The position numbers were made by a program, and so were the translations under genes. Shown piece after piece: positions 1-64,000 of a DNA stretch of 64,000 nucleotides. The stretch is from Metridium senile (lineage: Eukaryota > Cnidaria > Anthozoa > Actiniaria > Metridiidae). Positions within the stretch are counted from its first letter, which is position 1. Every line of letters starts with the position of its first letter. The DNA is taken from positions 8,789,655 to 8,853,654 of the forward strand of contig OX459104.1 of the NCBI GenBank assembly GCA_949775045.1, written 5' to 3'. The notes under the pieces are model-generated. The model saw nothing but the letters and a program-made list of their open reading frames with translations, ran no database searches and was not told the DNA's origin.

Positions 1-352
1 GTTATACAGAGTTTACACAAAATGTATGTCAGTGAAATGGCCAATTTAATCGATTTCATGCAATCTCTCCAATATTGATTTCCATTATTCTTATTTTCTA
101 GGAAGAAATGGTTTGATAAAAAGACAAATAAAAATTCCAATTCTATCAATGAAAATAACATATAATTTCAAGAAATTATTTGTATCACTTATAGCTAATT
201 TATCACCATTCAGCAACCCGATGATTTTGGATGAGTTTCCTTAAAAATATTGTTGATTGACATCCACCAAAATCAAGTGTAGACAGCAATGTTTCATAGT
301 GAACTGGCAAATGTGACTGAAAACAACTGTTATTATTCTTGAATTATACAAG

Positions 353-3337
353 GTGTGGTACAAGTTCAACATAATAATACATGGACAACACTACTCTACG
401 CAAGTTGGGTCGCCACAGAAACTATAACAGCCTTTGTGATTTGCCGATCGCTTGGCTACACAAAAGGAAAAGATGATAGTCATCAATTGGTTGGGGGTTC
501 CCCAAGATATCCTTACAGATTGAATTGTCACGGATCAGAGAATGATATCAATCAGTGTCCAAAGTATAGTCTTAATTATGTCCCTAGTAATCCTAAAGCT
601 GCATATGTTACATGCAGCAATTTAACTAAAGGTGAGGCAATTGGACATTTGGACAATTGGAAAATCTAATCCTTTTGTTTGTGTCCCCCCAAATCCCCCC
701 CCCCCCCCCCCCTCCTCCCCCTCCTCCCCCAACTAGATAAAAAAGTTTTTATGTAGGGGGAGGGGTAGTGTTTAGTTATTTATTAGGCAAAAAGTCACTA
801 ATTATTTTTTTATAATTGGTTGAAAAAGTCCAATTTTTATAACTAAAGATAAAAGTCAAGAGCCTGGGCTGCCTGTGAGCAGACCTGTCTTTTTCTTATC
901 TAATAAAGTTAAAAATATTTTTTTTAATTTTCAAATTGAATTGTAATTTTAAAATTTTTATCCACTAATTAAATTGCTCATAATCATTTTCCAGATGAAA
1001 AAAACGTCCAAGTGCGCCTAGTTGAAACTAACCACAGCAACTATGGCATCGTAGAATTGCTCTATCAGGGGAACTGGAGCCGATTTTGTTTCAGTTCGGG
1101 CCGTCCATGGTGGGGTAGAGAAGAAGCTCAAGTCATCTGCCAAATGCTTGGTTACAAAGAGGCGGTTGGCCCTGTACTTTTCAAAGTATCTGGTAATTCT
1201 AATGCACATAATTTGATTGAACGAAGAAGATACTATTGTGGCGGGAATGAGAAGACAATTATGGGATGTGCTAATTGGGACTTCAATTACAAATGTTCAT
1301 CTAAGTCTTCTTACACTGATAGATATGCTGGCGTTTTTTGCCAAGAAACTGAACGTAAGTCTTAAATGATTATAAGAGTGCACGCTATAAATGTGTAAAA
1401 CAACTACTCACTGTTCATGATGTAATAGTCTAAGTGGTTTTCATTAACACTTGTAACACACGTTAGTGTATTACTCTTAAATACACCCTACAGTAATTCC
1501 ATTGTGTTCTTTTGTTGTTATTTAATTGACTATCACACTTTAACTAATACACTATATTTCACGGGTTAATGAAAACCACTCACTGTTTCAATGTTCATTT
1601 TTCTTGAAGCCTTGCATTGCTTCATTTGCGGTCTGAGATATATGATGTTCCGCAAAGGTTCTTGGGAATGTTACGTGGGATGCAACATAGCAAAATGGTG
1701 TCAATGTTTCTTGTAACAATCCCAAGTACCTTTGTCAGTTTGCGGATCTATTGTGCTAATATTATAGAAAAAAGAAAGGTGTCTAATTTTAATCATCTCA
1801 ACATTAATGATTCTCCCTAGCACCTCCACCATTTCAAGTTCGATTAACTCATGGTATAGCCCCAAACACTGGCCTAGTAGAAGTGCGATATCATGGAGTA
1901 TGGGGAACTATATGTCCTGATGATATTTCTGAACAACACCTTGAAGATTATGTATGCCATAGAGTGGGTTTTCTAGGGTATGAGGATGCTGGCTGGAGGC
2001 TGTTTACTTCAAATACTCCAAGAAAAGAAATATCCTGGGATTTTGAAGTATCATGTAATGGGTCGAAGCATTGTAATCATAGTCATGTAGGGAGAGTGAA
2101 ATATGATGCCTGTTATTTTGCTAAAGAAGTCACATGTAAAGTAGGTATGTAACTGCAACATTTATGAGGATGAGGATGATGATGGTGCACGTGGTGGTGG
2201 TGATGATGATGATGATCATAATGAAGATGGTGATGCATAGGCAGCCCAACTACTCCTTTCGAGGATTTTTTATTTTTCAATAAAGATTCAATGGAAAAAA
2301 ATGCGCGCGACTATTTTGGTTTCTTCGTTTGGCGCGCGCTTGTAGATTATGGGGTTCCTGTGGTCAATCCCGCGGGAGACAAGTATATATTGTGACAATA
2401 TACAAGGTACCTGACCCTGCTGACCATCCATCCCGCGGGATTGACCACAGGAACCCCACAATCTACAAGCGCGCCACAGGAAACCCAAAGACTACAAGCG
2501 CGCGCCAAACGAAGAAACCAAAATAGTCGCGCGCATTTTTACATTGAATCTTTTTTGAAAAATAAAAAATCCTCGAAAGGAGTAGTTGGGCTGCCTATGG
2601 GTGATGGTGGGGGTGATGATGATCATAATGATGGTGGTGGTGGTGGTGGTGATGATGCTCACGATGGTGTTGATGATGATGATTGTGAAGAAAATGATGG
2701 ATTGATTGGTGATGATGATAATCTTATAATGATGATGATGGTGTTGATGATGATGATGATTTTTACCATAACTTGTAAATTTCTCGCGCGCTGATTGGCT
2801 GAGAGCCATTGTTGATTACAGTCCAGACCTGCTTGTGCTCACGACATCCGTGCGCGAGCGGATAAAACGGTTTTCTTCAAACTTTTTTTAGTTGTTTTTC
2901 GCTTATTGATGGTAAAAAAACAAATCGAAGTCAGTTTTCTATGGGTCTGTACTGTAATCGACAATCAAAATTACGTCACAAATGATAAAAACTTTGCAGT
3001 GAAACCCCTCACTGCGCTCGTGGTTCCACTTGAGTTTTGATCATTTGTGACGTAATTTTGATTGTCGATTACAGTACAGACCCATAGAAAACTGACTTCG
3101 ATTTGTTAAGATGATGATGATGAAGAAGAAGAAAATGATGGATAACCTGGTTATGATGATAATCTGATGATGATGGTGGGGATGATGCTGATGATGGTGT
3201 TGGTGTTGACGATGATGATGATGATGATGATGATGATGAAGGAAATGATTGGTAACCTGGTTATGATGATAATCTGATGATGATGGTGGGGATGATGCTG
3301 ATGATGGTGTTGATGATGATGATGATGGTGTTGGTGT

Positions 3338-3389
<52 letters not shown>

Positions 3390-3429
3390 GAAGAAGAAAA
3401 TGATGGATAACCTGGTTATGATGATAATC

Positions 3430-3478
<49 letters not shown>

Positions 3479-6400
3479 TAACCTGGGTTGGTGAAGGTGA
3501 TAATCTGATGATGATGGTGGGGATTTAATGCTGATGATGGTGTTGGTAATGATGCTGATGGTGTTGATGATGATGATGATGATTGTGAAGACAATTATGG
3601 ATAACCCGGGCTGTTGATGATAATATGATGGTGGGGTTGGTGAACTTAAATTTACTGACATGTCAAGATTTTAAGCCCTTTGTAAGAGTAAAAGAAGTAT
3701 TTAACTCCGACAATGGACTAAAGCTTGAAACATCATTCAATTCAAGTGATTTCGTTTTACAATGTAACACATTTCATTCTATTGCATATTCTTTATATCC
3801 AACACCGACACAGTCTATACTACAATCTTGGACGGAAATAGTTGACAGTTTTTTTTCAGTCATCATTATTTGCTTATAACTAGTAATGGGTTCCCTCATG
3901 TTCTTTGTCTCCCCCCTACCCTGGTCAAGTTTGATATAGTTGGCTTTGACAATGATGAGCCGGCATGAAAAAATGATTTAAGGGGAGGGGAAGGATTTAA
4001 CTCAAAAATCACATTTTGTCAACGTTTTTGCCCAAGATTGTTTACTCGCTAGTTTACAATTTATCATAATATACAGCTATTTAAAAAAAAGTAGAATAAT
4101 AGATATTGCATTGCAAGACCGAAATGCATTTTGGGTCATGTAATATTGTTTAAAGTAAAATATATAATAATAGTTAATTTTATTCCTACTGCATTTAATA
4201 TAAATGCATTCAAAGTTATGGGGAGAAATCCCCTTTATACATATTTTTGATTTCAAATTAATGAGACCCATAATGCTGATCAGTCTTGGAATGCACTATT
4301 CAGTATTCAACGTTTTTTTGAAAAAGCTGTATGTCAGATAGGAATAATAATAATTATAGCAATAGCGATAACAATGTAAATGACAATGGTAGTTACGACA
4401 CAGGTAGCCCAAGCTCACTGTTAGTGTTGATTTATTAAAGGATATATGAGTACTTTTGAACCTTCGATTTTTTGCCTTAAAATTTAAATAAAATTCAACA
4501 ATTTAAACTCTTTAAGGCCGATTTACACGGCACGATTTTGACCTAAGTCTATCGCATGCAACCTGCTCACGCCACACATACAACTCAATCGTACTGTGTA
4601 AATCAAGCCCACAACTCGTCTACGACAGACTCATACAACACGAAAAAAGTCGTAGGATTTTGAAACATGTTTTAAAATGCTACGACAAGCGTAGCCGTCG
4701 TAGCCAAATATGGTAAAAAAGTGACGTATCATGTAACAAAACTTCTTTGTGGGGTACCGTGGAGTGTTTTTGCACAAAATGGCGGTTAAAAACAAAGCTG
4801 CCGGTTGTGCTGATATTTCGACGAAAAAGAAAGGGAAAAGAGTCAGAAAAATATCATTCTTTACTACCGAAAGAACAAAAAGACTTATTTAATAATGGAG
4901 CAAGGAACCAATACCTTTCTAATGCTCATATAAAGATTATTTTAAGAAAATAGCAAGGCTGGCAGTTCACTGGAAATCGTACGAGACTTTTCCGCCGTGT
5001 GTTGTGCGACAAATTGTGCATGTGTAAAATCAGCATCAAGTCAAGTTGCATGCGATAGACTTAGGCGAAAATCGTGCCGTGTAAATCGGCCTTAAATCGG
5101 CCTTTACAGTGTCTTCTGGTTGATCTCTATAAGCCGATTTCGTTCTGGATAAATTACTTTCTTTATCAACAAGAAGAGACTGTAAGAGTTTTGTTGAGTT
5201 TTATTAAATTTTAAGACAAAAAATCGAAGGTTCAAAAGTACCCATATATATCTTTTAGTAAATCAACACTAACAGTGAGCTTGGGCTACCTGTCGTTGCG
5301 ATAATCATATTGAATTCCCATGTTTATTGCCGTTACAGCCTCTGGGCCTATTTTCTCAGTGTCTGGTGGATGCATGCCAGTACTTACTATCAATCGGGCA
5401 GCATTGAATGAAGAGGAAAAAAAACTGATAACGTAAGTCACACCTAACACGATTATTGTCACCATCTCTGGTCATCATTCTTATCATCATTAACCTCATC
5501 ATCATTATCATCACAATATCGGCATAATAATTACATGTGACGATTATAATTTTGATCATCATTATTTCCATAATTTTCACCCTATAAAGACATATCATTA
5601 TGGTAATTGAATATAAAATAGTGTGTGGATCTTTGATTTAATTTGATTTGATTTGATCTGATCTGATCTGTTTTGATTTGATTTGATCTGATCTGATTTG
5701 ATCTGATTTGATCTGATGTGATCTGATTTGATCTGATTTGATTTGATCTGATGTGATCTGATTCGATCTGATCTGATCTGATTTGATCTGATTTGATTTG
5801 ATTTGATCTGATTTGATCTGATTTGATCTGATTTGATCTGATTTGATCTGATTTGATCTGATCTGATCTGATTTGATCCGACTTGATCTGATCTGATTTG
5901 ATCTGATTTGGTCTGATTTGGTCTGATTTCATCTGATTTCATCTGATTTCATCTGATTTGATTTCATCTGATTTCATCTGATTTGATTTCATCTGATTTC
6001 GTCTGATTTCATTTGATCTGATCTGTTCTAAACAAGGGAGAGCCTACGTAGCAGGCAGTTGATGTAATGTATTCATAAAAATACAATGCATCACACGTAA
6101 TACAATAGATAGAACGACAATAGAATACAATAGATTTGGTGCATACATTACATCAACTGAGTGCTATGTAGGCTCTCCCTTCTAAACAATCTGTTTTGAC
6201 TAGCTTGTGATCTGATCTGATTTGACCTGAACTGATCTGTTTTATTTTATTTTATTTTATTTTATTTTATTTTATTTTATTTTATTTTATTTTATTTTAT
6301 TTTATTTTATTTTATTTTATTTTATTTTATTTTATTTTATTTTATTTTATTTTATTTTATTTTATTTTATTTTATTTTATTCAAGTTGATTTTGTTTGAT

Positions 6401-8365
6401 TTACTTTTTTCAGATTTTATGAAGTAAATATTACCAACAATGTTTATAAAAGGACACTGTTTTCGTCGTTCTATGTCCCTGCTGCCCTTTCAAAGTTTGC
6501 TCTTGGTGAGGGGGCTGTTTACCAACACGGTCAAAATAGACCATTAGAGGCTGGTACCAACTATTGGGCTATTGTTAGAGCAGTTTATCAGGACAAAAAT
6601 GGAGTAAGTAATAGATGAGGTAAAACACTAAAACCATGAATAGAAAAATGTTAAAAACAAAATAGTTACCAAGTTTACTAAGGGGTGGACCATTTGACTT
6701 TTGAGGGGGAGGGGTTGGAATATTTTTTGTGCATGATATTTTTTTCCCACTGATGAGCAAGCTAGATATTTTTTTTCAGTCAAATAGTGGTGCATGGTAC
6801 TTTTTTTCTAGATTGTTAGATTTTTTTGTCACATTCTGTATGCAGGTTATTTTTTTTTCTTCAGGGCTTGTACTGTACAATTTTTTTTCCTTGCTCAGAG
6901 GGCTGCAGGATAATGTTTTTCAGAATCTTCCAACATCTTCATGTGTGTATTCCATTCTCTCGCACCCAGTCACCAGGAGACTACTACGAAGTCAATTTCT
7001 GTTGTCAGTCCTGTATATGTGCATAAACTGATCTCCCAAATCCTTCTTTACCCTAGAAATTAGCTTTTGGACATTGGTCAACTCGATTTGTTAAAACAAC
7101 TGCCTGCCCAAAATCCAAAGGTAACTTATCATCACTTTCATCACCATAGCTATTACATTTATCATTAATATTATCGTCATCATTACCACTATAAAAATAG
7201 ACCTCTTTACCTCTGTATGCATATTGACCATTTCAGACCACGTGTCATTCCCTTGAGAATAGTTCTTTTTTGATGAACGTGTTATATCATTTACATGTGA
7301 AATAATCAATTCCCAAGGGTAGCATCACATGACAACAAACAACGATGGTAAAGAGATCTATTATCATCATCATTATCATAATCGATATCATTGTCATCAT
7401 GGTGATAATTGTCAACATTATCATTATCATTATATTACTTTATTGTAATAAGTGTGCCTCCCCCATGTCCAATAGGGTGTTCAAATTGGGCTAACATGTT
7501 GGTCAAATATGTTGTGCCCGTTTAAACAGGGCTTACGAGCCCTTTTAAGCAGACCCAGCATGTTGAACCAACATTGTTGGATGATGTTGCGATACGGTTT
7601 GTTGAACACGAGAACAAAAGAAATGGTGGACAACAGGGGGTTCAAATGAGGCAAACATGTTCGGCCAGCAATGTTGGTCCAACGTGTTGGACCCGTTTAA
7701 ACGGGACTTAATACATCATGTTAACATCTTCATCTTGTTTTCTTACGCTATAAGTTCCCAAGATGTGGACTACATTAGCTCTAACAACTCCAACATTAGC
7801 TTCCAAAACAACTGTTGAGGTTCCAGTTGCTGCTCGTCACAAAGAATCTCTTGGTAGTGGTGCAATAGTAGGACTTGTTGTAGGCGTGCTAGCAATTGTC
7901 GTTATTGTTGCTGTTGCTGTATACATTATGAGAAAGGTGAGGAGTATGTTCCACAGTCTATGTATATATTTCGAATTTGAATTCACTTTTCTTATTCTTC
8001 CCTTATTCACTTATTGCCTTTTTTCCATTCTCCCTGCTTCCTTCGCTCCTTCCTTCTTTCCTTTCTTCCTTGTTCACTTCCTTCTTCCCTTTCTTCCATC
8101 CTTCCTTCTTTCATCCATCTTGTTCCTCCTTTCTCCCTTCTTCCTTTCTTGCTTCCTACAGCCCTACCTCCCTTCTCCCTTCTCCCTCCTTCTTTCATTC
8201 CGCCTTTCTTCTCCTTTCCCACTTTTCCTTCCCTCTCTCCTTCCTTCCCTCCTCATTTCCATATTTTTCGTTTTATTTATTTTGCAGCGAAGTGTCAATA
8301 CTGCTAATAAAGGCACTAGATCAGAACAACTGGGCTTGAACCAAATGAATGATCCGATAGCATAG
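353..8365 (+). CDS. SRCR-domain single-pass membrane receptor with FN3-like juxtamembrane domain (5' partial, 8 exons)
   Basis: Exons inferred at 353-631, 995-1354, 1821-2144, 5339-5432, 6414-6603, 7057-7120, 7755-7936 and 8288-8365. All junctions are GT/AG and every phase matches, giving 522 residues to a TAG stop. Exons 1-3 encode three scavenger-receptor cysteine-rich units: 'CRSLGY' in the first, 'CQMLGY' in the second, 'GVWGTICPDD' in the third. The first is missing its start, which must lie on an exon upstream of the window. Exons 4-6 form an FN3-like domain ('SGPIFSVSGG', 'YVPAALSKFALGEG', 'PLEAGTNYWAIVRA') whose motifs resemble the last FN3 of receptor tyrosine phosphatases. Exon 7 adds a Thr-rich stalk and one membrane segment ('GLVVGVLAIVVIVAVAVYIM'). 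Exon 8 ends the protein with a tail of about 26 residues and no kinase or phosphatase domain. SRCR proteins bind polyanions, microbes or partner proteins at the cell surface, so a surface recognition role is inferred. The ligand is unknown. Confidence 0.82.
1433..1580. mobile_element. MITE, family 1 (TIR agtggttttcattaa), in SRCR intron 2
   Basis: About 148 bp. The left end 'agtggttttcattaac' is answered on the right by its complement 'gttaatgaaaaccact'. The interior contains 'ccattgtgttcttttgttg', which recurs in the copies at 35421-35563 and, in reverse, at 10668-10816. It has no coding capacity. Confidence 0.75.
2236..2599. mobile_element. Foldback element with about 110-bp inverted arms, in SRCR intron 3
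   Basis: The left arm begins 'cataggcagcccaactac' and runs through 'gcgcgcgactattttgg' to 'ggcgcgcgcttgtag'. The right arm is its near-perfect reverse complement, ending 'gtagttgggctgcctatg'. A second palindrome in the centre ('gtggtcaatcccgcggga' and its complement) makes the whole 364 bp able to fold into a long hairpin. No ORF. Confidence 0.85.
2919..3107. mobile_element. Foldback/MITE with about 72-bp near-perfect arms, in SRCR intron 3
   Basis: The left arm 'aacaaatcgaagtcagtttt' through 'ttacgtcacaaatgat' is repeated as an almost exact reverse complement ending 'aaactgacttcgatttgtt'. The loop is only about 45 bp. The high arm identity suggests recent insertion or conversion between arms. 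Confidence 0.85.
3106..3625. repeat. (GATGAT)n trinucleotide array with higher-order repeats
   Basis: Long runs of 'gatgat' are broken by recurring segments such as 'ggataacctggttatgatga' and 'aatctgatgatgatggtggg'. Similar runs occur at 2160-2235 and 2610-2765 around the two foldback elements. The histidine-rich and aspartate-rich ORFs here are by-products of the repeat. Confidence 0.9.
3666..3846 (+). other. Possible additional SRCR-receptor exon (weak)
   Basis: After an 'ag' at about 3679 or upstream, the frame stays open for about 60-70 residues with gene-like composition, including 'VRVKEVFNSDNGLKLETSF' and 'DFVLQCNTFHS'. A phase-1 entry and a phase-1 exit ('gaca' followed by gttttt) would allow insertion between the third SRCR exon and the first FN3 exon. 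The donor is poor and SRCR exon 3 also joins exon 4 in frame without it. It could be an alternative exon, a dead exon or chance. Confidence 0.2.
4070..4332. mobile_element. MITE, family 2 (TIR atacagctattt), in SRCR intron 3
   Basis: The ends 'atacagctattt' and 'aaaaagctgtat' are inverted. Inside lies 'tcattgcaagacc'-like sequence ('cattgcaagaccgaaatgca'), also found in the copy at 11280-11752 ('cattgcaagaccaaagggca'). About 263 bp, no ORF. Confidence 0.65.
4400..5294. mobile_element. Composite inverted-repeat element (outer), in SRCR intron 3
   Basis: The left terminus 'caggtagcccaagctcactg' runs on through 'gtacttttgaaccttcgatt' for about 110 bp. The right terminus is its reverse complement, with small differences. 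Between the arms sits a second complete inverted-repeat element (4514-5093), so this is a transposon inside a transposon. Confidence 0.8.
4514..5093. mobile_element. Nested MITE-like element (TIR aaggccgatttacacggc)
   Basis: The left end 'aaggccgatttacacggcac' continues through 'ctaagtctatcgcatgcaac'. The right end carries the reverse complement ('gcatgcgatagacttagg' to 'gtgtaaatcggcctt'). About 580 bp, arms about 50 bp. A 68-codon ORF inside (4747-4953) resembles nothing I know. It interrupts the outer element and is therefore younger. Confidence 0.8.
5638..6025. repeat. (GATYTGATTT)n minisatellite in SRCR intron 4
   Basis: About 390 bp of 5-bp and 10-bp units alternating 'gatttgatct', 'gatctgatct' and 'gatttcatct', with drift along the array. 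A MITE has inserted at its distal edge. It opens long SDQIRS-type ORFs in reverse frames that are not genes. Confidence 0.9.
6036..6179. mobile_element. MULE-like MITE with 10-bp target duplication, SRCR intron 4
   Basis: 144 bp bounded by 'gggagagcctacgtagca' and its inverted partner 'tgctatgtaggctctccc'. It is flanked by perfect direct repeats 'ttctaaacaa' (6026-6035 and 6180-6189). A 9-11 bp duplication is typical of Mutator-like elements. Its terminus resembles those at 11515-11711 and 61727-62606. Confidence 0.85.
6240..6381. repeat. (TTTTA)n microsatellite
   Basis: About 28 near-perfect copies of 'tttta', ending about 33 bp upstream of the acceptor of SRCR-receptor exon 5 (6414). Length variation here could affect the distance between branch point and acceptor. 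Confidence 0.95.
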
Positions 8366-8524
8366 CAGAAAAGAGAACTTTCACTAATTTACGTTGGGTT
8401 TACACGAGTATTTTTATTTGATAGTTAGATTTAGCCGTGTGTATTTTTCATCAGATTGCACCAACAACGAAAGGGACCGATACTTGTTGTTGAAAACAAA
8501 TTGTGACACACCGTAGTAGGTTTG

Positions 8525-9090
8525 GGCGAAAGTTAAACGAGAAGGAATTTCGAGATCTTTCCTTTCATATTTATGGACTCACTTGGTGTGTATTTATAAA
8601 AACAAGTTACCTTGAAAAGGATAGTAAACTATAAGAATTCTTTAGCTAGAAATATTGAAGATAGGAAGTAAGGCGAAAATTGAACGAGAGGGAATTTCAA
8701 GATGTTCCCTTTGTTAATATTTTAATGCTCTCTAGGTGCGTATTTATAAAAAGTTACCTTTAAAAGGATAGAAAACAGATTCTTCAACTAGAAATATTAA
8801 CTACAGAAAGTAAGGCGAAAATCGAACGAGAGGGAATTTCAAGATGTTCCCTTTGTTATTATTTTAATTAATGCTCTCTAGGTGCGTATTTATAAAAACG
8901 TTACCTTTAAAAGGATAGAAAACGGAGATTCTTCAGCTAGAAATATTAACTACAGAAAATGAAACGAGAGAGAATTTCAGGATTGTCCCTTTATTATTAT
9001 TCTAATGCTCTCTAGGTATGAATGTATTAAAAGTTACCTTTAAAAGGAATGTAAACTGTTAGGGGTTCTTCAGCTAGAAATAAAGACAGA
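8525..9090. repeat. Tandem repeat, about 142-bp unit, four copies, 3' of SRCR receptor
   Basis: Each unit has 'ggcgaaaattgaacgagag', 'ggaatttcaagatgttccc', 'gtgcgtatttataaaaa' and 'cagctagaaatattaac' in that order, with 5-15% drift between copies. The array starts about 160 bp after the receptor stop codon and may lie in its 3' UTR. No ORF spans the units. Confidence 0.8.
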
Positions 9091-10459
9091 AAGTACGTTT
9101 CCATGGTGATATGAGTTGTGCAAACGCTAAGTTGCGGGCGAGCATGCGCAGTACGCTTTTTTACCCGTGTCATGTGAGTAGGGTGTATTTGATGTGTTGT
9201 TCTCTCTCAATAATATTATGGCTTTAAAATCTGCAATACAAGAAAAGATTTCTGCATGACTTGCAAAACAACGTGCTATCCGCCATCTTGAAAAAGCACG
9301 CACCACAGGAATATTCCCATAAAAAAGGCGCGCGATTTAATTTGTATTTAGTTTTCTGTTGTTTTGATTGGCAGGAATCACAAGTATTTGTGTTTTCATG
9401 TTCTATTGTTTGATATCAAGTCAATTTTCCGAACACCAACGAATCCACTACGAAAGACCGAACGTTTGGTACGAACAAAATATGTCAACAATAATAAGAA
9501 TTATCGTCATACAGATGAAACTAAATATGTGAGAACAGAAACAATATTGTTTAAATAATAAAGGGTAATCGGAATCTATTGTTAGGGTAGAGGGATACAT
9601 TTTGTGTGTTTGTAAATGAATTGTGATATGAACTCATATGTGGTCTAATACACGAATAGATCGATATTTAAGCAATAGAAAACTTTTTCTATGTTTGCAT
9701 AGCCTGATTTAAACACGAGGGGAGGTTGGGAGAATTCGAGACGGTTATGCAATCCCGAGATTTTTTGACACAAATTACAAAACACAAATGTCATGACGTC
9801 ACAACTGTGTTTGCATACTCTTATGCAAACACACCTCTCGGCCAATCACAGCGTGCGTAGTATCTCAAATATTTTATAAAGTGTAATGGTAAACCCAGCC
9901 TAACATAACTCATCAGGGGCTAAGATGTTAAACTGTTGTCATTATGGTAGATGACAAATAAACGTATACCATAGATGTATACGTGTATTAGATGAGTGAA
10001 AGTGGTTGTAATTGTGTCAGAGAAATGTAAGTTGAATGAAAACAAACCTAGGGGCTAAAAAACTTGACCGTGTAAATCTACAATAAAAACGTACGAACTT
10101 ATGCAAAAAGCAACCTAGAGAGTTGTGAATGATAATAGAAATCTATGAAGTATATGGTACATTGCAATTGTAGACTGTGTTATATGCGTAGGTGGAAAAA
10201 TGATAGAAAAATATATACAAATCGCTGAAATCTTAATTCTTTTTTGAAGCGATACTTTTTTTTTCGATGAGTGATTATTTTGATATTTTATTTCATATTC
10301 ACGCAAGGAGAAATGCCTTCCAAACAAATTGTATAAAATGATCATTTTGAGATAAATAAAAAAATACTTGAGGTGAGTTCTTATTGGCTGAGGTATATGC
10401 TGTTCATGAGTCGGTGTATTTAGTTCACATATAATGAACAATCATATCAGTTTTAAAGT
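9091..10459. other. Gene-free interval
   Basis: Nothing coding is recognised here. ORFs of 64-66 codons on both strands have no family resemblance and lack plausible splice context. Several 'aataaa' motifs occur (for example near 9548 and 9956) and could serve the SRCR-receptor transcript. Confidence 0.5.
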
Positions 10460-10658
10460 GAGGATACTCGAACCGTGAACAATTGACTTGTTTCATGCAT
10501 ATTATTATCTTCTGAACCTTCTACTGCTACATACCCTCTAAAAATGAAGCACTGAGCTCAAATACACCCATTATTCATTCTTTTTTTTATCATATCTATT
10601 CGCTCAAGGGATGTGTGTTTAAAAAAAACAACTAAAAATTCACGGTTCGAGTATCCTC
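10460..10658. mobile_element. MITE-like inverted-repeat element (TIR gaggatactcgaaccgtg)
   Basis: The left end 'gaggatactcgaaccgtgaa' is matched on the right by 'cacggttcgagtatcctc'. About 200 bp without coding capacity, abutting the next MITE. Confidence 0.65.
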
Positions 10659-10667
10659 TCTGTATAA

Positions 10668-10816
10668 TGTTGTTTTCATTAGCCCGTGAAACAAAGTGTA
10701 TCTAATTAGCTTAGTTAAAGTGTAATAGTCAAATAACAATAAAAGAACACAATGGAATTAAGATGCATTAAAGAGTGATACACTAAAGTGTGTTTCACGG
10801 GTTAATGAAAACCGCT
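10668..10816. mobile_element. MITE, family 1 copy, inverted orientation
   Basis: The ends are 'gttttcattagcccgtgaaac' (with flanking differences) and 'gtttcacgggttaatgaaaa'. The interior 'caataaaagaacacaatgga' is the complement of the segment in the copies at 1433-1580 and 35421-35563. Confidence 0.75.
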
Positions 10817-11279
10817 CTTAAGCAACAAATTATATATTTGTAGAGATTCAAGTCCAATTTTCACTTTGTACGTTGATCATGATCGGATACATTTGTTGAT
10901 TGTGCTCACTGTTCAGTATAACCACTTAATAAGAGCCTCTTTAAACAGCTTAAATAATTTTTGTCAGTGGATCATGTCGTTTTAATTGTGTTTCTTTTGT
11001 ATATCTTCGGGCTCATATTTAATTTGATTATTAGTGACGGCAAAAACTTACTATAAAGGTATTAATAAGGAATAATTGATAACAAGAAGACAAAATGATT
11101 AAAAACAAAATAGTTACTAACTAATAGTTTTATTTAGTCAGTATCACTCAACCAGAAACATGAAATACAAAAGGAAACAATGCCTCATCACATCTTGTTA
11201 TATTTATTATTATAATACTTTTTGTTTGTTTGTTACTTTTTAGATATTTTAACAAATTTATTTCGCTTTTCATTCATGT

Positions 11280-11752
11280 ATACAGCTATTTCAAAAAACG
11301 TTGAATACGTACTGAATAGGTCATTGCAAGACCAAAGGGCATTGTGGGTCTCGTTGATTCGTAATAAATAATACATATACGGCGATATTTACTCCCCATA
11401 ACTAGCTCGTGTATTGAAAGAAATGCAATAAGAATAAAATAACTAATTACCACTTAATTAGTTTACTTTAAACTATATTACTTGATCCAAAATGCATTTT
11501 GGCAATGCAGTATTTAACCTGCGTAGCAAGCGTTTCTTCGGGGAGAATGGGATATAGTTATTTTGGGATAGCTGTGTTACTGATGAGACCGCGCAAAACC
11601 TAAGACGAGTGCACTCGTCTCAGGTTTCACGCGGCCATATTGGTAACGCAGCTATCTCAAAACAGCTTTTTCCGTTCCCCAGAAGAAGAAAAAACGCTTG
11701 CTACGTAGGCTATGCAGTATTCAGTATTGTACGTTCTTTGAAATAGCTGTAT
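11280..11752. mobile_element. MITE, family 2 copy, interrupted by another element
   Basis: The termini 'atacagctatttcaaaaaac' and 'gttctttgaaatagctgtat' match family 2 at 4070-4332. It is longer because of the insertion at 11515-11711; removing that returns it to family length. Confidence 0.7.
11515..11711. mobile_element. Nested MULE-like MITE with 10-bp target duplication
   Basis: The left arm 'acctgcgtagcaagcgttt' is inverted at the right as 'aaaacgcttgctacgtaggc'. Flanking direct repeats 'atgcagtatt' lie at 11505-11514 and 11712-11721. The terminus shares the CCTRCGTAGC core with 6036-6179. Confidence 0.75.
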
Positions 11753-12019
11753 ACACCTATTTCAATTAACGTTGTCCATCTGGAATGGTTGATCTGAGAC
11801 CGATAGGAATTGTGGGAGCTCGTTAAACTGCAAATGCTTTATTTTAATCACGCTTGAATATTAATGTTTACTTCTGAAATACTGTTATCTGTAATTCAGC
11901 ACCGTTCAAGTGTGATTAAAACAATGTATTTGAAATTTAAAGAGCTCCCACAATTCCTATCGGTCTCATGATCAGATCAACCATTCCAGATGGACAACGT
12001 TAATTGCAATAGGTGTATA
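11751..12019. mobile_element. Foldback MITE with about 75-bp arms
   Basis: The left arm 'ttaacgttgtccatctgg' to 'gataggaattgtgggagctc' is answered by its reverse complement 'gagctcccacaattcctatc' to 'ccagatggacaacgttaat'. It directly abuts the preceding family 2 element. Confidence 0.8.
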
Positions 12020-12296
12020 TATATAAAATTCAATGACAATTTGTTGTTGACGTTCGTTCTTTGTTTCCGTCAAATGATGATGAGGTATTCATCAGATATT
12101 TGTGAATTTCTTTGTATTTTTATAACAAATATGGATGCATATGATTATACTATGTATGTAAGGGGGCTCGAACGAAAAATTTGTTTAGAAGAAACATTGT
12201 GCATGATATGTATAGTTATATATGATATTCCTCGAACCTTAATTAATAAGAGCAATGATTTAGAGCAATGATTTATCCATACTGACGCCGTCATTA

Positions 12297-12389
12297 TCCT
12301 TCCTTCCCTCCTTCCTTCCTTCCTTCCTTCCTTCCTTCCTTCCTTCCTTCCTTCCTTCCTTCCTTCCTTCCTTCCTTCCTTCCTTCCTT
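12297..12389. repeat. (CCTT)n microsatellite
   Basis: About 22 copies of the tetranucleotide 'cctt', nearly uninterrupted. Confidence 0.95.
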
Positions 12390-12605
12390 CATTCCGATCC
12401 TTCTTTCCATACCTTTATATGATTTTTGTTTATAACATAACCGTGAAAACAGTTTCAATGCACAACAGTTTTATTTTTAGTTTAACTTAATCAAGTAACA
12501 TCTGTACTTCTTACAATATTTCCTGTAGTTGTTATTATTATTCAGTCAATGAGCAGTTAGCTTGTTTAGGGAGCGGTTATTATTTATGGTAGGGTACGGT
12601 GTGGG

Positions 12606-13055
12606 GTGAGTAGTTTTTTTTGCCTCAAATTTACAAATTGTCACGAAAAAAAAACACTCCTGCCTTGCCGGAAAAATCTTTTCATGACTCCTACATCTGG
12701 GGTTTGCCAAACTCGTTACCCCGGCCTTGAAGTTTTAAAAAAAGACCGAGTAACTCCTCCATCAGAAGCCTGTAAAGTTCCTTATATTAGCATTAAGTCA
12801 GTTTTTGTTGTTATGCTCGTGGTCTTTATATCAACCTCCCGACGAGCTATCTGTCCAATGCTTATGAAACTCTCCAATGATGATATCAGGCGGTTTTTAT
12901 ACTTTATAAGTCAGTGGGTACGAGAAATATATAAATCCGCAGCTTATATAAGCAGCTTAATTCGGTATATAACTCTTACATGCCATAACCTCTCCTTGAA
13001 ATCACCCGCCTCCTGCCACACCATAAAGAATTACCGCTCTCTTATAGTTACCTAA
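12606..13055 (+). other. Unrecognised 149-codon open frame
   Basis: The frame is open across moderately AT-rich sequence and ends where the inverted-repeat element at 13056 begins. The translation has no motif I recognise, no signal peptide and no convincing initiation context, because it starts at a non-ATG codon. It could be decayed transposon sequence associated with the adjacent element, or chance. Confidence 0.15.
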
Positions 13056-13315
13056 TTAAACTCACGATGTTTAGGTCTCATCATGAAACCATCATCAGGT
13101 ACAAGTATATATTAAATATTATACAAATATTTTCAATAAAAAAAAAATTAATTTAAATTTTTTTAATATAATTTGGACTTAAATTGAAGGCTTTTAGTAT
13201 ATATCAAGTATATGACTTAAGAATAAAAATGTTCAAATTAAAGTCCACTTATTTGCATAATATTTATTTGTACCTGATGATGGTTTCATGATGAGACCGA
13301 AACGTTGTGGGTTTA
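13056..13315. mobile_element. Inverted-repeat element with hammerhead-like core in its terminus
   Basis: The left arm reads 'ggtctcatcatgaaacc' plus 'atcatcaggtaca'. The right arm is its complement, 'tgtacctgatgatggtttca' followed by 'tgatgagaccgaaacgttg'. About 260 bp with an AT-rich centre. The right terminus contains CTGATGA (13274-13280), a pairable stem-loop and GAAAC (13299-13303). It lies about 95 bp beyond the stop codon of the reverse-strand secreted gene. Confidence 0.7.
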
Positions 13316-13408
13316 TAATTCCTTTAATTCTCTTAGTTATCATTTTAAATTATAATTACTTAGAGTATAAGTCAATACACAATTTATCTGATTCGGGTAA
13401 ATTATCTT

Positions 13409-15227
13409 TCATCCAAGTTTACACATCCTTTTGGATGCATGGTGACAGTTGTCACGCCACCAGCTATAGTACTTCCCTCCGACTTTGACAAATTTACCGA
13501 TGGTAGTACCTGGTTTGACTGGCAGTTGTTTGGATGTGGCTTTCCACTTATTGCTCATGTACTTGGGATCAACAACTACAGTCTGGCTTTTAGCGCCGAA
13601 CCTTTTGCCTTTGTGGATCAGGTATCGTTTGCCTAGCGAAGTCAAAGGAAATAATTAATAAGACGTTGCTAGTCGAGCGAGAGGCCTGTACCGGAAGATA
13701 TCAGACTAAAGTCTTGAAAGTACGTACAAAAGAGAACAGCGATTGGATTGGATTGGATGGGATGGGATGGGATTGGATGGGATTGGATGGGATGGGATGG
13801 GATGGGATGGGATGGGATGGGATGGGATGGGATGGGATGGGATGGGATAAGATGGGATATTTATTTTAAAACACACATGGCAATTTCCTATTGTTATAAA
13901 TGGTTTAACATATCAAAAACAGTTTAACTGAACGGGCTATTGATAGACTGCAGCATAGTGTTATCATTTGACTGACCTGACGCGGTAGTTACAATGACTC
14001 CAGAGTGTTTGATGCCATATTTCCCAAGCCAACCCTGTAAAGGTCGCTCTACCCTCTGAACTGAGACGACTTTAGTGTTGTAGAGTTTGGTGAGCTTCTT
14101 CTTGGAACTGATGGTGTGTGGAAGACGACGAGTTAATCTGTTATTGTATTAAATTAAATGAATAATATCAATTGTTGACGTTCGTTCTTTGTTTTAGCCA
14201 AATAGTGATCACAATAGAACCTTATTGCAAGCTATTATATTTTTTATCGAGATATTCATATATTTGTAAATTTCTTTGTATTTTTATAACAAATGTAGAG
14301 GCAGAAGTTCATAGCCAGAAGTGGTCATCTTGATTGTTAACCTATACCCTATTACAAAGATGAGCAAGTAATTTTTAGATTTGCAAGCTCAGCCAATCAT
14401 TTCGCTTTAGCGTTACAGGCGAAGCAACAATATGGCGCCTGTTACGGCCACGAAGTAAAGGCAGTGATAACTTTCTCGCTTAATTGTCAGCTACTAAAGA
14501 GGTAGATACTTTGATAGTAACAGTACTAGAAATTGAAAAGCGGGAGGACATCTTCACATCATCGGAAAACACATGTTAACATTTGGTCAGCTATCCCTCA
14601 GCTATACTTTCACGCTTAACTGCGTCTATAGAAACAAAATACGGCCTCAAAATCGTGTTTTTTCAATCTTTTCTCGAAATAATTGCAGAAAAGTAAAAAA
14701 ATGAGACCATGGATACAGCTAGATCATTTTTTTATTGACCTTATCAAGTTTTGTTGATCTACTTTCCGTGCAAAACAATACACGGACTTTTGGAGTTGAG
14801 CGAACGGTTTGTAATTGATCACTTTTACAAAAGAGATTGTACGACTATTCTCATGTCAAGTTACAATATATGGGCTTTATTCAAAATTAAACAAACCCTT
14901 TTATAAAAGTATGAATTCGAAAACATCATTCTTTTACAGACATTTTAATGTGTGATACATGGCTATGCGTGAAAAAAAACATACGTACTTTTCAAGATTT
15001 CTAATCGTTATCGCTGTATTCATTCTCTTAGGGGCCGACCATTTACCTTTTTTTTGGGGGGGGGGGGGGGGGGTGAATTTGAAAAGAAATTTCCTGCACG
15101 GCCCGAAGTGCCGAAAAAAAATTTCGTGCAAGCCAAAATTGCCACTCAAATCTTTGCTTGTCTATCAAATAAATTCCGTGCCCATGCCAGCTGGCTAAAA
15201 AAAATTTCGTGCACAAATCACCCCCTT

Positions 15228-15258
<31 letters not shown>

Positions 15259-17280
15259 AAAAGTTAAATGGTCGGCCCCTTATAGGACTCTTGTTCAAAA
15301 TCGAGCGGACAGTAGAGCGTCGAGAACTCTATGAATGATATATATTATTTTGTCGCCGGTTATGCTGTCAAAGGCTTCCTAGATGTTTACTTGTTTTTAA
15401 AAGGGAGTTTCTACTTGGAAATATCAAATGTTCAAAATCACGGAGCTGTGTTTTTTGATCAATACACTGTACCTTCGCCTGACTCTCCTGTTAAAGCGAC
15501 GCACTCTAAACCTTCAAAATACAATAAGAATGCCATAAGAAGTAGTAAAGGATAAGTCTGAAAGATGTACTGGACAAAAAATTATTAAAAAGGAAAGTGA
15601 AAAAAAAAAACTACAATCCTGTACCTTCGCCTGATTTTCCTGTTGATGCGACGCACTCGGCGACGCACTCTAAACCGTCAAAATACAATAAGAACACAAT
15701 AAGCTACAATAAAGGATAAGTTTGAAAACTGTAATGGACAAAAATTAATCAAAAAAGAAAGTCGACATGAACAAAAAAAATAAACCCTGTACCTTCGCCT
15801 GATTCTCCTGTTGATACGACGCACTCGGTGACGCACTCTAAACCTTCAAAATACAATAAGAACACAATAAGCTACAATAAAGGATAAGTATGAAAACAGT
15901 ACTAGACAAAAAAAAAAAAATCAAATCAAATAAAAAAGTCGACATGAACAAAAAAATAAATAAACCTTGTACCTTCGCCTGATTCTCCTGTTGATGCGAC
16001 GCACTCGGTGACGCACTCTAAACCTTCAAAATACAATAAGAACACAATAAGCTACAATAAAGGATAAGTTTGAAAACTGTACTGGACAAAAAAAAATCAA
16101 ATAAAAAAATCGACATGAACAAAAAAAAAAAATAAACCTTGTACCTTCGCCTGATTCTCCTGTTGATGCGTCGTACTCGATGACCAACTCTAAACCGTCA
16201 GAATACAATAAGAGCATATAAGATGTAGTAAAGGATTAGTCTGAAAACTGTACTGGACAAAACAATAATCAAATAGCTAAGTGAACCAACAAAAATAAAC
16301 ACTGTACCTTCGCCTGATTCTCCTGTTGATGCGACGCACTCGGTGACCAACTCTAACCCTTAAATAATAAGATATAAGAAAAGATAAGGATGAAAGCAGC
16401 ATCTAATTTAATAAAATAGCTATGTACATTACATGGAAAACGTTGATGACATTATATGTATCAAAAAGAAGAAAAAACAGAAATCCTCGATTCTAACTAG
16501 AAATGAGAATGAGAATGAATAAATAAATGGAAGGACGAATGAATGAATGATCGAATTAATTAATTAATTAATTAATTAATGATTGGAAGGTTGGATGAAT
16601 GAATGGTTTAATGATTGATTGATTTAATAAATTGATAAATAAATTTATGAATTAATGAGTTTTGAATATAAAATCAAACAATAACAAAAACTGGAAAAAT
16701 ATGAAAAAACAAAATGAACGAATTAAAAAAAAAAAAAAAATGAAATAAACAACAAGACAAAAAATATATACAAAACTCAAACCAGATAATAGAAATTTAC
16801 CTTCTGTATCTCCTGACGCTACGGACACTAGGGAAGAAAATTAATAAACCATAAAAAATTATTATATTGATAATCGCTCTTACACTAACTGACGACAATA
16901 CACATACCGACTGCCCCCATAGCGTCTACCTCTGAAGAACAAAACAAAAAAACAAAATTAGAAACATTAATTATATTCTTATTTTTGAATGTCTCAAGAA
17001 AAAAATTTACTTCACTGTACCAAACCAATTTAATTTAAGAAGAAGGGCTTATCGTTTATAAAACTTTTTTTTTTTTTTTCACAGTGACAAAAAAAAAATA
17101 TACAATAATAATAAATTTGTTTTCACAAACATTTAAAAAATGAACTTACCCTCCTCTCCAAGACCTCACGGACCTGCTTCCACCTCGAGAGCGGGAGCCC
17201 CACAATCCATGTGCCTCTAAGGCAAGGCAAAGAACAACGAACGCCAAAAGTACTAGCTTCAGATCAATCCGGAACTTCAT
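13409..17280 (-). CDS. Secreted Arg-rich repeat protein with C-terminal permuted NlpC/P60 (LRAT-like) domain
   Basis: Eleven exons inferred in transcription order: 17280-17150, 16931-16908, 16827-16801, 16352-16308, 16189-16145, 16017-15973, 15837-15793, 15669-15625, 15505-15473, 14137-13977, 13632-13409. All have GT/AG borders. All junctions are phase 2 except the last, which is phase 1. The frame stays open for 274 residues to TGA. The chosen start (17278-17280) gives a classic signal peptide, MKFRIDLKLVLLAFVVLCLA, cleaved near 'LEAHG'. An in-frame upstream ATG would spoil this. Residues about 26-60 are Gly/Arg/Ser/Tyr-rich. Residues about 61-147 are six units of the type VRHRVRRINRRIRRR. 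After a basic linker, residues about 166-274 hold 'GIKHSGVIV', 'YLIHKGKRFG' and 'DNCHHASKRM'. The spacing H191...C263, with Cys preceded by Asn, matches permuted NlpC/P60 folds (LRAT/HRASLS type: His first, then NC). The enzyme activity and substrate are unknown. The repeats would form a cationic amphipathic helix, suggesting polyanion or membrane binding. Confidence 0.75.
13741..13858. repeat. (GGGAT)n microsatellite in last intron of the Arg-rich gene
   Basis: About 23 copies of 'gggat', with 'ggatt' variants at the left end, lying between exons 10 and 11 of the reverse-strand gene. Confidence 0.95.
15030..15281. mobile_element. MITE with homopolymer-flanked TIRs (aggggccgaccattta)
   Basis: The left end 'aggggccgaccatttacc' is followed by a run of t then g. 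The right end carries a c run and 'taaatggtcggcccct'. The interior repeats 'aaaaaatttcgtgca'. It lies in the intron between exons 9 and 10 of the Arg-rich gene. A related start 'ggggtggaccatttgac' occurs near 6682 in the SRCR receptor. Confidence 0.75.
15473..16352 (-). repeat. Tandem array of exon-containing units (about 150-180 bp each)
   Basis: Six units each carry one small exon (five of 45 nt, one of 33 nt) plus intron sequence sharing 'caataagaacacaataagct' and 'aaaaaagtcgacatgaac'. Introns differ by indels of a few bases. Exon lengths change only by multiples of three (one exon lacks four codons). The two exons at 16308 and 16145 differ only at synonymous positions in the proposed frame. 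Confidence 0.85.
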
Positions 17281-17652
17281 CTTGGAAGGTTTATTCAAAC
17301 TGCTCAGTTTGACTAACACAGTTCGAATGATTAAATTAGTTAAATGTTTGGTCTTTTGTAGCAAATTTTTAATTGAATTTTCCTGAAAAAACGTGCATTT
17401 TCGTGTTGGAAAAGTGGAGTCTAACTACTTTGTTTATTTTTGATTTTAATAATGCTTGAAGGGCCGTATTTGAGTTTTAATCAAAAAAAGAATTATAAAA
17501 CCTCAACAGGAAAAAATGAGATTGTTGCTATTTTGCTGTTATTATTATTATTTCGTTTATTATTATCGACTTATTATTATTATTATTATCAGTTTAGTAT
17601 AATAGAGCGAAAGCACTAAAATCATCAATACAAAAAGAAACTTAATACCTCA

Positions 17653-18780
17653 TTACAACTTTACTTGTCTTTAATAGTGACTAATAATCACCCAATATAT
17701 AAGAACTATTCCACAGTAGCACTTTTATTTTATTTCATGGATATAGTGTTTGCGCTTTATAGTAGTATTGTTAGTACTATATTGAGTATTTAATTTTCGC
17801 ATAAATTCACTTCAATATTATATTGTATATTTTCAAACTTTATTTGTAGATAGATATCTTTAATAATGTAAGCGCATTGAGGCTTGCGATGTTAATTAAA
17901 TTAGATTAAAAATTGCTTTTTATCAATTTAAATTGTATTTTTTTCTCTGAAATTATTAAAAAAGGTTTTGAATCTTGGCTCGGGCATGTTCAAGAAATTG
18001 TTTTGCTGGAAAAATTGTCAATACAGAAAATATGCTCATCGATATCTTTGCTTTTAAAAACCTATTTTACCCCTAACAAAAAGTATCTAAAATATACCGA
18101 ACATATATATAAAAAAATATAAGATAAGCATATAAAATAAAATATAAAAATTGATAAGTAAATATTAAAAATGAGCAGTAAAACATGTTTTTCGGTTCTC
18201 CAAATACTCCGCATAAAAAATACAAATATCGAAGAAGGCTCCGATTTTTAAAAAAGTATCCAAAATGTGCATTTAACTGCCAGTACTTTGTGTAAGTTGA
18301 AAAATAAAAAAGTTATTTTCTGATATTGATATTTAATGGTCTTCTTTCAACAACAAAAAGCGGTATAATCAAACGTCCAAACGCCGTGCTTTTAACCGAA
18401 ACAAAGGGGAATTTTTGACCATCAGAATAACAGCCATTTCTCATTGAGAAACTCGCCTCTATGTTAAACAAACACTGCAATATTGTTAAATAAACTATCA
18501 TGTCGTATTCGTTGTAGAGACATTAATTGCTAAATAAATATTACAGATCATTTTTTCAAAGTTTGCTTCCTTAATTATGCGATTAGCTGAACGCACATTA
18601 ATGTTATATATCTTTGAAATATAATCAAAATTAGGGTAAAATATCGGAAATTCCCTATATCCATGGTCAGACATTTATAAAATCCAGTTGCTACTGTAGA
18701 ATAGAGCGTAAAAACTATATCCATAAAATCAAATCAAATTGCTAAGAACTGTGGCACTATATCCATGAAATAGAATCAAA
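17653..18780. repeat. 1.1-kb direct duplication, copy 1
   Basis: This block recurs at 20236-21377, offset about 2.58 kb, with scattered substitutions and small indels. Shared landmarks include 'aagaactattccacagtagc', 'gaatcttggctcgggcatgt' and 'ggtcagacatttataaaatc'. Both ends carry the motif 'ctactgtggaatagagcg' or its complement, as a transposon terminus would. A reverse-strand frame of about 62 codons (18501-18313) is preserved in both copies but not recognised. Confidence 0.8.
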
Positions 18781-20235
18781 TTGCTACTGTGGAATAGAGC
18801 GCATACACTATATTAATGAAATAAAATAAAAAGCGCAAACGCAATTGATGAAACATTATCCATAAAATATAGAATGACTGTGTTTAAGTCATTATAGTAA
18901 AGAAACAAGTTTTAAGTGATTAAAAAAATAATACATAAAATAAAAAATATGTGAAGAATAAATTGAAATTAAACTAATTAAAAAACATGTAAAGAAATAA
19001 TTAAATTAAATAAAAAAATAAAAAAGTAGCACATACATGAAGAGCATTATTTTATTATGAAGCTTTAAAATGAGACATTTATACCCATATGTTAATAAAT
19101 AGTATTTGCAAAATGAAATCAAAGACACTTATTTTTCTCACAATTGGAAGCAGTAGTAGTAGAGAATGAGTTAAAGAAAAAAAGTTGGTGTAAAAAAATA
19201 ATAATAATAATAAAAATAAAAATAAAAATAAATACAAAGAAATTCAAAATTTAAAATATTTTTAACCTTGACTGCGCGACTGCTTAATTTGTTAACAAAC
19301 AAACATGCTTTAACAGGAACATCGATCAGTATCCATGTGTTCATTGTTTTATAATTAAGTACTATAAATATGCCTAAGGGAAGGAACATTTGAATTGATA
19401 TTTCATGGTGATAAACAAAATCGAGCAAGGTCTAAAATATATAGTGTAAACACGTTATTCATGAAATAAATAAATTGCCACAGCTGGGAAAAAGAGCACA
19501 AACGCAATCGATGAAACATTATCCATAAACTATTGAATGACATCTCTCAAACACTATCTAAGTTTAAGTCATTATAGTAAAGAAACAAGTTTGATGGGAA
19601 TAAATTACATAATTTAAATGTATATATAGATATTACAAGAAAACATTTTCTTAAAATTATTACTTACATCGATCAGACATTTTTCTTAATCTATTACCAC
19701 TTTTACTATAGGTTATTATATATATTATTATCAAAATTTTTACAATTTTAATGCGTCTTAGAATATCTCATAATTTAGGCGCTATATAAATTATTGAATT
19801 ATTTATTTATATCAAACATAATTAGAATATATATGGCCTCCTTCCCCATCAAATATCACAATATTAGGTAACAATAAAGCTCTTTTAAAAAACGATGGAA
19901 GGAATAAAGGAATAAAGAGGAAAATAAAGTTGAAAAAAGAACATGAATAAAGCACAAACATTTACAAAATCTCAAATCGTTATATCTGAATACTTTCATT
20001 CAGAATTAAATACGACAAATTAATATATATACTAAATGAATAGAAAATAGGTCACAATAAAGCTATATTAAAAAAAGAAGGAGGGAAGGAATAAAGAAAA
20101 ACAGTGAAGAAGATGAATAGAGCAAAACAAATTTAAACCATTTTATTAAAATATATATATTTTTTTCATTCAGCATTAAATATGACAAATTAATTTACCA
20201 AATGAATAGACAATAGATCACAATAAATTACAACT

Positions 20236-21377
20236 CTTTACAACTTTACTAGTCTTTGATAGTGACTAATAGTCACCCAATATATAAGAACTATTCCACA
20301 GTAGCACTTTAATTTTATTTCATGGATATAGTGTTTGCGCTTTATATTAGTATTATTAGTACTATATTGAGTATTTAATTTTCGCATCAATTCACTTCTA
20401 TTATATTGTATATTTTCAAACTTCATATGTAGATAGATATCTTTTATAATGTATGCACATTGAGACTTGCGATGTTAATTAAATTAAATTAAAATTTGTT
20501 TTTTTTTATAAATTTAAATTGTATTTTTTCCCCTTAAATTATTAAAAAAGGTTTTGAATCTTGGCTCGGGCATGTTCAAGAAATTGTTTTGCTGGAAAAC
20601 TTGTCAATACGGAAAATATGCTCATCGATATCTTTGCTCTTGAAAACCTTTTTTGCCCCTAACAAAATGTATCTAAAATATACCGAACATATATATAAAA
20701 AAATATAAGATAAGCATATAAAATAAAATATAAAAAATAATAAGTAAATATTAAAAATGAACAGTAAAACATGTTTTTCGGTTCTCCAAATACTCCGCAT
20801 AAAAAATACAAATATCGAAGAACGCAAGGTTCCAATGTTTAAAATAGTATCCAAAACATGCATTTAATTGCGAGTACTTTCTGTAAGTTGAAAAAAAAAA
20901 ACAAAAAAAAGATGCATTTTAATGGTCTTATTTCAACAACAAAAAGTATAACTACAATCAAACGTCCAAACGCCGTGCTTTTAACCGTCACAAAGGGGAA
21001 TTTTTGACCATCAGAATAACAGCCATTTCTCATTGAGAAACTCGTCTCTATGTTAAACAAACACTGCAATATTGTTAAATAAACTGTCATGTCGTATTCA
21101 TTGTAGAGACATTAATTGCTAAATAAATATTACAGATCATTTTTTAAAGTTTGCTTCCTTAATTATGCGATTAGCTGAACGCACATTAATGTTATATATC
21201 TTTGAAATATAATCAAAATTGGGGTAAAAGATCAGAAATTCCCTATATACATGGTCAGACATTTATAAAATCCAGTTGCTACTGTGGAATAGAGCGTAAA
21301 CACTATATCCATAAAGTAAACTCAAATTGCTAAGTACTGTGGAATAGAGTGCAAACACTATATGCATGAAATAGAAT
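20236..21377. repeat. 1.1-kb direct duplication, copy 2
   Basis: Paralogue of 17653-18780. The reverse-strand frame near 21090-20960 keeps 'FSMRNGCYSDGQKFPF', with differences such as A/T and S/T elsewhere in that frame. The spacer 18781-20235 has more copies of 'gagcgcaaacactatatcc'-like sequence but no gene. Confidence 0.8.
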
Positions 21378-22433
21378 CACACTAACAATTTGATTTTGCT
21401 TCATGGTTCTAGTGTTTTTGCTCTATAGTGATATTGTTTAAATAGTTGCTAAATAAAAGCTATATAGCTAGATTGATTATGAAATACGAAGTAATCCTGA
21501 ATTAAACAGACAGCCCTGGAATGTTTTGAGCCGAATCTAAGAAATGAAGAGAGATAACGTCCTTCGCCTTTAAGAGAATAGGCTAAATAATACTTAATGG
21601 TAGGCTCTTATATAAAACCCTATTTTCTTTTGTTACTTACCTATTATTGCAAACTAAATAGTCATTTAAGAACAATCAGTTCTAGTCACTATTAGCTATA
21701 GATAGTACTAATTAATATGACTTATTTTTTCGTTGTTTGCATGCTGAAATGTTCACGGTCTAGCATCAACTTTGAATTTAGTGAACTCAAGCCCATACTT
21801 TAAACCTTTCTATTAGGAAACACATATTCATAAGAACAATAAAAAATATTTTTGTATTAAAAGAATTCTTCTCTAAGGAGGTAAAAAAAACATTGAGCGG
21901 TTTTTTTTCTCCAATGTTTTTGTGTCTCTTTGATATTGTGCGTATAACTGATTAAGTCACTACCTTTCGCATCATTACTCCTTTGAATCTGTTAAAAATA
22001 CAGGACAAAATACTACAAAAGAAAACACAAAAAACCCGTCTATGTTAACCCATAGCTTGTTCTGCAATCCATGAATTTGAGAAGCTAGACTTGCTGTGGG
22101 TTTTTTCTAGAAATATGGCTCACAGAAGATGCAGAGTTATTTGTGAAACGTACACCGCGTTTGTTCTAGCGTCATATGTGTGCCACTATCACAACACTAC
22201 AGTTATCAAGTGTTTTTTTTTATCAGCGGCTTGCGTTGGTATTTACTGACGATAGCCTATGTAATCCTATTTTGACGCGGGCAATAAAGATTTAAAGATT
22301 TTAAAAGGGCTAGGCTTTCTTAGAAATCTAAATCTGGAACAACGTCTTTAGCCTCAAGCGCTCATACAGTCCGCTTTCACTTTTGATATAAAGAAAACGA
22401 TCAAGATCATGTTGTGCTGATCGCAGATGTCTC
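21378..22433. other. Gene-free interval
   Basis: AT-rich sequence with no recognised gene. The last 150-200 bp may be the decayed upstream part of the LINE frame that begins at 22434. Confidence 0.4.
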
Positions 22434-22769
22434 TTGGTGCTCTCAGTGCTGATGCACGACGTGTATAAAAATATTGCTCCCCCGAATATTATAAATTTAT
22501 TCACTCATGTAACATCTGTACATAATTATCATACTAGAGCTGCTAATTCAGGAAATCTTTTTATTCAACGTGGCAAAACATCCAAATTTAACAAATCGTT
22601 CTCCTCCACCGGAAGTAGAATCTGGAATGCAGTCCCTGAGAACATACGTCAATCAAGCAAAAACCTATTCAAGTCCAAATTAAAAAATAGTTTGAAGCAA
22701 ATCTTAGAAGAGGAAGACGCATACTTAAATACTTCGGAAATAATATCAAAAATCTCAAAATTGAAATAA
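22434..22769 (+). pseudogene. LINE (non-LTR retrotransposon) reverse-transcriptase C-terminus, 5'-truncated
   Basis: The frame ends with the hallmark of CR1/Jockey-type ORF2 C-termini: 'HNYHTRAANSGNLFI', then 'GSRIWNAVPENIRQSSKN' and 'FKSKLKNSLKQIL' before the stop. No RT core lies upstream, so the copy is 5'-truncated or decayed. The 3' UTR runs to a tail of 'attgaa' units at about 23070-23099, the usual tail of such elements. Confidence 0.8.
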
Positions 22770-23069
22770 TTGGTACCTCAATTGTATTGTATACATATAT
22801 TTTCTTTAACAGATCTGTAAAAATATATGTGTGTGTATTATTTAATGTAATATATATGTCTATATATTATTGTTATTATTATTTATTTATTTCTTTTCGG
22901 TTAACATTTAAAACATTACTATTTTTGTAATATATTGAAATAATAAGTATAATTGTAATATCAAAATGTAAATCTCTATCTAAAGTATCTGCACAGCCTG
23001 CCTCGACTAGTTATGCTACCTGCAGGCTGCGCACGTAAATCAAATGTACAACATTATATATTTATAAAT

Positions 23070-23099
23070 AAATTGAAATTGAAATTGAAATTGAAATTG
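23070..23099 (+). repeat. (AAATTG)n tail of the LINE copy
   Basis: Five copies of 'aaattg' mark the 3' end of the retrotransposed copy whose coding remnant is at 22434-22769. Confidence 0.75.
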
Positions 23100-24116
23100 G
23101 TATACGAGTCTGGTCTTGAAGGAATTTATTAACAACACTTTTGAATGTAAACGACGTAGCAGCCAATTCGATGAGTCATTTACATTTTTTGTCTGAAATT
23201 GTCGACAACACACTCAATGTAATATGACCTACCAACCAAACAGTGGCCTTAGACAGCAGCATTTTTAAAGCAGTTGTATTTCAATATCTCCTTTTCCTTT
23301 TGGACAAAACGTCTTGGACAATACTTTTCAAATGTGTATGTATGTTTGTATGTCTTAATATATTTACTTGGGCATACAGTACAAATCAATAAAAGGATGC
23401 GAGAAGGCTTGGATAGTTCTACATGTACAAAGGCCATCAACTTCAACGAAAGCCCCCCCCCCCCCCCCCCCCAACACCCCTAATATTGTGGTATTATAAG
23501 GTATACGCATACATTAAAACGCCTGTTGAAGCATTATTTCAACCACTAATGTGATGGTGCCAGCGAGGCCTATTTCAGTTTAGTTAATTACAAAGCAAAG
23601 TTAAAATGACCCATACAGGTACAAAGCCAAGTTATGTTTGGCGAAACGTCCCCGTAAAGTAAATATAAGGGAGTAACCCCCCAGGGCTTCAGGTACTGAT
23701 CTCGTTTTTGGTCTTATTGTTATTAAAAATGGTTTCCAATAATCAATGTCTTCATGAATATTCAACAACTTTTTGTTGTTGTTCTGTGTCTTGACGCTCT
23801 CAAGGGACTCTTAGGAAATTTCCTTTTTTCGCTGTGTGCATATTTCTTGTGTTATCACTTTGCTATTTTCCCATTGAATAGTATGTGCATGGACATGTCT
23901 GGTTACTGATGTCTTGCGAGTCCTCCGTCTCCAGTATTCATTCGTTTCTGTGTTATTATCTTGTGATATCAGATAATGTCAATCAACCACAATGTATAAC
24001 ATATGCATTTCAATTGAACATAGCGTTCACAAACATATATACTTCACAGTAGTGTTAAAAACTGCCACCCCCGGGGGGGGGGGGGGGGGGGGGGTTCTCT
24101 CTTTATCCAAGTGGTA

Positions 24117-24316
24117 NNNNNNNNNNNNNNNNNNNNNNNNNNNNNNNNNNNNNNNNNNNNNNNNNNNNNNNNNNNNNNNNNNNNNNNNNNNNNNNNNNNN
24201 NNNNNNNNNNNNNNNNNNNNNNNNNNNNNNNNNNNNNNNNNNNNNNNNNNNNNNNNNNNNNNNNNNNNNNNNNNNNNNNNNNNNNNNNNNNNNNNNNNNN
24301 NNNNNNNNNNNNNNNN
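24117..24316. other. Assembly gap (200 N)
   Basis: Undetermined bases flanked by a G run (from about 24069) and a C run (from 24317). Homopolymer-flanked transposon sequence probably broke the assembly. The left flank 'tatccaagtggta' suggests another copy of the MITE at 24393-24723. Confidence 0.99.
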
Positions 24317-24392
24317 CCCCCCCAGGCTGCCACCTATCTCGAAATAACCCTTTACAACCCTGTTGGTAGAAACTGAACCAAATACGTTTATC

Positions 24393-24723
24393 CCGGGGGT
24401 GTACTCCCTTTGTCCAAGTGGTAGGGGTGATTGGCGTACCTTTTAGGGTTAAACATATTTCCTGTGCGTACCTTTTAGTGTCCTGACTCAAAAAGTACTT
24501 ACATAACATGATTCCGTACCTGCAAGGATCATTTTTACTCTGCTTTGTTGCTAAAAGTTAGCTTGGCTGGCAAGAACATCGCATAGCCGTACCTTTTGGG
24601 GGTTGAAATCAACAAGGCTTAAACAGTTATTTTTGTCTGTGCACGTGCGTTCCTTATAGGGGTCGTTTCCAAAACCTCCGCCGATCACCCCTACCACTTG
24701 GACAAAAGAAGTACACCCCCCGG
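24393..24723. mobile_element. MITE, family 3 (TIR gtgtactccctttgtccaag)
   Basis: The left end 'ggggtgtactccctttgtcc' plus 'aagtggtaggggtgat' is inverted on the right as 'atcacccctaccacttggac' plus 'aaaagaagtacacccccc'. About 330 bp. The interior phrase 'cgtaccttttagggtt' recurs at 25930-26185. Confidence 0.85.
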
Positions 24724-25154
24724 AACGTTTATATTTGGAAATGTTTTCCAAAAAGGCATAGACGAGGAAAAAGATTGCGGATTAGGATTGGATTGAAAGG
24801 CTAGTAAATATAGACGAGTAAAAATATCGCTGGATGGATATTTTTACTCGTGTATGATTAGCCTTTCAAGTAAAAAAAAACTATTTTGCTTTATAAAACA
24901 ACAAAAAACTTTTTCAGTTTCTGATGATTGAATAATAAATATCGTATTTATAGACAGTTTGATGTGAGATATGGTAATATGGTATTTATATATATATCTT
25001 ATTAGATAGTTTGATGTGTAATATGACTGGTTATTTTTTCACGTTCACTTGCATTTTAACTCTCCTAAAGGCTCGTCAAAATACAACGGTATCACTCCTA
25101 AAATATCCTGCCATATTACATATCAAACTGACTGATAAGATATCTATATCAGAT

Positions 25155-25196
25155 ATTATTATTATGATTATTATTATTATTATGATTATGATTATG

Positions 25197-25284
<88 letters not shown>

Positions 25285-25690
25285 ACTTATATAGCGCCTA
25301 TTCCATTTAGCCCATAGGCGCTTTACATCAAAAAGAAATTGAAATAAAAGGAAAAAATAAATGTCATAAAGTCAATTAAAGGCTTTCTGGAACAAATGTG
25401 TCTTCAGCTCGCGTTTGAAAGTTTGAATATCCTTGTCAGTGTAGCTTCTCAGATTATCCGGTAGTGAGTTCCATAGTCTAGGTGCAGATGTGCTGAAAGC
25501 TCTGTAGCCGTAAGTTCGTAGCTTGTATGGAACAGTCACTAGGTAGTTCTTGGATGAAGATCGTAGTTGTCGTTTTGGAGTGTACAGTTTAATCAGTTCT
25601 TGTAAATATGGAGGTGCCATCTTTAAACATTTGTAAGTTAGAAGTAATATCTTGAATTCAGATAAAATATTCTGAAAAAAGGATTTTGAG
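25155..25690 (-). mobile_element. LINE 3' fragment with (ATT)n tail, reverse strand
   Basis: Read on the reverse strand, a coding remnant (25620-25372) gives 'APPYLQELIKLYTPKRQLRS', 'YGYRAFSTSAPRLWNSLPDN' and a C-terminal 'FKRELKTHLFQKAFN'. This is the canonical end of CR1/L2-like RT proteins. A short 3' UTR follows, ending 'ggcgctatataagtcatt' before an (ATT)n tract at 25155-25280. Truncated at the 5' side. Confidence 0.85.
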
Positions 25691-25929
25691 TGGCCAGTAA
25701 GGAATTGCAGCTATCTGGTTTAGGACATGCTTTATCAGTAATCAGGCTTTCACTCCTACATGATGAAATTAAGATGTTTTAAATGTATCACTGACACGGT
25801 TCTTTATGTTATTCATGGTATGTATTTCGGATATAAACGTATCCCTCATTATCAATTTTATTTTAATTTAAATTTGGTATAAGAAGTAGTAGTTCTATAT
25901 CAGTATTTTCAAGAAAAGGCGTACAACCC

Positions 25930-26185
25930 CAGGGGGTTGGTAGGGGTGATTAGCGTACCTTTTAGGGTTAAACATATTTCCTGTACGTACCTTTTAGGCT
26001 CCTGGCTCAAAAATTAGTTACGTAATATGATTCCGTACCTGTAAGGGTCATTTTTACTCTGCTTTGTTGCTCAAAAGTAAGCTTGGCTGGCAAGAACGTC
26101 GCACAGCCGTACATTTTAGGGGTTGAAATCAACGAGGCTTTAACAGTTATTTTTATCTGTGCTTACCTATTAGGGGTCGGTTACA
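25930..26185. mobile_element. Partial copy of MITE family 3
   Basis: About 255 bp similar to the interior of 24393-24723, sharing 'taggggtgattagcgtacc', 'gcttggctggcaagaac' and 'ggggttgaaatcaacgagg'. The inverted right end is missing. Confidence 0.8.
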
Positions 26186-27379
26186 ACTTACAACTTACCT
26201 TTTCATACAGGCTTACGTAATTATAAATTAATATATTTTTCTTTATATATATATATATAAATCTATATTCAACTTTTCTTATTTACAGTCACTATTTTAT
26301 GATCGATCGTTTTAGCTTTACTGTTTGTCGGTATTTAGTTCACTTATTATTATAACATTGTTAAGCGTATTTGAACTTTAAGTGGAATTTACGCTATATA
26401 AATAAATTATTATTATTATTTTTTTGCGTTTTGTCTCTGACTCTGACGTTTCGTTTCTGATATACTTTCAAGTTTTCAAGTCAGAGACAAAACGCAGAAA
26501 ATTAGTAATAATGAATCCTAACTGCAATTTCAGAATTTTTAATAAAGTATTATTCTTATTATTCTTGTTATTATTTTTATTATTCAAAGGTCAGTATCCA
26601 GATAAAGTTTGCTATACACTGCAGCCCTCGGGCTGTATATGGCTTATTGCCTCCATTCCCGGTATTTATTTATGTCATACATATTTGACTAAACAAAACT
26701 GGCACACTCATTTGAAATATTTCGTACAGCTATTTCGAAAATGCATTCAAATCATGTTTACTTCATTTTGAAAACAAAGGATTTTATTTTTGATATTACA
26801 ATGTTGGGAATTCAATTAAAATTCACTAGGGTATTGTCTTAGCAGACCGTCTGGCCTCGATTTCGTCCGAGTAGTATCCCATGACGTCATTAAAGTTATA
26901 TCACAGTCAGTGATAAGCCCAAACAGCCTCGTTTTCATTCGAGTAATATCGCATTACATCATCAAATCTATAGTACTCAGGTGTAACATTTCATTTACAA
27001 CGCCTGCAAAGGATTCTGGTTTTTTTTTTAGCCGTTACAAAATGTCTTCATTCTAAACTTCTAAACATCTAATTTTATCCCGTAGGCCAATACTTCATGA
27101 TATATTACCAAACTGTATCGGTTATATATAGGTAAAAGTCGTTATAATGAACAGACTACAAGTGCATGTAGGCATGAATAAGATCCCGTTACAGTGAGCG
27201 TCTTTTGTTTGACCTATTGACAGACGAGCCCTTATTATTCTAATTACCCAAGTTTATTGTCAGTAAATACCGTAAGTTGTGAGGTCAGACAGTTGTCAAT
27301 GCTCAACCCTCTTGCAAGCTCATACTCAATCGTAAACCCACAATAGTCTACCAAATACTCACACGAGTAAAGCAAAATC
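26186..27379. other. Gene-free interval upstream of the ankyrin gene
   Basis: Contains a LINE-type tail ('gctatataaataaatta' followed by (TTA)n at about 26393-26412) and a short palindrome around 'gcgttttgtctctgactc' and 'gtcagagacaaaacgc' (26426-26495). No gene is recognised. The promoter of the myotrophin-like gene should lie in the last part. Confidence 0.4.
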
Positions 27380-30300
27380 ATGAGTGGACATCACTTTAAA
27401 TTCGCTGAACATGAAAACTTCTGCACTGCGCTAAAAAGTGGCTACCTTCCAACTGTACAAGACCATTTGAGCAAACCGGTATGTAGAAATCTCACGATCC
27501 GATTCTTATTGTTGTGATCCGATCAAAAGCGACGAACTTCTAATATAACTAAAAACCAAAACACTCACTAGAAATTTAGAAAACTTGTTAAATAATTGAG
27601 TAAATGTTGTTATGATATTGTTCAACCGGTTTGGAATTAATATCATGAGGTTTTAAAGATGTTTTTCTAGAACAGATATTACTACTCTTTGTAGTATTGT
27701 TTCGAGCACGCGTACGCGACGGAGTTGTGACATTTTTCAAGTTCATAAATATTCTTAAAATTAAGATGCTTTCAAATTAAACAAATTAAAGGATAATGTT
27801 TCTACTATATACTATTTTCTTGTTTTTTTTAAAGTAGTCTGTCTTAATGTGGTCTAAAGTTTTTGTCGATTTACAGTTTACATATAGCTATTTCTTTGTC
27901 ATATATGATTTACAAATGTTGATGGTGATGATAAGAAGAAAATTAACATATTGTTTGCGATATTAATATATTATTGAGGACTTAGACAATTTACAAGTAA
28001 GGATTTCAAAGTTCTTCATCCGTCAAAAAACATAGAGTAAAAAACATAATCTACGTAGATTTTTTGGTCAAAAAATGCATATATATAAGACAAAGTACAA
28101 AAATACTCAGCTAAAAAGTCAACAAATCAAATTAAAAACTGACTTTCGCTAGTATAGTACGCCATAGAAGTTGTCGGCTCTAAGAAAAAATTAAATTATC
28201 ATAATAAACTTTAGTCAAAAGAGGCGTGATCGAATTTTTAATTGACTCGGTTATTGAATCAAATCTTACAACTCGCTTATATAAAGCTATTACAACTTTT
28301 CAAAGCTAATCTTCCGTGTGAATATTGACATAGTTTCTTACTAATAGAGCAAATATTTGAAAAGTATTATACATATCATTATTTATATATTCATAAACTG
28401 ACAATTGTTAAAAATAGTATTTTGATTGGTTGAGGCGCGTTAGCATATCGATCAACTTTTATTTTATATACAAAAAATAAATCAAAACTTGGTTTATTTG
28501 CTGTATACATTTTTAAAGCACTTAGGGATTGTCAGAACACTCGAGAAGTGTTGATAAGCAATCCGCTTCAAGTCGTGCTTCGCTTCACGCTTCTCTCGTT
28601 TTCTGTCGGCTTTATAACTGCAAACAGCACGCGTTCGCGTTTTCTAATTATTTAATTTAAAATAAGGGAAATGTATCGCTTTGACAAATTGCCAGGAAAC
28701 TCCCTATATTGTTTAAGTTAAAAGGTCAGATAAGAATGTTTTTAACGGCAAATGTAATAGCTTTTTAATGATAGAGCCTTCCTTAAATAACAATCATTTG
28801 GAATGCGTAAATTAAAGCATGAGGTTCAAACTCATAACTGTGAATAAAAGGCGAAAAATGAACGAGGCGGGAAACGGCGCGAAAAGAAGGTGAAAAAATA
28901 AATTAAAAAAGGAAAGGAAAGGAAAGGAAAGGAAAGGAAAGGAAAGGAAAGGAAAGGAAAGGAAAGGAAAGGAAAGGAAAGGAAAGGAAAGGAAAGGAAA
29001 GGAAAGGAAAGGAGAGTCAAGGAATAAAAAGAAAGGAAAGGAAAACAAAAGAATGAAAGTGAAAATAGCATAATCGAAAGAAAAGCAACTGTCAGGGAAA
29101 GGCAGGAGAGGTTAAAAAGGGAATGGAAAGAAATTGAAATATAAAGATAAGACAGAAAGAAAAAAAAACACTAAAAATTGATAGAAAGGAAAAGCAGACA
29201 ACTGCTCCTCCTATGCAACGAATCATGATTAATGTTTTAATTTTAGTAAAAAAGCGTATGACTATGAAAAGCTCACGAGACAATCGCAGTCAAAATACGG
29301 CAACGCACATCAAAATTTTAGAAAATATCATGTAGTGTTTGGGTTACCTGTGTAGCTGTAATCATGTGACCAGAACGTCGAGTAAACGTGTAGCTCTAGA
29401 GTGACTTGTGTGTCGTTGTTTGTACAGCATTAGTGGTGTATTTTCATGTAGTGTTTGAAGGGGCGTAGCGTCTATTACGAAAATACGCACGTGCGTACTT
29501 GAGACGGGAAATTTTTAAATGTTTTTTTAATCGTTTTCCATATAGTCTGTATTCAAAAGTCAAAAATCCATATCCGTGCGTACTTGTCAAAATGACCACG
29601 CTACGCCCCTGGTTTGGGTTACCTCTGTAATTGTAATCAAGTGACCAGAACGTTGACTAAACGTGTAGTTCTAGAATGACTCGTGTGTCGTTGTTTGTAC
29701 AGCCTTAGTGGTGTATTTCTAAGACGTTTGTGCATGGCATATTATACATCACGATCGATGCAAGGCACGCACACGGCACTAAACTTCTAACACTGAGTCG
29801 TACGAAATCTGCCTAACTCTCTATTCATACTGTGATTTAAAATACAAAATACAATTAAAAAACTACGCTAGAGTAGACGCACTTAATCCGTGAAACAAAT
29901 ACTAATTTTTAATACTAAATAGTGATAATAAAACAATAGAAAACAAAGAATTGTTTTATGAAATAGTACTAATTAGTACTAATTATATGTCACGGATTTA
30001 GTGCGTCTACTCTAGGAAAATAATGATTAAAACTAAATAAATACCATATTAAAAGATAAAATAAATTAATATTCAATGTGAATTTTAATTTTATGTTTTT
30101 GCTTTTCTTTAAATTTTATCTAGGGTTCGGCGGTGATTTTATTATGTTGTTTTCCTTTGTTCTAGGGTTCAGAGGTGAATATGAACATCGATGCTGGTCG
30201 GGCTGCATTACACATAGCAACAGAAGCAAAGCGAACAAACATCATGCATTATCTACTAAGAAATGGCGCCAACCCAGTGGTAAGTAGTCTCCTGCGCAGC

Positions 30301-33116
30301 CGCTCTAAGGGGCTGTTTATATGTAGGCGAGTTGTCCCTGCATGCTAGCCGGGATAACTCTATTGTTTTGAATCCCCCGGGGACAACGAACGTTTGTGGG
30401 GGAGGAAGAATATCCGACACTAAAAACGTACAAGATTCGATTCATTTATGCAAATTTCAAAACAAATTTCAAATCAACTTTGGAAGAATAAATCGAGCCT
30501 TCTGACCTCGATAGGAACGCTTCTGTATAGGTTTGGCAGTAACTGGGGTTCCGGTTTATCGAGGTTTAGTATAAATACACAAGTGGTTATAGAAATTCTC
30601 GCGCGGTGATTGGTCGAGAAATTCACACTATTTCTCGATAATAACCAACAGCGTTTCGCGCGCTTTTAGAAATAACAACAGTCCCCTTGTCGTCCCCTTC
30701 ACAGTTCCATGCGCCATTATAATAGGTAGCCGGAAGCTCAATGTTGGTCTCGCTTCAATGCAAAGGCCCGGTTATCTTTCAAGATGGCGCAGGGAACTGT
30801 GAAGGACACTATTGAACAGCTTTTTTTTCTTTCCAAAAGAGTCTGATTTTTATAATTTTTTGAACAAATCTCTTGTAATTTATACTAAAACATCTCAGGC
30901 TCAGTGAATATCGGTGAACGCATGTTAACCTTGGTTCCGTCTCTGTTATTGTTCACAGATAATCAGTTAGCTTTCGGCGAATATTTGTTAATGAATTGAG
31001 CGATTAATAGAGAATTACATTTTTAGTGTTCTTCCCGCTTCGAAGCGCGCAAAGGATTGTTTGTCAAAACGAACAATTCCAAAATGGCGCCTCGAGACAG
31101 CCACAATTTCGGTTACTTTTAGGCGTTTGCCTTTTGTTTTTATTCGTTGTTATTGCTGATAGAGCAGCAGAAATCTTTTGTTGCCCAAGTTACATATAAT
31201 TTTTTAATGTAAAGAGATGTTAAGGACGTATATTTAAGGAGTTAACACGGAAAACAAGTCTCGAACGACGCTATTTTGGAACCCCATTCTCCCTTTTCCC
31301 TCTACCACTTTCCTAAACAGGAAACCCATGACAGTGAAAGCTGCGGAGGAGGCTAGAGTTTTCACATGTATGAGAGGCTAGCATATTACAATTTATATTA
31401 CATAATTAAAGTGCAACTGACGCCCTTCATGTTATTTTGCAAATCTGTTGTACATGAGGTGTATAATAAGTGTACTTAATATTTCTTGATATCGACCTCT
31501 CCTTTCTGAGATATAAACATTTGAAAAATGAAAATGCAAATGAGGTGACGTCATCCCAGGAATTTGTCCAAGTTTTGTTTCAAAGCTGACAGCAAGATTG
31601 TTTTTGTAAAGTAGTAAAAATGTTAATGGTAGTGTGAATATTTGTAAATATGCAGATATTGAGCTTTAAAAAATTGCTATAATTATTTCCAGAGAACTTT
31701 TGTATATTTAATGAGGCCTTGGATGACGTCACTTCATTTGCATTTTCAGATTTCAAATGTTTATATCTCAAAAAGGAGAGGTCGACATCAAGAAAAATTA
31801 AGTACACCTCATGTTCAACAGATTCGCAAAATATCATGAAAAGCGTCAGGTGCACTTTAAAACCACTACATGGCTAGGGAGTTTCGGCAAGAACTCCCCG
31901 TATCTCGACACGGTAAAACACTGATTTGTTTTCTATTTTTAGGGAGAGGATGATACCGGTGAAACACCTCTATTTATTGCTATTAGTGGTGGTGATAAGG
32001 AATGCGTTAAGATATTACTCGACTATGTAAGTAAACAGCACTAATATTTCATATTTACCCCTCCCTCCCCTCCCTTCATCAATGTTCTGTAGAGCAAATG
32101 CAGTTAAACCATGAAATGCAATCTAAGAAAGTATACTAACAAATAGTGACAATTTTGTCACTATCGCTAAACCAGAACATCTTGAGACATAAGAGTAATA
32201 CACAAGAAACCTTATTTTCGTTTGTTTTATTATTTATTCTGGGTGAGAAATAGCAACAATTAGTTACTAAATAGTGACTATTTGTTAGAAATTACTTGAT
32301 AGAGTGAAAACAAAATTGAATAGTCAAGGTGTAATAGTCAAATAGACACAAAAGAAAACAATGGAATTAGAGACTGCTAAGGTGTATTAGACTATTATGA
32401 CTTCACTCTATTATTTAATGGTTTAACTGCATTTGCTCTATCCACCCGTGTAACTGCGAGCGTTTGTTACTTTCTCAGTGAATTATGTTTCCCTGATGCA
32501 GGTGAAATCCAAAATTCTTTCAAACACCAACTGAGGTACACTTGTTTGTCCAGTTGGTGTACGGACATCTGCTTTTCTCTTGATAGGTAACCGGGCCCTT
32601 GCATCAAAGCGAGACGATAGTTGAGCTTGCAATGATAGAGACACTTGAATAATTGTCCTGCGAGGTCTTAAAAGGTATCTATCATTGCAAGCTCAACGTT
32701 CGTCTCGCTTCAATGCAAAGGCCCGATTACCTTTCAAGATGGCACAGGGAACTGTGAAGGGGACTATTACGCAAAACATAGATCGAATTTTACAGCGCAA
32801 CGCGTAAAAGTATGGCAACTGATAATGTATTCGCATACTTCTGTCTCGCAATCGATCCAATCAGCGTTGTAGGATTGTGTTATCTTGTCTCGGATCAAAA
32901 CGCTTATTGGTCGATGGCGAGACAGAAGTATGCGAATACATTATCAGTGACCATACTTTTACGCGTTGCGCTGTAATTTCAGTTAAATTTGTTGTTAAAT
33001 ATCTACAGGGTGCCGATCCTAATGGACGATCTCCCGATGAGGAACCTTACGTTGAAGTTGCTAAAGGGGATCCTGAGATGCAGGCGATGATCAAGAAAGC
33101 CATCAAGGAATATTAA
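27380..33116 (+). CDS. Myotrophin (V-1)-like ankyrin-repeat protein, four coding exons
   Basis: Exons 27380-27478, 30166-30279, 31943-32026 and 33009-33116, all phase 0 with consensus GTATGT/GTAAGT donors. They give 134 residues from MSGHHFKFAEHENFCTALKS to a TAA stop. The layout follows myotrophin (about 118 residues in vertebrates). An N-terminal half-repeat ('FCTALKSGYLPTVQDHL') is followed by an ankyrin repeat with 'AALHIATEAKRTNIMHYLL' and 'NGANPV', then a second with 'TGETPLFIAISGGDKECVKI' and 'GADPN', and a degenerate C-terminal helix 'MQAMIKKAIKEY'. In vertebrates myotrophin binds the actin capping protein CP and blocks capping; a similar cytosolic role is inferred. Some other short ankyrin protein is possible. 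Exon 3 is 28 codons, close to one repeat period. The gene is complete in the window. Confidence 0.8.
28905..29026. repeat. (GGAAA)n microsatellite in ankyrin-gene intron 1
   Basis: About 24 copies of the pentamer 'ggaaa', followed by looser purine-rich sequence to about 29165. Reverse-strand FLSFP-type frames here are artefacts. Confidence 0.95.
29459..29610. mobile_element. MITE (TIR aggggcgtagcg) between two copies of a flanking repeat
   Basis: The ends 'aggggcgtagcg' and 'cgctacgcccct' are inverted. The DNA on either side (about 29335-29458 and 29612-29720) is a direct duplication sharing 'gtgaccagaacgt' and 'gtgtcgttgtttgtacagc'. Confidence 0.7.
29868..30015. mobile_element. MITE (TIR ctagagtagacgcactta)
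   Basis: 148 bp bounded by 'ctagagtagacgcacttaat' and its near-perfect complement 'gatttagtgcgtctactctag', with an AT-rich interior, in intron 1 of the ankyrin gene. Confidence 0.8.
30680..30815. mobile_element. Inverted-repeat element related to 32584-32732
   Basis: The left part 'gtccccttcacagttcc' and right part 'ggaactgtgaaggacac' are complementary. The interior 'cttcaatgcaaaggccc' is shared with the element at 32584-32732 and its right flank in intron 3. Confidence 0.55.
31407..31859. mobile_element. Element with about 140-bp TIRs in ankyrin-gene intron 2
   Basis: The left end 'aaagtgcaactgacgccctt' runs through 'cgacctctcctttctgaga' to 'gcaaatgaggtgacgtcat'. The right end repeats this inverted, ending 'agcgtcaggtgcacttta'. 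The right edge is 83 bp upstream of exon 3. Confidence 0.8.
32090..32441. mobile_element. MITE (TIR tagagcaaatgcagttaaac), possible distant family 1 relative
   Basis: The ends 'tagagcaaatgcagttaaac' and 'gtttaactgcatttgctcta' are perfectly inverted. The interior phrase 'gtgtaatagtcaaatag' is shared with family 1. Confidence 0.75.
32584..32732. mobile_element. Foldback element in ankyrin-gene intron 3
   Basis: The left arm 'aggtaaccgggcccttgc' to 'gttgagcttgcaatgatag' is inverted as 'ctatcattgcaagctcaac' to 'aggcccgattacct'. Confidence 0.75.
32790..32977. mobile_element. Foldback MITE with about 60-bp arms, next to exon 4 of the ankyrin gene
   Basis: The left arm 'ttacagcgcaacgcgtaaaa' to 'gcatacttctgtctcgc' has an almost perfect inverted copy ending 'cttttacgcgttgcgctgta'. 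The right edge is only about 31 bp from the acceptor of coding exon 4. Confidence 0.85.
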
Positions 33117-33124
33117 GGTATGAT

Positions 33125-34180
33125 AAAGATAATGTAATAATAATGATGATGATGTGTAATGATGATGATGCAGATGATAGTAATGATGATGATGATATGT
33201 TATGATGATGATGCAGATGATAGTAATGATGATGATATGTTATGATGATGATGCAGATGATAGTAATGATGATGATGATATGTTATGATGATGATGCAGA
33301 TGATAGTAATGATGATGATGATATGTTATGATGATGATGCAGATGATAGTAATGATGATGATGATATGTTATGATGATGATGATGCAGATGATAGTAATG
33401 ATGATGATGATATGTTATGATGATGATGATGCAGATGATAGTAATGATGATGATGATATGTTATGATGATGATGCAGATGATAGTAAAGATGATGATGAT
33501 ATGTTATGATGATGATGCAGATGATAGTAATGATGATGATATGTTATGATGATGATGATGCAGATGATAGTAATGATGATGATGATATGTTATGATGATG
33601 ATGATGCAGATGATAGTAATGATGATGATATGTTATGATGATGATGCAGATGATAGTAATGATGATGATGATATGTTATGATGATGATGCAGATGATAGT
33701 AATGATGATGATGATATGTTATGATGATGATGCAGATGATAGTAATGATGATGATATGTTATGATGATGATGCAGATGGTATGTTATGATGATGATGCAG
33801 ATGATAGTAATGATGATGATATGTAATGATGATGATGCAGATGATAGTAATGATGATGATGATATGTTATGATGATGATGCAGATGATAGTTATGATGAT
33901 GATGATATGTTATGATGATGATGCAGATGATAGTAATGATGATGATGATATGTTATGATGATGATGCAGATGATAGTAATGATGATGATGATATGTTATG
34001 ATGATGATGCAGATGGTATGTTATGATGATGATGATATGTTATGATGATGATGCAGATGATAGTAATGATGATGATATGTAATGATGATGATGCAGATGA
34101 TAGTAATGATGATGATATGTTATGATGATGATGCAGATGATAGTAATGATGATGATGCAGATGATAGTAATGATGAAGAA
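33125..34180. repeat. Minisatellite of about 42-bp unit in the 3' UTR intron of the ankyrin gene
   Basis: About 25 copies of a unit built from 'gatgatgatgcagatgat' plus 'agtaatgatgatgat' plus 'atatgttat', varying by whole ATG triplets. It begins 8 bp after a donor-like 'g|gtatga' that directly follows the stop codon. Confidence 0.92.
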
Positions 34181-34296
34181 GTTGGTGAAGAAGTGGGTGT
34201 ATCGATACTAAAAATAGTTAACCATACCCCTCGCACTAACTAAGTAACCAGTATAATTATTACATTTTTGTTTGTTTGTTTGTTTGTTTATTTCAG

Positions 34297-34510
34297 CAAG
34301 TGATCTTCTCTTCAACTGAAAGTTTTAGCAAGAAACTAGCCAACTTAGAAAAGTTGTATGCCTTGATGGATGAAATATGAATTTCATATGGCAGTTAATG
34401 CACATGTATTGTAGTTTCTTTAAAATGTTCTTCATCTAGACTAGTTGCATAATATTATTTGACTTTTCTGATATGACTATTTATTCTAATAAATAGTCGC
34501 TTTTTTTCTT
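34297..34510 (+). other. Probable 3' UTR exon and poly(A) signal of the ankyrin gene
   Basis: A strong acceptor ('gtttgtttatttcag', ending 34296) could pair with the donor at 33118 just after the stop codon. AATAAA lies at 34488-34493, followed by a T-rich region. The non-coding status, and the link itself, are inferred. Confidence 0.5.
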
Positions 34511-35039
34511 TGTTTTATTGTTATTTTTTTTCTCTCAAAGTCTCGTATAGATATGTAATATTCAAAAATGTCCAATACTTAATCTCAAGTTTATGTTAAT
34601 AAAAATTGTATTTGTTTTTATCTGATTGACATAATATAATGAATTCCATTTAAGTACAAAGTCCTAAAGAAGCGTAATTGTTGTTATTTTCAAAGGGAAA
34701 ACACAGTTCCGGTAGAGCCTCGACTTAGCCTCCTCCGCCGGCAACTCATTTTCTCTACATTTGGGCTTCCTTTGTTACAGTTTTTTTGACCATGAGGAGC
34801 TCCCCCGCCCCCATTCATTTTTTTTATCTTCGTTCCCAGACTCCTACAGAGAGATGAATGCGGAGGATGCTAGATTTCGACTCAGGGTTAAATTTCGACT
34901 ATGCAGAGTTATAATCAGTATATTCAGTAGAATATAAATGTAAAAAAAAAACATTGGAAAGCTTTTTTCACGATCACGAGAACGAACCATACAAGAAGAT
35001 TGTGCGATTTTTACATTTATATAATAAACTAATTAGAAC

Positions 35040-35215
35040 TCTTTATATTACCTATCAAATCAAATCAAATCAATCAAATCATTTTATTCACACTTATTAC
35101 AGAATTTTGTACATACATAAATATATTAATAGAAAAAAATCATTCATCTATCCGTTATATCAAACACTGACGCAGCCTACTCGCTAGTTTCCATTTATAA
35201 TTAGAACTCTGCAGA
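35040..35215 (-). mobile_element. LINE-type 3' fragment (reverse strand), low certainty
   Basis: Read in reverse, 'gtgaataaaatgatttga' ends in an (ATTTG)-like tail. The segment 'acgcagcctactcgctag' and neighbouring sequence recur at about 46850-46889 and 48141-48180, where another element splits them. Confidence 0.4.
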
Positions 35216-35420
35216 GTTAAAATTTGTTTGTGTTTTTTTTTTATTTTAACTTTCGTATACGCGCTTAGATTGTTTTTTTTTTTTAGTCGAGTCTTGATCT
35301 CAACCTATAATCCTAATTGTTTTCTTATCTTAATTTTTTTTGTCTTTCTGTATGTGTATATGTCTGTCAGTTTTATTTCATGATTTTGATTTGTTTACGG
35401 TTTTTCTTTTCATTTTAACT

Positions 35421-35563
35421 AGAGTGGTTTTCATTAACCCGTGAAACACTCTTTAGTGTACCACTCTTTAATGCACCTTCTTTCCATTGTGTTCTTTTAT
35501 TGTTATTTGACTATTACACTTTAATTAGTACACTTTGTTTCACGGGTTAATGAAAACCACTCT
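35421..35563. mobile_element. MITE, family 1 copy (143 bp)
   Basis: Best-preserved member: 'agagtggttttcattaaccc' at the left and 'gggttaatgaaaaccactct' at the right, perfectly inverted, continuing into 'gtgaaaca'. Confidence 0.85.
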
Positions 35564-35578
35564 ATCTTGTACATGCTT

Positions 35579-35779
35579 AGGCCTCGTCTACACGAATCCG
35601 ATCTGGCTGAAACCGCATAGAAATATTTGCGTCCACACGAATCCGCGTATCCGGAGGATTCAAGTAAAAGTATGCGGTTTCGGTGACCGGATTCACTGGA
35701 TTCGTGTGGACGATAGGCCTATTTGCATCAAAAAGTATGCGGTTTCAAAAGTATCCGGATCCGTGTAGACGGGGCCTTA
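35579..35779. mobile_element. MITE (TIR ggcctcgtctacacg)
   Basis: The ends 'aggcctcgtctacacgaatc' and 'ggatccgtgtagacggggcc' are inverted, with internal subrepeats of 'agtatgcggtttc' and 'ccggattc'. Flanking TTA on both sides is compatible with a 3-bp target duplication (PIF/Harbinger-like). Confidence 0.75.
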
Positions 35780-37129
35780 GGTTTTTCTGTAACATGTATA
35801 TATAATAGACCTAAATTGCAAGAGCTTTGTTTTGACTTTTGTAATTTAGTGGGATCGGAATGGAATTAATTGAAAAAACAAAAGAAGATCACTCAAGCTT
35901 AACTCTTTCTTTTGTTATTCCTGATATTCCTTTGTTACTTAATTACTAATGTTCTTTCTTCATATGACATCATTCTTGCAAGTAGGTGTTTGTTTGTCTG
36001 TTTTTTTTTGTTTTGTTTCATGATTTTGATTTGTTTAATTTACGAGTTTATCTTTTTCTATTAACTATATTGTACGTGCTTAGGTTTTGTTTTTTGAATC
36101 TCAATCTCAACTTAATTGTTTTCTTATCTCAATTGCTTTGTTTTCTTGTTGTTGTCATGTACTTGTACTTACAGTGTGCAGTATCTCTTAGCTTCTAGCG
36201 TCTAGGGTATTTTTACTAAGCTTAATTCCATACAACAAAAATATATAAAATGTTTTAAAATTTACATTACATAAGAAAAAGGATATAGTTAACCATTACG
36301 ACGCATTATGGACAATTACAGAGCTATGACCACTGAGAAATTTGCATTGAGCGAAGGAGAGAATTTGGTTGAGCAAGAACAAAAAAATCAGAAATCTTGT
36401 TGGTGTATAGTAATATATAATCCAATTCCATCCGCGGAAATAATAAAGGGTAATATAATATTTACTTTTTTGCAAAATCATTATTTTATTGTATTTTCAT
36501 TATTTTATTTTGTAATACGCAGTCATTTTCTAGTAATTCGACTGACTATACAAATATAGACTATGGCACTCAAATTAGAATAAATATTGGTATATAGGAC
36601 ACCGGATCGGTATATGATGTTGTGGTTTTACAAATTTATAGAATTAATACATTCTCGTGCTGCCAGTTTATGGCTAATGGTTTGTAACCCATCAACGTAA
36701 AAATCCCTGTAAATTAATCTTCACATCAATATTTTGTTGTTTTCTTAAAAAAATCACTCCCGATCAGAAGGACTTTAAAAGCTAATTAATTTGATAACAT
36801 CAACACTAATCAGTAGTCATGCTATACAAAAAAACTTATCAAAATGCAACGAATTCATGATCAAACAAGCAAATTCTAATTTTCTTTTTACTCACTATGT
36901 AAAAACTAAACATTTTCGGTGGGAAAAAAATATTTTATGGAAATTTTGATGTTTTTGAAATCACATAAAATAAGTCTTAAAGTGGGCCCCTTTAACTAAA
37001 CGATACCGTAAAAATTATAAATTTCAATTTCAATTCCCTAATATACCAAACAAATCACTGCTTTTTACCCTTAAAAGCTACAACGAACTTACCCGGAACT
37101 TTTACACCTGATTTCCCCGTCCCCCTCCC

Positions 37130-38900
37130 CGGAAAGTCACCGAGAAAACCGATGTAATTTATTGGACTTCGACATTACTGATTTAGTGGTCATGTTATGC
37201 TATATAGTAAAATACACTTGTCAAGGGGCTTCTAACATGCAGAGTGATGGTTGTCGATACCCTAAAAGATATCACATAAATAATGTACATTCTGCATTTT
37301 AAGATGTATACCCTAAACTATACCAAACAGCTGCTTTTCCTCCCTAATAGTTACGACAAGCATACCCGGAAGTTTTTCAAAGCTTTGAGGTTTAAAAATC
37401 TCAAAGAGAAGAAGTCAAAAGAAGTCACCGAAATCATTGTATATTAGACTTCAACATAAACGAGTGGTCATGTTATGCTCTAAACATAACACTTCAAAAC
37501 ATACAAACATGATTAGTTTTATAAGGGATAGGTATTTCTTAAATGAAGCTTGTAGCTGCTGGTATGCAGGAGTATAGGTGGTTCCGGCCGTAAAGCTATA
37601 AACTATCAACGAGACACTGGGATAATTTATTGTACTTCAACATTAAAGAGTGGTCTAGCAATGCAGTATACAACACTAGCTAGAACACTAGAAAACGTTC
37701 ATCCATTATTAGTTATAAGGCATTGGTTTTCCTTAAAACAAGCTTGTAGATTCTTTGCTTGTATATAGGCAGAGAGTACTTGTTCTGGACAAAAAGCACC
37801 AATGTAATTTATTATATTAGACGTCATAATTAATGAGTGCTCATGATATGCTCTATATAAACAAAACACTTCAAACCATACAGCCATGATTAGTTATAAG
37901 GGATATTGACATCCCTAAAATAAGCTTGCTATTCCTTTGCTTGTAACTAAGCAGAGATTGGATTGCTCTGGTAATTTATTGGACTTCAACATTAGTGATC
38001 ATGAGTTATGTTATGCTCTATACAAAATACTTCAAAACACGCAGCTATAATTAGCTGTAATATATTAAGGACTGGCTTTCCTAAAATGAAGCCTGCAGTT
38101 GCTTTGCTTGTATGCAGCTAGGGAAGAAAGATATTCGATATGAAGAATGCAGTTCCTCTAACTTTTATGGAGGGAGAAGTTTGCAGTAATTTACGTATCA
38201 AAGATACCGTATGCAATCTTGAAAACAATGTCATTACCATATATTGTATTGTAGGTGAGAAGTAACAAAAGACTTTGATTAGGACGCGAATTTTTTTCTG
38301 TTTTATAACAGGTGGATATTGAAATAGAACAAGGGGGCATACCTTTGATACGATGATCAAATGTCATTAGTTGCTATGATATATATGCAAACACTTAAAA
38401 ACACTGACTTCAAAACATGTTTGGTATATAATTTGTTTTCCTTAAATACAGCTCATTTACTTGCAGTTATAGATTAGGTTGTTGTTCTTGACGAAAACCT
38501 ATTAACAATACATCTATACAAACACTTATAAAACACTTAAAAACATACACTCACGATAAATTATATACAAAGGACCTGTTTTCCTTAAATGAAGCATGCA
38601 TGTCGTTTGCTTACAATTATATACGAAAATCTATTAACAAGACATCTATACAAACACTTATAAAACACTTAAAAACACACACTCACGATAAATTATATAC
38701 AAAGGACCTGTTTTCCTTAAATGAAGCATGCATGTCGTTTGCTTACACTTATATACGAAAAGCTATTAACAAGACATCTATACAAACACTTAAAAAATAT
38801 GCACTTCAAAACATGCACTCACGATTAGCTATATATAAGGGACTGGTTTTCCTTAAATGAAGCTTGTGGTGCAGTTGCTTGTACGAAGAGAGCACTATAT
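37130..38900. repeat. Decayed tandem satellite, irregular units of about 170-300 bp
   Basis: Recurring phrases in the same order are 'gtaatttattggacttcaac', 'gtggtcatgttatgctc', 'acacttcaaaacatac', 'ggttttccttaaatgaagc' and 'ttgcttgtatgcag'. At least seven copies with heavy drift. The last two (38520-38780) are nearly identical and create an 86-codon frame that is not a gene. Confidence 0.75.
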
Positions 38901-38929
38901 ATGTTGTTCTGGCTGAGAAGTTATCATCG

Positions 38930-40558
38930 CGTCACTAAGGTAGGGATGTACATTCATAAACACCGAACATTTCCTTTGACGATATACACCCTTTCCAAGA
39001 ATTTTTGTCCCCCGAGAAGTGAAAAGCCTACTAGCTAGTAGCGCAGGGGATTATTGGTTATCTATGTATACTTTATTAGAACGCAGGGATTTCATGGCCA
39101 CATTGCAACACTTGTCAATGCGTTATTGAGTTATGTACATTTTGACTTATCAAACAACAAGAAGGCTTTCCGAATGCACGTTAATTAATTAGATTCTGCA
39201 CTGATCCATGATCCTTTGCGTCACTAGCTTGTGTGCTTTTCACGGGTGACAAACTTTCTCGGAAATGGTGTATTTTCTCTTGGATAACGAATAGATGGAG
39301 ATTCATCCAGTGTTCCTTTACTTTATCAAAACATTTTCTGCCGTTAATATAAATATACCAAAGTCAAACAAAACTTTTACAAGGAAATATTTCTGGTGTA
39401 TTCGATAAAGCTGAACATTTATTTAGTGGCCAACAAGAACAGAATTTGCTTTGTCAACCAGCTTTGTAAAAATGAGCGCCAGGAAATGGAAAAAGCACCC
39501 TGATGTCAGTAATTTAGTGCAAAATTTCAGCTTAAAAATACACAATACAGAATTTGCAGAAGTATAAGTTCAACTTGTTTCTTAAAATTTCTTTGAAAAA
39601 TTCGTAGAATTGCAAGCTCAGCTCACGCCATCCAAGGCGTTTCCCCAATTGCATATTAAGATAATTGCCAATGTTTAAATAGACGATATTTCTCCCGTCA
39701 TCCATATTACAAGCTGTAATATTGCACTTTCACTTGCATGTCGCCTATTGCGTTTTCTATAGAGATTAAATAATACCCGTCTTAGTTTTACACGACAATT
39801 TTGAGCTGGTGTATTTTGATTTGTATTTGAGCAGGTGCGGTATCAATAAGCTGATCAAATACTGGCCAAAATGAGGAAAACATAGCTATGATTTTCGTTA
39901 ATATCATTTAAAAGACAAAAGGCTAGTGTGTTGTTTCAGCTTATTAAACATCGCTTAGAAGAAAAGAGATATATATAATTTTTCATGACGTCATTCACAT
40001 GCGTCAGTTCTTTAATAACACACGGCTCTTGAACAAACAAATCGCGTGTAATATACCAATTATTATATAGAATAGATGAAATATTCAGTTCCGTGTGCGT
40101 GCCTTGCTGCGACTGTGATGTTTCTGAAATTTTGAGTTCGTGCTTTTCATAGTTATACGAAATCTGCTATAAACAACACGTTTCACTGTAACGAACTTAA
40201 CAAATCAAAGAACAGCTTTTTATGAAATACAAGGTATATTTTTTAACAGAAACATATATTTTATTTCATCCCAAAGCAAAACTTGTGATTCTGTTTATTA
40301 TACTTTTGCATACTTTTGTGCACGCTTTAAGTTCTGCTAAACCAGCTTTAACTACACATTTGGCGAAGCTAGTTATTCAGTTTCTCAGCAAAAACGCAAC
40401 AGTTAATGTAAATGTGCAAAGAAGTATGTGAATACATTAAAAGAGGTCATATACTTTTGCGATTCGCATTGTGAGTGGTAAGAAGTAAATATTTCTACTG
40501 GCTAATTGTACAAGATGTTTTGATTTTTTTATTCAATTGCGAATTGTATTTTTTTTAG
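38930..40558. other. Upstream region of the cellulase gene
   Basis: No coding sequence is recognised. A pyrimidine-rich tract ending 'tttttttag' lies immediately before the cellulase ATG, so a 5' UTR exon probably exists somewhere here. I cannot place it. Confidence 0.4.
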
Positions 40559-46516
<5,958 letters not shown>

Positions 46517-46889
46517 TGTTATAATTAATATACACACAGTCCAAGAAAATATAAAAAACAAATAAATATTTGAAGAAATTGTGTGATTTTAGTATGATAA
46601 TGATCAAAAACATGCATGTGAAGCCATTCTTTTACTGATTTAAATTGTCCTTCCTTCTTTTTTTTATTTATAATTCGTTATTTTATTCGATAAATCATTA
46701 ATTTATCCATTTAATTCTTCATTTCCTTATTCAATCATCCCTTTATTTTTGTTCATGCATTCTTCTATTCAATTGATTATTCATTCATTCGTCGGAGGGC
46801 TATATATTAACCTTTACACGAGTTACACGATTTCATTATATTGCCTATCGTTTATATAAAACACCGACGCAGCCTATACTAGTTTACTC

Positions 46890-48140
46890 AGCAGAGGGGA
46901 GTTTGGTATGAGCATGCGCGACTTTGTCAACCTTGTCCGATAACCATCAAAGATGGGTAATGTTTACGTTTTTGAATGTCGTTTATCGTCGTTGTTTTCT
47001 TGCTTCGATAGCCGTAAATTACCATTAGAAGCTTTTTAGGTCCTTCTTCGACATGGAGAATATGTTGCTGTGCCAATTAGATGTCAAGAAAACGAGATAT
47101 ATTGTTATATGTAACGCGAATAAACGCCTTTAACTACACAACATGACCGCTAACTCAGTGGATAAACAAAGAATTCGTGGTCATTTTTCTTTGGCTCAGT
47201 GGATACTGTGACTCTGGATATTTAAACTAAGGTTAATGCTTATTAGTAAAAGAAAACTAAAATAGGAACCGTTCCAATCGCTTCAGTTATTTCTGCGGAA
47301 ATTTCGTATGAAATCGCAGTCCCGTACAAGAAACTGCTAAAATGTTACTATTTCATAATCATTTATCTGAAAATCTAAACTAACTTCCAAAAATTTTATT
47401 GCAAAAATGCTTTGTCCATTTTTCATTGAAAGATAATTTCACAATCTTGATTTTATAAAAAATGGGGAAATGTTATATTTTTGAAAGTATTCATCGGTAT
47501 ACCACAGCCATCAGTATTTAACTGCAATGTTCTTCTTCTTATTTTTCAAAATGAATCAATGATCATGACTTTCCTCGTTCTTTGCCTAAATAAGTTTAAC
47601 TAAAGTGTTAAAAATTATGTAGCAAAGAATGTGGTGAGATCGGTAAACGATTTATTCATTTTTTATTGAGTTGATTCTGGAACACATTATGCACTCATTC
47701 ACTTCCCAATTTCATGATGATTTTTATTTTTTTTGGCCAACTGCCAAACATTTTTTTTTCAGAAAACATCAATCAGTTGACTGTTCTTTCATGCCATACT
47801 ATTGATTTTAGTGGCAAAAATGGGGAAATGAGTCAAAATAACGATTTTGTTATTGTATTACAGCGCCTTTCGTACTATTACGTGACATCCGTGATGAGTA
47901 CGCCGTGACACCGTAATTAGTTGGTATTATGAACAATGCCTTTTGCACCTTAAACAATGGCTGCCTAATTATCAATGCGACGAGAAATGTTTTTCTGGAA
48001 TTGTATAAATTACCTAACACTTATTGACCAATCAAATTAAGAAAATCAAAGTAAACACTCTAGCGATTAGCAATTGCGGTCATGCGAATTTTTAATAGTT
48101 CAGCGGTCTAGCGCATGCTCGTACAAAACTCCCCTCTGCT
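46890..48140. mobile_element. MULE-like non-autonomous element, 1.25 kb, with 9-bp target duplication
   Basis: The left end 'agcagaggggagtttggta' with 'gagcatgcgc' is inverted on the right as 'gcgcatgctcgtacaaaact' with 'cccctctgct'. It is flanked by perfect 'agtttactc' repeats (46881-46889 and 48141-48149). The flanks join to sequence resembling 35150-35215, which lacks the insertion. No transposase frame is seen. Confidence 0.82.
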
Positions 48141-48420
48141 AGTTTACTCGCTTTCTCCATTTACATTCTAAATTTGTTTAATTATCTACCCATCTACCCA
48201 TCTATCCATCTATTCATTAAAAAAAAGGAATATTCTATTTTTCTCTCCGAATCTGAGTGTTTCTTCGAAGTTGCTTTGCGTGCAATAGGCTGTAGCCAAG
48301 CTAAAAACAACAAACCACGCGTCATTGGTAACATGACCGGACATTTGCAATTGTTAATGATTTTGAATACCATTGTATCTTAACTCTTTTTCTGCCACGA
48401 TAGCTTTTCCAAGTAATCTC

Positions 48421-48893
48421 TAAGGGCCTGTTTACTTGGAGAAAGGGTCACCCTCCTAGAATGGTCACCCTACTGGTAGGGTCACCCTCCTCTATTGTTT
48501 TTTGTGGTTGTGTTTACATGACAGGTAAGGTCACCATAGGGGTATAGGGTCACCCTATCAGCAAAGCAAGGTAGGGTGACCCTCCCAGGAGGGCTAGCTT
48601 TTTGTTTACTTACGGCCATGTTAACGCTAAAGGTAGGGTGACCCTATCTCGAATTGTATCAAATGACGTTAAATGATTTTGCCGCAGCCAAGGATGCTAA
48701 AGAGAGGAAAACTGAATTTAGCTCCAAAAGAGAACGCTTGCCCGCCATTTTGTTGTTTACGAAGTTTAACGACCTAGTCCTACCCCCGGGGTGACCCTTG
48801 TCGAGTTTTCATGTAAAGGAGGGCTATGTTTTGTCCCTTCTGGTATTGACCCTCCTAGGAGGGTGACCCTATCTCCATGTAAAGAGGCCCTTA
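48421..48893. mobile_element. MITE with internal gggtgaccct repeats
   Basis: The termini 'taagggcctgtttacttgg' and 'ccatgtaaagaggccctta' are inverted. The arms and interior contain many copies of 'agggtcaccct' and its complement, so the element can form several alternative hairpins. Confidence 0.82.
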
Positions 48894-49456
48894 AGAAGTT
48901 TTAGGTTATGGTATCAGCCGTGGTGGTCGTTCAGATATCGAGGAACTTAACAATGAAAAAGTCCAAAACGTGAAACCTAAAGGCGTTATCGTTCCCTTAA
49001 TTACGAGAATGTTCACTATCACGGCTTCGACATATTTATTTCGTGCTATATTTATTGAAACTACGTCTCAAAAACTTGAACATTGTACTCGTTTATCCGG
49101 TACATAACAATTAACACAAAATCGTCACTTGTGATGTTTTACAGTAAATTAAATATATGGAGTCGCGAGATATCCTTTCGCTGTGTCTCAAATATGCAAT
49201 AATAAAAAACATTTTTTACGTAGATAGTTGTGATTAACCGTGGACGAAAAAAATGAAATATAAACAAAGAAAGATGATCAAAATACCGGAACATTTTAAT
49301 ATTAAAATTCCTTACTGGAATGCAAAAAAAAAAGAAAACTGGGCCATTAGATTTTTGAGGGGGGTGTGGGGGGGGGGGGGGAGGTGGGGGGGGGGGGTGG
49401 GGAGGGGAATGTTGGACAAATCTTCAAACAAAATTCGAGCACAGCCTTAAATAGGC

Positions 49457-49543
49457 TCAGATTTCAGCCGTTGGGGTTTCGTGCGCTTTACGGGGGAGAG
49501 TATCGCGAGCGCACGAAACCCCATGCAACGGCTGAAATCTGAC
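49457..49543. repeat. Perfect-stem hairpin, 87 bp
   Basis: 'tcagatttcagccgttgggg' with 'tttcgtgcgc' pairs with 'gcgcacgaaaccccatgcaa' and 'cggctgaaatctga'. It follows a G-rich run (49366-49405). Confidence 0.8.
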
Positions 49544-49720
49544 TCCTAAGCCTTAAAGAGAGAGATAGAGAAAAATAGGAGCTATTGTACAGAACAACAG
49601 TCGCTTACGAGAGAGATTCATTACAATGTTTAAATGGGAAGCAAAACGGGAAATTCAGTGAAAGAGTGCTCAATTTAGAGGGATGGTTTCTTACGAGAGC
49701 TGTGGACGTTAAAAGAAAGT

Positions 49721-49786
49721 AATCTATTTCATAATACTCTCCTTCATGTTCAGTTGAAATAAGGAATGGGTAAAAATATTGAATCA
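49721..49786 (-). repeat. Split direct repeat B2 (outer 3' end of retroelement)
   Basis: 66 bp beginning 'aatctatttcataatactct' on the plus strand, repeated at 50046-50111 with one difference (cagttg versus cagatg). Confidence 0.88.
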
Positions 49787-49871
49787 GCGGCCAAAGGCAA
49801 ACTATAGCAATTTGCCTTTGGTGGCGGGTCCATACGACCACGCGAGACATGTCGGGGTGGGAGGGTGGGTC

Positions 49872-50111
49872 GTTTTCTAGTGGGTCCGCCGCGCTGATCA
49901 ATCAACTGAACGAGCAGAGAGTGTTCTCTCGCATTTATAATGCCCCTCTACATTCCTCACGGGCCTATTCTATCCGTATTCCATCGTGTTTAAACAATAA
50001 TTCTATTATTTCATCTTCGCATCTCATTAGAGTATTAAGAATAGTAATCTATTTCATAATACTCTCCTTCATGTTCAGATGAAATAAGGAATGGGTAAAA
50101 ATATTGAATCA
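49872..50111 (-). repeat. Split direct repeats A2 (49872-50045) and B1 (50046-50111)
   Basis: A2 begins 'gttttctagtgggtccgccg' on the plus strand and ends 'gtattaagaatagt', where B1 starts without a gap. The abutting A2/B1 pair is the equivalent of a circle junction. Confidence 0.88.
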
Positions 50112-50245
50112 CGCTACCTAGGTCTATCTATGCATCATTTATAATTATACCACATTTCACACTAATATCATCTCACACAAGAATACCCCCAATCCTCATA
50201 TCCCCTATCCTCTTAAACCCAAAGCTATAACTCTCCTGGGCTTTC

Positions 50246-51463
50246 TCATTTTTCCCTTTTATTCGTGGTTTCCATTGGGAGAGCGCTCACAAAACGTTTC
50301 TGTTTATTAATGTCTTGCCATGGTTGGATAGTATTTACTGGTCCACTTGACGCTAGCTTGCACGACGCACCCGATGGGTTTAACACCTTAGCTAACTGTA
50401 AATAATACAATGCAGTATGGCGACGATTCCACCCCACATGATCCATGATTTCAGAGAGGTCTGCACCTGTCAGGGCTAAGGTGATGGCGCATCCATATCT
50501 AAAGCAATGTAGTGTTTCACCGGCTTCATTTATACCCATCTCATCGAGGTATCCCTTTAATCGGGCTTCAGCTGCTGATGATGTCAACGGAGCGTCTACA
50601 ATGCCCTGTGCTGACGTCGTCGGCCGGAACAGATAGCCCCAGGTAAGATCAACGCGTATTTGCCTGGCAATATCTATATATTGTTCAATAGCCCTTATAG
50701 GGCAGATAGCAGTTTGGGGGTTTCTTCTAATTCCGAAAACATTCTGATCTCCGTCTCGTAATGTTTTACACCAGATGTGGTTGAATAATAACCCATCATC
50801 GTTTGGGAAGCGTAAGAATTCCGGGACTTTCACTCGACCCAGATCCCCGTGTCGGTCCCCACTAAAGAAAGCTGTCTTGAAGTAAGCCTGATCACATGCA
50901 ATTCTAAATCGCTCTATGGGTTTATTCACCTTCTCCAATTTACGCTGTAAATGTAGTGACAATTGCGTAAGCTTGTCGACAAAGAAAGGCGTTGCTTGCT
51001 TAGGTGTAACTCTAGCCTGGAGCTGTTCCGCAGTAACTAAACGAAGATAGTCTTTAACGCATTTATCCGCTGCTGGATTTCCTAGCCCTAATATCTTATC
51101 CCATTCTCCATCTTGACCAATCGTATGGAAAATTGCTCTCAGTTTGCCGATATATGAGTCCACCGTCTTATAAGATAGGCGCATTGGGCAACCACAATGG
51201 TGTTTTCCTTTATCTCCAATAAATTGACAACTATTTATGTGTACTTGCGTTCTACCATTGCGGTCCTTATAGATTAAGAAACGGCATATGTCCCGCTGGG
51301 TTAAAGTAGCAAGGGTTACGTTTCCCTGCAAAGCCGCTACAAACTCTTCAAGCTCTTTTTGCAATGAATCCTTTTGTTTTGCATAACTGGTTGCGCGATC
51401 GTAATTCAAAAGTTGCTGTAGCCGCTCATCGATGACATTCAAATCTATATCTACGTGATCCAC
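50246..51463 (-). CDS. Tyrosine recombinase of the retroelement
   Basis: A 405-residue uninterrupted frame. The catalytic set of tyrosine recombinases is all present: Arg204 in 'FFSGDRHGDLGRV', His319 and Arg322 in 'ETLHCFRYGC', His342 in 'MDHVGWNRRH', and Tyr353/354 in 'TALYYLQ'. The N-terminal part (about 1-150) has the helical core-binding features, with a Cys/His cluster 'CQFIGDKGKHHCGCP' at 79-93 that could bind metal. In DIRS-order elements this enzyme inserts a circular cDNA into the genome. The frame is intact although gag and RT are decayed, so the copy is young or the recombinase is maintained. No nearby promoter is evident. Confidence 0.92.
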   Translation of the reverse strand: MDHVDIDLNVIDERLQQLLNYDRATSYAKQKDSLQKELEEFVAALQGNVTLATLTQRDICRFLIYKDRNGRTQVHINSCQFIGDKGKHHCGCPMRLSYKTVDSYIGKLRAIFHTIGQDGEWDKILGLGNPAADKCVKDYLRLVTAEQLQARVTPKQATPFFVDKLTQLSLHLQRKLEKVNKPIERFRIACDQAYFKTAFFSGDRHGDLGRVKVPEFLRFPNDDGLLFNHIWCKTLRDGDQNVFGIRRNPQTAICPIRAIEQYIDIARQIRVDLTWGYLFRPTTSAQGIVDAPLTSSAAEARLKGYLDEMGINEAGETLHCFRYGCAITLALTGADLSEIMDHVGWNRRHTALYYLQLAKVLNPSGASCKLASSGPVNTIQPWQDINKQKRFVSALPMETTNKREK

Positions 51464-51775
51464 CCTTTGCCATGCAATATATCACCTTCTCTTATATCCA
51501 CAGCGCTGACAAAAACAAAAGTCTACGTCATTTGCGCGGCCATATTTTGGGCATCGTACTGAAGGGGTGAACAATTTTGCCACCATGAGAAGGTCCTACA
51601 ATACAATGTATTATATAACAGTTATTTTCTTTATTCTTATGTTGTTACACACTAGCTATTTATCATAAATATACAATAATATGCAATAAAATTGTTATTA
51701 TCTTCGTTATTCTCTGATTACCCATCGATTGTCCTACACTGTCTATATACATATATACCTAATCGAGTTCTGCAG

Positions 51776-52351
51776 TCATAATGGTTTAAAAGCAAACGCC
51801 CAAAGATCTCCTGTTAGGAATTTATGCGGGACCCAACCGTTCTTGGAGGGAGCGAGAATAGCTTTCTCATCACCTTTTGCGGCCCGGTTATGTTTCGTAG
51901 TTGATTTGCACCATAATGAGGGCCACCAAAACTTCCTGGGATAAACATCCAAAACTACCACTGTGCAACTTAGTGTATATTCCCGAAGGAGAGACAACAC
52001 TGGTCCGACCAGTGCCAGAGGCGTAAACACATAAGGTCGTTTCAAGTTACTATCACGCTGGGCTAGATCTTGAGCAAAGACATTAACGCCAGCCGAACCG
52101 GCCAAGGAGTAAAATGGGGGAGGTCTTGGCCGGAAGAACGACCAGATAGATACCTTGTTTCTGATCCATCCAAGGACTTCATCCTGGCTCGCTCCAGGAC
52201 ACTTTTGTAATAACACCTCCCATTGTGTTGCATGGGCATGTAACTCCCCCGCTTTAAAACATTTTGGGTCGCGGAAACATAAACTTGTTAGCCTACAACC
52301 AGCTTCTCCCTTTCGTACTAATAGGACCCTCCTATATATGCATCCCATCAT
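51776..52351 (-). pseudogene. RT/RNase H polyprotein remnant of the retroelement
   Basis: The frame holds a short stretch like the start of a DIRS pol ('EVLGWIRNKVSIWSFF'). It then passes directly into a segment like the RNase H tail of DIRS/Ngaro elements ('GVNVFAQDLAQ', 'PYVFTPLALVGPVLSLLR', 'RKFWWPSLW'). The usual RT palm motifs between them are absent, suggesting an in-frame internal deletion. Confidence 0.6.
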
Positions 52352-52748
52352 TTGCTGTCATTTCATGCATCTGCGACTGTAACGGGATTTCGCCGATAAT
52401 CCACCCAACTTGTCACATTCTTTTCTTGTTCTCCTCCCATTAGACATCTATCAAATTCGACATGCTTTTCCCATTGGGGGAATTGCGCACCCTAGTGTAA
52501 GGAAAAGGCATTTAGAATGGAAAAGAGGAAAATCCCGCACAGTCAGCAGCGAAATGACAGCATTGACCCAGTAAAACCGGGGGGGTTATTTTAGATACCC
52601 TTTTTCAATACTGCTAAAACTCTGTGACTGTCACCAATAAAACACTCATTATTTTTTTATTTATTTATTTATTTATTTTTTTTACGGCTTTTATTGTTAT
52701 ATTAGATCAAGTATAATGTATCATAATCGACTACAATCCCTTTTATTT

Positions 52749-53458
52749 TCATATCCATAACCCTTTGCCTGTCCGGTAATTATTAACGTAATTTACAGTA
52801 GCACTAATTATCGCCCTCGTGAAAATTACTTGTCCTTTATAACATCTGCAGTAGGCGTTTGAGATGACGCTCCCTGCATGTCTTAGCTCGCAATTGAGCG
52901 TTATGTGGCCAACTTTACCACAATAGTAACATCGGCGATCCGCCGATCCTTGCCAAGTATTCGCCATTCTATCCTAAAGTTCAATGGTGCTGGCCTTACG
53001 TCTGCCTGTTTGTTGGAATGCTTATTGTACTCTTTTTCTACTTTTCTGAGCACATCCAACACCTTTTCATGGTCTTTGTCTCCCACCAAGCGCAACAACA
53101 AGTGCCAAAATTGTTCCTTCGGAATGTCGACCTTGGCACGAGCGGTCTGGTAGGCCACTTTGTAGAAATTGGCTTTTTGATGCTTGTTATCATGTGCGGC
53201 CCCTTGTAGCGTGTCCAACATCTCCAGCGCTTCATATTTGTTAAATTCTAATAGAGGGCGAGAAATATAGTTTGTATTTTTTTTTTTGCAACATCCTCCA
53301 CCGATGGCTTTCTGAGTCAGGACACAAGTTCTTGTAGTTCTTTTTTCAATTTCTAGAAAAAACAAACAAATGAAGGTACTTTTGAGTCCCGTACCATCCG
53401 CTGCATACCTACATGTCATAAATCCTTTAGTATTACAATTTATAAATGTATGCAACAA
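52749..53458 (-). pseudogene. Gag-like remnant with CCHC zinc knuckle, frameshifted
   Basis: Two overlapping reverse frames together look like a gag C-terminal half. One (53458-52901) has a charged helical region with 'ALEMLDTLQGAAHD' and 'EQFWHLLLRLVGDKDHEKV'. The other (52967-52749) has the nucleic-acid-binding knuckle 'CYYCGKVGHITLNC' (C-x2-C-x4-H-x4-C). They are out of frame with each other, so the copy is broken or translation shifts. Confidence 0.7.
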
Positions 53459-53769
53459 ATTTTCATTACACTTCCGTTGTCAGAAGGTATAAATATCCCC
53501 GTACATCTAATTAAACCAGCACATATGCTACATTACACTATGTAACTCTGCCCACTAATTATTCAGGTCAAACTGTATTACCTCCTTACTATACCCCTAG
53601 AATATGCTTATGTTTTCCTTCATTATACTCCTTACACATAACAACCAAAACATAGGAAATACTTCACTTCCCTATACTCAATTATAGTCATCCAACGAAT
53701 CACAATTTAATCTGCTTCCCTAATGCGCGGGAATATTTCAATTCTGTGTACTATGTATGTAATCGTAGT

Positions 53770-54171
53770 CATTCAAAAAAAAAAAAACACACCGAAGCAA
53801 TCATTCTACATTTACTTGTCTCCTCCCTGTACACGGGAAAACTTAATTTAATGTACTATTAAAGTCATCCAACAAACACTCGCCCAAAGATTCATTCTAC
53901 AATAGTCTGCCTCCCTAGCTCTCCCTGTACGTGGGAAAATTGATTTTTCTTATATGTACTATTATAGCCATCCTATGAACACACGCCAAAGGAATCATTA
54001 ATCCACAATAGTCTGCCTCCCTGTACGCGGGAAAATCATTCACTTTTATGTACTATTATAGTCACCCAACGAACACTCGCCGAAGGAATCATTCTACAAT
54101 AGTCTGTCTCCCTGTACGCGGTAAAATCATTCACTTTTATGTACTATTATAGTCATCCAACGAACACTCCA
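53770..54171. repeat. Tandem repeat of about 91-bp unit inside the retroelement, left block (diverged)
   Basis: About four diverged copies with 'ctgcctccctgtacgcggga', 'ttttatgtactattatagtc' and 'atccaacgaacactcgcc'. They are separated from the right block by the insertion at 54172-55076. Confidence 0.88.
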
Positions 54172-55076
54172 TTACCAGAAATCGAAGACATGTGACGTCA
54201 CCGCATGCTAAAGTTAGATTTGTGGCATTTAAAAATGGCCGCTCAGAATTACTGATAAATGTATGGGCTCAGAAAGAAAATGTCTAATATACTTGCTAAA
54301 TATCATTGTACTATCGGTGCCGCCTCCTAACTTTTAACTCGAGTATAAGTTCTATTCATTTATGCAAGTTAAGTTTGATTTAGTTTTCTCAATATGCAGC
54401 ACGAAGGAATAATATTATTGAGAAATAATTGCTTTACTTTAGTCTTTATTTCAGCGAAAAATGTGTAATTTACCTTGTGTTCAGCATCGCCTGCCATCGA
54501 CAGTTTACATGGATCTATCCTTGCCGCCTTCTTAAAATGCTTCTGAGATTACGGGCTTTTCAATACTGTTTTAGAAGTCTTTCCAAGTAATACACCAATG
54601 ACGCAGATTAACAGTAAAAAGTGATGATTTTTTAGTTTTAAAAATTTCCATTTTACACCAAAATATCATAAAAAATGACCGATAAATCCTGCAAAGAAGC
54701 TTGTTTCGATCGTCGAGTCGATTGCAATGTTTACAGCTTAGTAGCCTGGTGATTTTACGTGTAATTCCGCTGTTTAAAGAATCCGAAGGCTTCTTAAGCG
54801 GGAAATTCAAAATTCAAAGTTCATAAGAATGGTCTTCCTGTGTCCTTTTGAAAGTGACCTAATTCGTTCGAATTATTCTATGCCGAGCGTAAGCGGGCGC
54901 TTCAATTTTAAATATATCAACTGTACCAGAAGCGCTTGGTACTTCTAAACAAACTTATAATAGTTTGGTTTTGATAAATTGATTTATTTCGATAGAAATT
55001 CGAGGATAATTCTGGACTGCCAGTAGACCGCTGGTCATAATATCGCGGACGTAAAATGTCTTAGATTTCTGGTAAT
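54172..55076. mobile_element. Inverted-repeat element inserted in the minisatellite
   Basis: The left end 'cattaccagaaatcgaagac' and the right end 'gtcttagatttctggtaatg' are inverted, and the insertion falls in the middle of a repeat unit ('gaacactc' | 'cgccgaagg'). About 905 bp. A 79-codon reverse frame (54810-54571) is not recognised. Confidence 0.72.
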
Positions 55077-55780
55077 GCGCCGAAGGAATCATTAATCCAC
55101 AATAGTCTGTCTCCCTGTACGCGGGAAAATCATTCACTTTTATGTACTATTATAGTCACCCAACGAACACTCGCCGAAGGAATCATTCTACAATAGTCTG
55201 CCTCCCTGTACGCGGGAAAATCATTCACTTTTATGTACTATTATAGTCATCCAACGAACACTCGCCGAAGGAATCATTAATCCACAATAGTCTGTCTCCC
55301 TGTACGCGGGAAAATCATTCACTTTTATGTACTATTATAGTCACCCAACGAACACTCGCCGAAGGAATCATTCTACAATAGTCTGCCTCCCTGTACGCGG
55401 GAAAATCATTCACTTTTATGTACTATTATAGTCATCCAACGAACACTCGCCGAAGGAATCATTAATCCACAATAGTCTGTCTCCCTGTACGCGGGAAAAT
55501 CATTCACTTTTATGTACTATTATAGTCATCCAACGAACACTCGCCGAAGGAATCATTCTACAATAGTCTGCCTCCCTGTACGCGGGAAAATCATTCACTT
55601 TTATGTACTATTATAGTCATCCAACGAACACTCGCCGAAGGAATCATTCTACAATAGTCTGCCTCCCTGTACGCGGGAAAATCATTCACTTTTATGTACT
55701 ATTATAGTCATCCAACGAACACTCTCCGAAGGAATCATTCTACAATAGCCTGCCTCCCTGGCCTGTACGCGGGAATTGTT
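55077..55780. repeat. Tandem repeat of about 91-bp unit inside the retroelement, right block (homogeneous)
   Basis: Eight near-identical units. They alternate between two subtypes, with 'attaatccacaatagtctgt' or 'attctacaatagtctgcc', in higher-order dimers. Confidence 0.92.
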
Positions 55781-56104
55781 CTCCTATTTTAGATAAACCC
55801 ATCATATACGCTATTGAAAAACCCCGACTATAAGATAAGCTAAACTCTAGCTAAAAATAAATTACTATCTTAAGCGTTACCCACGCGTGCACGACGCTTG
55901 TTGAAGGCACTCAAGCTTATCAGGAATATGCAAATACATTTTAGTAAGAATAATCTTTGTTATCTGAATAGTCCGTTGATTTAGAAATAACGCTTCATGT
56001 ACAAGTTTGCAACAAAATTACTCGATTCAGTCCTCAATAAACTAGGATACATCAATGAGTCAACTTGTACCGTAAAACTTGGGTTTTGAATGTAATATAT
56101 TTAC

Positions 56105-56260
56105 CTCAAGCTTCACTTGAGTCGTTGCTGGCTGAGCTTGGGCGGCTGCTTCGGTGGCCGGCGCATTTTGTGCTTGCAGTATCGGAGCTGGTGGTTCTTG
56201 TCCTTCGCCTACAACTGGCGCTGCGGGAACTTGTATTTCTCCAGCTTCGTCGTCTGACAT
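56105..56260 (-). pseudogene. Gag N-terminal exon candidate of the retroelement
   Basis: An acidic, Pro/Ala/Gln-rich start (MSDDEAGEIQVPAAPVVGEG) is followed after 52 codons by a good donor ('cttgag|gtaaat'). It lies just inside A1, where a DIRS-order gag would begin. The joining exon is uncertain because the phase does not fit the gag frame at 53458-52901. Confidence 0.5.
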
Positions 56261-56295
56261 TTCTCGCGTGGTCGTTCTTGAACACAGTACTAAGA

Positions 56296-56469
56296 GTTTT
56301 CTAGTGGGTCCGCCGCGCTGATCAATCAACTGAATGAGCAGAGAGTGTTCTCTCGCATTTATAATGCCCCTCTACATTCCTCACGGGCCTATTCTATCCG
56401 TATTCCATCGTGTATAAACAATAATTCTATTATTTCATCTTCGCATCTCATTAGAGTATTAAGAATAGT
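56296..56469 (-). repeat. Split direct repeat A1 (5' end of retroelement)
   Basis: Copy of A2 (49872-50045) with two single-base differences. Its outer edge is 'agaatagt', followed by unrelated host sequence. Confidence 0.88.
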
Positions 56470-56592
56470 CAACTGTCTGACTTGGGCGTTCTGTGGTGTC
56501 ACGCTCTATAGTCAAAACTACTTGGCAATAGGTCAAAATACGCTCTTCAAGCAAATGCACACCAACATTTCGCTCAAGCACTAAGTTTGTTT

Positions 56593-56633
56593 GCATTCGT
56601 AGGTACAGTAAACGACTGCAAATCTCAGCGAAC
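56593..56633 (+). promoter_or_regulatory. Possible 5' UTR splice acceptor just upstream of the transporter ATG
   Basis: 'tttgtttgcattcgtag' (ending 56602) is a plausible acceptor 31 bp before the ATG. If it is used, the first exon and promoter lie upstream, possibly on the far side of the retroelement. Confidence 0.3.
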
Positions 56634-59600
56634 ATGACCACTTGTCAAACGCGATTCGCTAGCTGTCGAACTAGATGCAAATCAGTCCAACGGAAGGATC
56701 TGCTTCTACCTCTGATAATCACTGGTGCAGTTCTTGGCTTTCTAATCGGCGTGTTAATAAGCAGCTCTGTCAACTCAATTGTGAATCCAGAGGAGCGCAA
56801 GACAACATTAATGCTGATTGGATTCCCGGGAGAGCTTTTGCTAAATATGCTCAAGATGATAGTGCTGCCTTTAATTGTGGCGAGCTTAATCAAAGCGTTG
56901 TCTTCACTCGATTCGACATCGACTGGAAAGATCGGACGTCGTCTGTTCTTGTACTATTTTCTTACGACAATATGTGCAAGTCTAATTGGTATGATTATGG
57001 TGGTCACTATTCGTCCTGGTAGAATTGGTAAAGAAGATACAAGTTTCTCGAATGATTCTAAGTATCGAACAATCGATTCATTCCTCGACTTATTCAGGTA
57101 AATTTATTGATTGGGTTAAGTTCTTGATAAATGCGACATTATTTTAATATGTGCAGGTGTAGTTGGTTATGACCGTAAGTATTCGCCCTGGTAGAATTGG
57201 TTCATTATTCGACTTATTCAGGTAAATCTATTTGTGGGGTTAAATTCTTGATACTGATACGACTTTAGCAAAGATATGAGACGACGTTTATTTGTTATCA
57301 CGACAACATCTTCGGTTCACTGAACAATGAAGTCAAATCGAATGGCATGTTGTAAAATCCGGACTCGGACCCAGACCAGTAGGACCTGGACCCGGACCAG
57401 GACCCGAACCCGGACTTGAAAATATAAATAAATGTATGAATAAAATAATTTCAATAATAAATAAATAAATAAACTATAAAAATGAATAAATTGAATGTAA
57501 ATTAAAAATTCAAATCATGTATTTGTAGTATAACAACGTAAATATCAGACTTGTCAGCGGATCACGGACTGACGGAACGACGGACCGTAAGGGAAATGGA
57601 GGACAACCAAAAAAAATACAAATAAAACAACAACATTGAATAATTATTTTTCGCTTCAAATCATCTCAAGCTAATCCGAGAAAATAATTACATAATCGTA
57701 ATGGAGCGGTCTAAACTGTAAGCGCTTTCAAAATGTTCTAACAATGATCCACGAGTTGGCCATAGGTGGCCTTTGATTAGTTCTTGTGACTATTATTACT
57801 ATTATTAACGGGCCAACTGGCGTATGAATTCTCTCTAGCTCAAACTAAGCAAAAACAGATGATATCTAGCATTTCGAATTAAATGTTTCTTCACATTTTT
57901 ATTCACCTTTTGCCTAAAACAAAACCCGCAGTGAAACGCTGTAAACATATTTTTGCGATCCAAAGTTTATCATGAGCTCAAGCTGTTTTGTCATGCATGA
58001 GTTCTTATCATGAGTTCCATGATAATGGGACAGCCCTATATTAAAGTCAGTGTCTATTAGTCGTGTTTATATAACTGATAACCTGTATGATGCAATTCTT
58101 CGCTTTAATATTTATAACGAAAGTTGTTAACGTGGATTTGTGACATGTGCTTATTGATTCCTGCCAGGGAAAAACCGCACGTACGAAAAGTCGCTGTACT
58201 GTAATCATATTTTCTATGTTATTTTACTTGGATGAACTCCGTAGAGGTAACACAGATATACTGTAATTGAACATTGTTTGATATGGGGAGGGGGACAGGT
58301 AACGACGTCTTTCTATTTATAGAATTACTTGCCGTGTGACCTCTACGGCAAAAGACAAAACAAGCACCCAAATTATCAGCGAATTAAGAAATCAGTAGAA
58401 AAAAAAACACGTTATTTCTATTGTTGCTTACATATTTAGAGGTCGTCCAAGTAAACTGAAAACGGCAGAAATAGTCGTGCGAAAACAAATGGTCGGTATG
58501 AATCCATTAATCGTTGTCACAATTTCATTGACAAATGATCCGTTTGTTTCGCTTAGTTTGACCTAGAGATAATTCATACACCAGTTGGCCCGTTAATAAT
58601 AGTAATACTAGTCACAAAAACCAAGAACAATAGTGTATTTAGTTAAATGGCAAAGAATTTAAAGATTGTCAGTTACATATTAATTATATAATCATTCATT
58701 CATTTATTCATTCATTCACCCATAAAGTTTTTGTTCGTTTGTTTGTATATTTATTTAATTTATTAATTTATTTGAATTAATTTATTCATTTTATAGGGTG
58801 ATATATAGACGAATAAATGAATAAACGATCGTAAAAAATGTAATGTAAACGAGACAATGTAACAAAGTCAGGGTGAATTAGAAGTAAAAGTGAGTTGTTA
58901 TACAACAAATATACATGATTTGAATTTTTAATTTACATTCAATTTATGCATTTTATAATTTATTTATTATACATTTATTTATAAATTTCAAGTCCGGGTC
59001 CGGGTCCGGGTCCGGGTCCGGGTCCGGGTCCGAGTCCAGGTTTTACAACATGCCAAATCGAAATAGAGCGATATGGTTTATACCAGCATATTTTGTTCAA
59101 AGTTTTAAGATGTTCAAATTGCGCACATTCAAAATTCCAGACGAGGATATCCGATACTTGAAAAAAATACTACTTGAGTACCTGAGTACCGCTCTTAGAT
59201 AATATATAGGAATGTAACGCAAAGAGCTTATGCCTTCACGCCATATGTCAAGGAGTCTCACTATTTTGGATGTTATCTCACAAAATAGACCAAATCGGCT
59301 AACGGGTTGCTATGTACGTTTCAACTCAATTCAAAACCTCTGGATATATAATAGCCTGATTTTCAGAGCGGGCCTGGGTCCTGCACTATCACAAAATCTT
59401 CCACGATAAGAATAAGAATCTTATATTCCAAAAATATTTAAATTGGGTCAAAACGTACATAGCAACGAGTATATGACGATTTTGTCTATCCCCGATTAAT
59501 CCACAAACCCATAGGATGTTTTTACACCTTTGGTGCCAAAGAAAAGAAAAGAAGAGAAAAATACAGAGAAGAGAAGAGAAGAGAAAAGAAGAGAAGAGAA

Positions 59601-62600
59601 GAGAAGAGAAGAGAAGAGAAGAGAAGAGAAGAGAAGAGAAGAGAAGAGAAGAGAAGAGAAGAGAAGAGAAGAGAAGAGAAGAGAAGAGAAGAGAAGTGAA
59701 GTGAAGAGAAACAAAGAAAAACAAAGAAAAGAAAAGAAAAGAAAAGAAAAGAAAAGAAAAGAAAAGAAAAGAAAAGAAAAGAAAAGAAAAGAAAAGAAAA
59801 AAAAAGAAAAGAAAAGAAAAGAAAAGAAAATCACCATGATGCCCGAATGGAATATATCCAATGATCCATTTCAGCTTCTAGATTAAACTCTTGGCTTTTT
59901 TCAGAGACAACTTTTATTGAATAACCACATTCTTTATTTTAGAAACATATTTCCAAACAACATTGTCGCTGCATGCTTTATGGGGGTGAGTATATATACT
60001 GTATTTACAGTTCACGTTTTACATTTTTTGTTGCCAACGCATCATCATAAACACCATCGTAATTATTATCATCATTATTATCATCATTATTATCATCATC
60101 ACAATCATCATCGTCATCTGCATCGCAATCATCATCATTTTAATCATCATTTGTATATTTATCATCTGTAGACAGGTTGTGAGTATGAGTAAATTAGTTT
60201 GATGTCTGCAAATTTAAGAAAGTGATTTTTTTTTCATAATCATATCCATCTTCATCATAACTATCATCATCATCAACTTCATTATCACTAGTATCATCAT
60301 CATTATAATCATTACTATCATCATCATTATCATCATCATTATCATCATCATTATCATCATCATTATCATCATCATTATAATCATTATCATCATCATCATT
60401 ATCATCATCATTATCATCATCATTATCATCAACATTATCATCAACATTATCATCATCATTATCATCATCATTATCATCATCATTATAATCATTATCATCA
60501 TCATCATTATCATCATCATTATCATCATCATTATCATCAACATTATCATCATCATTATAATCATTACTATCATCATCATTATCATCATCATTATCATCAT
60601 CATTATAATCATTACTATCATCATCATTATCATCATCATTATCATCATCATTATAATCATTATCATCATCATCATTATCATCATCATTATCATCATCATT
60701 ATCATCATCATTATTATCATCATTATAATCATTATCATCATCATCATTATCATCATCATTATCATCATCATTATCATCATCATTATCATCATCATTATCA
60801 TCATCATTATAATCATTACTATCATCATCATTATCATCATCATTATCATCATCATTATCATCATCATTATCATCATCATTATCATCATTACTATCATCAT
60901 CATTATCATCATCATTATCATCATTGTCGTCAATAGGCTTCAAGTCTACGCGACTAGTCCGAAAGGTAGCATGGGTAGAAATCACTAAAGCAGCGAATTA
61001 TTCATAATTAGTTGATTGAGTGCGCGTGGTATTGCATTAGATAATGCGCGCATTTATCCGCTCCGGTGATTTCTACCCATGCTACCTTTCGGTCTAGTCG
61101 CGTACACTTGAAGCCTATTGAAGACAATGGTTTTTGAATTGATTGTATGTATTCACCTATATTTTCCAGGTTAAAACCAAATACATGCCTTCTCCTGGTA
61201 AATACATATCCTACAACACCACTACAAACACCACAGCAACCAACCTCAAGACTTCACTCTTCACCAATGGCACCCACAATATCACTATGGTAACGCGTGA
61301 AGTCTATCCACCAACTTCCAATATCCCGGATGGAACAAAGAATTCTTGGGGTACCAATGTGGTTGGGATAACGATATTCTGTGTAGTGTTTGGAGTAGTT
61401 CTTGGTCAGCTTGGCGAGAAAGGAAAGCCGGTGAAGGATTTCTTTAGTACTCTGGATTTAATTATTATGAAGATTGTGACACTTATTATGTGGTAGGTGA
61501 CATAAACTTTATTCATAATAGTGGGTTGCCTGTGTTGAGCCTACGTTTTCTTGGTCAGTGACTATATAGTATGGGTATTCTGGCCACCATAAATTTCGTA
61601 AATCATAGTATGCAAAGTATAAGTTCAATAAAGCCAGTTAAACATGGTTACAACAGTAGGTAAGATTTGTACTCTTTTGGAACAGGGGAGGGGGGGATAA
61701 AGCATATATCAGTTTGGGCCCACAGTAGCCTGCATAGCTGGCCCTGGTGGATTGGGGAGAGAGGCGGAGGGATTGGGGAGAGGAGGAGAGGGGAAGAGAA
61801 GGAAAAAAGCGCCTGCCCGCAAGGCCATGTATTTTACATGTTTACGGTCTGATTGGCTCATTCTTGACAATTGATTGACAGATATTGGGATAGGTCATGA
61901 CGAAAACCAGAACACACTTTCATTCGGCTTCTTTGCTTGTAAACATGGCAAATGTTTATATATAGTTATGGTAGTAAACGGCGAGTATTACTCAACTTTC
62001 AAGTAAGGTAAATTCTCTTGGCCTGACGACAGCCGATCTATCCGATGAAGCGGTATGCTGTTATAATATTAGGTCCAGCGAGATTTCTCGACGAGCTGAA
62101 ACTTTTTCAATGTTCCTCAATCTAAGCTACATTTATTTCCACACTTTTTCCAAGCTAGAGTGGAATAATATAGTTATCATTTGAAGATGAAACATCGGAC
62201 TTATCAGCTTTCTTGGTGAATGATTCGAATTGTTTTTATTGCTGTATCACATGCAGCCGTTGATTCTGTGTTCTATAAATCGCTCGTAAAACCTGACTTT
62301 ATTTTTACTTGAATTAAAAGCAATTATCCCATGTCGTTCTTTGAATGTTAGATTTTCTATGAGGGTAATTGTTTTCACAAGAAATTGCGTATTGAAAGTT
62401 AAACTACTAACGTACAAACAAGGCCAGTTAGTATCAAACTGAGAAGTTCTGGTTAGCCCTTACTTCCGGTGCGCTATTATAAGTAGTGGGCGGTTAACTA
62501 AATAAGACAGCCTTGCGGGCAGGCTCTCCCTTCCTTCTCTCCCTCCTCCCCCTCCCCTCCCCTCCCCTCTCCCCCTTTTCCCCAGAGAGCCAGGGTACGC

Positions 62601-63013
62601 AGGCTAGGCCCACAGTAATTGGGCGATGCTGTTGTGGTTTCCCTGCCTATTGTCTTAATTGCTAATTTACTTATTTATTTCGTATATTTATTATTTGTTA
62701 ACGTAAAATTTATTTAGGCGAAGCGGATAAAATAAAATAAAATAAAAATAAGTATAATCATTAATTATGTCTTTCCCAGGTTTTCTCCTATTGGCATCTT
62801 CTGTATAGTTTGCGCTAAAGTTGCCCAAATGAGTGACGTCACAGGCACTCTGCAAATGATTGGTTTATTTATTCTAACAGTAGCCTCAGGTGTGGCTATT
62901 CATGGGTTTCTGGTTCTGCCTTTATTCTATTTTGTAATGACCAGGAAGAACCCTTATAAGTTTATGATGGGAATGAGTGATGCACTGGTCACTGCTTTCG
63001 GCATTAGCTCGAG
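56634..63013 (+). CDS. Excitatory amino-acid transporter (SLC1 family), 3' end beyond the window
   Basis: Exons 56634-57097, 59943-59985, 61170-61492 and 62780-63013 (GT/AG, phases match) encode 354 residues of a protein that is usually about 500-570 long. TM1 is 'LPLIITGAVLGFLIGVLIS'. TM2 contains the family signature 'GELLLNMLKMIVLPLIVASL'. TM3 is 'FLYYFLTTICASLIGMIMVV'. A long extracellular loop in exon 3 carries several N-glycosylation sequons ('YNTTTNTTATN', 'NGTHNITM'). 'FSTLDLIIMKIVTLIMWFSP' with 'IGIFCIVCAKVA' is the TM4-TM5 region, and the last exon stops at 'ALVTAFGISS', where hairpin HP1 begins. Such carriers couple Na+ and H+ import to uptake of glutamate or aspartate at the plasma membrane; in a cnidarian a role in neural or epithelial glutamate clearance is inferred. 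ASCT-type neutral transport cannot be excluded because the substrate-binding TM7-TM8 region is missing. Confidence 0.9.
57343..59054. mobile_element. Large foldback element with GGACCC-array arms, hAT-like 8-bp duplication, transporter intron 1
   Basis: The ends 'ggcatgttgtaaaatccgg' and 'caggttttacaacatgcc' are inverted, and the arms extend about 190 bp. Each contains a hexamer array, 'cggacc' type on the left (57360-57415) and 'gggtcc' type on the right (58989-59038). Flanking 'aaatcgaa' is duplicated at 57335-57342 and 59055-59062. A second inverted pair lies inside ('taacgggccaactgg' near 57807 and 'ccagttggcccgttaa' near 58580). No transposase is seen. Confidence 0.8.
59530..59830. repeat. 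(AGAAG)n then (AAAAG)n purine microsatellite
   Basis: Two adjoining pentamer tracts, 'agaag' (59568-59700) and 'aaaag' (59725-59829), in transporter intron 1, ending about 110 bp before exon 2. Long KEEKR-type and SFLLFS-type frames on both strands are artefacts. Confidence 0.95.
60230..60925. repeat. (ATCATCATT)n array in transporter intron 2
   Basis: About 700 bp of nonamers 'atcatcatt' with punctuated 'ataatcatt' and 'actatcatc' variants in a 30-60 bp higher-order pattern. It produces long DDND-type and MMIM-type reverse frames that are not genes. Confidence 0.95.
60929..61123. mobile_element. Foldback MITE with about 60-bp arms
   Basis: The left arm 'caataggcttcaagtctacg' with 'ccgaaaggtagcatgggtag' is inverted on the right ('ctacccatgctacctttcgg' to 'cacttgaagcctattg'). 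It is about 46 bp from the acceptor of transporter exon 3. Confidence 0.85.
61727..62606. mobile_element. MULE-like element, 0.88 kb, with 10-bp target duplication
   Basis: The left arm 'agcctgcatagctggccctg' with a G-rich run and 'gcctgcccgcaaggc' is inverted on the right ('gccttgcgggcaggc', C-rich run, 'agccagggtacgcaggct'). Flanking 'ggcccacagt' lies at 61717-61726 and 62607-62616. The terminus resembles the elements at 6036 and 11515. Confidence 0.82.
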
Positions 63014-63019
63014 GTAAGC

Positions 63020-63085
63020 TAGTCTCCCTCGCAGACGTTCTTAGTGTCGTCACGCAACACTAAGAACGGCTGCGAGGGAGACTAG
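63020..63085. mobile_element. Tiny MITE (about 66 bp) inserted at the splice donor of transporter exon 4
   Basis: A near-perfect hairpin, 'tagtctccctcgcag' plus 'cgttcttagtgt' pairing with 'acactaagaacg' plus 'ctgcgagggagacta'. The flanking 8-bp repeat 'aggtaagc' (63012-63019 and 63086-63093) is the donor sequence itself, now present twice. Confidence 0.8.
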
Positions 63086-63229
63086 AGGTAAGCAGGTAAC
63101 TAATATTAATTCGTTTTCCATTCGTAAATGTTTTTGTTTGGTCATCACTTGATTTATCTATAATATTTCATTGATTAATTGATTCATTAATTCAGTCATT
63201 CATTTATTCAGTTAGCCAGTCAGTCATTT

Positions 63230-63960
63230 GTTTGTTAAGTTCGTTTCTTATTTCTATTGTTCGTCCTTTCTTCGGTTCTTACTAAATTCTTTCTTTTCAT
63301 CAATCGTTCCTTCCTTTCTGACTTCTATTCTACATACTTTTCTTCGCTTGTTTCCTTCCTTCCTTCCTTTTTTTCTTGCTTCCTTCCCTTCCCTCTACCC
63401 TTTCTTTTATCCTTCTTTCCTTCCTTCGTTTTTACTTTCTTGTTTCTTCACTTACCTTTTCCCTTCTTTTTATCCTATCTTTCTTCCTGCATTCCTTGCA
63501 ACATTCCTTTTATTTTTGCTACCTTCTCTCATCCCATCCTTTCTTCCAATTCAATTATTCCTTCCTTCCTTTTTTTCGTCTTGCCTCTTTCTCTTGCCTC
63601 TACCCTTTCTTTTATCCTTCTTTCCTTCCTTCCTCTTTTTTTCTTGCTTCGTCACTTGCCTTTTCCTTTGGTTTCATCCTTTCTTCCTTCCTGCATTATT
63701 TGCAAAATTCCTTGCAACATTCCGTTTTTTCCTTTCTTTTCTCCTCCCATCCTTCCTTCCAATTTATTCATTCTGTCATTCCTTTTTTCCTTTCTTCCTT
63801 CTTCATTCAATTGTTTTTTCGTCCGTTCATTCGCTTTTTCATCCCTTCCTTCGTTGATCCATTCATTCATTCATCCATTCATCCATTCATTCATTCATTC
63901 ATTCATTTATTCATTCATTCATTCATTCATTCATTCATACATTCATTCATTCATTTGATA
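63230..63960. repeat. CTTCC-rich low-complexity tract and (CATT)n microsatellite
   Basis: Pyrimidine-rich sequence of loosely repeated 'ccttcctt' and 'tttcttcc' ends in a 'cattcatt' array (63856-63955). Phe/Leu/Pro/Ser-rich frames of about 200 codons here are composition artefacts. Confidence 0.85.
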
Positions 63961-64000
63961 TCCTTATATTTTAAGTTCTGCAACTCTTCCCACTACCATT

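What the first reader, a model, noticed from the sequence alone, without database searches (positions are those of the whole stretch)
13409..17280. Undescribed secreted architecture: arginine-rich amphipathic repeats fused to a permuted NlpC/P60 (LRAT-like) domain
Seen: joining eleven small exons on the reverse strand gives an open 274-residue frame with signal peptide, six Arg-rich repeats (about 9 Arg per 15 residues) and a C-terminal region with H191 ('KHSGVIV') and C263 ('DNCHHAS'). Known: LRAT/HRASLS and other permuted NlpC/P60 folds use a His followed much later by an Asn-Cys motif. Inference: V/I at positions 1, 5, 8 and 12 of each repeat put a hydrophobic stripe on one face of a helix otherwise covered in Arg. 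The protein could bind membranes, nucleic acid or an acidic polymer, while the C-terminal domain cleaves or transfers an acyl or amide group. One testable idea is a link to cnidarian poly-gamma-glutamate, since NlpC/P60 enzymes act on gamma-glutamyl bonds; this is speculative. I know of no described protein with this combination.
Basis: partly seen in the sequence, partly recalled or inferred. Interest (0 to 1): 0.9.

Follow-up and report, generated by a model that had tools for sequence, protein, structure and literature searches.

The report
Splice-tunable arginine arm on secreted thiol-enzyme
A gene that most likely comes from a sea anemone is predicted to make a secreted enzyme of the papain-like "permuted NlpC/P60" kind, with a strongly positive arginine-rich arm spelled by a row of small duplicated exons that could be skipped in any combination without breaking the reading frame; relatives of the enzyme part occur from corals to fishes, had no convincing match to a named protein family in our searches, and would be likely to act on lipids or microbes.

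Summary
Eleven GT-AG exons on the minus strand (17280..13409) give an open 274-residue frame: signal-peptide-like start, Arg-rich array, and a C-terminal domain with H191 and C263. Repeat exons are more conserved than their introns. The annotated Actinia tenebrosa protein LOC116304407 has the same layout; two of its isoforms differ by exactly 18 residues of the Arg array. Here exons 2-9 are all multiples of 3 in one phase, so all 256 skipping combinations stay in frame.

The parts
17150..17280 (-). Exon 1: start codon, signal-peptide-like segment (MKFRIDLKLVLLAFVVLCLALEAHG) and R/S/G-rich lead-in
   Evidence: start region aligns with Xenia P0002 and Actinia P0006/P0121; donor AGG|GTAAGT
16908..16931 (-). 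Exon 2 (24 nt, symmetric phase)
16801..16827 (-). Exon 3 (27 nt, 9 aa, VRSVRRYRR-type module; resembles the 9-aa RRYRRVRRV unit of Actinia)
16308..16352 (-). Exon 4: Arg repeat 1 (45 nt, 15 aa)
   Evidence: alternative acceptor with exon start at 16358 adds 2 aa
16145..16189 (-). Exon 5: Arg repeat 2 (45 nt)
15973..16017 (-). Exon 6: Arg repeat 3 (45 nt)
15793..15837 (-). Exon 7: Arg repeat 4 (45 nt)
15625..15669 (-). Exon 8: Arg repeat 5 (45 nt)
15473..15505 (-). Exon 9: Arg repeat 6, shortened (33 nt, 11 aa)
15498..16369 (-). Tandem array of about 180-bp units, each holding one repeat exon plus intron
   Evidence: Tandem Repeats Finder period 180, 5.1 copies, 84% matches
13977..14137 (-). 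Exon 10: first half of the enzyme-like domain, predicted strands beta1-beta2, H191
   Evidence: junction to exon 11 supported by P0001 and P0003
13409..13632 (-). Exon 11: second half of the domain with H207, Y256, N262-C263, and stop codon
   Evidence: conservation counts

Best explanation
The gene is predicted to encode a secreted thiol enzyme of the permuted NlpC/P60 (H-NC, LRAT-like) class whose arginine-rich arm, spelled by in-frame cassette exons, would likely dock it on anionic surfaces such as microbial or acidic lipid membranes, where it would likely hydrolyse or transfer an acyl group. Shown directly: eleven exons with an open frame; eight consecutive symmetric exons; constraint on the repeat exons; no acidic residue in the array; the four conserved columns (His, His, Tyr, Cys) of the domain family; and a spread of relatives across animals with no convincing Pfam match. 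Predicted: signal peptide, fold, and H191/H207/C263 as catalytic site with Y256 as fourth residue. Inferred: skipping or including cassettes changes the length and charge of the arm; lipid or lipo-amide substrate (by class); surface docking; a host-defence role (from the zebrafish macrophage-like-cell marker report and the cationic arm).
Confidence: 0.48

Rival explanations
1. The Arg-rich array is a precursor cut out by furin-like proteases in the secretory pathway to give short cationic antimicrobial peptides, and the permuted NlpC/P60 domain is a partner or pro-domain rather than the thing the arm delivers.
For: 12 RX[KR]R motifs in the 90-residue array and 15 in residues 61-130 of the Actinia isoform P0121; 51 Arg+Lys and no acidic residue in 86 residues (sequence); Actinia also has KGWFSKSGRK-type cationic repeats with a helix-range periodicity (7 of 2000 shuffles reach it).
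Against: The domain's four candidate catalytic residues are kept in 145 of 153 relatives, of which those checked outside anthozoans have only short linkers in place of the array, so the domain is unlikely to be just a pro-domain. Different 15-aa and 9-aa units in two anemones suggest weak constraint on exact peptide sequence.
Confidence: 0.22
2. The domain is a secreted amidase or peptidase acting on peptidoglycan or another peptide-like polymer (as canonical NlpC/P60 and Tae/Dae enzymes do), with the arm binding the anionic bacterial wall.
Against: The catalytic order is the permuted one, whose characterised animal members LRAT, PLAAT and CLN5 act on lipids (CLN5's place in the class is recalled). 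The TseH, Aichivirus 2A, YiiX and PLAAT4 scores are tied within 1 Z, so TseH is not singled out.
Confidence: 0.17
3. The protein is a nematocyst or mucus polymer partner: the Arg arm condenses an acidic polymer such as poly-gamma-glutamate and the domain trims or cross-links it.
For: Strong positive charge; canonical NlpC/P60 enzymes can cut gamma-glutamyl bonds (PMC3142127 passage).
Against: The family occurs in fishes, mussels, annelids and a newt; none of 8 listed of 242 papers links the two (titles and abstract starts only); gamma-glutamyl specificity is described for the non-permuted branch.
Confidence: 0.06
4. Only the domain is a working gene product; the Arg-rich mini-exons are a gene-prediction illusion over a tandem repeat, or are rarely spliced in.
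For: The six repeat exons have donors of the GTACA type, without G at +5; the Actinostola gene model P0001 lacks an Arg-rich start.
Against: Exons are more conserved than introns and have no indels among units 4-8; annotated Actinia isoforms contain such an array; all eight inner exons 2-9 are multiples of 3 (1 in 6561 if lengths were random, leaving aside that duplicates share a length).
Confidence: 0.07

Closest known systems
Actinia tenebrosa LOC116304407 isoforms X3 and X10 (P0121, P0006; uncharacterized)
   Same: Signal-peptide-like start, R/S-rich lead-in, Arg-rich array, same C-terminal domain; the two isoforms differ only in array length (18 aa).
   Different: Array unit is 9 aa (RRYRRVRRV, period 3) instead of 15 aa (period 3.75); has extra KGWFSKSGRK-type repeats; domain about 56% identical to the window's.
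LRAT/PLAAT (H-rev107) phospholipase/acyltransferases, Pfam LRAT PF04970
   Same: Permuted order, His on beta2, second His on beta3, NC at the start of the last helix (predicted here; PLAAT layout from passages); Tyr before the Cys.
   Different: No Pfam LRAT match for the window's domain; NCH-x-[AG] in most members instead of NCEHFV; no GD; signal-peptide-like start and no C-terminal membrane anchor.
YaeF/YiiX-like permuted NlpC/P60 enzymes (C92; YiiX 2if6, B. cereus 3kw0)
   Same: Permuted fold; third polar residue 15 after the first His in 3kw0 (His49, Glu64), 16 here; conserved Tyr.
   Different: Third residue is His here, Glu there; no sequence match in the PDB searches; no Arg arm known.
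Picornavirus 2A H-NC proteins (Aichivirus, parechovirus)
   Different: Viral polyprotein products without a signal peptide of this kind; no sequence match in the PDB searches.
CLN5 (lysosomal BMP synthase)
   Different: Much larger; no sequence match; similarity rests on modest structural scores.

Membership tests
Permuted NlpC/P60 enzymes (PPNE) | Catalytic order reversed relative to papain: His, polar residue, Tyr, then Cys near the C-terminus | tested here: met
   All four columns intact in 145 of 153 relatives with letters there; spacing H to H 16 in 146 of 151, Tyr to Cys 7 in 141 of 147. The window protein has H191, H207, Y256, C263.
Permuted NlpC/P60 enzymes (PPNE) | Core of five beta strands followed by two helices, His on a strand, Cys at a helix start | tested here: met
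   Predicted for relative P0006: E162-172, E183-191, E196-201, E211-215, E224-235, H236-243, H254-263. The second model (P0001) shows four such strands of 3 or more residues and the two helices; the fifth strand is broken up, and a low-confidence hairpin is drawn before the domain. Prediction only, on relatives, not on the window's protein.
Permuted NlpC/P60 enzymes (PPNE) | Structural similarity to solved members | tested here: inconclusive
Permuted NlpC/P60 enzymes (PPNE) | 'GD' motif on beta1 (cluster II in passages of PMC10318531) | tested here: not met
   GD in the aligned beta1 region of 1 of 158 relatives; none in that region of the window protein (sequence).
Permuted NlpC/P60 enzymes (PPNE) | Hydrophobic S1 pocket binding acyl chains | not testable with these tools
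   No model coordinates available.
LRAT/PLAAT family (PF04970) | Match to the Pfam LRAT profile | tested here: not met
   No Pfam match of any kind for the window's domain at E up to 10; LRAT is not among the 25 of 33 families shown for 112 members at E up to 1. Two fish members are named LRAT domain-containing by UniRef.
LRAT/PLAAT family (PF04970) | Cys-His-His triad with NCEHFV | tested here: not met
   Cys-His-His order present, but the motif is NCH-x-[AG] in most members and NCHHA in the window protein.
LRAT/PLAAT family (PF04970) | C-terminal membrane anchor (PLAAT1-4) | tested here: not met
   The window protein ends 11 residues after C263.
Cationic antimicrobial peptide precursors | Release of a cationic peptide that kills microbes | not testable with these tools
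   Only composition, periodicity and furin-type motifs were counted.

The most novel reading that the evidence does not exclude
An unnamed, animal-wide family of secreted H-NC (LRAT-type) thiol enzymes serves innate defence, and in sea anemones repeated duplication of tiny in-frame exons has given it a splice-tunable polyarginine arm that sets how strongly it binds anionic microbial or lipid surfaces: a secreted acyl-cutting enzyme and cationic peptide in one adjustable molecule.
Probability: 0.3. Interest if true: 0.8.

Novelty: new variant of a known kind. Interest (0 to 1): 0.6.

Why it matters
It points to a conserved, apparently secreted family, found here from corals to fishes, that our Pfam scans and paper searches did not find named and that carries a conserved predicted active site. 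If active, it adds a secreted branch to a class whose known animal members process membrane lipids, with a first cell-type clue (zebrafish macrophage-like cells). The anemone version offers a clean case of protein charge that could be set by the number of in-frame mini-exons, apparently expanded with different units in two anemones.

Tried and rejected
Sequence searches for the domain in Pfam, NCBIfam, PHROGs and PDB gave nothing convincing; weak names such as DUF3224 (best E 0.0031, 2 of 112 members), Baculoviridae AC81 (0.0077, 2 of 112) and Gal-bind_lectin (0.058, 1 of 112) were discarded. Foldseek alone was uninformative. YiiX is not among the rows shown for the second model. Prokaryote and viral contig scans with the family alignment gave no confirmed relative (1 and 29 pattern matches, none confirmed); they rest on one or two peptide patterns and do not exclude distant ones. 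A tblastn of the gene's pieces against the window found only the gene itself. No Rfam family at gathering score. An early conservation count on 112 members was set aside for the second His because members had been picked for containing HKG; the count on all 158 replaces it. Distances between H191, H207 and C263 could not be measured because no coordinates are given out. Paper searches: exact terms with no paper; one paper naming a member; others (12 of 12 listed; 5 of 5; 8 of 242; 10 of 41; 10 of 77; 10 of 91) showed no title or abstract start about this family, and the unlisted ones were not seen. The poly-gamma-glutamate idea was considered and ranked low.

Full report
What is there. On the minus strand, eleven exons from 17280 to 13409 with GT-AG introns give an open frame of 274 residues (276 with an alternative acceptor for exon 4). 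It starts with a signal-peptide-like segment, followed by an R/S/G-rich lead-in, two mini-exons of 24 and 27 nt, six Arg-rich repeat exons (five of 45 nt, one of 33 nt) inside a tandem array of about 180-bp units, and a C-terminal domain of about 125 residues in exons 10 and 11.

Is it more than chance. Among repeat units 4-8, the exons vary at 8 of 45 columns and have no gaps; the intron flanks vary at 52 of 105 ungapped columns, with 59 more gapped (Fisher p = 2.5e-4). Pooled pairwise identity is 92% (414 of 450) in exons, 82% (506 of 617) upstream and 75% (436 of 585) downstream. One unit uses five different Arg codons, so the array arose by duplicating whole exons rather than by slippage of a triplet. 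The array has no acidic residue and 51 Arg+Lys in 86 residues.

Cassettes. Exons 2-9 are all multiples of three and share one phase; all 256 combinations of skipping them keep the frame, with products of 171 to 274 residues. The six repeat exons all have GTACA-type donors without the usual G at +5; exons 1, 2 and 10 have it, exon 3 does not. Weak donors fit optional inclusion, but this is inference. In Actinia tenebrosa, two annotated isoforms of LOC116304407 (P0121, named X3, 285 aa; P0006, named X10, 267 aa) differ by exactly 18 residues, two 9-aa Arg units. Splicing of the window's gene itself was not observed.

Relatives. A first search with the domain found an Actinostola and a Xenia protein; a search with their alignment found 165 proteins at E up to 1, of which 120 were listed and kept; a third search, from the Actinia domain, listed 56, of which 38 were new. 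The 158 collected include anthozoans (Actinostola, Exaiptasia, Actinia, Xenia, Acropora), molluscs (Mytilus, Pinctada), annelids (Paralvinella, Lamellibrachia, Pectinaria), a rotifer (Adineta), a lancelet (Branchiostoma), a shark (Rhincodon), many bony fishes and a newt (Lissotriton), and many from unnamed environmental contigs. The closest to the window are Actinostola and Exaiptasia at about 70% identity, so the window is most likely from a sea anemone (inference). A strongly Arg-rich array was seen in the Actinia isoforms, a shorter R/S-rich stretch in Xenia, and only short Arg-containing linkers in the three annelid and one sturgeon proteins checked. The Actinostola gene model has no Arg-rich start and the Exaiptasia one is partial. 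No prokaryotic or viral relative was confirmed (pattern-limited).

The arm. The Actinia array peaks at 3.0 residues, and 1887 of 2000 shuffles equal or exceed it in the helix range. The model draws the Actinia array as one long helix, mostly with high confidence (residues 58-122), but such predictions for repetitive charged sequence are not reliable (general knowledge). What persists is charge.

Mechanism. Most likely a secreted thiol enzyme that the Arg arm holds on anionic surfaces while the domain hydrolyses or transfers an acyl group. The class has hydrophobic pockets (YiiX with a bound fatty acid, PMC3142127), and animal members process lipids: PLAATs and CLN5, the BMP synthase (passages of preprint PMC13015511; its NlpC/P60 fold is recalled). 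The one expression clue is the zebrafish member LOC101883708 (P0136), named among new potential markers of macrophage-like kidney cells (one passage of PMC11505477 seen). Defence, docking and lipid substrate remain inferred. Main rivals are a furin-processed peptide precursor (12 RX[KR]R motifs) and a bacterial-wall amidase.

Novelty. The layout exists in an uncharacterized database protein from Actinia, and no paper was found for the six locus tags searched. The class is known; the apparently secreted animal-wide family, the missing GD and NCEHFV motifs, and the cassette-coded Arg arm make it a new variant.

Noticed in passing
40559-41221, 44303-44803, 46016-46513 (+): Exons of a glycoside hydrolase family 9 cellulase (Pfam E 2e-10 to 2.9e-49) with a CBM2 cellulose-binding domain in the first (E 3e-6): probably an animal endogenous cellulase gene.
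   Followed up: partly
50249-51481 (-): 411-residue frame with ALOG domain (E 5e-23) and a phage-integrase match below its cut-off (E 5.2e-5): looks like a DIRS/Crypton-type tyrosine recombinase.
   Followed up: no
56532-57098 (+): Fragment of a sodium:dicarboxylate symporter (SDF, E 1e-21).
   Followed up: no
15025-15073 and 15237-15285: 49-nt inverted repeat (86% complementary) with poly-G/poly-C tracts in intron 9, looking like a small inverted-repeat transposon remnant.
   Followed up: no
33138-34176; 53822-54169 and 55078-55760; 60248-60924: Satellite-like arrays: 43-bp unit x24, 91-bp unit in two blocks, 12-bp ATC-rich unit.
   Followed up: no
P0004 (Halichoeres) and P0005 (Mytilus coruscus); P0018, P0091, P0110, P0122: P0004 and P0005 hold two tandem copies, or nearly so, of the domain. 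Four bivalve members (Pinctada P0018, Mytilus P0091, P0110, P0122) keep the Cys but not the Asn before it.
   Followed up: partly
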